In this document: positions 1 through 64,000 of the stretch, piece after piece | Position numbering within the stretch: the stretch's first letter is position 1 | Layout of the letters: the number at the start of each line of letters is the position of its first letter | NCBI RefSeq assembly: GCF_011806405.1 | Contig: NZ_JAATOW010000001.1 | Location: forward strand, 1-64,000 | Direction of reading: 5' to 3' | Source of the DNA: Pseudooceanicola sp. HF7 | Lineage (GTDB): Bacteria > Pseudomonadota > Alphaproteobacteria > Rhodobacterales > Rhodobacteraceae | DNA length: 64,000 bases | Position numbers and translations under genes: made by a program | Notes under the pieces: generated by a model | Databases searched by the model: none | The model's input: only the letters and a program-made list of their open reading frames with translations | Told to the model about the DNA's origin: nothing

Positions 1-1
1 G

Positions 2-1156
2 GTGATCCCGCAGAAGATGTACGCCGGCATGGACAGTTTCGTGCTGCTTTGCATCCCGGGATTCATCCTTGCGGGGAACCTGATGAATGCGGGGGGCATC
101 ACCGCGCGGATCGTGCGGCTGGCGCAGGCGCTGGTGGGCTGGATGCGCGGCGGGCTTGGCCTGACGAACGTCGCGGCTTCCATGCTGTTCGGGGGTATTT
201 CCGGCACCGCTGCGGCCGATGCGGCCTCGATCGGGGGGATGATGATCCCCGGCATGAAGAAGGCGGGCTACCCCGCGGACTTCTCCGCTGCGATCACCGC
301 GGCCTCGTCGACCGTCGGCCCGATCATTCCGCCCTCAGTCCCGATGATCATCGTCGGCACCCTGTCGGGCATCTCCGTCGGCAAGATGTTCATCGCCGGC
401 GCCTTGCCCGGCATCCTGATGGGGGTCGCCATGATGATCACGGCCTGGATCATCGCCCGCAAAAAGAACTTCCCCAGGCAGGACTGGCAGGGCTTCGGTG
501 AGCTGGGCCGCGCCTTCCTGGGCGCCTTCTGGGCCGTCGCCATGACCACCTTCATCGTCGGCGGCCTTCTGATCGGCTTCGCCACTCCGACCGAGACTGC
601 CGTCGTCGCCTCCGTCTATGCCTTCGTCGTGGGGGCCTTCGTCTACAAGGGGCTGAAGCTGCGGGACGTGCCGCGCATCGTCGTCGACAGCGCCATTTCC
701 GCCGCCGCGATCCTTGCGCTGGTGGGCTTGGCGAATGTGTTCGGCTGGATCCTCGTGTCAGAGCGCATCCCCCAGACCATCGCCGATGGCGTCCTTTCGA
801 TCACCGACAACAAGTTCCTCGTGATCCTGCTGATCAACCTGGTGCTGCTCTTCGTCGGCATGTTCATGGAGACGATCGCCGCGCTCATTATCCTCTTCGC
901 ACCGCTGCTGGCGCTTGCGGTGGGCGTGGGCGTGGATCCGCTGCACTTTGCCGTCTTCGCCGTGCTGAACCTGATGATCGGCCTCACCACGCCGCCGGTG
1001 GGTGTCTGCCTGTTCATCTGCGCCGACATCGGTCGCGTCTCTCTCTGGCAGGTGACCCGGGCCATCGGCCCCTTCATCCTGACCAACTTCATCGTCCTGA
1101 TGCTGGTGTCCTACGTGCCGTTCTTCAGCACCTGGCTGCCCTCGCTGCTCAACTGA
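2..1156 (+). CDS. TRAP transporter large permease, DctM family (5' end cut by window)
   Basis: This is the large (about 12-helix) membrane subunit of a tripartite ATP-independent periplasmic transporter, which uses the ion gradient to import an organic acid delivered by a periplasmic binding protein. The 384 visible residues are almost all hydrophobic segments. They include the family's glycine-rich hairpin with ISGTAAADAASIGG and, further on, VGPIIPPSVPMIIVG. DctM proteins usually have about 425 residues, so roughly 40 N-terminal residues lie before the window; the GTG at base 2 is simply the first in-frame codon. The dehydrogenase gene follows after 11 bases with its own ribosome site, so the two look like one operon, and the substrate may be a sugar acid such as idonate or gluconate (inference from the neighbour). 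Confidence 0.93.
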   Translation: MIPQKMYAGMDSFVLLCIPGFILAGNLMNAGGITARIVRLAQALVGWMRGGLGLTNVAASMLFGGISGTAAADAASIGGMMIPGMKKAGYPADFSAAITAASSTVGPIIPPSVPMIIVGTLSGISVGKMFIAGALPGILMGVAMMITAWIIARKKNFPRQDWQGFGELGRAFLGAFWAVAMTTFIVGGLLIGFATPTETAVVASVYAFVVGAFVYKGLKLRDVPRIVVDSAISAAAILALVGLANVFGWILVSERIPQTIADGVLSITDNKFLVILLINLVLLFVGMFMETIAALIILFAPLLALAVGVGVDPLHFAVFAVLNLMIGLTTPPVGVCLFICADIGRVSLWQVTRAIGPFILTNFIVLMLVSYVPFFSTWLPSLLN

Positions 1157-1167
1157 CAGGAGCCCCC

Positions 1168-2223
1168 ATGTCCATTCGTATCGCCCGCCTGCATGGTCAA
1201 CAGGACCTTCGCGTCGAAACCCTGCCTGATCCCGAACCCGCCGCCGGCGAGGTTGTCGTGGCGATCGGGGCAGGGGGCATCTGTGGGTCGGACATCCATT
1301 ACTACACCCATGGCGGGATCGGAGAGATGATCCGCGTCCAGGAGCCGATCATCATCGGGCACGAGGCCGCCGGCACGATCACCGCGATCGGTGAGGGCGT
1401 GCAGGGGCTTTCCGTCGGGCAACGCGTTGCGCTGAACCCCTCGCATCCCTGCGGGACCTGTACCTTCTGTGAAAGAGGCCAGCACCAGCACTGCCTCAAC
1501 ATGCGCTTCAAAGGCTCTGCCATGTTCATGCCGCATGAGCAGGGCTTCTTCCGGGATCGCGTCGCCATCGGGGCCGCGCAATGCCATCCCATCGCCGACG
1601 GCGTCCCCATGGCCGAAGCCGCCCTGTCAGAGCCGCTGGCCGTTTGCCGCCGCGCAGTCACCCGCGCGCTCGATGTCGCGGGCACGCTTGAGGGCAAGCG
1701 CGTGCTTGTCACCGGGGCCGGCCCGATCGGGGCGCTCTGCGTTGCACTGGCAAAGCACTTCGGGGCGTCCGAGATCGTGGTGACCGACCTGCAGGACGCC
1801 ACGTTGAAAGTCGCGGCAGAGGTCGGCGCCACGCGCACGATCAACGTGGCGACCCACGGCAGTGACCTGAAGGATTACGAGGCAGAGAAAGGCCAGTTCG
1901 ACATCGCCTTCGAATGCTCCGCCGCAGAACCTGCCTTGCGCTCGGCGATCCTGTGCACCCGGCCCTTGGGCACCATCGTCCAAGTCGGGGTGATGGGGGA
2001 TACCCCGGTGCCCTTCAACCTGCTGGTCTCTAAGGAGATCAACCTGATCGGCAGCCACCGTTTCGACAAGGAATTCGGCCAGGCGGTGGAGCTGATCAAC
2101 ACCCAGGCCATGGTTCTTGGCCCCATCGTCACCCACAGCCTGCCCATTGCCGAGGCCGTGTCCGCGATGAACCTGGCCACCGATCGCGCCAAGGCCGTGA
2201 AGGTGCAGATCACCTTCGATTGA
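1168..2223 (+). CDS. Zinc-dependent alcohol dehydrogenase, L-idonate 5-dehydrogenase-like
   Basis: A 351-residue medium-chain dehydrogenase/reductase, the normal family length. Catalytic zinc ligands are visible as C39 (GGICGSD) and H65-E66 (GHEAAG). The four structural-zinc cysteines are C95, C98, C101 and C109. The NAD(P)-binding loop GAGPIG is at 183-188. The overall pattern resembles L-idonate 5-dehydrogenase (IdnD), which oxidises L-idonate to 5-ketogluconate, but sorbitol/xylitol or threonine dehydrogenases share the fold, so the substrate is inferred. AGGAG sits six bases before the ATG. It is the last gene of the operon with the upstream TRAP permease and is followed by a large hairpin. 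Confidence 0.85.
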   Translation: MSIRIARLHGQQDLRVETLPDPEPAAGEVVVAIGAGGICGSDIHYYTHGGIGEMIRVQEPIIIGHEAAGTITAIGEGVQGLSVGQRVALNPSHPCGTCTFCERGQHQHCLNMRFKGSAMFMPHEQGFFRDRVAIGAAQCHPIADGVPMAEAALSEPLAVCRRAVTRALDVAGTLEGKRVLVTGAGPIGALCVALAKHFGASEIVVTDLQDATLKVAAEVGATRTINVATHGSDLKDYEAEKGQFDIAFECSAAEPALRSAILCTRPLGTIVQVGVMGDTPVPFNLLVSKEINLIGSHRFDKEFGQAVELINTQAMVLGPIVTHSLPIAEAVSAMNLATDRAKAVKVQITFD

Positions 2224-2240
2224 TGCGCTTTGGCCCTGTT

Positions 2241-2286
2241 GCCTGATCAACCGGGACCGTGCAAACGCGGTCCCGGTCGATCAGGC
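2241..2286 (+). terminator. Long interrupted hairpin after the idnD-like gene
   Basis: Arms GCCTGATC (2241-2248) and CCGGGACCG (2251-2259) pair with CGGTCCCGG (2268-2276) and GATCAGGC (2279-2286), with one 2 x 2 internal mismatch and an 8-base loop. It lies 17 bases after the stop codon. There is no run of T after it, so it may act as an mRNA-stabilising 3' structure or a Rho-assisted terminator rather than a classical terminator. Confidence 0.6.
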
Positions 2287-2358
2287 TTGACCGGTCGTCT
2301 TGCAGCCCTGAAACCTTTGCGCGGCGCAGACGGTCCGGGCTGAGGAGGCTGATCCCCC

Positions 2359-3303
2359 ATGTATCTCAATCCCCTGAGGATATTTCTGGCCATCGTCGAC
2401 AGCGGTAGCCAGCACGGCGCAGCGCGGGTGCTGGGGCTTAGCCAGCCTGCCGTGACCAAGGCGCTGAAACGCCTGGAGGCCGACCTGGACGTGCGTCTGT
2501 TCGACCGCTCGGTCCATGGGGCGGAACTGACCGAGTTCGGACAGGCGCTGCTTCAGCATGCGCGTCTGGTGGATGCAGAGCTGAAGGCGGGGCTGGACAC
2601 GCTGAACCACATCAAGGGGGAACGGCAGGGCTCCGTCTCTGTCGCCCTGGCGCATATGCCCGCGACGGTGATCATGCCGCGCGCCCTTCGCGGCTTTCGG
2701 CTGGACTGGCCCGACGTCCGCCTGCGCATCGCGGCCAGTGTCTATCCCTTCCTGCTGCCGCAGATCCGTGACGGCGCGCTCGATTTCGCGATCTCGCCCG
2801 CGCCGCTGGAAAACTGGCCGGAAGACCTGGTTCGGGTGCCGCTGCTGACCACGACCCTGGTGCCGGTCGTCCGCATTGGGCATCCGCTTGCCAAGGCGAC
2901 AAAACTGTCGGCGCTTGCAGATGCGGACTGGGTGCTGCCGACCCAGGAATGCGCCACCGCGCAGGCGCTCCGCAAGGCGATGCAGGTGGAAAACCTTCCG
3001 CGTCCCTCCTGCCTTGTCACCTGCGAGACCTTCACCGGCCTTGTCACCAATATCTCCGCCAGCGACATGGTCGGGCTTGTCCCCAAAGAGATGCTGCATT
3101 CCATCTCCGGCGCAATTGGCGTGGTCGAGGTGCCGGTTGGCGAACGCCTGCAGGGGGCGGACCTCTGCCTGATCCGCCGCCGGGCCGGGGTCCTGACCCC
3201 CGCCGCCTCCGCGCTGGCCGACCGGCTGGCACGGGCCGCACGCGCTTTGCCGGGCGGAGTCCTGGAAGAGGGCGGGAGCAGGGGACGGGACCCCTCCGTC
3301 TAA
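2359..3303 (+). CDS. LysR-family transcriptional regulator
   Basis: A 314-residue LysR-type regulator. Residues 1-60 form the winged helix-turn-helix (NPLRIFLAIVDSGSQHGAA, then LGLSQPAVTKALKRLE), and a periplasmic-binding-protein-like effector domain spans about 90-295. The start ATG follows GAGGAGGC. It lies between two carboxylate TRAP operons and reads in the same direction as the downstream one, unlike the usual divergent LysR layout. It probably controls one or both of these operons in response to the transported acid (inference). The effector cannot be read from the sequence. Confidence 0.92.
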   Translation: MYLNPLRIFLAIVDSGSQHGAARVLGLSQPAVTKALKRLEADLDVRLFDRSVHGAELTEFGQALLQHARLVDAELKAGLDTLNHIKGERQGSVSVALAHMPATVIMPRALRGFRLDWPDVRLRIAASVYPFLLPQIRDGALDFAISPAPLENWPEDLVRVPLLTTTLVPVVRIGHPLAKATKLSALADADWVLPTQECATAQALRKAMQVENLPRPSCLVTCETFTGLVTNISASDMVGLVPKEMLHSISGAIGVVEVPVGERLQGADLCLIRRRAGVLTPAASALADRLARAARALPGGVLEEGGSRGRDPSV

Positions 3304-3311
3304 GATAACAT

Positions 3312-3325
3312 AGGGTTATTACCCT
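3312..3325. promoter_or_regulatory. Candidate operator upstream of the second TRAP operon
   Basis: AGGGT-TATT-ACCCT is a 14-base inverted repeat inside an AT-rich patch (about 3303-3335), with ATAA/TTAT flanks that extend the symmetry. It lies just after the LysR stop codon and about 200 bases before the dctP start. A regulator site is plausible, possibly for the adjacent LysR protein, but nothing ties it to a particular protein. Confidence 0.35.
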
Positions 3326-3528
3326 GATTATTAGTTGGCTTGGCGGGGCCCGCCACCCCCTTAAAGTGCCACGAGCTCATCATCGGATCGGACCAACTTC
3401 CCGGGCCGTGGCGCCCAGCAAGGACGCTGGCAGGCATGGGCGCAACCGGGCCCGAACCATGAGACAGGCACCTCAAGAACATCCGAGGCACGGCAAGTGC
3501 CCGGGTCCAACACAACACGGAGTTCACC

Positions 3529-4530
3529 TTGAAAACCATCTTCCGCGCACTCGCCATCGCCGGCGCTCTCGCCACCTCAGCCGCCATCCCGGCCCAGGCC
3601 CAGGACATCAAGGTCGGCCTGTCCCTGCCCGAGGGCATGGCGGATTTCGACTTCATCAACGGTATGTATGAAACATTTAAATCCGAGGTCGAGGCGAACT
3701 CCGACATGGGTGTGGACATCGTCTACGGCGGCGCGTTGGGGGCGCCGAATGACCGGCTGGCGCAGATGCGTCGCGGCGTGATCCAGATGAGCGACGCTGC
3801 CGACGGCAATATCGCCACCATCTTTCCCGACATCCAGATCCTGAACATGCCCTACCTGTTCTCCGGCGTCGAACAGGCGCGCGCGGTGCTGGATGGCCCG
3901 TTCGGTGAGAAACTGGCAGAGGCCGTGCGCGAAGAGACGGGCATCAAGGTGCTGGGCTGGTGGGAATCGGGTGGCTTCAAGCATTTCAGCGCCAACACCG
4001 CGATTGCCACGCCCGCCGACATGGAGGGCCTTAAGATGCGTGTCCTCGGCTCTCTGGCCACCATCCCTGTCGAGGCCCTCGGTGCCTCTGCCGCGCCCGT
4101 GGCCTTCAGCGAGCTCTATACCTCGCTCAAGACCGGCGTGGTCGACGGGCAGGACAATTCGCTGACCGTCTTCAACCTGGTGAAGCTTTACGAGGTGCAG
4201 CCGCATCTGTCCCTGACCGCGCACACCTATGCTTTCGGCCCGCTGGGCATCAACGACGCCTTCTTTGAGCGTCTGGACGAAGAGCAACAGGGCGTTCTGA
4301 TGGCCGCGGCAGAGGCCGCCATTGCCTACAACCGCGAAACCTCCAGCGCCAAGGATGCAGCCGCGGCGGCCTTCGCGCGCGAAAACGGGGTCGAGGTGCT
4401 GGAGCTTGACGACACGGCCAAGGCCGCCTTTGCCGAGGTCATGCAACCGGTCGCCATCGACTGGCTGCTTGACAACGTCGACACCCCCGCGCTGATCGAC
4501 GAGGCGCTTGCGGCTGCGGACGCCAAGTGA
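3529..4530 (+). CDS. TRAP transporter solute-binding protein, DctP family
   Basis: A 333-residue periplasmic solute receptor for the TRAP system encoded just downstream. It starts at a TTG placed seven bases after CGGAG; this start gives an intact signal peptide (MKTIFRALAIAGALATSAAI, cleavage after AQA near residue 24). The DctP family arginine that binds the substrate carboxylate is probably R171 in LKMRVLGS, followed by the typical FSELYTSLKTGVVDGQDN segment. The stop overlaps the next start (GTGA). The ligand is likely a C4-C6 or sugar acid; the sequence does not say which. Confidence 0.93.
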   Translation: MKTIFRALAIAGALATSAAIPAQAQDIKVGLSLPEGMADFDFINGMYETFKSEVEANSDMGVDIVYGGALGAPNDRLAQMRRGVIQMSDAADGNIATIFPDIQILNMPYLFSGVEQARAVLDGPFGEKLAEAVREETGIKVLGWWESGGFKHFSANTAIATPADMEGLKMRVLGSLATIPVEALGASAAPVAFSELYTSLKTGVVDGQDNSLTVFNLVKLYEVQPHLSLTAHTYAFGPLGINDAFFERLDEEQQGVLMAAAEAAIAYNRETSSAKDAAAAAFARENGVEVLELDDTAKAAFAEVMQPVAIDWLLDNVDTPALIDEALAAADAK

Positions 4531-5057
4531 GCCGCAGACCATTGTTGCGGCCTATGATGCGGATCGTGAACATCGTTGACGGGGCGCTGCGCGCCCTCGT
4601 TACACTTTGCCTGATCGGGCTTACCGTGCTGGTCCTCTTCCAGGTGGTCAGCCGGTATGTCTTTGGCAGCGTCCCGCTCTTTGCCGAGGAAACCGCGCGT
4701 TTCGCGATGATCTGGATGGCGATGATGGCGGCCGCCCTGGGTGTCCGCGATGCTGCGAATATCCGTATCGACCTGGTCCCGGCTGCCATCGGGCGCCTGT
4801 CGCCGCGCGTCCTGCGCCTGCTTGAAGCTCTGCTGGAGTCCGTCTCTCTGACAGTCTTCCTCGTGCTGGCGTGGTATGGGCTGGATGCCATGCTCTTTGC
4901 CCATGGACAGACCAGCCCCGGTATGGGAATCCCGCTGTCCTATCCCTATGCGGTGATGCCCATCGCCTTTGTTTGCGCGGCGGTCTTCTCTGCCCTTCGT
5001 ATTGTCTATGGGCCTGCCGAGCATAGCCCCGAAAGCCAGGTAGGGGGTGCTGAATGA
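4527..5057 (+). CDS. TRAP transporter small permease, DctQ family
   Basis: The 176-residue small membrane subunit of the TRAP transporter, with four predicted helices and the conserved ETARFAMIWMAMMAAALGVR segment. The first possible start is a GTG overlapping the dctP stop codon by three bases; ATG codons at 4554 and 4557 are alternatives that remove nine or ten residues. Its own stop overlaps the dctM start as ATGA, so dctP, dctQ and dctM are translationally coupled. Confidence 0.92.
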   Translation: MSRRPLLRPMMRIVNIVDGALRALVTLCLIGLTVLVLFQVVSRYVFGSVPLFAEETARFAMIWMAMMAAALGVRDAANIRIDLVPAAIGRLSPRVLRLLEALLESVSLTVFLVLAWYGLDAMLFAHGQTSPGMGIPLSYPYAVMPIAFVCAAVFSALRIVYGPAEHSPESQVGGAE

Positions 5058-6346
5058 CCCCCTCGCTTTCCGTCCTGATCGCCAGCTTCCTGGCGCTGCT
5101 GATCCTTGGCCTGCCGGTGGCATGGTCCATGATCGCCGCGGTCCTTGTCTGGACCGTTTTCACGGACAATTTCTACGTGCTGCCGGTCGTGGCGGAACGG
5201 GTCTTCCAAGGGATGGACAGTTTCGTCCTGATGGCCGTGCCGCTGTTCATCCTGGCCGGGGAGCTGATCAACGCCGGCCGCATAACCGAGCGTCTGGTTA
5301 CCTTTGCTAATGCCGTCTTCGGCTGGATGCGCGGGGGGCTGGCCCAGGTCAACGTCGGCGCATCTATCCTGTTCGCGGGCATCACGGGCGTCGCCCTGGG
5401 CGACATCGCCGCCCTTGGCCGGATCTTCATTCCGGCGATGGTGAAGCAGGGCTATTCCTCTGCCTATGCTGCGGCAGTGACGGCCTCTTCTTCCATCATC
5501 GGGCCGATGGTGCCGCCCTCTCTGGTCGCCGTGATCTACGGCTCGATGACCGACCTTTCCATAGGCGCGCTGATGGCCGCGACGCTCTTGCCCGGGCTGT
5601 TGATCGGCGTGATCCAGATGGGGCTGATCGCCTTTCAAGCCCGCCGTCAGAACTTCCCGAGCGTCCAGATGGATCGCAGGCCGCGCGCCATGGTCAGCGT
5701 CACCGGCAAGGCGATCCTGCCGCTGATGCTGCCGGTGATCATCCTGGTGGGGATGCTGGGCGGCCTCATGACCCCGACCGAGGCCGGCGCCGTGGCCGCG
5801 CTTTACGCCGCGCTGATCTCTCTTGTGATCTACCGTGCCATCAGGATCCGCGACCTCTGGCCGGTCTTCGGACGTTCGGCCCTGTTCTCCGGCCAGCTCC
5901 TGATCATCGTCGGCTGCGGCGCGGCCTTCTCCTGGGTGATGGGCATGGAAAACGTCCCGCGGCTGATCGGGGGCCAGATCGAAGGGCTGGGCCTTGGCTA
6001 CTTCGGGACGATGCTCATCTTCAACGCGGTGCTGCTGGTGCTTGGCATGGTGATCGACCCCACCACGGTGATCATCCTGTTCGGCCCTCTGCTGTCCACC
6101 GCCGCGATGCACGCGGGCATCGATCCGCTCCACTTCGGCGTTGTCGCGATCCTCAACCTGAACGTGGGCCTGCTGACCCCGCCGCTTGGTGTCTGCCTCT
6201 TCGCCGCCGAACGGCTGGCCGGCTGCGGTCTTGTGCCCCTGCTGCGGGAAATCCTGCCCTTCCTGCTGGTGTCGCTGGTCACGTTGGCCATCGTCGCGGG
6301 CTTCCCCGGCCTCAGCCTCTGGCTGCCCAACCTGATGGGCTTCTGA
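5054..6346 (+). CDS. TRAP transporter large permease, DctM family
   Basis: A full-length (430-residue) TRAP large permease, the ion-coupled translocation channel that works with the preceding DctP and DctQ. Family signatures include FAGITGVALGDIAALGRIFI and the pair of proline-rich re-entrant segments (IIGPMVPPSLVAVIYG; LNVGLLTPPLGVCLFAAERL). The start overlaps the dctQ stop by ATGA. The gene is followed after 31 bases by the PLP enzyme, so transporter and enzyme probably share a transcript. Confidence 0.94.
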   Translation: MTPSLSVLIASFLALLILGLPVAWSMIAAVLVWTVFTDNFYVLPVVAERVFQGMDSFVLMAVPLFILAGELINAGRITERLVTFANAVFGWMRGGLAQVNVGASILFAGITGVALGDIAALGRIFIPAMVKQGYSSAYAAAVTASSSIIGPMVPPSLVAVIYGSMTDLSIGALMAATLLPGLLIGVIQMGLIAFQARRQNFPSVQMDRRPRAMVSVTGKAILPLMLPVIILVGMLGGLMTPTEAGAVAALYAALISLVIYRAIRIRDLWPVFGRSALFSGQLLIIVGCGAAFSWVMGMENVPRLIGGQIEGLGLGYFGTMLIFNAVLLVLGMVIDPTTVIILFGPLLSTAAMHAGIDPLHFGVVAILNLNVGLLTPPLGVCLFAAERLAGCGLVPLLREILPFLLVSLVTLAIVAGFPGLSLWLPNLMGF

Positions 6347-6377
6347 GCCCAGCCAACCCCATGGAGACGACTTTGCC

Positions 6378-7520
6378 ATGACATCCAACACCGATGGCTC
6401 CGGCTATTTCCTGTACCATTCGATCGGCATGTATCCCGGCAAGGCCCAGGCCATGGAGCAGGCGCTTTGCAACTATGCCAAGGTCTGGGGCACGCCTGAC
6501 GACAGCCAGTGGCCGCAGGTCCTGGGCAACCGGCAGCGCTTCATAGACCTCTGGACCGATCTGATCGGCGCCGATGCGGGCACGCTCACTTCGTCGGAGA
6601 ACGTGACCACCGCGCTCATGAGCCTGATCGGGGGCCTGCCCGAGGATTGCCTGCGCGGGCGCAGCCTGCTGGTTGCCGGGGATTGCTTCCCCAGCCTGCA
6701 TTTCCTTCTGGCCGGGTTGGCCCCGCGGCTTGGCTTCACCCTGCGCACGGTCCGCCTGCGGCCGGGCGAAAGCTGGGTGCGCGACGAAGACATGATCGAG
6801 GCTTGGGACGAAAGCGTCGGCCTTGCCTTGCTGACCTTCGTGACCTCCACGGCCTCGCACCGCTGCGACCTCGACACCCTGGTCGCCCATGGCCGCAAGA
6901 TGGGCAGCCTGGTCGGGGTGGACGTGACGCAGGGCATCGGGCTGATCCCCTATGACGTGCAGGCACCGATGGTCGACTTCACCGTATCGAGCAGCCTGAA
7001 ATGGCTGGGAGGCACCTCCGGGGCCGGGATCCTGCATGTGGCCAGGCCCCTGTTGCAGGCCTGTCGTCCCGAGTTGCGGGGCTGGTTCAGCCAGGAGAAT
7101 CCGTTTTCCTGGGATCTCGATGCCTTCAGCTTTGCACCAGATGCGCGCCGCTTCGACCACGGCACACCCTCCGTGCTGGCCTGTGTCGGATCGGTGCCGG
7201 CGCTGGAATGGAACGCGGCGCAGGACGCGCAGGCGATGCTGGACCATAACCGCAAGCTCTCTGGCATGATCCTTGAGGCCGCGCCGGACCTTGGCCTAAC
7301 CCCCGTCAGCCCGACTGATGACGCCCGCCGCGGCGGGAGCGTGATGCTGCGTCTGCCCGAGGGGCCGGATCCTGCGCAGACCGTCTCTGCCCCGCGCGAC
7401 AAGGGCCTGTTCACCGATTGCCGCGGGCGGATCCTGCGCCTGTCGCCGGGGTCTGTCACGACCGAGGACGGGGTGATGCGCCTGCTGGCCGCGCTTGCCG
7501 GGACACGGGGGGCAGCATGA
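6378..7520 (+). CDS. Class V aminotransferase-fold PLP enzyme, kynureninase-like
   Basis: A 380-residue fold-type I PLP enzyme related to kynureninase and other class V aminotransferase-fold proteins. The Schiff-base lysine is probably K208 in SSSLKWLGG, with the PLP pyridine-nitrogen partner D182 in VGVDVTQ and the phosphate-contacting TSSENVT at 71-77. It is somewhat shorter than typical kynureninase (about 410-460 residues). Position at the end of a TRAP operon suggests it acts on the imported acid, perhaps by C-C or C-S cleavage or desulphination, but the substrate is unknown. The stop overlaps the next start (ATGA). Confidence 0.75.
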   Translation: MTSNTDGSGYFLYHSIGMYPGKAQAMEQALCNYAKVWGTPDDSQWPQVLGNRQRFIDLWTDLIGADAGTLTSSENVTTALMSLIGGLPEDCLRGRSLLVAGDCFPSLHFLLAGLAPRLGFTLRTVRLRPGESWVRDEDMIEAWDESVGLALLTFVTSTASHRCDLDTLVAHGRKMGSLVGVDVTQGIGLIPYDVQAPMVDFTVSSSLKWLGGTSGAGILHVARPLLQACRPELRGWFSQENPFSWDLDAFSFAPDARRFDHGTPSVLACVGSVPALEWNAAQDAQAMLDHNRKLSGMILEAAPDLGLTPVSPTDDARRGGSVMLRLPEGPDPAQTVSAPRDKGLFTDCRGRILRLSPGSVTTEDGVMRLLAALAGTRGAA

Positions 7521-8023
7521 CCCGCAGCGCTTCGGAGCTTTCCCACTGCGTCACGGCGCGGTTCGATGTTGCGGCGGACACGGCGCTTGCCTTTCTGCGG
7601 GATCCGATCGCCCTGGGCGCCTGGTCGCTTGGCTGCATGAACACCCGGCCCGATGAAGAGAGCCGGGGCGTCTACAGGGGCAAATCCCTGTTTGATGGGT
7701 CGGAAACCCGGTTCTGCATCGATGCGGATCCGGAGCGGCGGATCGTCGACTACCTGCTGGGCACCCCCGGCGAAATGGTGCCTCGGATCTCGATCCGGGT
7801 GGTGCCGGCCGATGTCTGCGATCTTGAGGCCACGCAGTGCTACGTCACCATGACGGCATGGCGACCGCGCACCATGGATGAGCCGCGCTGGCAGCAGCTT
7901 TGCGCCTGTCACGAGGCAGAGATCCACCTGATCCGCGCCCAGTGCGAAGCCGCCGCAATGGGCGATCCTGTGCAGCCTTTCTCCGCCGATGGTGACAAGG
8001 CGCGGGGCCTGTTCGGCCGCTAG
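7517..8023 (+). CDS. SRPBCC-like (START/Bet v1-fold) protein
   Basis: A 168-residue soluble protein that begins at the ATG overlapping the stop of the preceding PLP enzyme; longer in-frame starts would run into that gene. The opening pattern (TARFDVAADTALAFLRDPIALGAWSLG) and the alternating strands that follow resemble the SRPBCC superfamily of small hydrophobic-ligand-binding proteins. No catalytic motif is evident. Tight coupling to the PLP enzyme suggests a shared substrate or product, which is inference only. A 193-base gap without visible genes separates it from the channel gene. Confidence 0.6.
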   Translation: MTRSASELSHCVTARFDVAADTALAFLRDPIALGAWSLGCMNTRPDEESRGVYRGKSLFDGSETRFCIDADPERRIVDYLLGTPGEMVPRISIRVVPADVCDLEATQCYVTMTAWRPRTMDEPRWQQLCACHEAEIHLIRAQCEAAAMGDPVQPFSADGDKARGLFGR

Positions 8024-8216
8024 AACGGGGCAAGTGAGCGCGCGAATTATGACGTGATCGCAAAGCCTTGCGCGCTGATCAGGCGTCCCGCTTCCGCCTC
8101 TCTGCACCCCGTCATACGGCAAGGTTGCGCATAGGGCATGCCTGGGGCTGCAAGAGAACTTGAATCCCCTTGGCACCTTCCGCATAGAAGAGCCTGGCTG
8201 CGAAACGGAGTTGGGC

Positions 8217-9002
8217 ATGTCGATCCGAGAGACTGTTGCCAGGAAGCTTGATCTTCCGGCGACGCGAAACTTCATCACCTGCGTGATCCTGTTCAACGCG
8301 GTGGTCCTGGGCCTTGAGACATCCGATTACGTGATGGCGCGGGCCGGGGCGCTGGTGGTCCTGCTGGACAGGCTGTGCCTGTCGATCTTCGTGGTGGAGA
8401 TCGGGCTGAAGATCTTTGCGCGGGGGCGGGCCTTCTTCCGGTCGGGCTGGAACATCTTTGATTTCGTCATCGTGGGGGTCGCCCTGATCCCGGCGACACA
8501 GGGGCTTTCGGTGCTGCGGGCGCTGCGCATTTTGCGGCTGCTCAGGATCATCTCCGTCGCGCCGACATTGCGCCGCGTGGTGGAGGGATTCGTCTCTGCC
8601 TTGCCGGGCATGGCGTCGGTCTTCCTATTGATGGCATTGATTTTTTACATCGCGGCGGTGATGGCGACGAAGCTTTTCGGGGATACCTTCCCGGAGTGGT
8701 TCGGCACCATTCCCCTGTCGACCTATTCGCTGTTCCAGATCATGACGCTGGAAAGCTGGTCCATGGGGATCGTGCGCCCCGTGATGGAGGTGTCGCCCTA
8801 TGCCTGGCTGTTCTTCGTGCCCTTCATCCTGGTGACCACCTTCGCGGTTGTGAACCTGGTCGTGGGCCTGATCGTGAACAGCATGCAGGAGGCCCACGCC
8901 GAAGAAAGCAACGCGGCGACAGATACTTACCGGGACGAGGTCCTGCGGCGGCTGGAGGCGATCGAACGCCGGCTGGCAGAGGCCGAACAGCGCCGAGACT
9001 AG
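8217..9002 (+). CDS. NaChBac-type voltage-gated sodium channel
   Basis: A 261-residue single-domain six-helix ion channel that would form a tetramer in the inner membrane. S1-S3 cover about 18-92, S4 has arginines spaced by three (R101, R104, R107, R110), S5 is about 132-152, the pore loop carries the selectivity filter TLESWSMG (177-184), and S6 is about 196-222. TLESW is the signature of bacterial Nav channels, with E179 forming the charged site. Residues 238-260 look like the C-terminal coiled coil. The ATG at 8217 is preferred because GGAG lies six bases upstream; a TTG at 8160 has no such site. Voltage gating and sodium selectivity follow from the family. Confidence 0.9.
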   Translation: MSIRETVARKLDLPATRNFITCVILFNAVVLGLETSDYVMARAGALVVLLDRLCLSIFVVEIGLKIFARGRAFFRSGWNIFDFVIVGVALIPATQGLSVLRALRILRLLRIISVAPTLRRVVEGFVSALPGMASVFLLMALIFYIAAVMATKLFGDTFPEWFGTIPLSTYSLFQIMTLESWSMGIVRPVMEVSPYAWLFFVPFILVTTFAVVNLVVGLIVNSMQEAHAEESNAATDTYRDEVLRRLEAIERRLAEAEQRRD

Positions 9003-9382
9003 GCGCGCGGTGGCGGATGGCGCGGGCCTCCGGGCGCACCGCAGGCCTTTGCATGACCCGATCCGGGGCAGGGCAGAGCGCGCCGTTTGCCCGTCTTTCC
9101 GGCCCGTGCAGCGTGGTCCGAAAAGGGGCGAAATGGGGCGTCGGTGGCACGTCTGTATCGTGTCGGTATCACGTCGGTATTACGTCGGTGCGCTCCGCAC
9201 GGTGGGCTAACGGGCTTTAGAGGGGTTCATGGTCAACTCCGCGCGCGAAGGGGCGGCAGCCTTGCCCTGGGGCGCGTTGGGCGCAGGCCCCGGAGCGGCG
9301 GTATACAGGCGCTTGCCTGTCGCCGGGGTTCTGACGTTAAATAGCGTCGCAGGCGACCGGGCGGGGCATCCCGCAGGGGATC
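9003..9382. other. 380-base intergenic region upstream of the ECF sigma gene
   Basis: No convincing gene is seen. Short reading frames here are low-complexity translations of GC-rich DNA. The only clear structure is the block of 11-base tandem repeats at 9144-9187; the rest holds no recognised promoter or hairpin, although the sigma factor promoter must lie here. Confidence 0.5.
9144..9187 (+). repeat. Four 11-base tandem repeats upstream of the sigma gene
   Basis: Units GTGGCACGTCT, GTATCGTGTCG, GTATCACGTCG and GTATTACGTCG run head to tail with exact 11-base spacing (consensus GTATYACGTCG). The spacing is close to one helical turn, so a protein bound to each unit would sit on the same DNA face. 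The array ends about 195 bases before the ECF sigma start codon. Confidence 0.7.
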
Positions 9383-9964
9383 ATGCCGAAAGCGATCAGG
9401 CCGGAAGTGACCAGCGAAATGGACAGCGACACCGAGAGCGACATGGATCTGCTGGCCCGCGCCGCGCGGGGCGATGCGGAGGCCATGCGCGGGCTTTACG
9501 AGCGCCACCACGATGCCCTTTTCGCCTTCATCCGGATGCGCTGCGATGACCCTGCGCTGGCGGGGGACGTGGTGCATGACGCGATGCTGGATGTCTGGCG
9601 CACGGCGGGAAAGTTCGCGGGCAAAAGCTCTGTCAGGACCTGGATCTTCACCATCGCGCGCAACAAGCTGGTGGACCGGATCCGCCGGTCCTCTCAGCTG
9701 TCCTTCACGGACGAGGTGCCGGAGACCGTGGACGACAGCCCTGATGCGACGCAGGTGATCGCGGCCTCTCAGGATGCGGCGCGGCTGCGCGCCTGCCTCG
9801 ACAAGCTGAAGAAGGTGCAGCTGGCGGTGATCCGGCTGGCCTTCTACGACGAGCTTCCCTACGAGCAGATCGCCGAGATTGAATCCGTCCCCGTCGGCAC
9901 GGTCAAGACGCGGATCTTCCACGCCAAGAAGGCGCTGATGCATTGCCTTGGCCAGTCTGCCTGA
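9383..9964 (+). CDS. RNA polymerase ECF-family sigma factor
   Basis: A 193-residue group IV sigma factor. Region 2 covers about 28-95 (LYERHHDALFAFIRMRCDD, then VVHDAMLDVWRTA and SSVRTWIFTIARNKLVDRIR), and region 4 covers about 130-185 (LKKVQLAVIRLAFYDELPYEQIAEI, then VPVGTVKTRIFHAKKAL, the recognition helix). It directs RNA polymerase to a small regulon released by a membrane signal. The start at 9383 has GGGG four bases upstream; ATG codons at 9419 and 9443 are alternatives. Its likely anti-sigma factor is the convergent gene 23 bases downstream. Confidence 0.9.
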   Translation: MPKAIRPEVTSEMDSDTESDMDLLARAARGDAEAMRGLYERHHDALFAFIRMRCDDPALAGDVVHDAMLDVWRTAGKFAGKSSVRTWIFTIARNKLVDRIRRSSQLSFTDEVPETVDDSPDATQVIAASQDAARLRACLDKLKKVQLAVIRLAFYDELPYEQIAEIESVPVGTVKTRIFHAKKALMHCLGQSA

Positions 9965-9987
9965 GCCGGGCGCGCGCCGCGCCTGCC

Positions 9988-10575
9988 TCAGGGCCGGGTG
10001 ACGGCGTTCACCAGCGCATCGCGGCTGGCAAGCAGCGCCTCTGCGCTATCGCGGGCCCCGGCATCCGTGAAGGATAGCGTGTAAAGACCCAAGGCAGAGG
10101 GGCCCTCGATGATCTGCGCGCCGGTCTCCGCCAGAAGGGCCGTGACCTGGGACAGGGGGGCATCGGGGGCGAAGGCCACGCGCAGGGCAGGGCCGGCGGG
10201 GGTCACGCTGGCCGGGCGGAAGCCATCGCCGGGCGACAGGCGCGGCACCACGGCGAGCTGCCAGCAGGTGATCGCCACGGCGGCGATGGCTGCGACCTTC
10301 AGCAAGGGCAGGATTCGGTTGGTATTGGCGGGCGTGCCGCGCTGCTCCTGCGCGATGGAGGCCGAAAGGCGCTGCCAGCCCTCGGCACGCGCGCCCTCCG
10401 GCACCGGCGTCGCGCCCAGCTGGTCGGCGGCGGCGCGCAGGCTGGCAACTTCGGCCTGAAGGGAGGGGGATTGCGCCAGCTCTTCCTCGAAGGCCGCGCG
10501 GTCTTCGGGGGCCAGGCGATCCTGCATGTAGGCCAGCAGCCTGTCGTCCCGGTCGCTGTCGGTGTCCATGGTCAT
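9988..10575 (-). CDS. Membrane-anchored anti-sigma factor with prodomain-like C-terminal domain
   Basis: A 195-residue single-pass membrane protein. The N-terminal cytoplasmic segment (DDRLLAYMQDRLAPEDRAAF) matches the sigma-binding helices of many anti-sigma factors but lacks a zinc-binding HxxxCxxC. One helix spans about 88-110. The periplasmic part ends in a compact domain (131-195: LRVAFAPDAPLSQVTALLAE, then GAQIIEGPSALGLYTLSF) resembling the small alpha/beta prodomain or inhibitor fold of subtilases. The ATG at 10575 is preferred over 10608 because GGAGG precedes it by eight bases. It converges on the ECF sigma gene and diverges from a subtilase gene. Function is inferred from architecture and location. 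Confidence 0.75.
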   Translation of the reverse strand: MTMDTDSDRDDRLLAYMQDRLAPEDRAAFEEELAQSPSLQAEVASLRAAADQLGATPVPEGARAEGWQRLSASIAQEQRGTPANTNRILPLLKVAAIAAVAITCWQLAVVPRLSPGDGFRPASVTPAGPALRVAFAPDAPLSQVTALLAETGAQIIEGPSALGLYTLSFTDAGARDSAEALLASRDALVNAVTRP

Positions 10576-10673
10576 TCCCTTTCCTCCGGGTCCGTTTGTT
10601 CCAGACATTGGCCCGGAAAAGAAGCACCTATCCGCCGCTGCCCGCGTGACGGCGGGGCGGGATCATGGTCTTT

Positions 10674-10699
10674 GTCGTGCGGGGGGCGCTGCGGGTTCA
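10674..10699 (-). promoter_or_regulatory. Candidate ECF-type promoter for the anti-sigma gene
   Basis: On the minus strand the sequence reads TGAACC (10699-10694), a 16-base spacer, then CGAC (10677-10674). The same elements and spacer occur facing the other way at 10757-10782. The predicted start leaves a leader of roughly 90 bases before the anti-sigma ATG. The match to the neighbouring ECF sigma factor is inferred from the mirrored arrangement. Confidence 0.5.
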
Positions 10700-10756
10700 A
10701 AAATGGGGCCCAAGGGGCGCAGGGTCCGCGCCTGTGGTCTTTTCGCGCCCCGATTT

Positions 10757-10782
10757 TGAACCGATCCCGAGGACGGAGCGAC
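10757..10782 (+). promoter_or_regulatory. Candidate ECF-type promoter for the subtilase gene
   Basis: TGAACC (10757-10762), a 16-base spacer and CGAC (10779-10782) mirror the minus-strand promoter at 10674-10699; both have a T-rich stretch just before TGAACC. Transcription would start at about 10788-10791, on or next to the subtilase ATG, which implies a leaderless or nearly leaderless message. The flanks (10694-10709 and 10747-10762) form an imperfect 16-base inverted repeat. Confidence 0.5.
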
Positions 10783-10790
10783 GAAGTGAC

Positions 10791-11957
10791 ATGAAACACA
10801 GATCCGCATATCGCGCGCTGTTCCCGCTCTGCCTGGCCGCGCTGGCGCTGGGGGGATGCGCGGGCGACAGCTTGCAGGTGCCGCCGCCCGCGCAGGTCGC
10901 GGCAGATGCGGCAGAGGTGGTCGACCCGCGAGAGATCGTCGCGCTGGTCCCGGACCGTGCCGCCGCCGCCCGGCTTCTGTCCGGCGCCAGGGCCGAGGGG
11001 TTCACCCTGCGCGAACAGACCGCCCTGGCCGGGCTGGGGCTTGAGATGCTGCGCCTTGAGATCCCGGGGGCGCTGGGCGGGCCCGGGGCCATCGCGGCGC
11101 TGGAACGGATCGAGCCCCTGGCGGTGGCCGGGGTGAACCATGCCTATCGCCCGGCGGCCTCTCACGCGCTGGAGTACGCGGATGCGCTGATCGGCTGGCC
11201 GGCTGTGCCCTGTCGTGCGCTGGGGCCGATCGGGATGATCGACACCGGGGTGGATGCGGGCCTGCCGGAGCTGTCGGCTGCCGTGATCCACAGCGCGGGG
11301 TTCGCGCGCGGCGCCCCGGCGGGCCGCCTGCATGGATCCGAGGTGGCGAGCCTGCTGGCCGATCCCCGCCGCCTGAGTGGTGTCACGCTTTACGCGGCTT
11401 CGGTCGTGGGGATGTCGGCGCGGGGGGAGCAGGAGGCCGGGGTGGACAGCCTGCTTGAGGCGCTCAGCTGGCTGGCGGGGCAGGGCGTGCGGCTGGTGAA
11501 CATCAGCCTGGCCGGGCCCTACAACAAGCTGCTGGATCGCGGCATCGACCGGGCAGAGGCCCATGGCATGACGATCGTCGCCGCTGTCGGCAATGACGGG
11601 GCCGGGGCACCGCCGCGCTACCCGGCGGCGCTGGAGAACGTGATCGGGGTGACGGCGGTGGATGCGGATCGCGCGATCTACCGCGATGCGGTGCAGGGGC
11701 GGCAGGTGGATGTGGCCGCGCCGGGTGTGGACGTGCTGCTGAAGCTGGACGGGCGTATGGTCTTTGCCACCGGCACCTCGATCGCCGCGCCCTTCGTCAC
11801 GGCGCGCATCGCCTCGGACCCTGGGCTTTACGATGCCCCGGCCGCGCGGGTGCGCGCCGGGCTGCGGGGGCTGAGCGATGACCTGGGCGCGCCTGGCCCC
11901 GACCCGGTTTTCGGGGCGGGGCTTGTGAAGGCGCCGCCCCGGTGCGCTGCGCCCTGA
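10791..11957 (+). CDS. S8-family (subtilisin-like) serine peptidase, predicted lipoprotein
   Basis: A 388-residue protein with a lipoprotein signal peptide; the lipobox is LALGGC with C23 as the lipidated residue. Residues 45-122 form a prodomain-like alpha/beta segment (EIVALVPDRAAAARLLSGAR onward). The catalytic domain follows with D151 (IDTGVD), H181 (LHGSEVASL), the oxyanion asparagine N269 (VGNDGAG) and S330 (GTSIAAPF), so the triad is complete. It is smaller and more divergent than secreted subtilisins. The ATG at 10791 is chosen because it places the signal peptide correctly; the upstream in-frame extension crosses the promoter. Divergence from the anti-sigma gene suggests a role in envelope signalling (inference). 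Confidence 0.85.
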   Translation: MKHRSAYRALFPLCLAALALGGCAGDSLQVPPPAQVAADAAEVVDPREIVALVPDRAAAARLLSGARAEGFTLREQTALAGLGLEMLRLEIPGALGGPGAIAALERIEPLAVAGVNHAYRPAASHALEYADALIGWPAVPCRALGPIGMIDTGVDAGLPELSAAVIHSAGFARGAPAGRLHGSEVASLLADPRRLSGVTLYAASVVGMSARGEQEAGVDSLLEALSWLAGQGVRLVNISLAGPYNKLLDRGIDRAEAHGMTIVAAVGNDGAGAPPRYPAALENVIGVTAVDADRAIYRDAVQGRQVDVAAPGVDVLLKLDGRMVFATGTSIAAPFVTARIASDPGLYDAPAARVRAGLRGLSDDLGAPGPDPVFGAGLVKAPPRCAAP

Positions 11958-11982
11958 GCTGAGCTGCGGGCCTCTGCCCCTG

Positions 11983-12903
11983 TCAGTGTTTGTCCTGGCG
12001 CAGGTAGGTCAGGCCAAGGGCCGCCGGGGCCCCGCTGCGCGCGCCGCGCCGCATGGAGGCCAGCGCCAGTACGGCCAGGGTCAGCACGTAGGGCAGCATC
12101 GCGCCAAGGTAGACCGGGAAATCCACGCCAAGGGCCTGGAGCCGGGGCATGATCGCCTCGGTCCCGCCGAAGAGCAGCGCGGCCCAGAGGCAGCGCAGGG
12201 GCCGCCAGCGGGCAAAGATGACCAGGGCCACCACGACCCAGCCGCGCCCGGCCACCATGCCTTCGACCCAGACATGGGCCGAGGCGACCGAGAGGAAGGC
12301 CCCGGCCAGCCCGCCAAGCGCGCCACTGGCCAGCACCGCGCCCAGCTGCACGCGCTGCACGTCCACGCCGGAGATATCGGCGGCGGCGGGATCCTCTCCC
12401 ACAGCGCGCAGGCGCAGGCCGGCGGGGCTGCGGGCCAGGAACCAGGCGATCAGCGCCAGCAGCAGCAGCGAGAGCGGCAGCAGCATGTTCTGCTGGCCGA
12501 GGAGGCGGGGCAGATCCGCGCCCCAGGCGGTTTCGGACAGGCGGGGCAGGCCGGGGAAGGGCTTTTGCACGTGGGAGCGCCCGATCACGCCGGTGATGCC
12601 CAGCCCGAGCGCCACGATGGCCAGCCCGGCCAGGGTCTGTTCAACCCGGAAGACCACCACCGCCAGCCCGAAGACCAGCGATAGGCCCAGCCCCGACAGG
12701 GTCCCCGCCAGCACGGCGGTCCAGGGATCGTGACCGGCTAGGCACAGCAGCGCGCCGGTCATCGCGCCCACGGCCATGAAGCCTTCGGGGCAGAGGTTCA
12801 GGATGCCGGCGCGTTCAGAGAGCAGCACGCCCAGGCTGGCCAGCAGCAGGGGCACCACGTAGCCCGGCAGCACGGTCAGCCATGCCAGGATGAAATCCAT
12901 CAT
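11983..12903 (-). CDS. ABC transporter permease, BMP/nucleoside type (second permease)
   Basis: A 306-residue membrane protein of the branched-chain/BMP permease family (similar to NupQ/YufQ), with about eight to ten helices and the typical LSERAGILNLCPEGFMAVGA and HVWVEGMVAGRGWVVVALVI segments. Together with the first permease it forms the channel of a nucleoside, purine or related-base importer. The ATG at 12903 overlaps the stop of the preceding permease (ATGA), so the in-frame upstream extension was rejected. It is the last gene of the operon. Confidence 0.9.
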   Translation of the reverse strand: MMDFILAWLTVLPGYVVPLLLASLGVLLSERAGILNLCPEGFMAVGAMTGALLCLAGHDPWTAVLAGTLSGLGLSLVFGLAVVVFRVEQTLAGLAIVALGLGITGVIGRSHVQKPFPGLPRLSETAWGADLPRLLGQQNMLLPLSLLLLALIAWFLARSPAGLRLRAVGEDPAAADISGVDVQRVQLGAVLASGALGGLAGAFLSVASAHVWVEGMVAGRGWVVVALVIFARWRPLRCLWAALLFGGTEAIMPRLQALGVDFPVYLGAMLPYVLTLAVLALASMRRGARSGAPAALGLTYLRQDKH

Positions 12904-13961
12904 GCCGCCCTCCGGGTTTCGACGCGGAAATCGGCAAAGAGCTGTGCCGCCAGCACAGAGAGCAGCACCACGCCCTGCACCAGAAGGACCATGGCCTCTG
13001 AGATTCCGTAGAAGACCTTGAGCACCCCGCCCGCCGTGTAGAGCCCGCCCAGCAGGAAGCTGACCACCAGCACCGCCAGCGGGTTGGAGCGCGCCAGGTA
13101 AGCGATGACGATGCCGCTGAACAGGTAGCCCGCGCCGATCGACTGGCTGAGGCGGAACTCCGTCCCGGTGACGATCACCGCCCCGGCCAGCCCGCAAAGC
13201 GCGCCGGCCCCCAGCACGAAGCTGCACACGATCAGCAGCACCGGCAGGCCGGCGGCGCGTGCGGCGCGGCGGTTCTCACCCACCGCGCGGGCATAGAAGC
13301 CCAGCCGCGTGACACCGATCACCAGCGCCGCCAGCGCCACCGCGCCAAGCGCCAGCCAAAGCCCGGCATGGACCTGGCCCCAGCCCAGCAGCGGCAGCCG
13401 TTCCACCGCGTCCAGCGTGGGAGAAGTGGGAAAGCCCGTCGCGGTATCGCGCCAGGCGCCGAACAGCTGGTGCTGCACCCAGAAGAAGGCGATGGAGCCG
13501 AGCAGCAGGGTCGAGATCACCTCGCTCACGCCCCAAAGCAGCTTGAGCGCCAGCGGCAGGGCGATCCAGAAGGCCCCGGCCAGCATCGACAGCGCCAGCA
13601 TCAGCGGCAGGCGCAGCGCGGCCGGGCCGATGTCATGCAGCGATACCCAGGTCGCCGCCATGGCCCCCAGCCAGAGCTGGCCTTCGATCCCGATGTTCCA
13701 GAATTGCACCCGCATGGCCAGCGCCGTGCCCAGGCCCACCAGCACCAGCGGGATCATCGCGGTGACGGTCTGGCCCAGGCCCTGGCTTGTCAGGAAGGTC
13801 TGCACCACGAATTCCTGCCAGAGCGCGGGAGCCGGCACGCCCAGCCGCACCAGGATCAGCGCGGCCAGCGCCAGGCCAAACACCAGCCCCGCGGCATAGG
13901 TCGCGCCCCATAGCCCCAGCGGCACCCGCTGGCGGCGGATCAGCAGCGCGCCCTCAAGCAT
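12900..13961 (-). CDS. ABC transporter permease, BMP/nucleoside type (first permease)
   Basis: A 353-residue membrane protein of the BPD_transp_2 family (similar to NupP/YufP). Several helices and the VQFWNIGIEGQLWLGAMAAT motif, which is typical of BMP-type permeases, are visible, as is VTGTEFRLSQSIGAGYLFSG. It starts inside the end of the ATPase gene (8-base overlap) and its stop overlaps the next permease start, so the operon is translationally coupled. It pairs with the downstream permease. Confidence 0.9.
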   Translation of the reverse strand: MLEGALLIRRQRVPLGLWGATYAAGLVFGLALAALILVRLGVPAPALWQEFVVQTFLTSQGLGQTVTAMIPLVLVGLGTALAMRVQFWNIGIEGQLWLGAMAATWVSLHDIGPAALRLPLMLALSMLAGAFWIALPLALKLLWGVSEVISTLLLGSIAFFWVQHQLFGAWRDTATGFPTSPTLDAVERLPLLGWGQVHAGLWLALGAVALAALVIGVTRLGFYARAVGENRRAARAAGLPVLLIVCSFVLGAGALCGLAGAVIVTGTEFRLSQSIGAGYLFSGIVIAYLARSNPLAVLVVSFLLGGLYTAGGVLKVFYGISEAMVLLVQGVVLLSVLAAQLFADFRVETRRAA

Positions 13962-15513
13962 GGCCCACCAGAAGCGCGCCCAGGCGCTCCGGGGTGACCT
14001 CGGCCACCGGCATGGGCGCGCTGAGGCGCCCGTTGTTGATTGCGCAGACGCGCGACGAAAGAGACATGATTTCCTCTAGATCTTCGCTGATGAGCAGGCA
14101 GGCCATGCCCCGGGCCACGCCATCGGCAATTGCCTGGTGCACCGCCTGCGTGGCGCGCAGGTCCAGCCCGCGAGAGGGCGAATGGGCCACCAGCAGCCGC
14201 GCGTCCGAAGAGACCTCGCGCGCCAGCAGCAGTTTCTGGGCATTCCCGCCCGAGAGCAGCGCGGCCTTGGTGCCGGGGCCGCCGCCGCGCCCCTCGTTCG
14301 CGGCGATCAGGCGCTCTGCCTCGCGGCGCATCCGGGCGCGATCCAGCAGCCAGCGGCTGCCGAAACGGCCCGAGGAGACCCCGGTCAGCGCCAGGTTCTC
14401 TGCCAGGGTCAGGCCCGGGGCCATGGCGCTGTCGAAGCGGTCGGCGGGGATCACGCGCAGGCCTTCGGCGCGGCGCCGGGCGGGGCTTGCGCCGACCAGG
14501 TCGTGCGGGCCCAGCCGGATCGTGCCGGCATCGGGGCGGCGCAGGCCGCTGAGCAGGTCGACCAGTTCGGATTGCCCGTTGCCGCCGACGCCGGCGATGC
14601 CCAGCACCTCGCCCTCGGCCAGGTCGAGCGCCAGCCCGTCAAGCGCCGGGCTGCCATCCGCGCGCCGCGCGCTCAGCCCCGCGATCCGCAGCAGCGGCGC
14701 GCCGGGGCGGGCGGTGACACGGGGCGGCGTGGGGGGCATTTCGCCCACCGCCAGCCGCGCCACTTCGCCCATGTCGAGCCCCTCTGAGGGGGCGGCATCC
14801 AGCACGGTGCGGCCCTGGCGCATGACCGTGATCCGGTCCGAATATGCCGCGACCTCGCGCAGCTTGTGGGTGATCAGCACCACCGCGTGACCTTCCCGGG
14901 CAAGGGCGCGCACCAGGGTCAGCAGCGCGCGGGCCTCTTCCGCGGTGAGCACGGCGGTGGGTTCATCCAGGATCAGGATGCCCGCGCCCAGCAGCAGCAC
15001 CTTCAGGATCTCTGCCCGCTGGCGTTCGGCGATGGAAAGCTCGTCAATGCGCGCGCCGGCATCCAGCCGGAAGCCCAGCTCATCGGCGCGATCGCTCAGC
15101 AGGCGCGCGGCCTCTGGCAGGGTGACGTTGTTGCCGGCACCGCGCAGCGCCAGGGCGACGTTCTCTGCCACGGTGAAACTGCCGACCAGGCGGAAATGCT
15201 GGTGCACCATGCCCAGCCCCGCGGCCATGGCATCCGCCGGGCCGCGCAGGGGCACATCGCGGCCATCCACGATGACCTCTCCGGCATCGGCGGCATAGAC
15301 GGCCGTTGCCACGTTCATGATCGTCGACTTGCCTGCGCCGTTCTCTCCGACCAGGGCATGGACCTCTCCCCAGCCCAGCCGGAAGGAGGCGCCCTGAAGC
15401 GCGCGGTGTCCGTCAAAGCTCTTGTCGATGCCGCGCAGCAGCAGGGCCGGGGCCCGCCCCGAAGCGGGATGCGCTCCGGGGCGGGCGATGGGGGTCTTCG
15501 GCTTCGGGGTCAT
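13954..15513 (-). CDS. ABC transporter ATP-binding protein, BMP/nucleoside type (tandem ATPase domains)
   Basis: A 519-residue protein with two fused nucleotide-binding domains, the architecture of sugar (RbsA-like) and nucleoside (NupO/YufO) importers. The first domain has a canonical Walker A, GENGAGKST (56-64), a Q-loop around HQHF, signature LSIAERQRAEIL and Walker B ILDEPTAVL. The second has the degenerate P-loop GVGGNGQSE and signature LLSGGNAQKLLLAREV, as is usual for such proteins. It overlaps the binding-protein gene by four bases and the permease gene by eight. Confidence 0.93.
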   Translation of the reverse strand: MTPKPKTPIARPGAHPASGRAPALLLRGIDKSFDGHRALQGASFRLGWGEVHALVGENGAGKSTIMNVATAVYAADAGEVIVDGRDVPLRGPADAMAAGLGMVHQHFRLVGSFTVAENVALALRGAGNNVTLPEAARLLSDRADELGFRLDAGARIDELSIAERQRAEILKVLLLGAGILILDEPTAVLTAEEARALLTLVRALAREGHAVVLITHKLREVAAYSDRITVMRQGRTVLDAAPSEGLDMGEVARLAVGEMPPTPPRVTARPGAPLLRIAGLSARRADGSPALDGLALDLAEGEVLGIAGVGGNGQSELVDLLSGLRRPDAGTIRLGPHDLVGASPARRRAEGLRVIPADRFDSAMAPGLTLAENLALTGVSSGRFGSRWLLDRARMRREAERLIAANEGRGGGPGTKAALLSGGNAQKLLLAREVSSDARLLVAHSPSRGLDLRATQAVHQAIADGVARGMACLLISEDLEEIMSLSSRVCAINNGRLSAPMPVAEVTPERLGALLVGHA

Positions 15514-16601
15514 TCGCCGCTCGGCATGGTCCCGGTGATACCGTCCACGAAGAAGTCCATCGTCCAGAGCGCATCGTCGGGCAGGACGTCGCCTTCCGCG
15601 ACCACTTCGGTTCCGTCACGGGCCATGAGGGGGCCGGCGAAGGGCTGGAGCTCTCCGGCGATGATCTGTGCCTTGGCCTCTGCGACCTTGGCGCGGGTCT
15701 CTTCGCTGACGGAGGGGCCGAAGGGCGCCAGGTCCACCACGCCAGAGGCAAGACCGGCGAACCAGCCCCATTCCTCGGGCTGCCAGGTGCCGTCGATCAC
15801 TTCCTGGATGCGCGGGGTCAGGTAGGCCTCCCAGTTGAACACGACGGAGGTCAGGATGCCTTCGGGGGCGGCCGCGGACATGTCGATCTGGTAGCCGATG
15901 GCGCCGGCCCCGCGTTCCTCTGCCGCGCTGAGGGCGGAGGCGGCGGACAGGTCGGTGGCGATCACGTCAGCGCCCTGGTCCAGGATCGCTTCGGAGACCT
16001 GGCCTTCCTTCACCGGATCCCACCAGGAGTTGGTATAGACCACGGTGGTGTCGATGCCCGGTTTCACCGCCTGGGCGCCGCGGGCGAAGCCGTTGACGTC
16101 CCAGTTGACCACGCCCACCGGGAAGCCGGCCAGCATGCCGATCTTGTCCGCCTCCGAGGTATCGGCCGCCGTCATCCCGGCCAGGTACCAGGCTTCGTAG
16201 GTGCGGGCGTAGAAGCTTTCCATGTTGGCGCCGTTATGCACGCCGGAGGCGTTGAAGAAGGCGACATGGGGATAGGCCTGCGCGGCCTCGAACATGGCTT
16301 CGGAATAGCCGTAGGTGGTGCCCACGATGATGTTGTAGCCGCGCTGGACGTAAAGATCGATCGCCGCCCGCAGGCGCGTTGCCTCTTCGGGGATGTTCTC
16401 TGCCACGGCGATATCGAGGTCGAGGTCCTCTGCCAGGGCCGCGCGGCCCTTGTCGATGGCTTCGTTCCAGCCGCCGTCCTGTGCCACGGAGGCATAGATG
16501 AAGGCGACCTTCGGTTCCGATGTCAGCTCGAAGGCGCTGGCCGCGACGGGCAGCGAAAGCGCCAGGAGGCCAGCCGGAAGAGCGGCGCGCAATGTGGTCA
16601 T
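15510..16601 (-). CDS. BMP-family ABC transporter substrate-binding protein
   Basis: A 363-residue periplasmic lipoprotein-family (Bmp/PnrA/Med type) binding protein, here with an ordinary signal peptide (MTTLRAALPAGLLALSLPVA, cleavage near ASA-F). Residues FIYASVAQDGGWNEAIDKGR and VGTTYGYSEAMFEAAQAYP fit the family that binds purine or pyrimidine nucleosides and related bases. The ATG at 16601 is preceded by AAAGGAC; the longer in-frame extension lacks a ribosome site and would spoil the signal peptide. It heads the four-gene importer operon and is divergent from a LysR gene. Confidence 0.9.
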   Translation of the reverse strand: MTTLRAALPAGLLALSLPVAASAFELTSEPKVAFIYASVAQDGGWNEAIDKGRAALAEDLDLDIAVAENIPEEATRLRAAIDLYVQRGYNIIVGTTYGYSEAMFEAAQAYPHVAFFNASGVHNGANMESFYARTYEAWYLAGMTAADTSEADKIGMLAGFPVGVVNWDVNGFARGAQAVKPGIDTTVVYTNSWWDPVKEGQVSEAILDQGADVIATDLSAASALSAAEERGAGAIGYQIDMSAAAPEGILTSVVFNWEAYLTPRIQEVIDGTWQPEEWGWFAGLASGVVDLAPFGPSVSEETRAKVAEAKAQIIAGELQPFAGPLMARDGTEVVAEGDVLPDDALWTMDFFVDGITGTMPSGE

Positions 16602-16814
16602 GAAGAATGTCCTTTCCCTAGGGGGTCCCTGTTTGGTTCGTCTGGCGTCCAGCCCGGGGGATGGTCCGGTGCCGTCTCGGGGCGGTCTTGTGCCGGGCCG
16701 CCGGGCTGAGCGCTTTTTGGGCGTTTTGCCGTCCCGCCGGTCGAATCCGGTGGCGGGCAGACAAGGTTTGCTTGCCTGATCCAAAGCCATATGTTCAGAA
16801 AAATGGACAGAATT

Positions 16815-16829
16815 TCCGTCATGAACGGA
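16815..16829. promoter_or_regulatory. Candidate LysR-binding box between the BMP operon and lysR
   Basis: TCCGT-CATGA-ACGGA is a 15-base inverted repeat located 30 bases before the LysR start codon, in the 257-base divergent region. Size and symmetry fit a LysR-type (T-N11-A-like) box, which in divergent layouts usually controls both directions. A GC-rich hairpin lies at about 16732-16758. The identity of the binding protein is inferred from position. Confidence 0.45.
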
Positions 16830-16858
16830 TTAAAAGACAAGAATATGGACGATTGCTG

Positions 16859-17818
16859 ATGAATTTTCAGGCGCTGAGCACCTTCCTGAAGGTGGCGGAG
16901 ACGGGCTCTGTCTCCGTGGCGTCGCGGCTGCACGGGCAGGCGAAATCCTCCATCAGCCTGAAGCTCAAGCAGCTTGAGGAAGAGGTGGGGGCAGAGCTGT
17001 TCACCCGCCGTGGCCGCGCGCTGGAACTGACGGATGCGGGCCGGGTGCTGGTGGAGCGGGGCCAGCATATCCTGTCGCTCTGCGATGACACGGCGGCGGC
17101 GGTGGCCTCCATGCAGGACGAGGCGGCGGGGGTGCTGCGGGTCGGCGCCTCTGGCGAATTCGGCACGGCGCTGAATGCGCAGATGCTGCAGGCCTTCCGC
17201 GCGGTGCATCCCAAGATCCAGCTGGACCTGGTGTTCTTTTCGCCCTCCGTCTTCCTGGACATGAGCCGGCAGAAGGTCTTTGACGCCGTGCTCTCCTTCG
17301 AGGATGTCTCAGGCCCCGGCGCGGAAGAGCTGACGACGCTGCGCTACGCCCTGCACGCCAGCCCCAGCTACCTTGAGGCCCATGGCATGCCCACCGATGT
17401 GGCGGACCTGGCGCGCCACAAGGGCGTGATCTACCGCGATGCGGAGGGGCTGCGCCCCTGGCGGCTGAGCGACGGCACCCGCAGCGAAGAGATCCTGCCG
17501 CCCGCCGATATCGTCACCAACGATTACTGGACCACCAAGTATTTCGCCGTCGCCGGGGCCGGGCTGGCCCTGCTGCCGGCCTTCTTTACCGAGTTGGAGG
17601 TGCGCGAAGGCCACCTGGTGCCGGTGCTGCCGGACTGGCGCAGTGAAGAGCGCAGCATCACCCTGCGCGTGCCGGACCCGCGCTATGTCGCGCCCAAGAC
17701 CCGTGCCTTCATCGCCTTCTGCAAATCCTACTTCCAGCCCGGCTTCGACTTTGCCGGGCCCCGTTACTTCGTGGAGGCGCTGCGCTTTCCCGACCCGACC
17801 AAAGGAGAAAGAGAATGA
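16859..17818 (+). CDS. LysR-family transcriptional regulator
   Basis: A 319-residue LysR-type regulator. The winged helix (NFQALSTFLKVAETGSVSVA, then SSISLKLKQLEEEVG) is followed by an effector-binding domain. The ATG at 16859 starts the family's conserved N terminus; the open frame runs 66 codons further upstream, but that part covers the divergent promoter region and was rejected. Its stop overlaps the start of the oxygenase gene (ATGA), so the two are co-translated. It probably controls the divergent BMP transporter operon and the oxygenase. Confidence 0.92.
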   Translation: MNFQALSTFLKVAETGSVSVASRLHGQAKSSISLKLKQLEEEVGAELFTRRGRALELTDAGRVLVERGQHILSLCDDTAAAVASMQDEAAGVLRVGASGEFGTALNAQMLQAFRAVHPKIQLDLVFFSPSVFLDMSRQKVFDAVLSFEDVSGPGAEELTTLRYALHASPSYLEAHGMPTDVADLARHKGVIYRDAEGLRPWRLSDGTRSEEILPPADIVTNDYWTTKYFAVAGAGLALLPAFFTELEVREGHLVPVLPDWRSEERSITLRVPDPRYVAPKTRAFIAFCKSYFQPGFDFAGPRYFVEALRFPDPTKGERE

Positions 17819-18861
17819 CCTCACTGACCACCGGAAACGGACCGCGCCTGCTGAAGGGCAGTGGCCTGGACGCGGAACGCGTGCCCTTCGACAGCCTGCC
17901 CGTGATCGACCTGGCGCCGATCTTCGGCGAGGATCCGGAGGCCAAGCGCGCCCTGGCGGTCGCCCTGCGCCGCGCCTGTTCGGAAGTGGGCTTCTTCTAC
18001 GTCAAGAACCACGGCGTGCCCCAGGCGGTGATCGAGGGCGCCTTTGCCACCGCGCAGCGCTACTTTGCCCAGAGCACGGAAGAGAAGATGGCGATCCATG
18101 TCGCCAAGTCGCGCAACAACCGCGGCTATGCCGCGCTGCTGGAAGAGAACACCGATCCGACAGCGCGCGGCGACCTGCATGAAAGCTGGGATATGGCGCT
18201 GGAAGTGCCCGCCGATGACGCCGATGTGCTGGCCGGCAAGGTGCTTTACGGCCCCAACCAGTGGCCCGAGGGCGACGCCGCCTTCCGCGCCGACGTGGAG
18301 TCTTACTACGACGAGATGCTGCGCCTGTCGCGCGCGCTGCTGCATGCCTTCGCGCTGTCGCTGGAGCTGGAAGAGGCGCATTTCGATCCGCTGGTCGAAA
18401 AGCCCCTGGCGACCCTGCGCCTGCTGCACTACCCGCCCCAGGAAGGCGAGGTGGACGAGCGCCAGATCGGCATCGGCGCGCATTCGGATTACGAGTGTTT
18501 CACCATCCTGGCCCAGGACGATATCCGCGCCCTCCAGGTGCTGAATTCCGACGGGGACTGGGTCAGCGCGCCGCCGCTGCCCGGGCATTTCGTGGTCAAT
18601 ATCGGCGACCAGATGGCGCGCTGGACCAATGACCTGTTTGCTTCCACCGTGCACCGGGCGATCAACCGCTCCGGGGTCGAGCGGTATTCCATCCCGTTCT
18701 TCTTCGGCCCCAGCTACGATTCCGTGATTGAGCCGCTGGAGAGCTGCGTAGACGACGCGCATCCGGCAAAATATGCCGCCGTCACATCGGGCGCCTATAT
18801 CAACGGGCGCTTCGCCGAAACGCTGGCCCATTACGACCCGACCAAGGAACTGGCGGACTGA
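17815..18861 (+). CDS. Isopenicillin N synthase-family Fe(II)/2-oxoglutarate-dependent oxygenase
   Basis: A 348-residue member of the IPNS-like oxygenase family with an N-terminal DIOX_N-like region (LPVIDLAPIFGEDPEA, VGFFYVKNHGVP) and the jelly-roll core. Iron ligands H223, D225 (GAHSDYECFT) and H280 (STVHRAINR) are present, and R290 with S292 (ERYSI) is the 2-oxoglutarate-binding pair. The enzyme should couple 2-oxoglutarate decarboxylation to hydroxylation of a substrate. Linkage to a nucleoside-type importer through the shared LysR gene makes a nucleobase or nucleoside substrate plausible; fungal thymine 7-hydroxylase belongs to the same superfamily. This is inference. Confidence 0.85.
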   Translation: MTSLTTGNGPRLLKGSGLDAERVPFDSLPVIDLAPIFGEDPEAKRALAVALRRACSEVGFFYVKNHGVPQAVIEGAFATAQRYFAQSTEEKMAIHVAKSRNNRGYAALLEENTDPTARGDLHESWDMALEVPADDADVLAGKVLYGPNQWPEGDAAFRADVESYYDEMLRLSRALLHAFALSLELEEAHFDPLVEKPLATLRLLHYPPQEGEVDERQIGIGAHSDYECFTILAQDDIRALQVLNSDGDWVSAPPLPGHFVVNIGDQMARWTNDLFASTVHRAINRSGVERYSIPFFFGPSYDSVIEPLESCVDDAHPAKYAAVTSGAYINGRFAETLAHYDPTKELAD

Positions 18862-19310
18862 CGCCTGACTGCGCCGGGATGTTTCCCGGAAGACGACCGG
18901 GAGCCGGGGAAGGTCCCCCGGCTCCTGAGAGCCCTTCACGGAAGAGGCCTACAGGCGCAGGTTCTCGCGCGCCTCCACGCGGGGTTCTGGTCAATCCCAC
19001 CACCCATGTCCGCAGCGCCCCCGCGCTCCTTCTTCTTGCCGGCAAACTCCGGGGGAGACGTCCGAGAGGGGCATCGAGCCCCGCTCGGGCGTCGGGGGCA
19101 GAGCCCCCGGCGGCGCTTGCAGTGAGGTGCAGGCCCCGGCCTGAGCGCAGCGAGGTTGGCAACCCGCCTGATGAACATTGTCGTAACCGGTCGCGCGGCT
19201 CTTGGTCGTCGCGGGGGCAGGAGCTCTGCCCCTCTGCGCGTGCCGCGCATTCACCCCGGAGTTTTTCGGCAAGAAGAAGGGGCAGGGGCGCGCGATTTGG
19301 CGGCTGGGGG
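18862..19310. other. 449-base intergenic region with an inverted composite repeat
   Basis: No gene is supported. It separates the converging ends of the oxygenase and tauR genes. A G-rich hairpin lies near 18875-18925, and most of the rest is a composite inverted element bounded by the arms at 19028-19055 and 19254-19280. Open frames here are translations of the repeats. Confidence 0.6.
19028..19280. repeat. Composite inverted repeat, copy 1
   Basis: Outer arms (19028-19055 and 19254-19280, inverted) share the core CTTCTTGCCG, one or two variable bases, then AAACTCYGGGG. Between them are G/C-rich hairpin parts such as GGGGGCAGAGCCCCC (19087-19101). The same arms occur at 42952-43021 in the opposite order, so this is a dispersed intergenic repeat, not a gene. 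Confidence 0.7.
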
Positions 19311-20801
19311 TCAGCCGCTTTCTTGCAGGGCGGCCTGGAAGTTCTGGTCGATGGCCTGGGCGATATGGGCGACGCCTTCGTCGATGCGCGCGGAGGGGAT
19401 GGAGGAATAGGCGAGCCGGTAGTAGCGCTTGCTGTCCTCTCCGTCGGCAAAGAAGGCCTCTCCGGGTTCGATCAGGACGGAGTGTTGGCGCAGCTCCATT
19501 GCCAGCCGGGTGGTATCCACCAGCGCGGGGGCCTTCATCCAGAAGGACGAGCCGCCGAAGGTTTCGGGCGCGGCGGGGGTGAGGCCGTGGGTGCGCAGGC
19601 TTTGTTCCATGATCGCGCGGCGCTTACGGTAACTGCGCGCCATGCGGGTGATCTGGGCATCGAAATGGCCGAGGGACAGAAAGTAGGCCGTGGTGCGCTG
19701 CATGTGGCTGGGCGGGTGGCGCAGCACCATGGAGCGCAGGGCGCGGGCCTCGGTTATGAAGGGTTCCGGCGCGACGATGAAGCCAAGCCGCAGGCCCGGG
19801 AAGATCGATTTCGAAAAAGAGCCCATGTAGACGACCGACCCGGCCCGATCCAGCGACTTGAGCGCGGGGGAGGGGGACTTGAGGAAGGACATCTCGAATT
19901 CGTAGTCGTCCTCGACGATGACGAAGCCTTCGCGTTCGGACCGTTCGAGCAAGGCGCGGCGGCGGGCCAGCGGCATGGTGGCATTGGAGGGGCAATGGTG
20001 CGAGGGCGTGGTAAAGACCACGTCCGCCCCTTCCGGGATCCTGTCCGGGGGCAGCCCGTCCTGGTCCACGTCCACGACCTCCAGGTTGCAGCGTGACTGG
20101 CGCAGGATATGGCGCAGGCCGGGGTAGCAGGGATTTTCCAGTACCGCCTTGCGCCGCTGGGTCAGCAGCAGCTGCGCCGTCATCCAGAGCGCGTGCTGGG
20201 CGCCCATGGTGATCAGGATCTCTTCCGGGCGGGCGGTGATGCCCCGGCGCGGCAGGATCTGGCGCAGGATGAACTCCAGCAGCATCGGGTCATCGCGTTC
20301 GTAGTGGTCGGTGGCCAGGGTGTCGAAATCCTTGCGCCCGACCGCCTTGAGCGCGCAGGCGCGCCAGTTGCGGTGATCGAACAGGCCCGCGTCGCTTTGC
20401 CCGTAGATGAAGGGGTACTTGTAATCGCGCCAGTTGGCGGGCCGCACGATGGGCAGCGTATCGGAGAACTTCTGGCTGATCTTGCGCCCCCAGTCGACCT
20501 GTGGCCCGCCCGGGCGGTCTGACACCGGCAGGACGGGGCGCTGGGGCGCGGCCTCTGCCACGAAGAAGCCCGAGCGCCCGCGCGAGGTCAGGTATTCGCT
20601 GGCCACCAGCTCCGTATAGGCATTGGTCACCGTGATCCGCGCCACGCCCAGGTGATCGGCCAGCTGGCGGGTGGAGGGCATCTTTTCGCCGGCCAGGCAG
20701 CGGCCCGAGAGGATCGCTTCGGAGACGATCTGCTGGATCTGCTGTTGCAGCGTGGTTTCGCGGTCACCGGAAAGAAAGAAAGTCTCGGCGGGAATGGCCA
20801 T
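19311..20801 (-). CDS. tauR: MocR-family regulator (GntR helix-turn-helix plus aminotransferase domain), TauR-like
   Basis: A 496-residue MocR-type regulator. The GntR winged helix covers about 15-82 (GEKMPSTRQLADHLGVARIT), and a fold-type I aminotransferase domain covers about 125-490 with D298 (VEDDYE) and the PLP lysine K331 (GSFSKSIFPG). It would bind PLP and sense an amino compound. It is divergent from tauABC, and the intergenic region holds two copies of the published Rhodobacter TauR motif CTGGACYTAA, which supports TauR, an activator of taurine genes. PdxR and GabR are close relatives with the same architecture. Confidence 0.82.
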   Translation of the reverse strand: MAIPAETFFLSGDRETTLQQQIQQIVSEAILSGRCLAGEKMPSTRQLADHLGVARITVTNAYTELVASEYLTSRGRSGFFVAEAAPQRPVLPVSDRPGGPQVDWGRKISQKFSDTLPIVRPANWRDYKYPFIYGQSDAGLFDHRNWRACALKAVGRKDFDTLATDHYERDDPMLLEFILRQILPRRGITARPEEILITMGAQHALWMTAQLLLTQRRKAVLENPCYPGLRHILRQSRCNLEVVDVDQDGLPPDRIPEGADVVFTTPSHHCPSNATMPLARRRALLERSEREGFVIVEDDYEFEMSFLKSPSPALKSLDRAGSVVYMGSFSKSIFPGLRLGFIVAPEPFITEARALRSMVLRHPPSHMQRTTAYFLSLGHFDAQITRMARSYRKRRAIMEQSLRTHGLTPAAPETFGGSSFWMKAPALVDTTRLAMELRQHSVLIEPGEAFFADGEDSKRYYRLAYSSIPSARIDEGVAHIAQAIDQNFQAALQESG

Positions 20802-21279
20802 GTGGATCTATCACCCTGTCTGTCTGGTCCTATCCTTGCAGGCTTTCACGGGAAAGGCGATGGGCGGCGATATGACCACCGCAGGCAGAGTGGGGCGTGT
20901 TGATTTAGCGGGCGTCTGGTTGGCAGGCGGGGCGGCTTAAGGTGTGAAATTGGCCGGACCGGCTTGCGGTGCAGACCGCTGGGGCGGGCGCGGAAAAGGG
21001 CGCGAAAGCCGGGAAAAGGCGGCCCCCATCGGGGATCGCGCGGGGCTGCGCTGCCTTTGCCGTGCCTATTGCTGTGGCAGTTTTAGGGCCAGAAACCATC
21101 CATGCTTAGGTCCAGAAAGCCGGCCCTGTTGTCAGCTTTAAAGGGCTGTCCTTAGCTATTTGCAAGACGGAGCGGGGGCGGCCGGGCGCGACTGGCGCAT
21201 GGCTCCCCCTTTGCGAAAACAGGATGACCTGCCGCGAGTCCGGTCGAAGAGCCGGGCCGACACCAACAAGGAGAGAGAT
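20802..21279. other. 478-base divergent regulatory region between tauR and tauA
   Basis: No gene is supported. The region carries the promoters of tauR (minus) and tauABC (plus). The TauR-like direct repeats at 21083-21115 lie about 165 bases before the tauA start codon. Nothing else was recognised. Confidence 0.6.
21083..21115 (-). promoter_or_regulatory. Two direct repeats matching the TauR-binding motif
   Basis: Read on the minus strand the sites are CTGGACCTAA (21115-21106, a perfect match to CTGGACYTAA) and CTGGCCCTAA (21092-21083, one mismatch), 23 bases apart in the same orientation. Paired direct repeats are typical of MocR-family regulators. The motif is recalled from work on Rhodobacter capsulatus TauR. 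Confidence 0.65.
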
Positions 21280-22278
21280 ATGAAACGAACCATCACCACG
21301 CTTCTCGCCGGGACGGCGATGCTGCTGGGCACCCAGGGGGCGCAGGCCGATATCACCGTCGGTTACTTCCTCGAATGGCCGATGCCCTTCCTGGCGGCCA
21401 AGGCCGAAGGTCTTTACGACGAGGCCCTGGGTGAGACCGTCAACGGGGTCAGCTTCGAGACGGGCACCGCGATGTCGGCGGCCATGGCCTCTGGCGACGT
21501 GCAGATCTCTGTCAGCCAGGGGGTGCCGCCCTTCGTGGTCGCGGCCTCTGCGGGGCAGGCGATCCAGGTGGTGGACGTGGCCGTGAGCTATTCCGAAAAC
21601 GACAACTGCGTCGTGGCCACGGAGCTTGAGATTGACAAGACCACGGCAGCGGACCTGGAAGGCAAGACCGTGGCGGTGCCGATCGGAACGGCGGCGCATT
21701 ACGGCTTCCTGCGCCAGATGGATCATTTTGGCGTGCCGCTGGACAGCCTTGAGATCGTGGACATGGCGCCGGTGGACGGGGCCGCGGCGCTGGCCCAGGG
21801 CGCGGTCGATTTCGCCTGCGGCTACGGCGGTGGCCTGACCCGCATGAAGGAACATGGCAACGTGCTGCTGACCGGCGCGGAGAAGGAAGAGCTGGGCATC
21901 CTGGTCTTCGACGTGACCTCTGCCCCCACCGATTTCATCGCCGAGAACGAGGAACTGGTGTCCAGCTTCCTCAAGGTGACGGCGGAGGCCAACGCCAAGT
22001 GGGTCTCCGGTGCGGGCGGAGAGGCCATGCTGGCCGCCATCGCCCAGGAATCCGGCATGGATCCCGAGGCCACCGCCGCCGCGATCGAGACCTTCACCTT
22101 CCCGACCGTGGAACAGCAGCTGTCCGAAAAGTGGCTGGGCGGCAATGCGCAGAGCTTCATGAAGGGCGTCGCGGATGTCTTCGTGGAAGCGGGCTCCATC
22201 GACAGCGCGCTGGACAGCTACGAGGGCTCCGTCAACACCGCCCCGCTCGCCGCGATCGCGGACGACGTGCAGGGCTGA
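21280..22278 (+). CDS. tauA: Taurine ABC transporter substrate-binding protein
   Basis: A 332-residue periplasmic binding protein of the TauA/SsuA/NMT1 group. The signal peptide (MKRTITTLLAGTAMLLGTQG, cleavage after AQA at 23) is followed by the typical VGYFLEWPMPFLAAKAEG opening. AAGGAGAGAG lies just before the ATG; the frame extends upstream but without a ribosome site. TauA captures taurine for TauBC. Assignment to taurine rather than another sulphonate rests on the divergent TauR-like gene and its binding sites. Confidence 0.87.
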   Translation: MKRTITTLLAGTAMLLGTQGAQADITVGYFLEWPMPFLAAKAEGLYDEALGETVNGVSFETGTAMSAAMASGDVQISVSQGVPPFVVAASAGQAIQVVDVAVSYSENDNCVVATELEIDKTTAADLEGKTVAVPIGTAAHYGFLRQMDHFGVPLDSLEIVDMAPVDGAAALAQGAVDFACGYGGGLTRMKEHGNVLLTGAEKEELGILVFDVTSAPTDFIAENEELVSSFLKVTAEANAKWVSGAGGEAMLAAIAQESGMDPEATAAAIETFTFPTVEQQLSEKWLGGNAQSFMKGVADVFVEAGSIDSALDSYEGSVNTAPLAAIADDVQG

Positions 22279-22365
22279 TCCCCCGTCGGGGCGGTGCCGC
22301 GCGCATCGCCCCGACCCGGCGCACATCTTCATCACATGTCAGATCAAACGGGGGACCAGGCCAGT

Positions 22366-23166
22366 ATGGATGGGCTTCAGATAGACAATATTTCCATGCG
22401 GTTCGACCTTCCGAACGGCAAGCACGTCCAGGCGCTTGAGAACGTGTCCCTTTCGCTGGAGAAGGGAGAGATCCTTTCCGTCCTTGGTCCCTCTGGCTGC
22501 GGCAAGTCCACGCTGCTCAACATCCTTGCCGGGTTCCTGGCGCAGACCTCTGGCCAGGTGCTGATGAACGGCAAGGCGATCTCCGGCCCCGGGCCGGAGC
22601 GCGGCATGGTCTTTCAGAAAGGCGCACTGTTCGAATGGATGAACGTGCGGCGCAACGTGGATTTCGGCCCCCGCATGAAGGGGATGCCGGAGGTGGAGCG
22701 CAACACCATCGTGGAGAACCTGCTGGATACGGTGGGTCTGCGCGACTTCAAGGAAAAGGCGGTTTACGAGCTGTCGGGCGGCATGCAGCAGCGGGTCGCC
22801 CTGGCGCGCTGCCTGGCCAATGACCCGGACGTGATCCTGATGGATGAACCGCTGGGCGCGCTGGATGCGCTGACGCGCGAAAAGATGCAGGGGCTGATCC
22901 TGAAGCTCTGGAAGGAGACCGGTAAGACCGTGATCCTGATCACCCACTCCGTGGAAGAGGCCCTGTTGCTGGGCGAGCGCCTGCTGGTCATGGCGCCGCG
23001 TCCGGGCCGCATCCACAAGGAATATCGCCTGCCCTTCGCCGAACGCGCCGTGGGCGCGGATCTGCGCGAGGTCAAGAAAAGCCCCGGCTTCGCGGAAACG
23101 CGGGACGAGATCCTGTCGATGATCTGGGAAATGGAAGAGGAAATCATGGGCGGAGCGGAAGCATGA
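22366..23166 (+). CDS. tauB: Taurine ABC transporter ATP-binding protein
   Basis: A 266-residue ABC ATPase with Walker A GPSGCGKST (41-49), Q-loop MVFQKGALFEW, signature LSGGMQQRVALAR, Walker B VILMDEPLGALD and the switch histidine in LITHSVEEA. The protein drives taurine import with TauA and TauC. The start at 22366 is preferred because GGGGGA lies about ten bases upstream; ATG codons at 22336 and 22294 are in frame but have no visible ribosome site. The stop overlaps the tauC start by ATGA. Confidence 0.88.
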   Translation: MDGLQIDNISMRFDLPNGKHVQALENVSLSLEKGEILSVLGPSGCGKSTLLNILAGFLAQTSGQVLMNGKAISGPGPERGMVFQKGALFEWMNVRRNVDFGPRMKGMPEVERNTIVENLLDTVGLRDFKEKAVYELSGGMQQRVALARCLANDPDVILMDEPLGALDALTREKMQGLILKLWKETGKTVILITHSVEEALLLGERLLVMAPRPGRIHKEYRLPFAERAVGADLREVKKSPGFAETRDEILSMIWEMEEEIMGGAEA

Positions 23167-24425
23167 CAAGCCTGGTCTTTCTTCTTGTCTACGTCGTGCT
23201 GGTGGCCGCGGCCGCCTATATCGTGGGGGCTATCCGCCGCATGATGACGCCCACGGCCGATTTCACCTCTCTCAAGACGGTGACCTTCGGGGATGAGGCC
23301 GCGGTGCGCCCGGACCGGGCGGCCTCTGTCATATCGGTTCTGGTGATCTTTTTGATCTGGGGCGCCTTTACCGGGTCGAAATGGGTGCCGATCCACGTGC
23401 CTGGCCCCTTCATGGGCGAAACCGCCTTCAGCTACGTGGCGCAATCCCCGAGCGGAGAGACCGCAGAGGGCCGCGTCACGGTGCTGGTGACAGAAGCCGG
23501 GGCCGAGGCCGAGCCGCCAGAGGTCGCGCCCACCAGCGGCTTCGTTCAGAACGACAGCGCGGTGACGGCTGCCTGGCGCTCTGTCCTGATTTCCGCGCAG
23601 CGCAATGACGGAGAGGACGCAAGGATCATCAGCGTGGAGGGCAGGCCGATCCAGCCCGGAGAGACGGTCAGCGTGCCCGATGGCACGGTGACCATGACCA
23701 ATCGCGGCTCGCTCAACTTCCAGCCGGGCAAGGGCCTGCAGATGGAGCCGATCTGGATGCCGCCACCCGAAGCCGTGGTGACGCGCTTCGTGGATATCGC
23801 GCAGAACGGGTTCCAGAACACGCCGCTCTGGTCGCACCTGGGCTGGTCGATCTGGCGGGTCTTCGCGGGCTTCCTGCTGGGCTCTCTGGTCGGCATCCCG
23901 CTGGGCTATGCCATGGGGCTGTCGGGCTGGGTGCGCGGCTGGTTCGATCCGATCGTCGAATTCATGCGCCCGGTGCCGCCGCTGGCCCTGATCCCGCTGG
24001 TGATCATCTGGTTCGGCATCTGGGAGACCGGCAAGATCGTCCTGCTGTTCCTTGCCGCGCTCTGGGTGATGACCATCGCGGCGCGGGCCGGGGTTTCCGG
24101 TGTGAACCTGGCCAAGGTCCACGCGGCCTATTCGCTGGGGGCCAACAAGCGCCAGATCCTGCGCCACGTGATCCTGCCCAATTCCCTGCCAGAGGTCTTT
24201 ACCGGCGCGCGGGTCGCCATGGGCGTCTGCTGGGGCACGGTCGTCGCGGCAGAGCTGGTCGCGGCCCAGAAGGGGGCGGGGATGATGATCATCGCGGCCT
24301 CCAAGTTCCAGCAGACGGATATCGTGCTGATGGGGATCGTGCTGATCGGGCTGATCGGCTTTGGCATTGATATCCTGATGCGCATTGCGGAAAACATCTT
24401 GGTCCCCTGGAAAGGGCGCGGCTGA
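23163..24425 (+). CDS. tauC: Taurine ABC transporter permease with enlarged N-terminal/periplasmic part
   Basis: A 420-residue permease. The C-terminal 220 residues are a normal binding-protein-dependent permease domain, with the cytoplasmic EAA loop recognisable in SLGANKRQILRHVILPNSLP. E. coli TauC has about 275 residues, so this protein has about 150 extra: two helices (near 1-25 and 54-72) and a probable periplasmic segment (about 75-220, including VTVLVTEAGAEAEPPEVAP and SVPDGTVTMTNRGSL). This layout matches long TauC forms I associate with Rhodobacterales. The gene ends the tau operon and is followed by a strong terminator. Confidence 0.87.
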   Translation: MTSLVFLLVYVVLVAAAAYIVGAIRRMMTPTADFTSLKTVTFGDEAAVRPDRAASVISVLVIFLIWGAFTGSKWVPIHVPGPFMGETAFSYVAQSPSGETAEGRVTVLVTEAGAEAEPPEVAPTSGFVQNDSAVTAAWRSVLISAQRNDGEDARIISVEGRPIQPGETVSVPDGTVTMTNRGSLNFQPGKGLQMEPIWMPPPEAVVTRFVDIAQNGFQNTPLWSHLGWSIWRVFAGFLLGSLVGIPLGYAMGLSGWVRGWFDPIVEFMRPVPPLALIPLVIIWFGIWETGKIVLLFLAALWVMTIAARAGVSGVNLAKVHAAYSLGANKRQILRHVILPNSLPEVFTGARVAMGVCWGTVVAAELVAAQKGAGMMIIAASKFQQTDIVLMGIVLIGLIGFGIDILMRIAENILVPWKGRG

Positions 24426-24446
24426 ATCAATCGAAAGAGATTGTTG

Positions 24447-24478
24447 AAAGGGGGGCTTTGGCCCTCCCTTTTTCTTTT
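24447..24478 (+). terminator. Rho-independent terminator of tauABC
   Basis: AAAGGGGGGC pairs with GCCCTCCCTTT (one bulged T) around a TTTG loop and is followed by a T-rich tail (TTTTTCTTTT). It starts about 20 bases after the tauC stop and separates the tau operon from the next cluster. Confidence 0.85.
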
Positions 24479-24544
24479 GGGATCGTTTTTGTTGACAGGT
24501 CGATTTGCAACGCGCAGAATTTCCGAATTATCGCGGAGATTCCT

Positions 24545-24964
24545 TTGCCCAATTCCATTGATAAAGATAATCCCGAATTCAGCCCGTATTTCAAATACGC
24601 CCAATTGCAGGCCGGCGTGGCAAAAGCACTGCAAGAGGCCGCGCCGGGAGGGGAATTGCGCCAGCTTCTGGACGAGGCGCAACAGCAATTCCCAAACGCC
24701 TCCATTCGCTACAGCCGAAACCTGGAACTGACCTGGCGGCCCGGTGGTGCGGGGCCGGCGCGCCTTGGTCTGCGGCTCTGGATCACGGCCCTGGGGCGCG
24801 GATTGCGCCGCTTTCTGGGCCAAGGCGCGGCGCCGCAGGACAGCGCGGGCAACGCCCGGGCGGCCCACGCCCTGCGCGCGCTGGAGCCCAGGCTTCAAAC
24901 CTATGCCGCGGCCATTCCGGGCCTGCGCCACATCCGGATCGAGGCCAGCCAGACGCAGGACTGA
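24545..24964 (+). CDS. Hypothetical protein, first gene of an uncharacterised cluster
   Basis: A 139-residue protein that I do not recognise. It is helix-rich (YFKYAQLQAGVAKALQEAAP, then LRQLLDEAQQQFPNASIRYS), with no signal peptide, membrane segment or metal motif. The TTG at 24545 is chosen because GGAG lies six bases before it and because the longer frame would begin next to the tauC terminator. The next gene starts 35 bases later, so it probably belongs with the following three genes. The opening has lower GC than the surroundings. Confidence 0.6.
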   Translation: MPNSIDKDNPEFSPYFKYAQLQAGVAKALQEAAPGGELRQLLDEAQQQFPNASIRYSRNLELTWRPGGAGPARLGLRLWITALGRGLRRFLGQGAAPQDSAGNARAAHALRALEPRLQTYAAAIPGLRHIRIEASQTQD

Positions 24965-24999
24965 CGGCCCGAGAGAACTGACATGACCAGGAGAGCACC

Positions 25000-26043
25000 T
25001 TGGCCCTGAGATACCCGATGCCCGATCACCCGACACCGCGCGAAGACGTGGCGGCCGTGCAGCGCATGCTGATCGGCCTGGGCTATCGCGGCCTGACCCA
25101 GCCGGAAAGCAAGGCCCAGGCCTCGGTCGCGCAGCCGATGGTCTTTCGCCTGCGCGATGACGGGATCTACGGCCCGGTGACCGAAAGCGCGGTGGAGGCC
25201 TTTCAGGAGGACGAGGGGATCCTGACCGATGGCGTGGTCGGCTCTGTCACCATGGGCTTCCTGGAAGAGGCCTGGGCCCGGCGCGCCAATGAACTGAGCT
25301 CGCCCGCCGCCGGTGGCTTCCTTGTGGAAGACAGCCGCGCCGTGATGGGACAGCAGGAGCGGCTGCGGCTGGAGCGGGTGGCGACGAACACCCCCGAACG
25401 CGTCGCCAAGATGACCAAGCGCGAAGAGGAATATGCCGGCTACCCGCATTTCAGCCTGCGCGCGGATGCCGCCGAAGCCTGGTGCCGGGTGCGCGATATC
25501 GTCAATGATCACGGGGGGATACTGACGTCTTCCGGGGGGATCCGGGGGCTGTCCACGCGGGTGTCGCCGGGGCGCAGCGCGACCTCCATGCATTACGTGG
25601 GGCGGGCTGTCGATCTGCAGATCTATTCCGGCATGGTCGATCCGGAGAATGATCCGCTTGTCATCACTGGCCCCGATGCGGAGCGTTTCTGGACCGTTTG
25701 GGTGCGGGTGAAATACAAGAAGGACCTGGGCCAGGATCTTGAGCTGACGGGTGTGTCCACGGACCGCGTGCGGGACGGGTCGCTCAGCACGAGCGGTCGG
25801 TTCATCAATCTGACCGCGCTATTCGCGGAACATGGATTTGAACGCATCCGCTGCCGCAAGAGCTTTCTGAAAGGCGGTATGCGGATTGGTGCGGAGTTCT
25901 GGCATTTCCAATACGAAAAGGGGTTGGTTCCCGGAGTCAGCACCTTCGGCGCGGAATTGAAACGGCTCTACCCGGTATCGGCCTTGGAAAAGACGCCGCC
26001 CTGGAGCTATCGCGATTGGACGTTCGGCATAAACTGGAATTGA
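25000..26043 (+). CDS. Peptidoglycan-binding domain plus M15-like (VanY-type) zinc peptidase, no signal peptide
   Basis: A 347-residue protein. Residues 12-90 resemble a PG_binding_1 domain (VAAVQRMLIGLGYRGL, DGIYGPVTESAVEAFQ). The C-terminal part has the M15 metallopeptidase pattern S196-x-H198-xx-G201-x-A-x-D205 (SMHYVGRAVD) and E299-F-W-H302, giving zinc ligands H198, D205, H302 and the catalytic E299. Such enzymes cut the peptide part of murein (D,D- or L,D-). No signal peptide is present, as in phage endolysins that need a separate release route. The TTG start has AGGAGAG at the right distance; an ATG at 25018 is the alternative. Confidence 0.72.
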   Translation: MALRYPMPDHPTPREDVAAVQRMLIGLGYRGLTQPESKAQASVAQPMVFRLRDDGIYGPVTESAVEAFQEDEGILTDGVVGSVTMGFLEEAWARRANELSSPAAGGFLVEDSRAVMGQQERLRLERVATNTPERVAKMTKREEEYAGYPHFSLRADAAEAWCRVRDIVNDHGGILTSSGGIRGLSTRVSPGRSATSMHYVGRAVDLQIYSGMVDPENDPLVITGPDAERFWTVWVRVKYKKDLGQDLELTGVSTDRVRDGSLSTSGRFINLTALFAEHGFERIRCRKSFLKGGMRIGAEFWHFQYEKGLVPGVSTFGAELKRLYPVSALEKTPPWSYRDWTFGINWN

Positions 26044-26059
26044 AAGGGAGGAGGGCGAA

Positions 26060-26428
26060 ATGACCAATCCTAAAAAGACCCTGGAAGAGAAGATCAGCGG
26101 CTTTGTTAAAGATATCCTGTCGGTCGACGTGGTGACCCTGACGGGGGATCTGAACCTGAACGTCGACGGCGTGGTTACCGAAGGCGCGATCGATCTGAAG
26201 GAATTACACAAGCGTATCGTGGGCAAGCTGGGCGGAGAGCTCAAGGTGGCCGCTTTCACCCATGTCGACCTGGATGGCGACACGGTCCAGTTCTCGATGG
26301 AGACGGCGACAGAGGAGGACGGCCTGCTGCTGGATCACCACCGCGAAACGGTGAAGGACGTGCAGGCGGCGCGGGCGGCCTTCCTTGATGCGGTTACGGG
26401 CATGATCCCGGACAGGGATATGGGCTGA
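26060..26428 (+). CDS. Hypothetical protein
   Basis: A 122-residue acidic, soluble protein not assigned to a family. It opens with a short helix (TLEEKISGFVKDIL), continues with strands (VVTLTGDLNLNVDGVVT; ELKVAAFTHVDLDGDTVQFS) and ends with a long helix (RETVKDVQAARAAFLDAVTG). There is no signal peptide. A very strong ribosome site (GGGAGGAGG) precedes the ATG, which suggests high expression. It sits 16 bases after the M15-like gene and 6 bases before the next gene, so the three are almost certainly one operon. Confidence 0.65.
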   Translation: MTNPKKTLEEKISGFVKDILSVDVVTLTGDLNLNVDGVVTEGAIDLKELHKRIVGKLGGELKVAAFTHVDLDGDTVQFSMETATEEDGLLLDHHRETVKDVQAARAAFLDAVTGMIPDRDMG

Positions 26429-26434
26429 GCACGG

Positions 26435-28147
26435 ATGGCGGACGGCTCTGACGCGATGCTGGCGCTTCTGGCGCGCACGCAGGCGGATTTTGCCGGCCAG
26501 GCGGCGCGCAGCGAAGCGCCCGAGACCCAGGCGGGGGAGGTCGTGCCGGAGCGGCTCGAGGTGCTGCGGGACCTGCAATATACCGTGGGGGCAGAGCCGG
26601 TTGCGGCCCAGGAGCGCCTGCTGGCAGAGGCGCTTGAGGTGCCGGAGTTCCGCGATGTCCTGCGCCGCCCCGATCAGCGCCGCGCCACGCCGGATGCCAT
26701 CGGGGTGGATGCGCTGTACGAGCTGCTGTCGGACCTTCTGTCGCTGGATGGCGGGCCGGATGCGCGGCGGGCGTTCTCACGCCGCCCCGAGGCGGGCGAG
26801 CTGAGCCCCTGGAGCCGGCTGGTCAAGGCGCGGCTGCGCCGGCTGGGCCTGCTGATCGACCCGGTGCCGATGCAGCCCTGGGGCAGGGACGATGACACCG
26901 CGCTGGCCTACCTGGCGATGCTGATACGCGGCGATGAAGACACCCCCGGGCCGGAGCGGCGTGACCTCTGGCAGGTGGCGCATGAGGTGCCGGGGCCCCA
27001 GGCGGCGGAGTGGATCGGGATCTCTGGCGATGCGGCGCTGATGCTGGACATGCTGCGCAGTAGCCCGAAGTGGCGCGATCGCTGGTTCGTGGCCCGCAAT
27101 GGCGGGGATAGCCAGCTGGCCGGGCAGGATTGGGACCGCCTGTCGATAGAGCCGGACGGCTCCTTCCATCCGCCGCGCCTGTGGCGCATTCGGCCCCGGA
27201 ACCCGCGTGCACTGGATCCCGAAGCGCAGCTGAAGGACATGGGCAACGGCCTTGGGATCCGGCTGATCAAGATCCGGCTCTGGCAGCTTGGCTATTATGA
27301 CGGCGATCTGACGGGCACGCATTTCGGCACCGGCACCCGGCAGCTTTTCATCAGCCTTGGCGATGCGGATGAGCTGCCCGATGCCCATGGCCATCTTGAG
27401 CATTTCCTGGCCGGGCTGGGAGAGACCGTTTTCGCCATCAATCCCCATTGGCTGCATTTCCGCATGATCCGCTCCATCGATGCGGCGCGGGAAGCGGGGG
27501 CAGAGGTGCCCGATACGGCGCTTTACGAAACCCTGGCTGCCAACCGGATCACGCCGCAGGATGCGGATGCGCTGCGCGCTGAAACCGCCGCGCTGCGGGC
27601 CAGCCAGCAGGACAAGCAGCCGCCCCGGATCTTCCGCACGCCCCTGCGCATGATGCGGCTGGCCTATCACGCGGTGCGGCGACGATTGAGCCGCCTTGGA
27701 CGGCGGATATCAGAGCTGACCGCGCCGCTGCGCAACCTGCTACTGGCCCCCGTTGCCGGGTTCCGGCGGCTGGCAGAGCGATTGCAAAGCGCCCTGCGCC
27801 AGTTCACCCATTTCGTCATCGGCCAGCCCGTGGGCGTGGGGCAGCTGGACAAGGGCCGGATCAGCGCGATTTCCGCGCGCTTCTGCCTGGACCGCGATGC
27901 AGAGGTCATTGCCTTGGGCGCGACCGAGCACCGCGCCGCCCTGTTGCCGGCCTATCGCGCTCACCTGACCGCGCTGAGCGACTCCCTGGCGCTTGGCCTC
28001 AGGCTGGGGGTCACGGTGATCGCCGTGGTCACGGCGCCGCACCTGGGCTTCCTGGCGCTGGTGAAGCTGGCCTTCCAGCTGCTGGGCATCCTGCGCGATG
28101 CGGTGGCGGTGCGCACCGGCCAGCCGCTGGTGCGCCGGGCCGGCTAG
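26435..28147 (+). CDS. Hypothetical protein with two diverged peptidoglycan-binding-like repeats and a C-terminal hydrophobic segment
   Basis: A 570-residue protein I do not recognise. Two stretches (128-164, RLVKARLRRLGLLIDPV onward; 275-309, IRLIKIRLWQLGYYDGDLTG onward) follow the L..RL..LGYYDG..G..T pattern of PG_binding_1 domains, but weakly. A basic amphipathic region covers 395-460, and residues about 520-552 are strongly hydrophobic and could span or associate with the membrane. No signal peptide is visible. It closes the cluster with the M15-like peptidase; a common role in murein binding or turnover is inference. Confidence 0.6.
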   Translation: MADGSDAMLALLARTQADFAGQAARSEAPETQAGEVVPERLEVLRDLQYTVGAEPVAAQERLLAEALEVPEFRDVLRRPDQRRATPDAIGVDALYELLSDLLSLDGGPDARRAFSRRPEAGELSPWSRLVKARLRRLGLLIDPVPMQPWGRDDDTALAYLAMLIRGDEDTPGPERRDLWQVAHEVPGPQAAEWIGISGDAALMLDMLRSSPKWRDRWFVARNGGDSQLAGQDWDRLSIEPDGSFHPPRLWRIRPRNPRALDPEAQLKDMGNGLGIRLIKIRLWQLGYYDGDLTGTHFGTGTRQLFISLGDADELPDAHGHLEHFLAGLGETVFAINPHWLHFRMIRSIDAAREAGAEVPDTALYETLAANRITPQDADALRAETAALRASQQDKQPPRIFRTPLRMMRLAYHAVRRRLSRLGRRISELTAPLRNLLLAPVAGFRRLAERLQSALRQFTHFVIGQPVGVGQLDKGRISAISARFCLDRDAEVIALGATEHRAALLPAYRAHLTALSDSLALGLRLGVTVIAVVTAPHLGFLALVKLAFQLLGILRDAVAVRTGQPLVRRAG

Positions 28148-28267
28148 CGCAAAACGGCCAACGGGGCCCCATCGGCAGGCAGGCGGGTGGAAAAGCCGGG
28201 ATCGGGTCTTGCCAAGTGGCATTGTGCTGGCCAATTTGGCCCTTCTTGCATCAGGGAGGGGAGGCCC

Positions 28268-29773
28268 ATGGGTTATATTCTGGCGGTAGACCAGGGGACC
28301 ACGTCGTCCCGCGCGATCATCTTCGACGAAATGCTGACACCGGTGGCCTCTGCCCAGGAGGAGATCCCGCAGCATTTCCCGGAATCGGGCTGGGTGGAGC
28401 ATGACCCCCAGGACCTCTGGTCTTCTGTCGCGGCGACCTCGCGCGCGGCGATCGAGAAGGCGCAGTTGGATCCCGCGCGGATCGTGGGCATCGGCATTAC
28501 CAACCAGCGCGAAACCACCGTGGTCTGGGATCGCAAGACCGGCCAGCCCGTGGCGCGCGCCATCGTCTGGCAGGACCGGCGCACCGCGTCGCTCTGCGCG
28601 AAACTGCGGCAGGAACCGGGCTTTTCGGAGATGGTGGCAGAGACCACCGGGCTTCTGGTCGATCCCTATTTCTCAGGCACCAAGCTGAAGTGGATCCTTG
28701 AGAATACCGAGGGCGCGCAGGCCAGGGCAGAGGCCGGGGAGCTGGCCTTTGGCACCGTGGACAGCTGGCTGATCTGGAAGATGACCGGCGGGCGCGTCCA
28801 TGCCACGGATGCCACCAATGCCTGCCGCACGATGCTGTACGATATCACCACCGGCGACTGGTCGCCCGAGATCTGCGCGGCCCTGGGCATTCCCATGTCC
28901 ATGCTGCCGGAAATCCGCGATTGCGCGGATGACTTCGGAGAGGCGCGCGCGGATCTTTTCGGCCGTCCGATCCCGATCCTGGGCGTGGCCGGGGATCAGC
29001 AGGCAGCGGCGATGGGCCAGGCCTGTTTCCAGCCGGGCATGATGAAATCCACTTACGGGACGGGCTGTTTCGCGCTGCTCAATACTGGCGACCAGCTGGT
29101 GCGCTCGCAGCACCGGATGCTGACCACCGTGGCCAGCCGCCTGGATGGCAAGGTCAGCTATGCGCTGGAAGGGTCGATCTTTATCGCCGGGGCCGTGGTG
29201 CAATGGCTGCGCGATGGGTTGCAGATCATCCGCGATGCACGGGAAAGCGAGCCGCTGGCGCGCCAGGCCGACCTGGCCCAGGGCGTGGTGCTGGTGCCGG
29301 CCTTCACTGGCCTTGGTGCGCCCTATTGGCAGGCAGAGAGCCGTGGCGCGATGTTCGGGCTGACCCGCAGCACCGGCAAGGCAGAGATCGCCCGCGCCGC
29401 GCTGGAAAGCGTGGGCTACCAGACCCGCGACCTGGTGGAGGCCATGCAGGCCGATTGGGAGGGTTCCGGCGCGGTGGCGCGCCATGGCACGACCCTGCGC
29501 GTGGACGGGGGCATGGCGGCCAATGACCTGGCGATGCAGTTCCTGTCAGATATCCTGGGCGCCCGCGTGGACCGCCCGAAGGTGCTTGAGACCACGGCGC
29601 TTGGCGCGGCCTGGCTGGCAGGCTACCGATCCGGCCTGTGCCCCGATCCCGAGGGCTTCGCGGCCTCCTGGGCGCTTGAGCGGGAATTCAGCCCCCAGAT
29701 GGAGGGCGAAGAGCGCGCCCGCCGCTACAGTCGCTGGAAAAGCGCCGTCTCTGCAGTCACTCAGTTTTCCTGA
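28268..29773 (+). CDS. glpK: Glycerol kinase
   Basis: A 501-residue FGGY-family kinase, the length of E. coli GlpK (502). It opens with the phosphate-binding motif [13 protein letters not shown] and contains [34 protein letters not shown] and [16 protein letters not shown], all characteristic of glycerol kinase. It phosphorylates glycerol to sn-glycerol 3-phosphate. The ATG at 28268 is preceded by GGGAGGGGAGG; an in-frame upstream extension to 28187 is rejected. No other glp genes are adjacent. Its last 13 bases overlap the convergent GST gene. Confidence 0.95.
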
Positions 29774-30411
29774 GGGGCGGCCGGGCTGGTCGGGAAGACA
29801 CCGGACATCGGGATGAAGCCGGGGATGCGCTTCACCCGGTCCAGCCAGCGGCGGGCGGCCGGGTAATCGGCCAGCGCAATCTCTCCTTCCTCGGCCAGGG
29901 CGACGGCGGGGAAACAGGCCAGGTCCGCGATGGTGGGGGCAGGGCCCGGCACCAGCCAGTCCCGGCCCTGGCGTTCCGCGAACCACAGGTGTTCATCCAG
30001 GATCCGCATCAGGCGCCGGCCCTCCAGCCGGGCCGATCCGGCGTCCAGCGGCATGAACATCCCCAGGGCCCGCCGCGCCACCCCGGCAGAGGCATCCAGC
30101 TTGCCGCCGAAATCCAGCCACTGGGCGCATTGCGCGGCGCGCATCGGATCGCCTGCCGGATACCAGGTGCTGGTCGGATCATGGGCCAGCGCCAGGTAGG
30201 TCAGGATCGCCTGCGGCTCTGCGATGACCTGCCCTTCGACCTCGAGCACGGGCAGGGTGCCGGCGGGGTTGATGGCCAGGAAGGCGGGTGTTTGCACCTC
30301 CAGCCCGGGATATTCATCGACAGAGATGCTTTCGACGGACAGGCCCAGCACGCTCAGAAAGAAGCGCACCTTGTAGCATTCGCCGGAGAGTTCGTAATTG
30401 TAGAGCTTCAT
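29761..30411 (-). CDS. Glutathione S-transferase-like protein
   Basis: A 216-residue protein with the thioredoxin-like N-terminal domain ([45 protein letters not shown]) and the helical C-terminal domain with the family's N-capping region ([12 protein letters not shown]). S9 or C12 is the likely glutathione-contacting residue. It starts seven bases after the stop of the Rieske fusion gene and is probably co-transcribed, so it may act on the same aromatic or xenobiotic substrate. Its stop lies inside the convergent glpK gene. Confidence 0.85.
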
Positions 30412-30418
30412 GGTGTCC

Positions 30419-32107
30419 TCAGAGATCCAGCACAAGGCGTCCGGACTTGGCACGGGAAACGCAGGTGGCGATCTTCGTGCCACGGGCCTTTTCCGTTTCG
30501 GAAAGATAGACGTCCTGGTGATCCGCCTCGCCCTCAAGAAGGGTGGCGATGCAGGTGCCGCAGGCCCCCTGTTCGCAGGAGGAGGGCAGCTCCACCCCGT
30601 TTTCGCGCAGGACCTCCAGGATCGTGGTGCCCGCCGGCACCGTGAGCGTCAGGGCAGAGCGCGCCAGGTCGATGGTAAAGGAAGAGCTGTCGTCTATCGT
30701 TTTGGTATTGCTGAAATATTCGAAATGCACAGTCTCATCCGGCCAGCCTTGGCGCGCGGCGGTGTCCCGCGTGGCCTCCAGCATGGGCGCGGGGCCGCAG
30801 ACATAGACATGGCGGGCAAAGCCGGGGGTGGCCAGGATTTCGGACAGACTGGCCTGGGTCTGTTGCGGATCAAGGCCGATGTGCTGGTGCACAGCCTCTC
30901 CAAGTGCCGCGCGGCGCTCCGCGAAGGGCACATGTGCCTCTGAACGGGCAAAGATGTGCATCTCATAGGGCAGGCCCTGGGCGGCCAGCGCCTGGGCCAT
31001 GGCCAGCATCGGGGTGATGCCGATCCCGCCCGCGATGAGCAGCGTCCTGAGCGCGTCGCGGCGCAGCGGGAAGTTGTTGCGCGGCGCAGACAGCGCCAGC
31101 ACGTCGCCCTCCTGCACATCGCCGTGCAGGCAGGCTGATCCGCCCCGAGAGGGGGCTTCAAGCTTGACGCCGATCTCGTAGAAATCGGTCTCTCCCGGGG
31201 CGTTCACAAGGGAATATTGCCGGGTCATGCCGTTGGGCAGAGAGATATCGACATGGGCGCCGGGTTGCGGTGTGGGCAGCGCGCCGCGCAGGGGTTCCAG
31301 CCGCAGGGCGCAGATGCCCTCGGCGCTTTGGGTCTTGCGGGTGACGCGGGCGCGCAGCTCTGTCCTGGGGCCCTGGCGGCTGCGGGCCGGCATCTCTGCC
31401 AGCTCTGGATCCACGGGCGCATAGACCGGGGCAAAGGGCGCGGGCGCGGGGGCCTGCCGTGCGGCGGCTTCGATGCCGTCGCGCAGCTCAGACAGGCGGC
31501 GGTTCCAAAGCTGCATCTGGGCCAGCTCAGGCGTGCCGGAGAGCAGGGGGCGCAGCACGGTCTTGCCCGCATCGGCCGGTTGCAGGAACAGCCAGAGCCC
31601 GGCCTGCGCGTCATGCAGGCAGACGTCAGAGGCGCCCTGCGCGTCCAGCGCTTGCGCGGCCATGTCCCGGCAAAGGCCCAGCGGCGCATCGACGGGCAGG
31701 GGGCGCAGGGCCGTGGTCTGGTCGGGCAGCGCGGGCAGATCGGCCTGGGCTTGCGGGTCGATGGCGGCCCAGACCAGGCCATGGGCCTCGGTCACCGGGT
31801 AGGTGTGATTGCAGATCGTGCGGGCCGGGGCATCGGCGGGATGGGCCGGGATATAGGTGCAGCCGGCGGTCCGGTTCGCATAGCGCCAGCCGTGGTAGAT
31901 GCAGCGCAGCTCCCGCCCTTCGTTCAGCCCGATGGACAGGCGGACGCCCCGGTGCAGGCAGCGGTTTTCCCAGACGTTGACATGGCCGTCATCGGCCCGC
32001 CAGATCGCCAGTTCCTGGCCCCAGAGCTGCCCGTGGTAGACATGGCGCAGCGGAAGGTCGTGACTTGAGGCAACGGGCAGCCATTGCGCGGGGTCCGGGG
32101 CGGTCAT
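30419..32107 (-). CDS. Fusion protein: Rieske domain, FAD/NAD oxidoreductase and plant-type [2Fe-2S] ferredoxin
   Basis: A 562-residue three-part redox protein. Residues 1-120 carry a Rieske [2Fe-2S] site (C50-x-H52 and C69-x2-H72). Residues about 245-470 form a ferredoxin-NADP reductase-like module (RQYSLVNAPG for flavin; LLIAGGIGITPMLAMAQAL for the nucleotide). Residues 480-562 carry the ferredoxin cluster ligands C511, C516, C519 and C549. The second half resembles VanB-type oxygenase reductases. A mononuclear-iron oxygenase domain with its two-His/Asp facial triad is not evident in the 120-245 linker, so the enzyme may be an electron-transfer hub. No oxygenase gene is adjacent. Confidence 0.82.
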   Translation of the reverse strand: MTAPDPAQWLPVASSHDLPLRHVYHGQLWGQELAIWRADDGHVNVWENRCLHRGVRLSIGLNEGRELRCIYHGWRYANRTAGCTYIPAHPADAPARTICNHTYPVTEAHGLVWAAIDPQAQADLPALPDQTTALRPLPVDAPLGLCRDMAAQALDAQGASDVCLHDAQAGLWLFLQPADAGKTVLRPLLSGTPELAQMQLWNRRLSELRDGIEAAARQAPAPAPFAPVYAPVDPELAEMPARSRQGPRTELRARVTRKTQSAEGICALRLEPLRGALPTPQPGAHVDISLPNGMTRQYSLVNAPGETDFYEIGVKLEAPSRGGSACLHGDVQEGDVLALSAPRNNFPLRRDALRTLLIAGGIGITPMLAMAQALAAQGLPYEMHIFARSEAHVPFAERRAALGEAVHQHIGLDPQQTQASLSEILATPGFARHVYVCGPAPMLEATRDTAARQGWPDETVHFEYFSNTKTIDDSSSFTIDLARSALTLTVPAGTTILEVLRENGVELPSSCEQGACGTCIATLLEGEADHQDVYLSETEKARGTKIATCVSRAKSGRLVLDL

Positions 32108-32449
32108 CTGGGCGTCCTCGTGAAGCTCTCTTGGTCAGACCGTCTTTGGCGGCCTGTCCGCCTATCTGTCGGAGAGCCCGGGGCTTGGTCAACCGCAAGC
32201 GCGCCACCGCCCCGGCGTCAGGCGGGCGGGCGACCGGCAAAGCGCCACAGGATCGGGCAAGAGGGAGATGCAGAAGGGGGGGTGAAAACGTAAACGCGCC
32301 AGAGAAGGGGGACACTTCTCTGGCGCGAAAAGACCGTCACGAGGTAAGTTCACGGCCCAATTCCGATGCTGGGGATGTCCGGGACAGACGCATCGGGCAA
32401 GGTAATAACGATACCTATTTGAAAAGGTTCCGCCGCTCGGCAGGAATTT
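32108..32449. other. 342-base intergenic region
   Basis: It lies between the Rieske fusion start (32107) and the end of the glutamine amidotransferase-like gene (32450), both on the minus strand. It contains the strong hairpin at 32295-32327 and presumably the promoter of the fusion gene. No further gene is supported. Confidence 0.6.
32295..32327 (-). terminator. Strong terminator hairpin after the amidotransferase-like gene
   Basis: A perfect 13-base stem (CGCGCCAGAGAAG with CTTCTCTGGCGCG) closes a 7-base loop. On the minus strand it is followed by TTTACGTTTTC, so it probably terminates the amidoligase operon about 125 bases after its last stop codon. Confidence 0.75.
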
Positions 32450-33184
32450 TCAACAGATTTCTTCCGGCTTCATGTCCTGTGTGACTTCTTTGGCCTGTCC
32501 ACGCCCCTCAGAGCGGGCGCGGGCGGCAGAAGTGAGGGCCTTGAACAGGCGTCTTTGGCGTTTTGCATAGGGAATGTGCTCTGGATGCCATTGCACGCCA
32601 AGCGCGAACGGGTCCGAAATCCGCTCCACGGCCTGAATCATGCCGGCTTCGTCCCTTGCGGCGATTCGCAGCCCGTCGCCCAGACGGTCCACGGCCTGGC
32701 TGTGCAGCGCGTTCACGCGCATCGGTTGTGTTCCGGCAATGCGGGCAAGGTGGGTTTCCTTGCAGACCGCGATCCGGCGGCGGGGCAGGACGGTGCGGTA
32801 GCGGCGCGAGGAATAGACCTGGAACGCGTCCTGGTGAAGGGTGCCGCCCTGCACGATGTTCAGCATCTGGGCGCCGCGGCAGATGCCCAGGACCGGGATG
32901 CCACGGTCCAGCGCGGCTTCGATCACGGCCTTTTCCATGCGGTCGCGGGCCGGGTCCAGCGTGACCCTTGCCACGATCTCCATGTCGTAGAGACCCGGAG
33001 AGATATCATCGCCGCCGCCGATAACGATGCCGTCCACGCGCTCAAGGTCGATGTGGTCTTCTTCGACCCATTTCAGGGCCTTCGCGCCGGCCAGCCGCAG
33101 GTTCAGCCAGATCAGCGGAAAGATCCGCCAGCCTGATTTGCGCGAAACGGTGACGCCGACGACGGGCCGGCTCAAGAGATCCAC
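32450..33184 (-). CDS. Class I glutamine amidotransferase-like / gamma-glutamyl hydrolase (PuuD-type)
   Basis: A 244-residue alpha/beta hydrolase of the peptidase C26 group. The nucleophile C102 sits in GICRGAQ and the H200-x-E202 pair in VQWHPEH, so the Cys-His-Glu triad is complete. Family members cleave gamma-glutamyl amides, such as gamma-glutamyl-GABA in PuuD. The start lies 13 bases inside the end of the amidoligase gene, so the two are co-translated. With an amidoligase partner it may hydrolyse, or supply ammonia for, a gamma-linked amide product (inference). Confidence 0.87.
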   Translation of the reverse strand: MDLLSRPVVGVTVSRKSGWRIFPLIWLNLRLAGAKALKWVEEDHIDLERVDGIVIGGGDDISPGLYDMEIVARVTLDPARDRMEKAVIEAALDRGIPVLGICRGAQMLNIVQGGTLHQDAFQVYSSRRYRTVLPRRRIAVCKETHLARIAGTQPMRVNALHSQAVDRLGDGLRIAARDEAGMIQAVERISDPFALGVQWHPEHIPYAKRQRRLFKALTSAARARSEGRGQAKEVTQDMKPEEIC

Positions 33185-34173
33185 CTGCGCCAGCCGCCGG
33201 CCAGCCGGTCATGCCCGTTCGCGCGCAGGATGTCAGAGGCCGTTTCGGCCCAGTCCGAGGCCGTGCTGGTCAGCTTGCGCCGGTGTTCGATCCAGGCACC
33301 GCAGAGCCGGTCCAGCGTGGCGCGGTCTTCGGCCAGGGTTTCGATCGCGACCCAGTTGGCCCATTCGCCGGTGATGCTCCATTTAGGGTCCTCGATGCGG
33401 CAATCGGGGAAGCGGTAGTGATAGGCGGGCCGGGCAGAGATGGCGCTGTCCTCTCCGAACTGCTGGCGGATCAGGTCGGGGTCGATTTCCGCGAAGATCG
33501 GGAGCATGTCCAGGGCGTGGTTCCGGGAAGGCGCATGCTCAAGATAGATCCGGGCCAGCTCGCGCACCGTCTCCGGCGGGCCGCCGGCCAGGTCGTCGCG
33601 CAAGGAACGCGGATAGCGGTCCACGAAGGGCAGCAGGCGGCGGGAAATGTCGATCGGGTAGGAGCGGCGCAGCACCGGTTCCGTCATCGCGAAGGCGGTC
33701 AGCACGGCCCAGAGATGCGTGACCTTGGGATGGATGATCTGCACGTTCAGATGCACGCCGTAGCCCAGCAGGATACCGTGTTCGGTGCCAAAGGCGCCCT
33801 GTTCCTCGAAATGGATGAGAAGCGCGTCAAGATCGGGCAGGTGCACCGGATCGAAGGGAGAGGTGACCAGCTCTACGGGGACCAGGTTGCGGGCCAGGTC
33901 CAGGGCGGCACGGCCCAGGTCGCTGGTGTCGGCCTGCTTGCGATAGGCGGTGTCGATGTAAATTTTGCAAGAACCGAAGGGGGTCTCGCTCACCCGCATG
34001 TCGGGGCCGTCTTTCTGAAGCTCTCCGCCGAACTCCTGCACCAGGATCTCTGCCGAGCGATCCTCTGGCAGCCCGCCATATTCGACCTCTACCCCGACCT
34101 TGCGCACGGAGCCATCGGTGGCCTTGGGCGTGGGCAGGGCGGGGGCCTTCGTGCTGGGGGCGTTCTTGTCCAT
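33172..34173 (-). CDS. Amidoligase family protein (COOH-NH2 ligase)
   Basis: A 333-residue protein with the VGVEVEYGG opening of the amidoligase family, a branch of the carboxylate-amine/glutamine synthetase-like ligases. Conserved acid and basic patches follow (HGILLGYGVHLNV, RNHALDMLPIFAEID). Such enzymes are predicted to make amide bonds between a carboxylate and an amine using ATP. Iyer and Aravind described families of this type that occur in operons with glutamine amidotransferase-like proteins, as seen here. The product is unknown. The gene overlaps the hydrolase gene at its 3' end. Confidence 0.8.
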   Translation of the reverse strand: MDKNAPSTKAPALPTPKATDGSVRKVGVEVEYGGLPEDRSAEILVQEFGGELQKDGPDMRVSETPFGSCKIYIDTAYRKQADTSDLGRAALDLARNLVPVELVTSPFDPVHLPDLDALLIHFEEQGAFGTEHGILLGYGVHLNVQIIHPKVTHLWAVLTAFAMTEPVLRRSYPIDISRRLLPFVDRYPRSLRDDLAGGPPETVRELARIYLEHAPSRNHALDMLPIFAEIDPDLIRQQFGEDSAISARPAYHYRFPDCRIEDPKWSITGEWANWVAIETLAEDRATLDRLCGAWIEHRRKLTSTASDWAETASDILRANGHDRLAGGWRRWIS

Positions 34174-34215
34174 GCGGGATAGCCTTTCCTCTGGCCTTGT
34201 TTGTCAAAAGCCTGA

Positions 34216-34246
34216 CCCCGACGGCTGCAAAAGGCAACCGACGGGG
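34216..34246 (-). terminator. Hairpin after the histidine kinase gene
   Basis: CCCCG-A-CGG pairs with CCG-A-CGGGG around an inner TGC/GCA stem. On the minus strand it is followed by GGCTTTTGAC. It lies between the kinase stop and the amidoligase start, so it may separate the stress locus from the amidoligase operon. The stem has one internal A-A mismatch. Confidence 0.5.
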
Positions 34247-34267
34247 GCAGGACGTGCGACAGGGGCC

Positions 34268-35986
34268 TCAGTAATCCAGCGGTTCGGGCTGGAAGGTCAT
34301 GACCTCGAACGAGATGGCGGCGCGGTATTCCTTTTCCGTCTCCGAGGTCTCGACGGTGCTGCCAAGCTGGGTGGCAAAGGCGCGGATCAGCTGGTTGCCC
34401 AGGCCCGTGCTTTCCCCTTCCCGGCTTTCCGGTTCGCGGTGGCCCTTGGAGTTGACCATGACCAGCTCTGCCCGGTGATCCTTCTGGGTCAGGTGAAGGG
34501 TCAGCCAGGGTTCGCCCGTGTCATTGGCCGTGTACTTCGCGGCATTTGCCATCAGTTCGGAGGCCAGCAGGGACAGCGGCACCGCTTGGTCGGGGTAGAG
34601 GATCACGTCCTCCACATCGATCTTGACGCGGATCCGGTGCCCCGACGAGGCGCTGGCCTGCAGCGTCTGGTTCGCCACCTCGCGGACAAGGTTGCCCACG
34701 TTCACCTGCCCCTGGCTTTCCACCTGGTGCAGGTTGCGGTGGATGGAGGCCATGGCCAGCACCCGGTCCTGCAGGCGCGTCAGGATCGCCTTGGTTTCCT
34801 CCGAATGGGCGCGGCGGATGTTCATGTTCATGATGGAAGAGATGAGCTGAAGGTTGTTCTTCACCCGGTGGTGGACCTCTTTCAGCAGCACGTTGCGCTG
34901 GCGCACAGCGTTCTCAAGCTCTGCCTGGTCCTGCAGGATCGTCTCTGCCATCAGGATGAAGTCTTCTTCCATGTTGCGCAGCTCATCCGAAGACCGCGCC
35001 ATGGTGCGGTGATCCTCGAAGGTGCGGACGCGTTCGAAGCGGCGCATGCGGCGGCTGAGCTGGCGGATATGGCGGCCTGCCATGCGGTCGATGGCGATGA
35101 AGCCCACGACGACGGAGGCGATCCACATGAGCACCGGGAACAGGATCACAGGAGCCTGGACCTGTTCGGTCATGTTGGACACGGAGGGCCAGATCCCAAG
35201 CGCAAAGACCTTCTGGTCGACAACCGGCACCACCACGTAAAGCTGGTCCTCGCCCAGGCGGCTCTGGCCGGAGAAGACCACCGGCGCCATGGAGGCGATG
35301 TCCTCAAGCGTGGCGCGGATCGGCAGGATCTGTTCAGATTGCCCGAAACCGGTCGTGGCGGTCAGGATCTCTCCGGCCGCGTTGAAGGTCATCAACTGCT
35401 CAGGCGTTGTCGCCGTCTCTGGCAGTTTTTCCAGTTCCAGCACCGAATGGGGCACGGAAATCAGGACATAGCCTGCGTATTCCCCGCCGAAATACACCGG
35501 CTGGGAGACGAGAAGCACCGAGGTGTGGCTGATCGCGCCATCCTTGCTGACCAGAACCGAAGGGGCCTGTTCCTTGATGATCTTCAGGTGGTTGGCACGC
35601 TCTGACACGTCAATGCCCACACCTTCGGAGGCGCATTCAAGCTGACCGTCGATCGGAATGAACGCGGCCAGGCTGAACTCTGGCTGTTGCGCGTTGAAAT
35701 CCTGCATCATGGCCCGGCAGTTCGCGGCATCGTAGCCGTTCACCTCTACGGCGCGCGCCAACCCGGAGGCGGCGCCATAGGCCTGTTGCAGGATTCCGCG
35801 CTCGTTCTCCACACTCTGCTGGGTCAGCGCGAGGAGCGACAGGCGTGTCACTTCCTCGGATTGGGTGCTGACCTGGCTGGTCTGGTAGATGGCAATGAAG
35901 CCAATGGGCGCAAGCGCAAGGGAGAGTATGCCCGCAATCCTGAAACTCAGACTGCGTCTCCAAGGTGTTTTGGCAGTATGTGGCAT
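34268..35986 (-). CDS. Sensor histidine kinase, HisKA_2 (HWE-related) type, of the general stress response locus
   Basis: A 572-residue membrane kinase. The first helix (about 15-35) and second helix (about 278-300) bracket a large periplasmic sensor region resembling a double CACHE domain. A HAMP-like linker follows, then the HisKA_2 dimerisation motif EVHHRVKNNLQLISSIMNM (the phosphoacceptor is probably H373) and an ATPase domain (about 460-560). Kinases of this class phosphorylate PhyR in the alphaproteobacterial stress response. It starts 12 bases after the ecfG stop, so nepR, ecfG and the kinase form one operon. Confidence 0.9.
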   Translation of the reverse strand: MPHTAKTPWRRSLSFRIAGILSLALAPIGFIAIYQTSQVSTQSEEVTRLSLLALTQQSVENERGILQQAYGAASGLARAVEVNGYDAANCRAMMQDFNAQQPEFSLAAFIPIDGQLECASEGVGIDVSERANHLKIIKEQAPSVLVSKDGAISHTSVLLVSQPVYFGGEYAGYVLISVPHSVLELEKLPETATTPEQLMTFNAAGEILTATTGFGQSEQILPIRATLEDIASMAPVVFSGQSRLGEDQLYVVVPVVDQKVFALGIWPSVSNMTEQVQAPVILFPVLMWIASVVVGFIAIDRMAGRHIRQLSRRMRRFERVRTFEDHRTMARSSDELRNMEEDFILMAETILQDQAELENAVRQRNVLLKEVHHRVKNNLQLISSIMNMNIRRAHSEETKAILTRLQDRVLAMASIHRNLHQVESQGQVNVGNLVREVANQTLQASASSGHRIRVKIDVEDVILYPDQAVPLSLLASELMANAAKYTANDTGEPWLTLHLTQKDHRAELVMVNSKGHREPESREGESTGLGNQLIRAFATQLGSTVETSETEKEYRAAISFEVMTFQPEPLDY

Positions 35987-35998
35987 TAGGGTGTTTCG

Positions 35999-36553
35999 TC
36001 AGCGGGCCGTCATAGGCTTTGCATTGACCACGGCCATCGTCGCGCGGTCCGTGAGTTCCATCGTTTCGTCGTCGTTGAGCTGGAGTATCTCCGACAGGCG
36101 GGCCCGTCCGCGGTTCGCGCGGCTCTTGATCGTACCGACGGCGACGCCACAGGTGGCGGCCGCTTCCTCGTAGGAGGCGCCAAGCGCACCCACCAACATC
36201 AGCGCTTCACGCTGTTCGTCGGGCAATTGGTCGAAGGCGCGCTTGAAGTCGGCCATCTGCAGGCGGCCGTCATGCGCGGGCTTCTCCGACAGGGAGGCCG
36301 CAAAGATGCCATCGCTGTCCGACACCTCACGGCGGGTCTTGCGAAGGCTGGAATAATACGTGTTCCGGAGGATCGTGAACAACCAGGCGCGCAGGTTGGT
36401 CCCGGCTTCGAACTTCTCAATGTTCGTCCAGGCCTTGACGATGGCATCCTGCACAAGGTCATCCGCAGTCGCCCCGTTCCGGGTCAGACCCAGGGCAAAT
36501 GCGCGCAACGCCGGCAGATGATCGACAAGTTCATCGCGGGGGGATGCGCTCAT
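35999..36553 (-). CDS. ecfG: EcfG-type sigma factor of the general stress response
   Basis: A 184-residue ECF sigma factor of the EcfG (ECF15) class. Region 2 includes LRAFALGLTRNGATADDLVQ, TNLRAWLFTILRNTYYS; region 4 includes LPDEQREALMLVGALGASYE and VAVGTIKSRANRGRARL. It directs transcription of stress genes from GGAAC-N16/17-CGTT promoters and is held by NepR until PhyR is phosphorylated. Its ATG overlaps the nepR stop codon. The kinase follows in the same operon. Confidence 0.94.
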   Translation of the reverse strand: MSASPRDELVDHLPALRAFALGLTRNGATADDLVQDAIVKAWTNIEKFEAGTNLRAWLFTILRNTYYSSLRKTRREVSDSDGIFAASLSEKPAHDGRLQMADFKRAFDQLPDEQREALMLVGALGASYEEAAATCGVAVGTIKSRANRGRARLSEILQLNDDETMELTDRATMAVVNAKPMTAR

Positions 36554-36711
36554 TTACTGGTCTCCTGGCTGGTCGCGGACTGATCCTGCGTTTTCAGTTG
36601 CTCAAGCAGGTCCTTGAACCTGTCGGGAATGTCCTCTTCCAACGTTGACCGGAAGACTTTCCTGAGATTCTCGTCGATCCCGCCGCTCGTTTTTGGTTTC
36701 GAGTGACCCAA
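36550..36711 (-). CDS. nepR: Anti-sigma factor NepR
   Basis: A 53-residue protein (start TTG, read as Met): GHSKPKTSGGIDENLRKVF, then RSTLEEDIPDRFKDLLEQL, then a polar tail ending TSK. The two short helices with E/D-N-L-R-K and IPDRF..LLEQL match NepR, which sequesters EcfG and is captured by phosphorylated PhyR. No ATG is available before the upstream stop codon; TTG at 36711 has AGGA a few bases upstream. The stop codon overlaps the ecfG start (ATGA), giving translational coupling that balances sigma and anti-sigma. Confidence 0.9.
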   Translation of the reverse strand: MGHSKPKTSGGIDENLRKVFRSTLEEDIPDRFKDLLEQLKTQDQSATSQETSK

Positions 36712-36755
36712 TTTCCTGATTCCTTTCCAGCTCCGGAGATTTTCTTACTGCTAGC

Positions 36756-36788
36756 GGAACCTAACGCGGCATGCTGGAGTTAGGTTCC
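36756..36788. promoter_or_regulatory. Bidirectional EcfG promoter between nepR-ecfG and phyR
   Basis: Plus strand: GGAAC (36756-36760), 17 bases, then AGTT (36778-36781), toward phyR. Minus strand: GGAAC (36788-36784), 17 bases, then CGTT (36766-36763), toward nepR. The two are formed by a perfect 10-base inverted repeat (GGAACCTAAC / GTTAGGTTCC), so the -10 of one overlaps the -35 of the other. This fits autoregulation of the stress locus by EcfG. Confidence 0.85.
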
Positions 36789-36815
36789 CAGGAATTCGAG
36801 AAAACAGGGGATAAA

Positions 36816-37628
36816 ATGTCACTCTCTTCCGGCACCACGGATCTTTCGGCGCTCATCGGGGCGCACCTTCCCTTTCTTCGCCGGTATGCACGTGCCCTGA
36901 CCGGTTCGCAAAGCTCCGGCGATGCCTACGCGGCCGCCACCCTTGAAGCCATCCTTCAGGACCGCTCGGTCTTTGAGACCGGGATTGGCGACAAGGCGGG
37001 GCTCTTCAAGGTTTTCCATACCATCTGGGCCAGCTCCGGCGCTCCCGTCGCGGTCGAAGCCGAAGGGGCAGAAGCCCTTGCCCAGAAACACATGGCCAAG
37101 CTCAGCCCGAACACGCGCGAAGCGCTGCTTCTGCACACCATCGAGGATTTCAATACGTCCGAGGTCGCCGCGATCATGGACACTGACACCTCCGAAGTTG
37201 AAACGCTGCTGTCCACCGCACGTCAGGAAATGTCCGATGCAGTCTCCGGTCGTGTCCTGATCATCGAGGACGAGGCGATCATCGCCATGGACCTCGAAGC
37301 GCTTGTCGCCGAGATGGGCCACCGCATCACCGGCGTGGCCCGCACCCACACCGAAGCCGTGCAACTTGGCAAGTCGGAGCGCCCGGACCTGATCCTGGCA
37401 GATATCCAGCTGGCCGATAACTCCAGCGGCATCGACGCGGTGAACGAGCTGCTGGGTGAGCTGGGCGAACGCCCGGTGATCTTCATCACGGCCTTCCCGG
37501 AACGGCTGCTGACCGGCGAACGCCCGGAACCGGCCTTCCTGATCTCCAAGCCTTACCGCGAAGACCAAGTGCGCTCTGCCGTGAGCCAGGCGATGTTCTT
37601 TGCCTCGACGGAAACGCTCAAGGGCTGA
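36816..37628 (+). CDS. phyR: Response regulator / anti-anti-sigma factor PhyR
   Basis: A 270-residue protein joining an N-terminal EcfG-like sigma mimic (about 10-140; LPFLRRYARALTGSQSSGDA, LSPNTREALLLHTIEDF) to a C-terminal receiver domain (146-265) with acidic pair E151-D152, phosphorylated aspartate D196 (ILADIQLAD), T-loop FITAFP and K at SKPYR. Phosphorylation frees the sigma-like domain to bind NepR. AGGGGA precedes the ATG at 36816; the in-frame ATG at 36771 lies inside the promoter and is rejected. Divergent from nepR. Confidence 0.95.
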   Translation: MSLSSGTTDLSALIGAHLPFLRRYARALTGSQSSGDAYAAATLEAILQDRSVFETGIGDKAGLFKVFHTIWASSGAPVAVEAEGAEALAQKHMAKLSPNTREALLLHTIEDFNTSEVAAIMDTDTSEVETLLSTARQEMSDAVSGRVLIIEDEAIIAMDLEALVAEMGHRITGVARTHTEAVQLGKSERPDLILADIQLADNSSGIDAVNELLGELGERPVIFITAFPERLLTGERPEPAFLISKPYREDQVRSAVSQAMFFASTETLKG

Positions 37629-37677
37629 TCCCTTGGCAGGTGGCGGCGCAGTGGCGCCTCCCTTCATCAGCACGAAA

Positions 37678-37708
37678 GAAACGCCCCGCCGCTTCGGTGG
37701 GGCGTTTC
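37678..37708. terminator. Bidirectional terminator between phyR and the DUF1328 gene
   Basis: GAAACGCCCCGCC and GGTGGGGCGTTTC pair into a 13-base stem (one G-T wobble) with a GCTTC loop. The flanks are T-rich in both directions, so it can end both the phyR message and the convergent DUF1328 message. Confidence 0.85.
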
Positions 37709-37711
37709 TGT

Positions 37712-37912
37712 TCATGCTGATCGTTCCATGCTGGCGCGATCGCGCCGGTGTCGGCTCTTCATCAGGCTCCCGACAAGTGCGGACAGCCCAAGGATGGCGA
37801 AGAACACGCTGAACAGCTGTGCGATCTCCGTAGAGGCGACGGCGATCCCGGTGAAACCGAAAATCCCGGCGATGAGCGCGACAGCGAGGAAAACTTTGGC
37901 CCATAGTTGCAT
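37712..37912 (-). CDS. DUF1328-family small membrane protein
   Basis: A 66-residue protein with two predicted helices (WAKVFLAVALIAGIFGFTGI and about 31-50, LFSVFFAILGLSALVGSLM) joined by a short alanine/threonine turn, and a basic C terminus. This is the DUF1328 (YtjA-like) pattern; the function of the family is not established. AGGA lies eight bases before the ATG. A perfect EcfG-type promoter precedes it, so it is a likely member of the general stress regulon encoded next door. Confidence 0.82.
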   Translation of the reverse strand: MQLWAKVFLAVALIAGIFGFTGIAVASTEIAQLFSVFFAILGLSALVGSLMKSRHRRDRASMERSA

Positions 37913-37965
37913 GGTGGCATTCCTTTCGCTGTCGTCACGCCCCTTTCAGGGCCTGTTGCAAAAAG

Positions 37966-37991
37966 AACGCCACGGTAAGCCAAGGGGTTCC
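37966..37991 (-). promoter_or_regulatory. EcfG-type promoter of the DUF1328 gene
   Basis: On the minus strand GGAAC (37991-37987), a 17-base spacer and CGTT (37969-37966) match the EcfG consensus exactly, with the same spacing as the nepR promoter. The predicted start leaves a leader of about 45 bases before the ATG at 37912. Confidence 0.8.
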
Positions 37992-38176
37992 CGGCAATGA
38001 TCGCATGCGCGGCCTTATGCGCGTCACAACTGCGGCATCTGGAGGTGGAGCGCGAAGTTTATCCCGTAACTCGTTGAAGGGTTTGGTAATTTCAGGAAGC
38101 CACTCTTTGCAAATAAAGCTTGCAGCTTTTGCAAATCGGCCATGCAAGCGGCTGAGCGGGGCAGGAAGCGGCCCCG

Positions 38177-39193
38177 TCAGTCCAATTCGCGCCCGGCCGT
38201 GACGCCGCTGACAAGCTGATAGGACAACAGGTCCGGAATATCGGCCGGATCCCGGACAAGCGGGCTGACCTTCCCGGCAAGCGCCCGGATCATCTCGCTC
38301 TCTGGTGTCCAGGCCTCTTCGGCGCGGTCCCAATCGGTGAAGCGGAAGCGCAGCACGGCGCCATTGCCGGCCTGGGCCATGCGCGCCATGTCCGCCGGAT
38401 GCACCGATCCGATACGCGGATAGCCCCCGATCGTCTGGCATTCGGCCAGCAGCATGAAGGGCGTGCCGTCCCCGGTGATCTGAAGATCCCCCGCCTGGAT
38501 CGGTTCCGAGGCCAAGCCCCCCGCGTCCAGGTGCCAGTCGGCGTGATCCTCCGTCAGCAATTGCATGGCCTGCCGGTTGCTGCGCGTGCCGCGGGTAAAG
38601 CTGGCCGCCGCGAAGGCCGCGCGCTGTGCCTCTGAGAAGAGATCGGTTTGCGGGCCGGCCAGAACACGGATCACACCACCGTCAAAGCGCGCCTCGGCGC
38701 GGATCAGGCAGGGCGGACGGGCAGGGGCGGGATCCTCGCCCACCGGCAACTCTGTTCCGGCCTCAAGCAGGCTGCCGATCCGAACCGCAAGATGCGTGGC
38801 GCGACTGGCCAGCACGGGCCGCGTGGCGATCCCGCCGGCGGGGGTGAGGTAGCCGGTCGTCCCGGACTCGACTGGGCCGATCTTCAGCATGTCGCCCGGC
38901 TGAACCGGATGGGCCGCATGCCAGGCAAGGGGCCGGCCGTTGAGCGTGGCGCGCATCGGCGCGCCGGTCAGGGCCAGGCGCATGGGCGCATCGACCGTGA
39001 AGCTGCCGCCCATCCCGGGCATCTCGATCCCCGCCAGAACCTCCGGACTGCGCAGCAGGGCCGCGGCCTCGAACAGGGCCAGGCGGTCCAGGGCGCCGCC
39101 GCGCGACAGGCCCTGCGCCCCCAGTCCCGGACGCCCCAGATCCTGCACGGTCAGGCCGGGCCCGGCGGTCTCAATTCGCAGGTGCGCGCTCAT
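38177..39193 (-). CDS. pxpC: Biotin-dependent carboxyltransferase-family protein, 5-oxoprolinase subunit C-like
   Basis: A 338-residue protein of the KipA/PxpC/urea amidolyase-C family. It opens LRIETAGPGLTVQDLGRPGL and contains GGALDRLALFEAAALL and GGYPRIGSVHPADMARMAQA, conserved across the family. With PxpB and PxpA such proteins hydrolyse 5-oxoproline to glutamate. The start overlaps the pxpB-like stop by four bases. No PxpA (LamB/YcsF) gene is seen in the window, so the activity of the pair here is uncertain. Confidence 0.87.
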   Translation of the reverse strand: MSAHLRIETAGPGLTVQDLGRPGLGAQGLSRGGALDRLALFEAAALLRSPEVLAGIEMPGMGGSFTVDAPMRLALTGAPMRATLNGRPLAWHAAHPVQPGDMLKIGPVESGTTGYLTPAGGIATRPVLASRATHLAVRIGSLLEAGTELPVGEDPAPARPPCLIRAEARFDGGVIRVLAGPQTDLFSEAQRAAFAAASFTRGTRSNRQAMQLLTEDHADWHLDAGGLASEPIQAGDLQITGDGTPFMLLAECQTIGGYPRIGSVHPADMARMAQAGNGAVLRFRFTDWDRAEEAWTPESEMIRALAGKVSPLVRDPADIPDLLSYQLVSGVTAGRELD

Positions 39194-39993
39194 GACAGGA
39201 CCTCCAGGCGGCCACCGGCGCTGCCGCCTTCGCGGGTCAGCGCCTCTCTTTCAGACAGGGAAATGCGGTGGAAGCGGAACATGTCCCCGGCGCGCAGGGG
39301 CATCGGGTCCTCTGCCTCTGGCTGGAAGGGGCGGAAGGCCGTGCGGGCGATCTGCAGCCAGCCGGTGGGCGATGGATTGGCAAAGAGGACAAGTTGCCGG
39401 ATCGCCACCGTCAGCGCGCCCGGCGGCACCTCCTTGGTCAGCTCCGTCTGGCGCGGGAAGTCCCATTCCATCGGCAAGAGCCCAAGGTAGGGCTGCCCCG
39501 GCGCGAAGCCGATGGCGATCACCCTTGGCCGCGCGTCCAGGATCTGTTGCACCGCCTGCTCCTGTGACAGGCCCGTCTGTTCACAGGCACGGCCCAGGCC
39601 TACCCCATCCGCGCCATCGAAGCTGACCGGCACATGCCAGATGCGTGTCGCAGGCTCTTCGGGCAGGGCCAGCCAGTCGCGGCTGGCAATCAGGTCTTCC
39701 AGCACTTCCGCGATATCGGGGCGGGCGCAGACCTCGCGGTCGAAACGCACCTGGACCGAGGCAAGGGCCGGCAGGATTTCCGTCACGCCCGGGGTTTCCC
39801 GGGCTTCCTCACCAAAGGCGCGCGCGGCGCGATTGGCCCCTTCCGTGAAGACAGAGTCAAACCGGACAAGAAAGCCATCCATCCCCAAGGGGCGAAGCTG
39901 CGGGAAACGTTCTGCCTGCGGATCAATCAATTTCTTCGGCCATTCATCTGGGAGTGTAGGTTTCTCTTGACCTGATTTGCAAAACGTCGACAA
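39190..39993 (-). CDS. pxpB: 5-oxoprolinase subunit B-like protein (KipI/PxpB family)
   Basis: A protein of up to 267 residues with the KipI/PxpB fold. Family similarity starts around residue 29 (QLRPLGMDGFLVRFDSVF) and includes VPVSFDGADGVGL and IAIGFAPGQPYLGLLP. It pairs with the downstream PxpC-like protein. The first in-frame start (TTG at 39993) lies within a palindrome and has no ribosome site, so the real start is probably further in: TTG at 39930 or ATG at 39882. It diverges from the third TRAP operon. Confidence 0.8.
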   Translation of the reverse strand: MSTFCKSGQEKPTLPDEWPKKLIDPQAERFPQLRPLGMDGFLVRFDSVFTEGANRAARAFGEEARETPGVTEILPALASVQVRFDREVCARPDIAEVLEDLIASRDWLALPEEPATRIWHVPVSFDGADGVGLGRACEQTGLSQEQAVQQILDARPRVIAIGFAPGQPYLGLLPMEWDFPRQTELTKEVPPGALTVAIRQLVLFANPSPTGWLQIARTAFRPFQPEAEDPMPLRAGDMFRFHRISLSEREALTREGGSAGGRLEVLS

Positions 39994-40004
39994 ATTGTCA
40001 ACGT
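39984..40004. promoter_or_regulatory. 21-base palindromic operator between pxpB and the TRAP operon
   Basis: Around a central A, nine of ten base pairs are symmetric: ACGT-C-GACAA-A-TTGTC-A-ACGT. Such odd-centred palindromes with TTGTC/GACAA are common targets of GntR-type regulators. The site lies about 60 bases before the dctP start and overlaps the first possible pxpB start, so it could control both directions. No GntR gene of that class lies in the window. Confidence 0.6.
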
Positions 40005-40065
40005 AATGTCACTGAAACCTCAGGGTGACCGACAGAGTCGCCTAAATTACCGACAGGAGATCCCG

Positions 40066-41031
40066 ATGATCCGCTTTGCAGCAACGGCCGCCACCGCAAT
40101 GGCAATTGCCGCCCCGGCCCTGGCCGAAACCTGGAACATGCCCGTGCCCTACGGCGATTCCACCTTCCACACGGTCAACATTCGCGAATTCGCCGCCGAC
40201 GTGGCTGAGGCCACCGATGGCGCGCTCGAGATCGAGGTGCATTCCGCCGGCTCGCTCTTCCCCCACGCCGAGATCAAGAACGCCGTGCGCTCTCGCCAGG
40301 TGCCCATCGGGGAATTCCTGCTGTCGCGCCTGTCCAATGAGGACGCGGCCTTCGGCATCGACAGCCAGCCCTTCCTTGCCACCTCCTATGACGAGGCGAT
40401 GACCCTCTGGGAAGCGCAGAAACCCGTGGTAACGGAGCTGATGGAAAAGCAGGACCTGATGCCGCTCTTCTCCGTGCCATGGCCGGCCCAGGGGCTTTAT
40501 ACCAACGGCAAAATCGCCACGGTCGATGACCTGTCCGGCCTGCGCTTCCGCGCCTACAACGCCGCGCTGGAACAGCTGGCCACGCTGGCCAAGGCCGCCC
40601 CGGTCCAGATCGAGGCCACCGATATCGCCCAGGCCTTCTCTACCGGGCAGGTGCAGGCGATGATGACCTCGCCCTCCACCGGCGCCAATTCCACCGCCTG
40701 GGATTTCGTTGATACCTACACGGCTGTCGATGCCTGGCTGCCCAAGAACGTCGTCGTGGTGAACAAGCGCATGTTCGACCGCCTGCCCGAAGACGTGCAA
40801 GCCGCCGTGATGGAAGCCGCCGCCGCCGCCGAAGCCCGCGGCTGGGAGATGTCCTCCGAGGAAGCCGAGGCCAAGAAGGCTGTCATGGAAGAAAACGGCA
40901 TGGCCATCGTCACCCCCACGCCGGAGCTGATGGATGGTCTGAAGGCCATCGGCGGCACGATGATGGAGCAATGGAGCGCCTCTGCCTCGCAAGAGGGCAA
41001 GGCCATCCTGGATGCCTACCAGGCCGATTGA
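40066..41031 (+). CDS. TRAP transporter solute-binding protein, DctP family
   Basis: A 321-residue periplasmic receptor with a short signal peptide (MIRFAATAATAMAIAAPALA, cleavage before ETWNMP). The probable carboxylate-binding arginine is R162 in LRFRAYN, followed by the family's FSTGQVQAMMTSPSTG. AGGAG precedes the ATG at 40066 by seven bases, so an upstream in-frame ATG at 40006 is rejected. It delivers an unidentified acid to the following DctQM pair. It is divergent from pxpB-pxpC across the 21-base palindrome. Confidence 0.92.
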   Translation: MIRFAATAATAMAIAAPALAETWNMPVPYGDSTFHTVNIREFAADVAEATDGALEIEVHSAGSLFPHAEIKNAVRSRQVPIGEFLLSRLSNEDAAFGIDSQPFLATSYDEAMTLWEAQKPVVTELMEKQDLMPLFSVPWPAQGLYTNGKIATVDDLSGLRFRAYNAALEQLATLAKAAPVQIEATDIAQAFSTGQVQAMMTSPSTGANSTAWDFVDTYTAVDAWLPKNVVVVNKRMFDRLPEDVQAAVMEAAAAAEARGWEMSSEEAEAKKAVMEENGMAIVTPTPELMDGLKAIGGTMMEQWSASASQEGKAILDAYQAD

Positions 41032-41092
41032 TCGCAACAGATGATCCAGGGCCTCGCCATCGGCGGGGCCCGTTTTCATGAAAGGGGCGGCC

Positions 41093-41620
41093 ATGATCCG
41101 GCGCGCATTCGATACCTTGTACCTGGCCGGCGGCATCTGTGCGGCAGGGGCGATCCTGGCCATCTGCCTGCTGGTCTCCGCCCAGGTGGGGCTGAACATC
41201 CTGGCACGGCTTGGCGGGCCGGGCCTGTCCTACACGATCCCGTCCTACGCGGATTTCGCCGGCTTCTTCCTGGCGGCGGCCAGCTTCCTGGCCTTTCCCT
41301 ATGCGCTGCGCATGGGCGCGCATATCCGGGTGAACCTGGTGATCTCGCGCCTGCCGCAAAGCTGGACCTGGGCGCTTGAGCTTTTCACCCTGGCGCTAGG
41401 CGCCGCGATTTCCGCCTATGCGGCCTATTACGCGGTCGCCTTGACCCATGAGAGCTGGGATTACGGTGACATGTCGACGGGCATCGTGGCGGTTCCGCTG
41501 TGGATTCCGCAGCTGGCGATGGATGCCGGACTGATCCTGCTGACCCTGGCCTTCCTGCAGACCTTCGTGGAAAGCGTCCTGGCGGGCAGGCCCGTCATCG
41601 TCGACGCAGGAGAGGCCTGA
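41093..41620 (+). CDS. TRAP transporter small permease, DctQ family
   Basis: A 175-residue four-helix membrane protein, the small subunit of the TRAP transporter (LYLAGGICAAGAILAICLLV; AASFLAFPYALRMGAHIRVN, the family's conserved segment). The ATG at 41093 is chosen because AAAGGGG lies just before it; the ATG at 41078 has no ribosome site. The stop overlaps the dctM start (TGATG). Confidence 0.9.
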   Translation: MIRRAFDTLYLAGGICAAGAILAICLLVSAQVGLNILARLGGPGLSYTIPSYADFAGFFLAAASFLAFPYALRMGAHIRVNLVISRLPQSWTWALELFTLALGAAISAYAAYYAVALTHESWDYGDMSTGIVAVPLWIPQLAMDAGLILLTLAFLQTFVESVLAGRPVIVDAGEA

Positions 41621-42921
41621 TGTCGGATCCCCTCATCTTTTCCATCCTGCTCGGCGTGCTCATGGTGCTGCTGGCCGCAGGCCTCTGGGTGGCCGTGGCG
41701 CTGATCGCCCTGGCACTGGTGGCGCTCGTCTTCTTCGCCAATGCTCCGCAGGGCCTCGTGCTGGCCACCACGCTCTGGGGGCATTCACACAGCTGGTCGC
41801 TGGCTTCGCTCCCGCTCTTCATCCTGATGGGCGAGATCCTTTTGCGCTCCCGGCTCTCGGGCGACATGTTCTCCGGCCTGGCCCCCTGGCTGGGCCGCGT
41901 GCCGGGCCGGCTGCTGCATGTTAACGTGCTGGGCTGCGCGATCTTCGCGGCCGTCTCGGGCTCCTCTGCGGCCACGGCAGCCACGATCGGGCGCATGTCC
42001 GTGCCGGAACTGACTGAGCGCGGCTACCCGGAAAAGCTCATCATCGGCACGCTGGCGGGCTCCGCCACGCTGGGCCTGCTGATCCCGCCCTCGATCATCC
42101 TCATCGTCTACGGGGTGGCGACGGAACAAAGCATCGCCCGGCTCTTCGTGGCCGGGGTGCTGCCGGGCGTCATGCTCGTGGCCCTCTTCGGCGGCTACGT
42201 GGCGCTGCGCGCGCTGATCGCGCCCGATGACATCCCCGAAGAGCCCAGGCGCTTCACGCTGCGCCAGAAACTCGCCGCCTCGCGCCGCCTGATCCCGGTG
42301 ATGCTGCTGATCATCGGAGTCATAGGGTCGATCTACACGGGCGTTGCCTCTCCCACGGATGCGGCGGCGGTGGGCGTGCTGCTCGCCACGCTGCTGGCCT
42401 TCCTCTCCGGTGGGTTCCGCTGGCGGGATTTCTTCGACGCGCTGCTGTCGGCCACCCGGACCTCGGCCATGATCGCCTTCATCTTGCTGGGGGCGGCCTT
42501 CCTGGCCATTGCCATGGGCTTCACCGGCATCCCTCGGAACCTCGCGTCCTGGATCGGCTCCATGGGGCTTTCGCCCGCCGCGCTGCTCTGCGTGCTGACG
42601 GTGTTCTTCATCATCCTGGGCTGCTTCCTCGACGGGATCTCGGTGGTGGTGCTGACCACCTCCATCATCCTGCCCATGGTCGAGGCCGTTGGGATCGATC
42701 CGCTCTGGTTCGGCATCTACCTGGTCCTCGTGGTGGAGATGAGCCAGATCACTCCGCCGGTCGGCTTCAACCTCTTCGTGATACAGGGGCTGACGGGGAT
42801 CGATATCCTGCGGGTCGCCAAGGCCGCGCTGCCCTTCTTCGGGCTGCTGTTGCTGGGGGTGCTGCTGATCTCGCTCTTCCCGCAGATCGTCACCTTCCTG
42901 CCCCAGGCCATGGCGGGCTAA
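41620..42921 (+). CDS. TRAP transporter large permease, DctM family
   Basis: A 433-residue large TRAP permease with the expected FAAVSGSSAATAATIGRMSV hairpin, the LLIPPSIILIVYGVATEQS segment and the C-terminal QITPPVGFNLFVIQGLTG segment. It forms the ion-coupled channel of the third TRAP system. The ATG at 41620 overlaps the dctQ stop; the frame is open for 40 codons upstream but that part belongs to dctQ. The operon ends here, followed by a repeat element. Confidence 0.94.
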   Translation: MSDPLIFSILLGVLMVLLAAGLWVAVALIALALVALVFFANAPQGLVLATTLWGHSHSWSLASLPLFILMGEILLRSRLSGDMFSGLAPWLGRVPGRLLHVNVLGCAIFAAVSGSSAATAATIGRMSVPELTERGYPEKLIIGTLAGSATLGLLIPPSIILIVYGVATEQSIARLFVAGVLPGVMLVALFGGYVALRALIAPDDIPEEPRRFTLRQKLAASRRLIPVMLLIIGVIGSIYTGVASPTDAAAVGVLLATLLAFLSGGFRWRDFFDALLSATRTSAMIAFILLGAAFLAIAMGFTGIPRNLASWIGSMGLSPAALLCVLTVFFIILGCFLDGISVVVLTTSIILPMVEAVGIDPLWFGIYLVLVVEMSQITPPVGFNLFVIQGLTGIDILRVAKAALPFFGLLLLGVLLISLFPQIVTFLPQAMAG

Positions 42922-42951
42922 GGGGGCCAGCCCCCGTCACCTGCGGTGACT

Positions 42952-43021
42952 CCCCCGGAGTTTACGGCAAGAAGAAGACCGGGCGCGTTCTGCATTCTTC
43001 TTGCCGGGAAACTCTGGGGGG
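42952..43021. repeat. Composite inverted repeat, copy 2
   Basis: The arms (42952-42978 and 42995-43021, inverted) share the core CTTCTTGCCG, one or two bases, AAACTCYGGGG with copy 1 at 19028-19280, but in the opposite order and only 16 bases apart. It is followed by a G-rich hairpin (43022-43062, GGGGGGCAAGGCCCCCC type). The element fills the gap between the TRAP operon end and the MarR-like gene and may act as a terminator in either direction. Confidence 0.65.
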
Positions 43022-43070
43022 AACCTGCAAAACCCTTTTGCAGGTGGGGGGCAAGGCCCCCCTTCCACCC

Positions 43071-43583
43071 TCAAAGAGAGGCAGCCGCCCGGCTGGCCTG
43101 GTCATATTGTCCCGAGAGCGCGCGCAGGGCTGCCGCGATGCGGCGCAGCTCCTCCCCGTTGAAGCCGGTGGTGGGCAGGGCGCCCAGCAGGCATTGTTCC
43201 CGCACGCGGCGGTAGGTGTGGCACAGCTCCCGCCCCTTGGGCGACGTGCTGTAGAAGACTTCCTTGCCGCGTTTTTCGCTTTCCAGCAGCTCGAGCTTGA
43301 GAAGCTTGCGCAGGGCGTAGTTCACCACATGGGTGTCCTCGATGTTGAGCAGGAAGGCGATATCGGAGAGGCGCTTTTCCCGGTCGCGGCTGTTGGTGTT
43401 GTGCAGGACCAGGATTTCCAGCGGAGAAAGCTCCGGCATCCCGGCGGCGGACATGCAGCGCTGCATCCAGCGGGTGAAGGCGTTGTAGGCGATGATCAGT
43501 CCGTATTCGTATTCCGACGCCTCCCAGCCCTCGCCATCGGCCAGGTGTCTTGAAGAGACGATGCGGCGGGAATTCTCGACCAT
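43071..43583 (-). CDS. MarR-like winged-helix transcriptional regulator
   Basis: A 170-residue protein with a MarR-type winged helix: LSPLEILVLHNTNSRDREKR, SDIAFLLNIEDTHVVNYALR (recognition helix) and the wing EKRGKEVFYSTSPKG. N-terminal helices (YEYGLIIAYNAFTRWMQRCM) would form the dimer interface. It is divergent from the amiC-type gene across about 100 bases that contain an AT-rich patch near 43600-43625. Its target and ligand cannot be read from the sequence; the nearby TRAP operon is one candidate. Confidence 0.82.
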   Translation of the reverse strand: MVENSRRIVSSRHLADGEGWEASEYEYGLIIAYNAFTRWMQRCMSAAGMPELSPLEILVLHNTNSRDREKRLSDIAFLLNIEDTHVVNYALRKLLKLELLESEKRGKEVFYSTSPKGRELCHTYRRVREQCLLGALPTTGFNGEELRRIAAALRALSGQYDQASRAAASL

Positions 43584-43685
43584 TGTGCGTCCTTTTTCTG
43601 ACGATTTATCGGCAAATTATCAGCAATTCGCGCCCGGACCTAGCCCTCTTCGGGCGGGGGGCTCGATCCGGGGCGGAATTGCGAT

Positions 43686-44939
43686 ATGATCGGCGCGAAA
43701 CACCCCGGCGGAACGAGGGTGCGCGAGGCGGGATTGAGACAGGTCGTGAGATCGCTGGTCCGGGGGCTCTGGCTTCTGGGAATGATGCTGATGGGGCAGG
43801 GGGCACTGGCGCAGGCGCAGCTTGAGCCGGCGGCCAGCCGGATTCGCGATCGCGGGGAGGCGCTGGAGGTCACCCTGCAGCTCAGCGCCCCGGTCCCGTG
43901 GCGAATCTTCACGCTGGATGCGCCGATGCGGGTCGTCTTCGACTTCGGCCAGGCCAGCCTGCCCACCGCCGCCGATCGCCGGTTGCGGCAATCGGACCGG
44001 GTCACGGCGCTGCAGATGGGGCCGGTCCAGCCGGGCTGGTCGCGCCTGGTGCTGGAGTTGAACGTCCCCATGGCGCTGGAAAGCGCCGGCATGACCACCG
44101 CAAGCGGCAAGGGGCGTCTGGTGGCCCGCTTTGCCCCGACCAGCGCCGCGGCCTTCGCCAGGGGCACCGGCGCCGGGCCGGACCCGGACTGGGCCCGGCG
44201 CCGCCCCTCCCAGAGTCTTGGCGCCCCGGAAAAGGGCGGCCCCCTGCGCATCCTGCTCGATCCCGGCCATGGCGGCATCGATCCGGGGGCAGAGCGGGAC
44301 GGCGTGGTGGAATCCCACCTCATGCTCATTTTCGCCCAGGAGGTGCGCGCCGAACTGGTCAAGGCGGGCTACCAGGTGCGCCTGACCCGGCAGGATGATT
44401 CCTTCGTGCCGCTGGAAACCCGGGTGGCGATGGCCCATGACCTGGGGGCGGATCTGTTCATCTCTCTCCATGCCGATGCGCTGGCAGAGGGGCGCGCCTG
44501 GGGCACAACCGTGCATACCCTGTCGCGCAGCGCCACGGACGAGGCCTCGCGCAAGCTGGCCGAACGGCATGACCGGGCCGATCTGCTGTCCGGCGTGGAT
44601 CTGAGCGACAGCGACGATGTGGTTGCCGATGTTCTGATGGACCTGGCCCGCATGGAAACCCAGCCGCGTAGCGAGGCCTTGGCAGATGCCATTGTCGCCC
44701 AGCTGCGCCAGGCCGGCCTGCCGCTGAACACCCGACCGCGCCGGGCGGCGGGCTATTCGGTGCTGAAGGCCCCGGACATCCCGTCGGTGCTGGTGGAAAC
44801 CGGTTTCCTCTCCTCGCCGCGTGACCGGCGCAACCTGGTGAACCCGGTCTTTCGCGCGCGGCTTGCGCAGTCGCTCGCCGGGGCCGTCCAGGCCTGGCAA
44901 AGCCAGGATGCCGCGCTGGCCGGGCTGCGCCGCCGCTAG
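43686..44939 (+). CDS. amiC: N-acetylmuramoyl-L-alanine amidase, AmiC/AmiB type
   Basis: A 417-residue periplasmic amidase that removes stem peptides from septal murein. After a signal segment (WLLGMMLMGQGALAQA) comes an AMIN domain (about 48-148) that targets murein, a linker, and the Amidase_3 domain from about 187. Zinc ligands and catalytic residues are H195 (DPGHGG), E209 (VVESH), H262 (SLHAD) and E371 (VETGF), all present. The start may be later than 43686, since about 20 residues precede the signal peptide. It is followed by the PBP1A gene, so two murein enzymes lie together. Confidence 0.9.
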   Translation: MIGAKHPGGTRVREAGLRQVVRSLVRGLWLLGMMLMGQGALAQAQLEPAASRIRDRGEALEVTLQLSAPVPWRIFTLDAPMRVVFDFGQASLPTAADRRLRQSDRVTALQMGPVQPGWSRLVLELNVPMALESAGMTTASGKGRLVARFAPTSAAAFARGTGAGPDPDWARRRPSQSLGAPEKGGPLRILLDPGHGGIDPGAERDGVVESHLMLIFAQEVRAELVKAGYQVRLTRQDDSFVPLETRVAMAHDLGADLFISLHADALAEGRAWGTTVHTLSRSATDEASRKLAERHDRADLLSGVDLSDSDDVVADVLMDLARMETQPRSEALADAIVAQLRQAGLPLNTRPRRAAGYSVLKAPDIPSVLVETGFLSSPRDRRNLVNPVFRARLAQSLAGAVQAWQSQDAALAGLRRR

Positions 44940-45047
44940 GGCGTCTCGGCCAATTGCGGCACATGACCGATCCGAGAGCGCCTTGTGTTTTGACCGGCCC
45001 TGCCGGGCGCACTATATACTCCGCTCAACGAGAGAGGCCCCTCATCC

Positions 45048-47573
45048 GTGATTAGATTCGTCCTCGCCTTCTTCGGAGGCATCTTTACCTTCCTGACCCT
45101 TGGTCTGGCGGTCATTGCCCTGTCCATCGGTGCGGTCTTCTGGATCTATGGCCAGGACCTGCCCAGCCACGATGCGCTGCAGCGTTACCGGCCGGAAATG
45201 ATCAGCCGGATCTATTCCTCCGAAGGGCGCATCATCGATGAATTTGCCCGTGAGCGCAGGCTTTACGCCCCGGCGGACGAGATCCCGGGCCTGGTGAAAC
45301 AGGCCTTCATCTCTGCCGAGGACAAGAACTTCTACACCCATGCCGGTTACGACGTGCGCGGGATCGGGGTGGCGATCTTCGAAGCGATCCGCACGCGCGG
45401 CCAGACCCTGCGCGGGGCCTCCACGATCCCGCAGCAGGTCGCCAAGAACATGTTCCTCTCCGGCGACCGCAAGATCGAGCGCAAGGTGAAAGAGGTCATC
45501 CTGGCCTCGCGCCTGGTGGATTCGATGTCCAAGGACAAGATCCTTGAGATTTACCTGAACGAGATTTTCCTGGGCCAGAACTCCTATGGCGTGGCCGCGG
45601 CCGCCCAGACCTATTTCAACAAGCCGCTCGACCAGATCGACGCGGCAGAGGCGGCTGTGCTGGCCTCCATGCCCAAGGCGCCCTCTGACTACCACCCGGT
45701 GCGCCAGCACGACCGCCTGCTGGAACGGCGCAACTACGTTCTGGGCGAGATGCACCAGAACGGCTACCTGGACGACGCGGAATACCAGGAGGCGGTGGCC
45801 GAACCGATCCGATCCGTGCAGGGCGGCGATTACCCGGCCTTCCGCTCCACCCTGCCGCCGCGCGATTACTTCACCGATGAGATCCGTCGCCAGCTGTCGG
45901 ACGATTTCGGTGAAGAGGAGTTTTTTACCGGCGGCTACGCGATCCGCGCCACCATCGACCCGGAAATGCAGCAGGTCGCCTCGCGCGCGCTGCGTCACCG
46001 GCTTGAGTGGTTCGATCGGAACCTCGGCCAGTGGCGCGGGACCGGCAAGACGCTGCCGGAAGATGTGCTGGACGATGAAGCCGCCTGGCGTGACGCCCTG
46101 CACGGCGAACGCGTGCCGCGTGACATCGACCTGGGCCACAAGTGGCTTCCGGCGGTCGTGCTGGACGTGGCCGACCAGAGCCTGACACTGGGCATCGAAG
46201 GCGTGGCCAGCGATGACCCCCGCGGCAACAGCGTGCCGCGCTCTGATATCCACTGGCTGCGCGGCGACTTCTTCGACAACTTCGAGGTCGGCGACGTGAT
46301 CCTGGTGCGCGAAGTGACCCGCGATAGCGATGGCTCCTTCGTCAACTGGTCCGTCCGCCAGGTGCCCGAGGTCGAAGGCGCCTTCATGGCGATGGACGTG
46401 AACAACGGCCGCGTGATCGCCATGCAGGGGGGCTTCTCCTACCAGCATTCGGTGTTCAACCGCGCCACCCAGGCGCAACGTCAGCCGGGCTCTTCCTTCA
46501 AGCCCTTCGTCTATGCCTCGGCGCTGGACAGCGGCTATTCCCCGGCGACGATCGTCGTCGACGCCCCGATCGAGATCAACACGCCGGACGGTGTTTGGCG
46601 CCCCAAGAACTCCTCCAACAAGTATTACGGCCCCACGCCGCTGCGCACCGGGATCGAACAGTCCCGGAACCTGATGACCATCCGCCTGGCGCAGGAAGTT
46701 GGCATGGATGTCGTGGCCGGATATGCCGAACGCTTCGGCGTCTATGACGACATGGGCCCCTACCTGGCCAACGCGCTTGGGTCAGAGGAAACGACGCTGT
46801 TCAAGATGGTCTCTGCCTACGCGATGTTCGCCAATGGCGGCGAGCGGGTTGAACCCACGCTGGTCGACCGGGTGCAGGACCGCAACGGCCAGACGATCTA
46901 TACCCATGACGAACGCATCTGCACCGATTGCTACGATGCCAACCTGCCGGCCGGCGAAAGCCCGATCATCGTCTCCAACCGCGACCGGGTGATGAACGCG
47001 ATCACCGCCTACCAGCTGACCTCCATGATGCAGGGCGTCGTGCAGCGCGGCACGGCCTCCAGCGTGGTGAACCTGCCCGTGCCGACCGCGGGCAAGACCG
47101 GCACCACCAACGATGCGCGCGATGCCTGGTTCGTCGGTTTCACCTCCAACGTCGTGGCGGGCTGCTACATCGGCTATGACAACCCCCGTCCCATGATGGG
47201 CGGGCGCGGCTACGGCGGCACGCTTTGCGGTCCGGCCTTCCAGGAGTTCATGTCGGAAGCGATCAAGAAATACGGTGGCGGTGCCTTCGACGTGCCCCCG
47301 GGCGGCCACTTCATCAAGATCGACCGCTTCACCGGCGCGCGGCTGCCCAACGACGCCTCCGGCGCAAACGTGGTGGCGGAATACTTCCGTAATGGCGAAG
47401 AGCCGATCTTCGGCATGGCCTTCGACGGTGGCTTTGCCATGGGGCAGAACCTGCCGCTCTTCGATGAGGCCGCCGTTGCCCAGGGCCGCCAGGTCACGAC
47501 CTCGACCGGGGAAACCACCACGATCGGCCCGCAGGCCGATTTCGGCACCGTTTCCTCGGGCGGTCTCTACTGA
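45048..47573 (+). CDS. mrcA: Penicillin-binding protein 1A (bifunctional transglycosylase/transpeptidase)
   Basis: An 841-residue class A PBP. One N-terminal helix (about 8-33) is followed by the GT51 glycosyltransferase domain with catalytic E91 (SAEDKNFY) and GASTIPQQVAKN, an OB-like insert typical of PBP1A, and the transpeptidase domain with the SxxK motif in GSSFKPF, SRN in EQSRNLMT and KTGTTND. It polymerises and cross-links murein. The GTG start at 45048 is the first codon that gives the membrane anchor. It lies about 110 bases after amiC in the same direction. Confidence 0.94.
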   Translation: MIRFVLAFFGGIFTFLTLGLAVIALSIGAVFWIYGQDLPSHDALQRYRPEMISRIYSSEGRIIDEFARERRLYAPADEIPGLVKQAFISAEDKNFYTHAGYDVRGIGVAIFEAIRTRGQTLRGASTIPQQVAKNMFLSGDRKIERKVKEVILASRLVDSMSKDKILEIYLNEIFLGQNSYGVAAAAQTYFNKPLDQIDAAEAAVLASMPKAPSDYHPVRQHDRLLERRNYVLGEMHQNGYLDDAEYQEAVAEPIRSVQGGDYPAFRSTLPPRDYFTDEIRRQLSDDFGEEEFFTGGYAIRATIDPEMQQVASRALRHRLEWFDRNLGQWRGTGKTLPEDVLDDEAAWRDALHGERVPRDIDLGHKWLPAVVLDVADQSLTLGIEGVASDDPRGNSVPRSDIHWLRGDFFDNFEVGDVILVREVTRDSDGSFVNWSVRQVPEVEGAFMAMDVNNGRVIAMQGGFSYQHSVFNRATQAQRQPGSSFKPFVYASALDSGYSPATIVVDAPIEINTPDGVWRPKNSSNKYYGPTPLRTGIEQSRNLMTIRLAQEVGMDVVAGYAERFGVYDDMGPYLANALGSEETTLFKMVSAYAMFANGGERVEPTLVDRVQDRNGQTIYTHDERICTDCYDANLPAGESPIIVSNRDRVMNAITAYQLTSMMQGVVQRGTASSVVNLPVPTAGKTGTTNDARDAWFVGFTSNVVAGCYIGYDNPRPMMGGRGYGGTLCGPAFQEFMSEAIKKYGGGAFDVPPGGHFIKIDRFTGARLPNDASGANVVAEYFRNGEEPIFGMAFDGGFAMGQNLPLFDEAAVAQGRQVTTSTGETTTIGPQADFGTVSSGGLY

Positions 47574-47662
47574 CCCATCCCGCCGCGTGATGGCCCCTCC
47601 CTTGCTCGCGGGCAGGGGTTGGGCTATCACGCGGCTCTGATATTCAACGTGAAAGGTGGCCC

Positions 47663-48784
47663 ATGCGCGCCGAGGCTCAGAACATCGTTGCCGAGATCGA
47701 GAAATCCCTGGAGCTTCTGCGCCAGCGGATGGACTGGGAGACGGTCCAGCACCGGCTGGAAGAGTTCAACGCCCGCGTCGAGGATCCCAACCTCTGGGAC
47801 GATCCCACCCGCGCCCAGGCCCTGATGCGCGATCGCCAGGCGCTGGTCGATGCCATGGCCGTGCACGACAGCATCCAGCAGGACCTTTCCGACAACGTCG
47901 AGCTGATCGAGCTGGGCGAGATGGAAGAGGATGACGAGGTCGTCGCGGACGCCGAGGGCGCGCTGCGGGCCCTGCGCGACAAGGCCGCGGAGAAAGAGCT
48001 GGAAGCGCTGCTGAACGGCGAGGCCGACAGCAACGACACCTTCCTTGAAATCAACGCCGGCGCCGGCGGGACCGAGGCCTGCGACTGGGCCGCGATGCTG
48101 CAACGGATGTATGTCCGCTGGGCCGAAAAGCGCGGCTACAAGGTGGAACTGCAATCCGAAGAGGGCGGTGCCGAGGCCGGGATCAAGTCCTGCGCCTACA
48201 AGATTTCCGGCCATAACGCCTATGGCTGGCTGAAGTCCGAATCCGGCGTGCACCGGCTTGTGCGGATTTCCCCCTTCGGGAAGGGCACGCGAGAGACCTC
48301 CTTTGCCTCCGTCTGGGTCTACCCGGTCGTGGACGACAATATCGAGATCGACGTGAACCCCGCCGATATCCGGGTGGATACCTACCGCTCCTCCGGGGCA
48401 GGCGGCCAGCACGTGAACACCACCGACTCCGCCGTGCGGATCACCCACCACCCGACAGGCATCGTCGTGACCTCTTCCGAGAAGTCTCAGCACCAGAACC
48501 GCGACATCGCCATGAAGGCCCTGAAATCGCGGCTCTACCAGATGGAGCTGGACAAACGGAACGCGGCCATCAACGAAGCGCATGAGAACAAGGGGTCGGC
48601 GGGCTGGGGCAACCAGATCCGCTCCTACGTGCTGCAGCCCTACCAGATGGTGAAGGACCTGCGCACCCAGCACGAGACCTCCGATACCTCGGGCGTGCTG
48701 GACGGGGACCTGGATGCCTTCATGGCCGCGACGCTGGCTCAGCAGGTGGCGGGCAAGTCCCGCGCCGAAGCCGCAGCAGATTGA
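47663..48784 (+). CDS. prfB: Peptide chain release factor 2
   Basis: A 373-residue release factor. The stop-codon-reading tripeptide S203-P-F205 ([13 protein letters not shown]) marks RF2, which reads UGA and UAA, and G247-G-Q249 (GAGGQHVN) is the hydrolysis motif. The reading frame is continuous: there is no in-frame TGA near codon 25, so the autoregulatory +1 frameshift known in E. coli prfB is absent. AAAGG lies before the ATG. A rho-independent terminator follows directly. Confidence 0.96.
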
Positions 48785-48789
48785 TATAA

Positions 48790-48816
48790 GGGGCCGCTGG
48801 TGAAGCGGCCCTTTTT
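48790..48816 (+). terminator. Rho-independent terminator of prfB
   Basis: GGGCCGC and GCGGCCC pair around a TGGTGAA loop (stems 48791-48797 and 48805-48811), followed by TTTTT. It starts six bases after the prfB stop codon. A second G-rich hairpin lies at about 48870-48890 before the convergent MFS gene. Confidence 0.9.
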
Positions 48817-48927
48817 GCTTCCGGCCCCTGCAAACAGCCTGGACACCGCGCGCAAGCGGCGACCGGGACCGGGGGGCAGATCCCCCCGCACCCCCGCCGC
48901 CAGCGGCACCGGCCGGACCCTTCGGGG

Positions 48928-50178
48928 CTAGCGCCGCCCCTGGGCCAGGGCGCGCGACTGCGGCAGGCGGTAGAGCAGGGCCATGGCAGCGATCCCCACG
49001 AGCGGGCCGGGCACCAACGCCAGGAAAGCCCATTGCCAGGACCCCAGCCAGCCGGCCACCAGCGGGATCAGCTGGATCGCCGGAATGGTCAGCGCAAAGC
49101 CGATCCCCAGTTGCAGGGTCAGCGCGGTGCCGGCGAGCTCCGGCGGGGCCAGCTCCGACACGGCGGTGGAGAACTGCGCACTGTCCCCCAGCACCGTCGC
49201 GCCCCAGAGCAACGCGACCCCGGCCAACAACCAGCCCGGCCCGTGGAAGGTCAGCCCGATCAGCGCGGCGCAGGCCAGCGACAGCACCATGAAGCCGATG
49301 GTCGTCAGGCAGCGTCCGATCCGGTCCGAAAGCCAGCCCGCCACCAGGCTGCCCGGCGCCCCCATGGCGATCGCCAGGAAGGCCAGCATCGCCGGTGAGC
49401 CGAAGGGAAAGGGTGCCAGCCCCGCCGCACTGGCCGCCGTGCCGAAGGCCAGCATCCAGGCCCAGGCCGCGTAAAGCTCCCACATGTGTCCGAAGTAGCC
49501 GAGGTTGGCGAGCATCACGGGCCGGTCCCGCAGGATCTGCAGGGTCTGGCGCGGGTTGAAGACCGCGCGGGGAAAGGCAAAGGGCCCCTCGCGCACCACC
49601 AGCCCGAAGATCAGGACAGACAGGCCCCCCGCCGCGCTGGTCGCCATGACCACCACCTGCCACTCCAGTCCGAATGTCAGGGCGCGCACAAGGTGGGGAA
49701 GGGCAGAACCAAAGCACAGGCCCGCCACCAGCAGCCCCATGGCCAGCCCGCGCCCGGCGATGAACCAGGTCGCCATGAGCTTCATCGCGGGGGGATAGAC
49801 CCCGGCCAGGGCGACCCCCGTCAGGAAGCGCAGGGCGATGGCCGTGCCCGGACCCGGGGCCGCCAGCAGGCCAAGGTTGGCCAGCGCCGCGAGCAGGGTA
49901 GAGGCCGTGATGAGCCGCGTCATCCGCATGATATCGGGCAGGTTCACCAGGCTCGCGGCCACCGCCCCGGTGACAAAGCCCAGCTGCACGGCGATGGTCA
50001 GCCAGGCGCTGGTGCCGGGGGTGAGCGACCACAGCACCACCAGTTCCGGCGCGATGGCCGTGGCCGAAAACCAGGTCGCCATGACCCCGACGACGCCAAA
50101 GCCGATCAGGCCAAGCGCCCGCCAGCGGCCCGGGGCCGGGGTCGCTCTGCTGCTGTGAAAGGGGGAGGGCGCGCGCAT
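48928..50178 (-). CDS. Major facilitator superfamily transporter
   Basis: A 416-residue membrane protein with twelve predicted helices and a central loop near residue 200. The MFS A-like motif appears after the eighth-ninth helices as GWLSDRIGRCLTT, and the N-terminal half has the G-rich helix GFGVVGVMATWFSATAIAPE, similar to nitrate/cyanate and organic-anion members. No substrate can be assigned. It converges on prfB and lies upstream of tamB on the same strand, separated from it by a hairpin. Confidence 0.87.
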   Translation of the reverse strand: MRAPSPFHSSRATPAPGRWRALGLIGFGVVGVMATWFSATAIAPELVVLWSLTPGTSAWLTIAVQLGFVTGAVAASLVNLPDIMRMTRLITASTLLAALANLGLLAAPGPGTAIALRFLTGVALAGVYPPAMKLMATWFIAGRGLAMGLLVAGLCFGSALPHLVRALTFGLEWQVVVMATSAAGGLSVLIFGLVVREGPFAFPRAVFNPRQTLQILRDRPVMLANLGYFGHMWELYAAWAWMLAFGTAASAAGLAPFPFGSPAMLAFLAIAMGAPGSLVAGWLSDRIGRCLTTIGFMVLSLACAALIGLTFHGPGWLLAGVALLWGATVLGDSAQFSTAVSELAPPELAGTALTLQLGIGFALTIPAIQLIPLVAGWLGSWQWAFLALVPGPLVGIAAMALLYRLPQSRALAQGRR

Positions 50179-50246
50179 CTCAGTCTTTCGGCGCCGTTAT
50201 GCGGGCGGGCGCATCAGGCGCATCACGGGCACCTGTCATCCTTGAT

Positions 50247-50275
50247 ATGCCGCGCGGGACGGCCCCGCGCGGCAT
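50247..50275 (-). terminator. Hairpin after tamB
   Basis: ATGCCGCGCGGG pairs perfectly with CCCGCGCGGCAT around a 5-base loop. It lies just past the tamB stop codon (50280) and before the MFS start. On the minus strand no T run follows, so it may be a weak or Rho-assisted terminator. Confidence 0.6.
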
Positions 50276-50279
50276 CAGA

Positions 50280-53200
50280 TCAATAGTCCTTCTGGAAGAA
50301 GATCCCGAAGCGGGTTTCCCCGTCCGAGGTAGCCTCTGCCTGGGTGGTGATATTGTTCGTCAGGTCCAGGTTGATCGAGAGCGAGGTCTCTCCGTCGCCG
50401 GTCACCTCGGTTTCCGTGTAGACGTTCTCGGACAGGTACTTCCCGGCGGTCAGGCTGGTCTGGCCGTCCTCCGTGGTGGACAGGTCCAGCTCATCCAGCC
50501 CGGTTTTCTCCCGGATGCGGTTCATGATGCCGCCATCGCCGCTGCCGGTCAGGACCGCCACGGCCGTGGCCAGCTGGGCCGCCTGTAGGGCCGAGATCTG
50601 GTCGATCCCCTGGCCGAAGAACAGCTGGGAGACGACCTCGTCCTCGGGCAGGTCGGGATCGGATTTGAAGACCACCGTCGGATCGGTCGGTGTGCCGTCG
50701 ATCGTGATGGTGAAATCGTATCCATTGTTCTCGGCGGTGGCGACGAAGTGCAGCACGGGAGAGAAATCACCCGCGATCTGCACCCAACCCTCGGTGAAGT
50801 TGAGCCGCTTCAGCACCAGGTCCAGCCGCCCGCGTGACAGGTTGAACTGGCCCACGGGTTGCGGGTTGGCCGTGGTGCCCCCGATCCGCAGCGATCCGCG
50901 CATCTCTGCGTCGATGCCTCGGCCCCGGATGAAGACGGCGGTATCGGTCTCCAGCAGCAGGTCCAGCCCAAGCCCGACAGAGCTGCCGCCGCCACCCCCG
51001 CCAGAGGCGCCGGGTTCCTGCACCAGGCCGGCCCGCTTTCGGGTGATGAAGCTTCCCGAAGGCTCTGCCACATGGGTGATGTCCGGGATCGCTTCCGGCC
51101 CGCCCAGCCCGGTAGAGGCCAGCCGAAGCTCGGTACCCGACAGACCCACACGGCCAGAGATGGTGCCGCCGCCGGTCAGCCCGCCGTTGATGGCGATATT
51201 GCCGTTCAGGCGGGTGGTAGCGGCATTGCCTTGGGTGAAGATGAAGTTGTTCAGCGCCACCTTGATGCCCGCGTTGAAGGGCGGGGCAAGGCCAATCGGC
51301 CCGGTGATGCGGATCTGCCCGCCGGTCCCGGGCGCAACGGTGACATTCATCGTGGCCTGCCCGCCGGCGACGGAGACCGTGCCGCCGATCCCGTCGATGA
51401 CCTGCCCCAGGGTGGGGGCAACCAGCCGGACATCCCCCAGCGTGACCTGGCCGTTCAGGGCCTCAAGCCGGGGCTGTCCGCGCATGGTCAGGTTGAACCG
51501 GGCAGAGCCGGTGACGGAGCGCGGTGCCAGGAAGCCATTGGCCAGCCCGACGGGCACGTTGCCGGTGATCGCCAGGTCCACAGCGCCGTTCGCCAGCCCG
51601 GCCTTGCCGCTGACACGGGCCTGTGCGCCGCCGGGGCCATCGGCATTCAGCGACACGTTGTACCCGCCACCTGATGCCGGGCGCGTGTTGCCCCGCACGG
51701 TGAGCGGGCCACGCAGTTCCGGCACCAGCCGGGCCATGTTGTCCAGCTGGGCGTTGAAATCCAGCGTCGGGCCGCGGCTGTCGATCACGCCGGTGGTATT
51801 GGCCTTGATCGCCACGGAGGAAAAGCTGGCTTCCTCCACCTTGATGTCGCCATTGACCTCGCGCTGGACGGCCAGCCGCAGGGTGCTGTCGCCTTCGAAA
51901 AGCGCGTCGATCATGTCATTGCCGATCCCGACGGACTGCCCCTTGCCATCGGCCTCCACCCGGTAGCGGCCGCCACTGCCGGTCAAGCGGGCGCTGACAT
52001 CCAGCGGCCCGGCCTGTTCGCCCAGCGGCGCGGCCACGTTGGGCAGCGCCAGGGTAAAGCGGAGGTCCACGGTATCGCCATCGGTCACGGTGCCGTCGAT
52101 ATCCGCACTGATCCCCGGAGAGCTGACCATGGCCTTGTTCACGGTGATCTTGGGGCCGTCCACGGTCACATCCGCATCCACCACGACCCGGCCCTGCAAC
52201 AGGTTGTCCAGCGGCTCGATGCCCGTGCCGATGCGATCGCCGCCGCCTTTTAGCACGGCGTGGATCACCCCGGCATTATCGGTGCGCACGGTGCCGTTCA
52301 GGTTGACCGGCCCGGCCTCCGTCCCGGTGAAGACACCGGAATTGTCGAGCCGCGCGGTGACATCCACGGTCATCGCCTTGGGGTCGAGGTCGCCAGAGGC
52401 CTGCACGCGCAGCTCCCCGGTCTCGATCCGGGAGGCATGGAGCACGGGCGCGCCTTCGGTCGGCAGGCTCAGGTCGAAGTCCAGGTCCAGCGCGCCGGCC
52501 AGCAGGTCGTCCACCACGTCGATGCCGGTCTTCAGGTCCTGCCCGCCGCCCGCGCCGGTGATGCGCATCTCCTCCGGGGTCTGGCTGATCGCGCCGCTGA
52601 AATCGACGCCGCCGCCCCCGGTGCCGGTCACCACGCCCACGTCGGGCATGCTCAGCGCATAGGTGATCTCTCCGTCATTGCTGGCCATGCGGCCCTTTGC
52701 GGTCAGTTGGACGGCCTCGTTGCCCAGATCCAGCGTGTTGATGGTGATGCCCGTCTGGCCGCGCTCGATATCCACGTCCAGCGCCACCGGGGTGGCCAGG
52801 ACCGCATCGGCCTGTTCGATCCCCACCTTCAGCCCGGTGCCGGAGCCCTTGGCGACCAGGTGCACGTCGCCCGCCGGCACCTTCAGGTCCAGCACGACGT
52901 CCAGATCGGCCGCCCCGGCCAGCTCCATCCCGGCCAGCTGATCAAAGGCCGACAGGTCGGAAACCTGCGTCTTCGCGGTCACGTTGACCAGGGCCTGCTT
53001 GTCCGCCGTGTCAAAGCTGGCAGAGCCGTTCAGCGCGATGGCCTGGTTTTCAAAGACCAGGTCGCGGATCTCCAGCGGGCCATCACCGAAGGCCACGCTG
53101 GCAGAGCCGGTCGCACTGTCGCCAAGCGCCTTGGCCACGGCGGGATCGTCTGCCGACAGGCCCGAGGCCTCGAAATCGATGTCGACCTGGCCGGCACCGT

Positions 53201-54431
53201 TTGCGGGCAGCGCGCCGCCGATATCCAGCGCCAGGATCCGCGCGCTGAAGCCTTCGGCCGCGGGCGCAAGCGCCTCGATCCGGCCGCTCACCTGGTCGGA
53301 CTGGCTGCGGTCGAAGGACAGGTCCAGCTTTGCGCTGGCCAGGGAAATCCCCTGTCCAAAGGGCAGGTCCACGCGCTCTTCGCCTTCCGGATGGGTGATC
53401 CCGCCGGTCAGCTTGAAGGCCGTGGGCTGGCGGTCGCTGTCCAGCGACAGGTTGCCCTCCAGGTTGAGCGCGGCAGAGGTCACGCGCAGCAGCTCAAGAT
53501 CCACCGCGCCATCGCCCGCCATCGCGCCGGTGGCGATCAGGCCGATCTCTGTGCCCAGGAACTCGCGGTAATCCTGCCCCGCCAGCGCGGTCAGATCGCC
53601 GCCCAGCTTGACGGAGAACTCACGCCCGCCGTCGTTGCGCCCCACCAGGGTCACATTGCCGCTCAGGCGTTCTTCGCCATCCGTTGACAGCAGCATCTCT
53701 GCGCTGAAATCATCCAGCGGCCCGTCCCCCTGGATGCGCGCATCGACAGAGGGGCGTCCGGGCAGGTCCATCAGGTTGGCCAGCAGACCGCCCTCGGGTT
53801 CGTTGACGGAGACATCGACAGAAAGCCTCTCGTCCTCGGGGGTGAAGGCCGCCTTGATGGCAATCTGGCCGGGCTTGTCCTGGCGCTCCAGCTCCAGCTT
53901 GGTGTCCAGCCCGCCATCGGCAAGCGTCAGGTTGCCATCCAGCGACAGCACCGCCGCCTGGCCGATCACCGGTTCCTTCATGTCGAAGGAGTCGATGCTC
54001 AGCTCCTTCACGATCACCCGCAGGGGCAGGTCGGGAATGGAAAAGCCAGAGCTTTCCGGGGCGGGAGCGCCGCTGTCCATGTCAGAGGACGGGGGCAGGC
54101 GGTAAAGCGTGATGTTTTCCGCGCTCAGCTCGTTGACCCGCAGCTGGCGGCGGAACAGGGCCGCGCGGCTCCAGTTCAGCACCGCGTTGTCCAGCTCCAG
54201 CCAGACGCCTTCGCTGTCGGCGATGGTCAGCTTTTCCAGCGTCGCAGTGCTGGAAAGCGCACCCCGGAAGCCGGTGATGCGCACCTCGCGGCCCGCATCG
54301 GACAGGGCGTTCTGGATCATGCGGGTGATGAAGCCCGCGCCGTCCTCGTCGCTGTCATCCTGCGCCATGGCGGGAGCGGCTGGCAGCGCCAGCGCCGTCA
54401 GCGCCAGAAGGGTAAGTATAAATTTCCGCAT
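50280..54431 (-). CDS. tamB: Translocation and assembly module subunit TamB
   Basis: A 1383-residue inner-membrane-anchored protein of the AsmA/TamB type. A cleavable or anchor signal (MRKFILTLLALTALALPAAP) is followed by a very long beta-helical region with repeated short strand patterns, and the C-terminal TamB domain (roughly the last 380 residues) ends with VSQLFFGQGIDQISALQAAQ and FGIFFQKDY. It bridges the periplasm to TamA for outer-membrane protein assembly or phospholipid transport. The start at 54431 follows GAGGGGATC; an upstream in-frame extension lies inside tamA. It runs with tamA as one operon. Confidence 0.92.
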   Translation of the reverse strand: MRKFILTLLALTALALPAAPAMAQDDSDEDGAGFITRMIQNALSDAGREVRITGFRGALSSTATLEKLTIADSEGVWLELDNAVLNWSRAALFRRQLRVNELSAENITLYRLPPSSDMDSGAPAPESSGFSIPDLPLRVIVKELSIDSFDMKEPVIGQAAVLSLDGNLTLADGGLDTKLELERQDKPGQIAIKAAFTPEDERLSVDVSVNEPEGGLLANLMDLPGRPSVDARIQGDGPLDDFSAEMLLSTDGEERLSGNVTLVGRNDGGREFSVKLGGDLTALAGQDYREFLGTEIGLIATGAMAGDGAVDLELLRVTSAALNLEGNLSLDSDRQPTAFKLTGGITHPEGEERVDLPFGQGISLASAKLDLSFDRSQSDQVSGRIEALAPAAEGFSARILALDIGGALPANGAGQVDIDFEASGLSADDPAVAKALGDSATGSASVAFGDGPLEIRDLVFENQAIALNGSASFDTADKQALVNVTAKTQVSDLSAFDQLAGMELAGAADLDVVLDLKVPAGDVHLVAKGSGTGLKVGIEQADAVLATPVALDVDIERGQTGITINTLDLGNEAVQLTAKGRMASNDGEITYALSMPDVGVVTGTGGGGVDFSGAISQTPEEMRITGAGGGQDLKTGIDVVDDLLAGALDLDFDLSLPTEGAPVLHASRIETGELRVQASGDLDPKAMTVDVTARLDNSGVFTGTEAGPVNLNGTVRTDNAGVIHAVLKGGGDRIGTGIEPLDNLLQGRVVVDADVTVDGPKITVNKAMVSSPGISADIDGTVTDGDTVDLRFTLALPNVAAPLGEQAGPLDVSARLTGSGGRYRVEADGKGQSVGIGNDMIDALFEGDSTLRLAVQREVNGDIKVEEASFSSVAIKANTTGVIDSRGPTLDFNAQLDNMARLVPELRGPLTVRGNTRPASGGGYNVSLNADGPGGAQARVSGKAGLANGAVDLAITGNVPVGLANGFLAPRSVTGSARFNLTMRGQPRLEALNGQVTLGDVRLVAPTLGQVIDGIGGTVSVAGGQATMNVTVAPGTGGQIRITGPIGLAPPFNAGIKVALNNFIFTQGNAATTRLNGNIAINGGLTGGGTISGRVGLSGTELRLASTGLGGPEAIPDITHVAEPSGSFITRKRAGLVQEPGASGGGGGGSSVGLGLDLLLETDTAVFIRGRGIDAEMRGSLRIGGTTANPQPVGQFNLSRGRLDLVLKRLNFTEGWVQIAGDFSPVLHFVATAENNGYDFTITIDGTPTDPTVVFKSDPDLPEDEVVSQLFFGQGIDQISALQAAQLATAVAVLTGSGDGGIMNRIREKTGLDELDLSTTEDGQTSLTAGKYLSENVYTETEVTGDGETSLSINLDLTNNITTQAEATSDGETRFGIFFQKDY

Positions 54432-54444
54432 GTCTCTGATCCCC

Positions 54445-56259
54445 TCAGAAGGCCTGGCCGATACCGATGTAGACGGCAAAGCTGTCATCATCGCCGGTGA
54501 CCGGCACCGCCACGTCCAGGCGCACCGGACCGATCGGGGTGAAGTAGCGCATGCCCAGCCCGGCACCGCCCTGCCATTCCCCCCCGGTGAAATTCTCTGC
54601 CCCGGAAACAAAGCCGTAATCCACGAAAGCCACCGCGCCGATGGTGTCGGTCAGCTTGCTGCGCAGCTCGGTGCTGATCGCTGCATAGGACCGCCCGCCC
54701 GTGGTCACGCCGTTCTCCGTCACGCCCAGGGACTTGTAGCCCTGGCCACGGACGGAGCCGCCACCCCCGGAATAGTACAGCCAGTCAGAGGGCGTATCGA
54801 TGATCGACGGCCCCACGACAGAGCCAAGCTGAAGCCGGTTGGCGTAGACGAAGCGTTCCGTGCCAAGGGGCAGGTAGGCGCGCAGGTCGGCTTCGCTGCG
54901 CAGGCCGGTGGAATCGCTCTCGTTCAGCCCGACAAAGGGGCTGAGGGTCAGCTTGGTGTAAAAGCCCTTGGTGGCGTTGAACTCGTCGTTGCGCTTGTCC
55001 CAGGTCAGCCCGCCGCTAAAGGTGGCGTGGAAGAATTCCCGCTCGCCCAGGTCATCGACGGAATAGTTGTAGCGCAGCCCAAGCTCCAGCGTGCCGGTCA
55101 GGTCGGGCGTGATGTAGCGATCCAGGCCTACGGTGCCTTCCACCGCATCGGTGCGATAGGCGGGCTCGTCTTCCCGCGTGGCCTCGATGCCAAAGACCAG
55201 GTCCATGTCGGGGTGGGCAAAGGCGGGATAGGTCAGCGTCGTGCTCAGGGTGTAATCCACCCCGTCCGCGCCGCCGTCCACCGCCTTGCCGATCCCGGCG
55301 ATCTCCCCGTCAAAGCGCAGCCGCTCGGAGCCGCCGAAAAGGTTGCGGTGGATCCAGTAGCCCGTCAGCGTCAGACCATCGGTGCTGGAAATCTCCGCCC
55401 CTGCGCCCAAACGGCGCTTCTTGGCATCCGTCACGTTGATCGTCGTGCCCAGCGTATCGCCGGCAGAGGCATGGTCATCCTCCACCACCGTGGCCGAGGA
55501 GAACGCCCCCGCGCGGCGCAGCCGGTCCGCGGCCCTGCGGACCTCTGCCGGGTCAAAGACCTTTTCCTGCGGGATCCCGGCGATGGCGATGATGCGCTCC
55601 GGGCGCACGTCGCTTTCCAGCGACCCTTCGCCCAGGCGCGGCACGCCAAAGGTCAGTCGCGGCCCCGGCGTGACCCGGAAGACGGCAGAGACATTGTCGG
55701 TGCGGTGATTGGCGGTGATCTTCTGGCTGTCCAGCTCTGCCAGTGCGTGGCCGGCAGACCGCCAGTCGCGCACGCCGGCGGTTGCGGCGGTGCGCATCAC
55801 GCTGGTGCGCGCGGTGGCACCGGGCACGAAGCCCTCCGGCGGGGCGATGCCCTCGGGCAGGGGGGCGATCTCGGCCTCTGAAAAGGTGAACAGCGGCCCC
55901 GGGGTCACGTCGATGACGATCTTGTTGACCGTGACGTTCCTGGCCAGCACCGACACGTCAGAGGCCTGCTTGCCATCGACCTTGATCGACACCGTCGGCC
56001 CGAAATAGCCCTTGTCGTAAAGGGCCGCGACCATGCGTTCGTAATCCGCCTGGGCCGCCGCGATCAGCTCCTGGCTGTTGGTGGTCTTCTCGACGTCCAC
56101 CGCGCGCACGGACAGCGATGCCTCCCGCAGGGACTTCAGCAACTCCTCGTCCGTGCCGGCGTTCAGCACGACCTCCGCCGCGATCAGGGGCGAGAGCGGG
56201 GAGAGGGTGAGCAGGCAGCCGAGCGTTGCCGCTCCGGCAAGGGACAGGGGCTTACGCAT
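54445..56259 (-). CDS. tamA: Translocation and assembly module outer-membrane subunit TamA
   Basis: A 604-residue Omp85-family outer-membrane protein. After a signal peptide (MRKPLSLAGAATLGCLLTLS onward) come three POTRA-like domains (about 30-250; for example VNKIVIDVTPGPLFTFSEAE), then a 16-strand barrel with the lid-lock motif as VRGQGYKS, and a C-terminal phenylalanine (GIGQAF). It inserts outer-membrane proteins together with TamB. The stop lies 13 bases before the tamB start. The ATG at 56259 is preferred; GGAGG lies about 12 bases upstream, slightly far. Confidence 0.92.
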   Translation of the reverse strand: MRKPLSLAGAATLGCLLTLSPLSPLIAAEVVLNAGTDEELLKSLREASLSVRAVDVEKTTNSQELIAAAQADYERMVAALYDKGYFGPTVSIKVDGKQASDVSVLARNVTVNKIVIDVTPGPLFTFSEAEIAPLPEGIAPPEGFVPGATARTSVMRTAATAGVRDWRSAGHALAELDSQKITANHRTDNVSAVFRVTPGPRLTFGVPRLGEGSLESDVRPERIIAIAGIPQEKVFDPAEVRRAADRLRRAGAFSSATVVEDDHASAGDTLGTTINVTDAKKRRLGAGAEISSTDGLTLTGYWIHRNLFGGSERLRFDGEIAGIGKAVDGGADGVDYTLSTTLTYPAFAHPDMDLVFGIEATREDEPAYRTDAVEGTVGLDRYITPDLTGTLELGLRYNYSVDDLGEREFFHATFSGGLTWDKRNDEFNATKGFYTKLTLSPFVGLNESDSTGLRSEADLRAYLPLGTERFVYANRLQLGSVVGPSIIDTPSDWLYYSGGGGSVRGQGYKSLGVTENGVTTGGRSYAAISTELRSKLTDTIGAVAFVDYGFVSGAENFTGGEWQGGAGLGMRYFTPIGPVRLDVAVPVTGDDDSFAVYIGIGQAF

Positions 56260-56925
56260 CTTGCTGCGGATCCTCCGGCGTTGGCGGCCCCCAGGGCCGG
56301 GCCGGCGCCGCATTGCGCCCGTACCGCCTGGGGTTGGGTCTGAACCAAGGGTAAAGAGGTGGGGCCATCTTGGCTAGCGCGGATGCGGCGAAACCCATGC
56401 CACTACGGCGAAATACTGCCTTTGTGCCACAGGTCAAACGGACGCTATTTCCCCAACGGCACAAGGCGCTACGCGCGGGAGTATTTCGGGGTGCGCCGGG
56501 GCGGCGAGGGCAGGTCAAAAGAGCCGGCCAAGCGGGCCGGGCCGGGCGCCCGCCAGGGCCCTGTTCGGGGCCTGCCGAAGGTCGCGCTGGACGCCTCCGC
56601 CGACGCCGGGCGCACTGCAAGGAAACCCGATGAACAGGCTAGCTTTTTCACGCACCCGTGATACCGTCCCCTAAACCCTTGTGGCTTTGGCGGAAAATTC
56701 CCCGGGGCCCGCTTCATTCATCGAAGCGTGTTTTCGTGGACGTCATGTCAGAACGCGCTAGGGTCTATGTGGGGACGCAAGAAAATTGTGCAGCACCGCA
56801 GGAAAGCGATTTGCATTTCGGAGCTTTACGCCGAAGCGCTCTCGCATCCGGGCAACGGCTCTGCAACGATCCGGGTAAAAGAGCCCGACGGCCGAATGCC
56901 GGAGGGGACAGGACTGAGGGTGGAC
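56260..56925. other. 666-base divergent region between tamA and the Anbu operon
   Basis: No gene is clearly supported. A TTGACC-N16-TATTTC pair on the minus strand (56437-56410) could be the tamA promoter. Downstream of about 56728 the plus-strand frame is open into the ATP-grasp gene (MFSWTS..., 66 extra codons); this was treated as a leader because family proteins begin near the MVERKFFDEM segment. Confidence 0.4.
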
Positions 56926-58353
56926 ATGGTCGAACGGAAGTTCTTTGACGAAATGGGGCCGGATGAAGCGCAGGTGCGCGCCCCCTATGCCGAATATGCC
57001 AATTGGTTCGAAGGAGAGGATCCCCGTTCACTGCTGAAGAAATCCGCCGAGGCAGAGACCTTCTTTCGACGCGTCGGGATCACCTTCAACGTCTACGGAC
57101 AGAAGGAAGCGCAGGAACGGCTGATCCCCTTCGACATCGTGCCGCGCATCATCGCCGCCCAGGAATGGCGCCAGCTGGAAAAGGGCATCGAACAGCGGGT
57201 GCGCGCGCTCAACGCTTTCCTGGCCGATATCTACAACAAGCAGGAAATCCTGCGCGCCGGGCGGCTGCCCGAACATATCATCGCCCAGAACGAGGCCTTC
57301 CTGCCCCAGATGATGGGCATGACGCCCCCGGGCGGAGTCTACACCCATATCGTGGGCACCGACCTGGTGCGCACCGGGGAAAACGAATTCTACGTGCTGG
57401 AAGACAACGCGCGCACGCCCTCCGGCGTCTCCTATATGCTGGAGAACCGCGAAACCATGCTGCGCATGTTCCCAGAGCTCTTCACCCGCATGAAGGTCAA
57501 GCCGGTCTCCAGCTACCCCGCGGAACTGCGGCGCTCGCTCTCGGCCTGCGCACCGCCGAACTTCGATGGCGACAAGCCCTCGCTCGCGGTGCTGACACCG
57601 GGTATCCACAACTCGGCCTATTTCGAACACAGCTTCCTGGCCGACCAGATGGGCGCCGAGCTGGTCGAGGCCAGCGACCTCAAGGTCATCGACGGCCGGG
57701 TGCAGATGCGCACCACCCGCGGCTACCGGCAGCTCGACGTGGTCTACCGGCGCGTGGATGACGAATTCCTCGATCCGCTCAGCTTCAACCCGGACAGCCT
57801 GCTGGGCGTGCCCGGCATCATGGATGTCTACCGCGCCGGCAACATCACCATCGCCAATGCGCCCGGCACCGGCATCGCGGACGACAAGGCGCTCTATTCC
57901 TACATGCCCGACATCGTCGAATTCTACACCGGCGAAAAGGCGATCCTGAAGAACGTGCCCACCTGGCGCTGTTCCGAAGGTGACAGCCTGAAATACGTGC
58001 TCGACAACCTCAGCGACCTGGTCGTGAAGGAAGTGCACGGCTCTGGCGGCTACGGGATGCTGGTGGGGCCCGCGGCCTCCAAGAAGGAGCTGGCCGATTT
58101 CGAGGCCAAGCTGCGCAGCAATCCGGACAATTACGTGGCCCAGCCGACGCTGGCTCTGTCGACCGTCCCGATCATGACCAAGAAGGGTCTGGCCCCGCGC
58201 CACGTGGACCTGCGCCCCTATGTGCTGGTCTCACCGGGGCGGGTGCATATCACGCCGGGCGGGCTGACGCGCGTCGCACTGAAGGAGGGCTCGCTTGTGG
58301 TGAACTCCTCACAGGGTGGCGGCACGAAAGATACTTGGGTTCTGGGGGACTGA
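56926..58353 (+). CDS. Circularly permuted ATP-grasp type 2 protein of the Anbu operon
   Basis: A 475-residue protein of the circularly permuted ATP-grasp family (DUF404/DUF407 type). Conserved segments include RRVGITFNVYG, RLIPFDIVPRIIAAQEW, the ATP-grasp part EFYVLEDNARTPSGVSYMLE and VVKEVHGSGGYGMLVGPAAS. The fold suggests an ATP-dependent carboxylate-amine ligase that may join a peptide or amine to a target. It is the first gene of a four-gene operon with alpha-E, transglutaminase-like and Anbu genes. The start at 56926 is preferred; GTG at 56920 or a longer extension to 56728 are possible. Confidence 0.87.
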   Translation: MVERKFFDEMGPDEAQVRAPYAEYANWFEGEDPRSLLKKSAEAETFFRRVGITFNVYGQKEAQERLIPFDIVPRIIAAQEWRQLEKGIEQRVRALNAFLADIYNKQEILRAGRLPEHIIAQNEAFLPQMMGMTPPGGVYTHIVGTDLVRTGENEFYVLEDNARTPSGVSYMLENRETMLRMFPELFTRMKVKPVSSYPAELRRSLSACAPPNFDGDKPSLAVLTPGIHNSAYFEHSFLADQMGAELVEASDLKVIDGRVQMRTTRGYRQLDVVYRRVDDEFLDPLSFNPDSLLGVPGIMDVYRAGNITIANAPGTGIADDKALYSYMPDIVEFYTGEKAILKNVPTWRCSEGDSLKYVLDNLSDLVVKEVHGSGGYGMLVGPAASKKELADFEAKLRSNPDNYVAQPTLALSTVPIMTKKGLAPRHVDLRPYVLVSPGRVHITPGGLTRVALKEGSLVVNSSQGGGTKDTWVLGD

Positions 58354-58359
58354 TCAGAC

Positions 58360-59304
58360 ATGCTGGGACGTACAGCCGGCGGACTCTTCTGGATGTTCCG
58401 CTATCTCGAAAGAAGCGAAAACACGGCGCGGCTGCTCGATACGGGCTTCCGCATCGCGCTCACGGGGTCGGAGAACTCCAGTGAAAGCGAATGGGAAAGC
58501 ATCGTCACCACGGCGGGCGGGCGAGAGGCCTTCGTCCAGAAATGGGGCGATTTCGACCAGGCCAACGTGACCAACTTCCTGCTGCGGGACCGGGACAATT
58601 CCTCTTCGGTGCTCTCTTGCATCGAAGCGGCGCGCTCCAACGGGCGCATGGTACGCACCGCGCTCAGCTCCGAAGTCTGGGAAGCGGTGAACGAAGCCTG
58701 GATGACCCTGAAGGAACAGCTGGAAAAGCCGGTCTCGGTCAAGAACCTGGCAGAGGTGCTGACCTCCATCCGGCAGCATTCCAGCCTGGTGCGCGGTGCG
58801 CTGCACGGCACCATGCTGCGCAACGACATCTACGATTTCTCGCGCCTTGGCACCTTCATCGAACGGGCCGACAACACCGCGCGGATCCTCGATGTGAAAT
58901 ACTACGTGCTGCTGCCCTCGGCCGCCCATGTGGGCGGGTCGATGGACAACATGCAGTGGGAAACCATCCTGCGCTCGGTCTCGGCCTTCCGCAGTTTCCG
59001 CTGGCTGCACGAAGGCGACGTCAAGCCCAAGGCCATCGCGGATTTCCTGATCCTTGATCGCCGGATGCCGCGCAGCCTGGCCTATTGCCTGTCCCAGATC
59101 ACCGGCAACCTCACCTACCTGTCGCGCGGCTCGGAGGAAGAGCTCAAGAGCCTCGCTCTGGCCAACCAGCTGGACGCCCGGCTGAACGGCCGCGATATCG
59201 ACGACGTCTTCGAAGAGGGCCTGCACGAATTCCTCAAGGAGGCGATCAACCAGACCGCCAACCTGGCCAGCCAGATACAGGATGATTTCCGCTTTTACGG
59301 TTAA
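58360..59304 (+). CDS. Alpha-E domain protein of the Anbu operon
   Basis: A 314-residue helical protein of the alpha-E family, which always accompanies the circularly permuted ATP-grasp protein. It opens LGRTAGGLFWMFRYLERSEN and includes DIYDFSRLGTFIERADNTAR and FEEGLHEFLKEAINQTANLA. No catalytic residues are known. It starts six bases after the ATP-grasp stop and 17 bases before the transglutaminase-like gene. Confidence 0.9.
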   Translation: MLGRTAGGLFWMFRYLERSENTARLLDTGFRIALTGSENSSESEWESIVTTAGGREAFVQKWGDFDQANVTNFLLRDRDNSSSVLSCIEAARSNGRMVRTALSSEVWEAVNEAWMTLKEQLEKPVSVKNLAEVLTSIRQHSSLVRGALHGTMLRNDIYDFSRLGTFIERADNTARILDVKYYVLLPSAAHVGGSMDNMQWETILRSVSAFRSFRWLHEGDVKPKAIADFLILDRRMPRSLAYCLSQITGNLTYLSRGSEEELKSLALANQLDARLNGRDIDDVFEEGLHEFLKEAINQTANLASQIQDDFRFYG

Positions 59305-59321
59305 GGATAAATCTAGGACCC

Positions 59322-60125
59322 ATGCGCCTCAGCATCACCCATACAACGACCTATTCCTATGACCGCCCGGTCTCTTACGCATTGCTGCAACTGCGCCTGA
59401 CGCCGCGCAACGGCGCCGGCCAGAAGGTGATCTCCTGGCAAAGCTCCGTGTCCGGGGCAAGCCCGCAGGTCCAGTACGAAGACCACTTTCGCAACGTGAC
59501 AGAGCTGGTTCAGATGGATCCCGAAGGGACCACCATCACGATCCTCTCCCAGGGCGAGGTCGAGGTCGAGAACCTCAATGGCGTGATCGGTGCGGGCACC
59601 GGGCTGGCCCCGCTCTGGCTGTTCAAGCGGCCCACGGCGGCGACCAAACCGGGCAACACGATCCGCAAGCTGGCCAGCTCCGTGAAAGAGGCCTTTGCCG
59701 CCGATCCGCTGGACGGGATGCACAAGCTCTCTGACGCGGTCAGCAAGGCGGTGCGCTATACCACCGGCTCCACCAATGTGACCACCAGCGCCGAAGAGGC
59801 CGCCAAGGCCGGGGTCGGCGTCTGCCAGGACCAGGCCCATGTGATGATCGCCGCCGCCCGCCACCTGGGCGCGCCCGCACGCTATGTCTCGGGCTACCTG
59901 CTGATGGACGGGCTGAACCAGCAGGAAGCCACCCACGGCTGGTGCGAGATCTGGATCATGGGCCTTGGCTGGGTCGGCTTCGACGTCGCGAACGAGATCT
60001 GCCCGGATGACCGTTACGTCCGCGTGGCCCTGGGCCGCGACTATGGCGAAGCAGCACCGGTTCACGGACTTCGGCAGGGTGACGCGGAAGAAGAGCTTTA
60101 CGTTTCAGTGCAAGTTCAGCAATAG
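59322..60125 (+). CDS. Transglutaminase-like cysteine protease of the Anbu operon
   Basis: A 267-residue protein. An N-terminal beta domain (MRLSITHTTTYSYDRPVSYA, common to this family) precedes a transglutaminase-like papain fold with C168 (GVCQDQAH), H205 (ATHGWCEI) and D221 (GFDVANE), a complete triad. Such proteins can cut or form amide bonds. In this operon it may process the product of the ATP-grasp enzyme. No signal peptide is visible, so a cytosolic role is likely. Confidence 0.9.
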   Translation: MRLSITHTTTYSYDRPVSYALLQLRLTPRNGAGQKVISWQSSVSGASPQVQYEDHFRNVTELVQMDPEGTTITILSQGEVEVENLNGVIGAGTGLAPLWLFKRPTAATKPGNTIRKLASSVKEAFAADPLDGMHKLSDAVSKAVRYTTGSTNVTTSAEEAAKAGVGVCQDQAHVMIAAARHLGAPARYVSGYLLMDGLNQQEATHGWCEIWIMGLGWVGFDVANEICPDDRYVRVALGRDYGEAAPVHGLRQGDAEEELYVSVQVQQ

Positions 60126-60177
60126 GCACTCCTTGTCGGGCTTTTAGACCCGTGAGTCGAAACCGGAGCGCCTTGAG

Positions 60178-60912
60178 ATGACCTATTGCGTGGGCATGCA
60201 GACCGAACGCGGCATTCTCTTCATGTCCGACACCCGGACCAATTCGGGCGTCGACAACATCTCCACCTTCCGCAAGATGTTCCACTTCGAAGTGCCGGGC
60301 GAACGCTGCATCACCCTGATGACGGCGGGCAACCTGGCCACGACGCAGGCGGTGATCTCCATCCTGCAGGAACGCGGCAAGAGCCCCGAGGAACGCTCCC
60401 CCGACATCGAACGCGCGCCCTCCATGTTCCAGGTCGCCCGCATTGTCGGCCAGACCCTGCGCGAGGTGATCGCGGAACATGACGGCGAAGGGCAGACCGC
60501 CAGTTCGACCTTCAACGCGACGATCCTGCTGGGCGGGCAGATCAAGGACGGCGAACCGCGCCTCTACCTGATCTATCCCGAAGGAAACTTTATCGAGGCC
60601 AGCGACGACACGCCCTTCTTCCAGATCGGCGAAACCAAGTATGGCCGCCCGATCCTGATCCGCGCCTATGAGCCCTCCATGTCCTTCGAGGAAGCGGTGA
60701 AGCTGCTGCTGGTCTCCTTCGACAGCACGATCAAGGCCAACCTCTCGGTCGCGCTGCCGCTGGATTACCACATCTACGAGAACGGCAGCTGCACCAAGGG
60801 CCGCATTGGCCGGGTCGAACCCGAAGATCCCTATTTCCAGGAGATCTCCTCGGGCTGGGGCGTGGCCCTGCGCGACGCCTTCTCCAACCTGCCGCCCTTC
60901 ACCTTCGACTGA
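60178..60912 (+). CDS. Anbu, proteasome-type (Ntn-hydrolase) peptidase
   Basis: A 244-residue protein of the Anbu family, an ancestral relative of proteasome beta subunits and HslV. After Met removal T2 in MTYCVGM is the N-terminal nucleophile, with the conserved lysine expected in the following strands (TFRKMF). Later segments (MTAGNLATTQAVISIL; TFNATILLGGQ; SVALPLDYHIYENGSCTKGR) fit the family. Anbu forms open helical or ring assemblies and its substrates are unknown. It closes the four-gene operon. Confidence 0.9.
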   Translation: MTYCVGMQTERGILFMSDTRTNSGVDNISTFRKMFHFEVPGERCITLMTAGNLATTQAVISILQERGKSPEERSPDIERAPSMFQVARIVGQTLREVIAEHDGEGQTASSTFNATILLGGQIKDGEPRLYLIYPEGNFIEASDDTPFFQIGETKYGRPILIRAYEPSMSFEEAVKLLLVSFDSTIKANLSVALPLDYHIYENGSCTKGRIGRVEPEDPYFQEISSGWGVALRDAFSNLPPFTFD

Positions 60913-61501
60913 CCCCGCCTGTCGGGCAGGGCAGGGCGCCGGTCAGCCTGGCCGGCGGCCCCCATGTCGCGTTCCGCGCAGGCCCAAGCCAGCACACCCG
61001 CCCGCGCAGCGCTGCGGCGCATCAATGCGCCAGGGGTGCCCGGTCAGCGCATGTATATTCCATGAATTCCGGGGCTTAGCCTCCGCGCCCCCACCGCACC
61101 GGCCCGCGCCTACACCCGCCTTGGCCCGCCACGAGTCGCTTTTCATCGCCGACCTGTCGCCCAAGTGGTATCCATTCGCCCAATTATTAATCAATAACCG
61201 CGAAATCTGCCTGTTATGCAGGCATACGCCCGGAAAAGGAGAGCCGCGCAGGGGGCTGTCTCCTCTCCCGATATGAAAAGCGCCGCGTTGCGGCAAAGTG
61301 CCTAGCGTACCTGTAACGGGATCGTGACACGGGCCGGGCAGGGGCAACAGGGAAGGCGCGGCGAAGAGCAAAAGGGAAGCTCCCGCTGCCGCGCGCATGT
61401 AACTCGAAAGCTGCACGGCTTGGTCCTGGGGAGGATGAAATGACGTTTTGCCAATCCTTCTGGCCGGGCCCGAGCGGCCTCATGAAGGGATAACTTTTCC
61501 A
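60913..61501. other. 589-base upstream region of urtA
   Basis: No gene is supported; plus-strand frames here are low-complexity extensions. An AT-rich core (61175-61200) is followed by a short inverted repeat TGCCTG-N5-CAGGCA (61208-61224). These are candidate promoter and operator elements of the urea transporter operon, which in related bacteria responds to nitrogen limitation. No sigma-54 -24/-12 element could be recognised. Confidence 0.45.
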
Positions 61502-62785
61502 ATGTCGAAATTTCTGAAAACGATGCTGGGCGCAGCGGCTGGCTCGCTGGTCATCTCCGGCGCGGCCGTCGCGCAGGACGACACGATCAAGGTCGGCGTC
61601 CTTCACTCGCTCTCCGGCTCCATGGCCATTTCAGAGACGACCCTCAAGGATGTCATGCTGATGCTCATCGAAGAGCAGAACGCCAAGGGCGGTGTCCTGG
61701 GCAAGCAGCTTGAAGCCGTCGTCGTCGACCCGGCCTCCGACTGGCCGCTCTTTGCCGAAAAGGCGCGTGAGCTGATCACCGTCTCCGATGTCGACGTGAT
61801 GTTCGGCTGCTGGACCTCCGTCAGCCGCAAATCCGTCCTGCCCGTGATCGAAGAGCTGAACGGCCTGCTCTTCTACCCGGTGCAATACGAGGGCGAGGAA
61901 TCCTCCTATAACGTCTTCTACACCGGCGCCGCACCGAACCAGCAGGCGATCCCGGCGGTGGATTACTTCCTCGAAGAGCTCGGCGTTGAGAAATTCGCGC
62001 TGCTGGGCACGGACTACGTCTATCCCCGCACCACGAACAACATCCTGAACGCCTACCTGCAGGACAAGGGCATCGCGGAAGAGGACATCTTCGTCAACTA
62101 CACCCCCTTCGGCCACTCTGACTGGTCCACCATCGTCTCCGACGTGGTCGAACTGGGTGCGGACGGCAAGAAGGTCGGCGTGATCTCCACGATCAACGGC
62201 GATGCCAACGTCGGCTTCTACAAGGAACTCGCAGCCCAGGATATCTCGGCTGACGACATCCCCGTCGTCGCCTTCTCCGTGGGCGAGGAAGAGCTCTCCG
62301 GCCTGGATACCTCCAACCTCGTGGGGCACCTGGCCGCCTGGAACTACTTCCAGTCCGCCGACACGCCCGAGAACGAGGAATTCATCGCCGCCTGGAAGGA
62401 ATTCGCGGGCGAAGAGCGCGTGACCAACGACCCGATGGAAGCCCATTACATCGGCTTCAACATGTGGGTGAACGCGGTTGAGGAAGCCGGCACCACCGAT
62501 ACCGACGCCGTAATCGAGGCAATGGTTGGCCAGACCTTCCCGAACCTCACGGGCGGCACGGCTGAAATGCTGCCGAACCACCACCTGACCAAGCCGGTGC
62601 TCATCGGTGAGATCCTGGAAGACGGCCAGTTCGACATCATCTCCGAAACCGATCCGGTTCCGGGCGATGCATGGACCGACTTCCTGCCGGAATCCGCGGT
62701 GCTCAAGTCCGACTGGGTCGAACTGGACTGCGGCATGTACAACACCGACACCGAGACCTGCGTCCAGCGCGAGTCCAACTACTGA
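61502..62785 (+). CDS. urtA: Urea ABC transporter substrate-binding protein
   Basis: A 427-residue periplasmic binding protein of the branched-chain-amino-acid type. After the signal peptide (MSKFLKTMLGAAAGSLVISG) it has IKVGVLHSLSGSMAISETTL and FGCWTSVSRKSVLPVIEELN, GLLFYPVQYEGEESS and LGTDYVYPRTTNNILNAYL, all highly characteristic of UrtA. It binds urea for UrtBCDE. The ATG at 61502 follows a GAAGGGATAA stretch; an in-frame extension to 61448 is rejected. A strong hairpin separates it from urtB. Confidence 0.95.
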   Translation: MSKFLKTMLGAAAGSLVISGAAVAQDDTIKVGVLHSLSGSMAISETTLKDVMLMLIEEQNAKGGVLGKQLEAVVVDPASDWPLFAEKARELITVSDVDVMFGCWTSVSRKSVLPVIEELNGLLFYPVQYEGEESSYNVFYTGAAPNQQAIPAVDYFLEELGVEKFALLGTDYVYPRTTNNILNAYLQDKGIAEEDIFVNYTPFGHSDWSTIVSDVVELGADGKKVGVISTINGDANVGFYKELAAQDISADDIPVVAFSVGEEELSGLDTSNLVGHLAAWNYFQSADTPENEEFIAAWKEFAGEERVTNDPMEAHYIGFNMWVNAVEEAGTTDTDAVIEAMVGQTFPNLTGGTAEMLPNHHLTKPVLIGEILEDGQFDIISETDPVPGDAWTDFLPESAVLKSDWVELDCGMYNTDTETCVQRESNY

Positions 62786-62792
62786 TCGACAC

Positions 62793-62829
62793 CGGGATCC
62801 GGGGGGCCTGATGCGCGCCCCGGATCCCG
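62793..62829 (+). terminator. Hairpin between urtA and urtB
   Basis: CGGGATCCGGGG and CCCCGGATCCCG form a perfect 12-base stem with a 13-base loop, starting seven bases after the urtA stop. There is no T run. It probably stabilises the urtA end of the message or partly stops transcription so that more binding protein than permease is made. Confidence 0.7.
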
Positions 62830-62908
62830 CCCGATCCCCGCCTGGAGAGGGGGCGCTTCCCCCGCCCGGCGCTTTCTTCGGAACCACTTATTCCGCTTGC
62901 AGGATCTT

Positions 62909-64000
62909 ATGATCAAAAGATTTTTTTTGGGTCTGACCCTCGTCCTCGGCACCGCATTGCCCGCGATCTCCACCGCCCAGGATGCAAGGTCCATTCAGCC
63001 GATCCTCCAGGACAACGCAGAGCTTCTTCTGGAAAGCTCGCGCCGGACGATCCAGCCCGCCATTGACGCCATCGCCGGCTCCGGGCTGCCCCAGGCGGTC
63101 TTCGTGCTGGAAACCTGGGCCAACCGCGACATGCAGATGCGCGAGGCCGATGGCACCTTCGTCAAGCTCACCCGCGATGGCGCCACCTACGCAGTGACGG
63201 ACCTGGATTCCGGCGCGGTGATCGAAACGCTGGAGGATGACGACGGCTTCGAACAGCTGCGCCCCAATTCCGGCATCCGCGCCCTGATCGCCGTGGCGCT
63301 GGTGCAGTTCCAGCTGTCCGATCCCGATCCGGCCAAGCGTAGCGACGCGCTGGATGCAATCGAACGCAACGGAGAGGCCTCTCACCTGGCGCCGCTGCGC
63401 GCCTCCATCGCCGGCGAACCCGATCCCGCCATCAAGGCGCGCAAGGAACGGCTGGAAACCCTGCTGACCATCCGCTTCGATGAAGATCCCGCGGCCCGTA
63501 TCGCGGCCATCGAAAGCGTCTCCGGCAGCCTCGACGTGACCGTGCGCGCCACGCTGAACCCGCTGGTCGCCACCACGATCCATGCCGGTACGGATATCCC
63601 GGCCAACCGCAATATCGCGCGGGAACTCAAGCCCGGCTCCGAGGCGCTCAGCCGCGTCGATGCCTATGCGCTGCTGGTCGACGAAGACCTTGCGCCGCCG
63701 CTTCTGGATGACAGCGATCTGCGCAACTCCCTGGCGGAGAACATCGTCGGCGATGCCGTGGGCGGCGTGCCCGTGGCAGAGCTGGACAGCCCGCAGGCCC
63801 GCACCCGCGCCTATGCCGCGTTGGTCAGCCAGGGCCTGGCCCAGCCCGCCGCCACCGAAGCCGAGATTGACGAGATCATCGACGACTTCGTCTATTACGC
63901 CACCTATGCCGAAGCCGATGCCAGCGTCACCGACGCGGCAGAGGACGCGCTGTCGGCCATCGATTTCAAGGTCGGTCTGAACCGCTTCATCGACCTGGTG
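62909..64000 (+). CDS. urtB: Urea ABC transporter permease UrtB, long form (3' end cut by window)
   Basis: At least 364 residues; no stop codon before the window ends. A signal peptide (MIKRFFLGLTLVLGTALPAI, then STAQD) leads into about 330 residues of periplasmic, helical, repeat-like sequence (LQDNAELLLESSRRTIQPAI; AIERNGEASHLAPLRASIAG; SLDVTVRATLNPLVATTIHA). The window ends about where the first permease helices should begin (IDFKVGLNRFIDLV). Long UrtB proteins with such an N-terminal extension are known in proteobacteria. AGGA lies seven bases before the ATG. A run of eight T (62921-62928) lies in codons 5-7. Confidence 0.85.
   Translation, partial: MIKRFFLGLTLVLGTALPAISTAQDARSIQPILQDNAELLLESSRRTIQPAIDAIAGSGLPQAVFVLETWANRDMQMREADGTFVKLTRDGATYAVTDLDSGAVIETLEDDDGFEQLRPNSGIRALIAVALVQFQLSDPDPAKRSDALDAIERNGEASHLAPLRASIAGEPDPAIKARKERLETLLTIRFDEDPAARIAAIESVSGSLDVTVRATLNPLVATTIHAGTDIPANRNIARELKPGSEALSRVDAYALLVDEDLAPPLLDDSDLRNSLAENIVGDAVGGVPVAELDSPQARTRAYAALVSQGLAQPAATEAEIDEIIDDFVYYATYAEADASVTDAAEDALSAIDFKVGLNRFIDLV

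Follow-up and report, generated by a model that had tools for sequence, protein, structure and literature searches.

Proteolysis of membrane anti-sigma factors is a main route by which bacteria sense the state of their envelope, and the site-1 protease and its trigger are often not known. In the SREBP pathway of animals, the site-1 protease is an S8 enzyme. The caspase-like protease Csx29 of type III-E CRISPR is reportedly connected with both an ECF sigma factor and a substrate that resembles an anti-sigma factor, in a system said to be RNA-guided and cytoplasmic; we know of no prodomain-like domain in it. The stand-alone inhibitors of MEROPS family I9, which include the yeast proteinase B inhibitor, are known as soluble single domains. 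ORF2 of Aeromonas sobria is, to our knowledge, neither an anti-sigma factor nor linked to a membrane or a sigma factor. In excerpts from PMC10202637, the site-1 proteases mentioned are DegS and PrsW, and the terms 'subtilisin' and 'S8 family' are absent from the main text of that paper. In group ECF54, genes for a subtilase and a CHAT (caspase-like) protein lie beside the ECF sigma factor gene (excerpts of PMC8999054). The word 'subtilase' is absent from PMC7406223 and PMC8103513, and the searched term occurs only in the reference list of PMC4183432. Among the matches listed for open PubMed Central text on anti-sigma factors with subtilase, prodomain, S8, I9 or caspase, the module considered here is undescribed, and so is an S8 enzyme acting as site-1 protease for a bacterial anti-sigma factor. 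The principal papers on ECF reclassification may already list an ECF group that has such a neighbourhood.

In a number of proteobacteria, the membrane protein that silences a sigma factor is predicted to end in a prodomain-like domain and is encoded beside a subtilisin-type protease, which suggests that the protease helps to decide when the switch is released. For the locus described here, we favour, with slightly less than even confidence, the reading that three neighbouring genes form a signalling module, in which the periplasmic domain of the anti-sigma factor would dock on a dedicated periplasmic protease that controls release of the sigma factor. The likely protease, the part that it possibly touches and a common promoter pattern are all visible in the sequence, and the pathway is therefore directly testable. 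The window, that is, the whole stretch of 64,000 nucleotides from Pseudooceanicola sp. HF7 that was analysed, holds the following features:

9383..9964, plus strand: ECF sigma factor (PF04542, 59.3 bits, and PF08281, 51.5 bits, both above cut-off; TIGR02937, 97.9 bits, above cut-off)
9988..10608, minus strand: probable membrane anti-sigma factor, stop codon included (open reading frame), convergent with the sigma gene
10246..10314, minus strand: probable transmembrane segment of the anti-sigma factor, ILPLLKVAAIAAVAITCWQLAVV (read from the sequence)
9997..10188, minus strand: predicted prodomain-like C-terminal domain of the anti-sigma factor, strand 1 to strand 4, with the conserved GPSALGLY hairpin (AlphaFold2 model, Foldseek, PF22148 in homologues, conserved columns)
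10791..11957, plus strand: S8 subtilase, probable lipoprotein of 388 aa, stop codon included (PF00082; lipobox)
10932..11135, plus strand: predicted own prodomain of the subtilase, strand 1 to strand 4 (AlphaFold2 model; Foldseek)
11229..11813, plus strand: S8 catalytic domain (PF00082 stretch)
11241-11243, 11331-11333 and 11778-11780, plus strand: catalytic Asp, His and Ser, respectively (kept among aligned relatives)
10674..10699, minus strand: ECF-type promoter pattern TGAACC-N16-CGAC toward the anti-sigma gene (exact match)
10757..10782, plus strand: ECF-type promoter pattern TGAACC-N16-CGAC toward the subtilase gene (exact match; 8 bases before the ATG)

The anti-sigma and subtilase reading frames were found where the initial annotation had placed them, and the two genes are divergent. 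The anti-sigma factor matches the NCBIfam anti-sigma family NF052375 with an E of 7.7e-13 and 48.9 bits, under the cut-off of 100, and one of the anti-sigma relatives scanned singly (L110) matches zf-HC2 above cut-off. For the subtilase, a start at 10791 is the most likely and the alternative at 10665 is disfavoured. A lipobox, LALGGC, was read by eye, the PF00082 match reaches 78.1 bits against a cut-off of 21.8, and the catalytic triad is kept in 155 of 156 aligned subtilases, the remaining one being gapped there. Among domain-bearing loci, a simple lipobox-like pattern precedes the S8 domain in 22 of the 27 with an opposed anti-sigma gene versus seven of the 86 others, so that lipid anchoring of the protease seems to go mainly with the gene arrangement of the window. 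The genome contains two S8 genes, the window's subtilase being one of them.

In an AlphaFold2 model built from a 42-row alignment of natural sequences (mean pLDDT 88.2), the C-terminal 82 residues of the anti-sigma factor are predicted to fold as β-α-β-β-α-β (strands 17-22, 41-44, 51-55 and 76-80; helices 28-38 and 59-71). The AlphaFold2 model of the subtilase (mean pLDDT 90.9; 47 rows, 364 residues modelled) has the same order in its N-terminal region (strands 24-29, 48-55, 60-66 and 88-91; helices 32-44 and 73-83), followed by the catalytic domain. The initial annotation had proposed from the letters alone that both regions have one and the same order of elements, and this stands for the models, although its list omitted one strand. 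It had also located PD at helix 1 and ALGLY or GLGL at a strand; indeed, PD directly precedes helix 1 in both models, while ALGLY in the anti-sigma domain and GLGL in the subtilase lead into strand 3.

Comparison of the models with the PDB by Foldseek, part of the check that had been proposed, agrees with prodomain-like folds on both sides. The first row for the anti-sigma domain is the S8 protease EpiP (prob 1.00, E 0.022, the matched part of the chain not being shown), and the first 50 rows include more EpiP chains, the isolated subtilisin prosegments 1spb_P and 3cnq_P, pro-subtilisin E, the inhibitor POIA1 (1itp) and 3wqb_B, which by its length is the ORF2 chaperone of the serine protease. 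ACT domains and further folds of the ferredoxin-like kind appear in the same rows, and all 1300 matches have an E above 0.001. For the subtilase, the top row is unautoprocessed pro-subtilisin E over 376 columns (3whi, 373-376 columns overall), with fervidolysin (1r6v, 425 columns) in row 8, the matched ranges again not being displayed. The two models are linked through these shared structural relatives rather than by direct superposition, and a common prodomain-like fold is supported as a prediction. The strongest conserved feature of the anti-sigma domain is the GP of its GPSALGLY hairpin, invariant in the 34- and 42-row alignments but not in the wider set of 47. By eye, it is absent from the equivalent place in the aligned prodomains of the subtilases themselves, and one may speculate that it could be a contact or a cut site.

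Evidence of sequence kinship comes from the homologues. PF22148, the fervidolysin-type prodomain family, matches 17 of 42 homologues of the anti-sigma domain (best E 1.9e-6, with a threshold of E 10) and a wider set of 47 yields 12 matches (best E 1.5e-6); the two sets partly overlap and at least two loci are repeated. The next-best Pfam family is matched by two sequences in each set. When 20 relatives were scanned singly, L120 (28.6 bits) and L214 (27.5 bits) exceeded the PF22148 cut-off of 21 bits, six remained under it (L101 17.1, L104 16.4, L110 16.3, L125 15.6, L226 15.1 and L218 13.6 bits), and the other 12, including three with C14 neighbours, gave no match to this family. The PF22148 matches in the homologues are not due to chance, and kinship of the anti-sigma domain family with subtilase prodomains is well supported at the level of sequence.

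Kinship of the domain with the prodomain of this particular subtilase is suggestive and weakly supported. The window's own anti-sigma C-terminal domain matches no Pfam family, and the Pfam scan gave no PF22148 match in the window's subtilase; among 47 subtilases, PF22148 matches one (E 0.013). BLASTP of the window's anti-sigma factor against its subtilase gave nothing meaningful (E 0.57), and a profile search of PDB sequences with the anti-sigma domain alignment returned four chance-level matches only. A first profile comparison of the domain with the subtilase was out of register (P 0.027) and was rejected. With 122 anti-sigma domains and 153 subtilase N-domains, the profiles align weakly but in register, the aligned part comprising both helices and the hairpin (P 0.0028, probability 11%), and two of 300 column-shuffled controls reach the score. 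When the subtilase alignment was divided into 14 segments for this comparison, scores of 18.3 to 18.9 came from the first three, each of which takes in the whole prodomain or roughly half of it (the third over 23 columns only), and the other 11 score 14.6 or less. The earlier proposal of a prodomain- or I9-like pattern is thus borne out by the predicted fold and by PF22148 in homologues, but not by a Pfam match of the window's own domain, whose direct kinship is weak.

The claim that the protease is encoded next door proved to hold well beyond this locus, the S8 gene beside such anti-sigma factors being strongly conserved. Sigma, anti-sigma and S8 genes occur together in 33 of 36 family loci with an anti-sigma match, and the remaining three are by reading not true members. 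The 36 loci were taken from 38 family matches besides the window, without a second match in G239, with six stops inside, and a second gene piece in G243. Three loci were dropped from the alignments by eye, L066 and L068 because their frames are spurious and L067 because its anti-sigma factor is of another kind; L047, whose N-terminal part is missing, was omitted from alignment A2, and L064 from the subtilase alignment A1. A search with the domain only, in 385 class and 398 phylum genomes, led to 48 places (18 and 38 rows, from which the window, genomes already covered and second matches within loci were left out). One of these, L183, is an EPSP synthase and was removed. An S8 gene was found in 42 of the 47 domain-bearing places, a C14 caspase-like gene in three and neither in two (L172 and L229), within the stretch examined. 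The 47 places are not 47 independent events, because matches fall in few genera (11 of 277 for the class and 21 of 213 for the phylum).

The distribution of the module is patchy. Of the 295 family genomes, 36 gave a match; the class set gave matches in 17 out of 385 genomes and the phylum set in 35 out of 398, the window's genome being counted in each, and as only the best first-look candidates were scored, the resulting counts of absence are upper bounds. The one genome of the same genus that was searched gave no match, and a genome scan with the single anti-sigma protein as query found no relative. Gene orders vary: sigma and anti-sigma genes may be convergent, all may lie in one operon, or the S8 gene may be upstream. 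In L223 (4168-5022, minus), L227 (1220-2968, minus) and L238 (4877-7231, plus), the gene near the domain-bearing anti-sigma factor exceeds the Pfam cut-off for Peptidase_C14 and has a signal peptide by eye, and no S8 gene is found. With such neighbours, it seems that the presence of a protease partner is more important than the ability to inhibit S8 enzymes. Two domain-bearing anti-sigma-like genes lie close together in L227 (4481-5990, minus) and in L229 (3432-5252). In seven loci (L078, L080, L083, L087, L088, L090 and L091), by their titles from Erythrobacter, Porphyrobacter, Sphingopyxis, Hyphomonadaceae, Parvularculaceae and Caulobacterales, an outer-membrane barrel-like gene separates the anti-sigma and S8 genes; of two of them tested, that of L088 is over the Alginate_exp cut-off and that of L083 just under it.

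A search started from the subtilase alignment A1 places the domain in a wider setting. Among the best 80 of 457 subtilase relatives, 41 have a domain-bearing anti-sigma factor, 25 adjoin another anti-sigma type without the domain, and 14 have no anti-sigma match in the stretch examined, three of these with a sigma match. Going by record titles, the 41 belong to Alpha- and Gammaproteobacteria, and Beta- and Deltaproteobacteria occur only among the rest of these best 80. Linkage of S8 and ECF genes does not need the domain, as the 25 show. The second type (L092, L103, L121 and 22 others) carries a C-terminal CR...CR two-cysteine pattern, is divergent from the related S8 gene in 16 of 25 cases, and gives no match to the domain profile in its periplasmic part. 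A quick tree was built from 149 catalytic domains (110 of the domain type, 25 of the other). On it, the two anti-sigma types need four changes, compared with a mean of 23.2 in shuffled controls, none of 500 being as low; the type of anti-sigma partner therefore follows the subtilase lineage.

TGAACC-N16-CGAC has three exact matches in the 64-kb window versus 0.12 expected; the third (25779-25804, minus strand) was taken as chance, since it is embedded in long open frames and no good gene start follows it. If the promoter at 10757-10782 is used, the transcript would have almost no leader, because the -10-like CGAC ends 8 bases before the subtilase ATG. Relatives were surveyed in 114 loci with all three genes, with spacings of 15-17 and CG[AT]C allowed, in locus sets that overlap and with totals that include marked repeats. 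A site near the anti-sigma start was found in 27 of the 31 loci in which the anti-sigma gene opposes the sigma gene (23 of 27 without four marked repeats), and the reversed control pattern has zero occurrences in these 31. Near the protease start, sites occur in 11 of 29 opposed loci with the protease on the sigma strand, within a loose window. Among the 83 loci whose anti-sigma gene shares the strand of the sigma gene, 12 have a site close to the sigma start, also within a loose window, and the control pattern has 10 occurrences in total. The window's own genome has 31 exact matches versus seven for the reversed control; of the 28 outside the window, 20 were read by eye, most lie inside long frames and only one looked promoter-like. 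In that genome, the same pattern (G000:C48:122219-122244, L265) precedes the gene for a secreted Lipoprotein_15 protein (E 2.6e-30), which may be another target of the sigma factor, and in some relatives it also precedes other exported protein genes, among them RTX calcium-binding protein genes adjoining the module (L075:4832 and L091:5073). From these sequences, we infer that the sigma factor reads a TGAACC-N16-CGAC promoter.

Some of this could be expected if the subtilase were a mere output of the sigma factor that is kept nearby, with the domain sensing something else, such as a ligand or misfolded protein, and its fold being an ancient scaffold of the ferredoxin-like type that does not touch the protease. 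The same ECF-type pattern before the anti-sigma and subtilase genes is what an output would show, similar sites precede the RTX genes of L075 and L091 and the Lipoprotein_15 gene, and C14 replaces S8 in three places. The mirror-tree comparison shows no special link either: given the sigma factor, the partial correlation with the catalytic domain is 0.16 for the C-terminal domain and 0.24 for the cytoplasmic part of the anti-sigma factor, and it does not discriminate as evidence for a link of domain and protease. We nevertheless consider this account somewhat unlikely, for if the two proteins made no contact, it would be difficult to account for a chance match to a prodomain family that adjoins an S8 protease gene in 42 of 47 places.

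That the domain is strictly a membrane-bound I9-type inhibitor of the secreted subtilase, the protease rather than the sigma factor being mainly regulated, agrees with the Foldseek rows for 1spb_P, 3cnq_P, POIA1 and 3wqb_B, but we hold it to be improbable. In 122 sequences, the tail after strand 4 has a median of three residues (range 1-18), with four or fewer in 87 and ten or more in 14, and it lacks the N-H-x-Y end that is typical of the subtilases' own prodomains (Asn in 121, His in 102 and Tyr in 133 of 156). As the domain usually ends about three residues past its last strand, insertion of the tail into the active site is uncertain, and docking may leave the cleft incompletely filled. C14 neighbours in three places and the subtilase's own prodomain, a region filled with residues in 34 of 34 aligned subtilases, also speak against a strict inhibitor. 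Least probable of all is a convergent coincidence, in which two small α/β domains look alike and that of the anti-sigma factor is no true prodomain. The lack of a Pfam match for the window's domain, a best Foldseek E of 0.022 with none at or below 0.001, and the chance-level PDB profile matches would fit such a coincidence; PF22148 scores over cut-off in L120 and L214, and weak ones in many more homologues, do not.

The signalling module that we tentatively favour is supported by the fold and family match of the domain, linkage in several gene orders, the intact triad, two S8 genes in the genome, C14 protease neighbours, the promoter pattern common to the anti-sigma and subtilase genes and an M50 gene. 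Points against it are the weak direct sequence kinship of the window's domains, the short tail in most homologues, domain-less anti-sigma factors beside 25 of 80 S8 genes, three C14-neighboured domains without PF22148, a mirror-tree that does not single out the domain, and L172 and L229 without a protease; the predicted ferredoxin-like fold is moreover a common one, with ACT domains in the same Foldseek rows. Gene linkage, catalytic residues, predicted folds and promoter-like pairs are there to be observed. For the binding, the cleavage, the direction of control, the signal and the use of the promoters, we infer the following course. The anti-sigma factor would hold the ECF sigma factor at the inner membrane, and its periplasmic prodomain-like domain would dock in trans on the S8 protease from the adjoining gene, both proteins being kept quiet in the docked state. 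A signal from the envelope or from secretion would free or activate the protease, which, as a dedicated site-1 protease, would cut the periplasmic part of the anti-sigma factor. A general site-2 protease of the M50/RseP type, for which the genome of Pseudooceanicola sp. HF7 has a gene (E 1.5e-65), would then free the sigma factor, and transcription of the anti-sigma and subtilase genes from their common promoter pattern would provide feedback.

More doubtful, yet conceivable, is the broader idea that the sensor end of an anti-sigma factor derives from a recruited subtilase prodomain, which binds its own secreted protease in trans. If true, occupancy or activity of the protease would set gene expression through the anti-sigma factor, and with a caspase-like partner possibly swapped in, this would amount to a general protease-to-sigma switch in Proteobacteria.

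Among known systems, the fervidolysin-type prodomain (PF22148) and the subtilisin prosegment resemble the anti-sigma domain in the predicted β-α-β-β-α-β order, the sequence match in homologues and the near-constant partnership with S8 enzymes. Unlike the fervidolysin-type prodomain, which is on the same chain as its protease, the anti-sigma domain is part of a separate membrane protein whose gene is on the other strand from the S8 gene, and, unlike a subtilisin prosegment, its chain mostly stops just after strand 4. I9 stand-alone inhibitors such as POIA1 likewise have a prodomain-like domain made apart from the protease, whereas the tail of the anti-sigma domain is short. The Aeromonas sobria serine protease and ORF2 (3wqb), a Foldseek match, provide another case of a subtilase-type protease with a separate small partner. 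ECF54 sigma factors are controlled without an anti-sigma factor (excerpts of PMC8999054), whereas the module described here has one. The RseA-DegS-RseP and RsiW-PrsW-RasP cascades are similar to the proposed pathway in having a membrane anti-sigma factor and a site-1 cut, as proposed here, followed by a site-2 protease (excerpts of PMC10202637).
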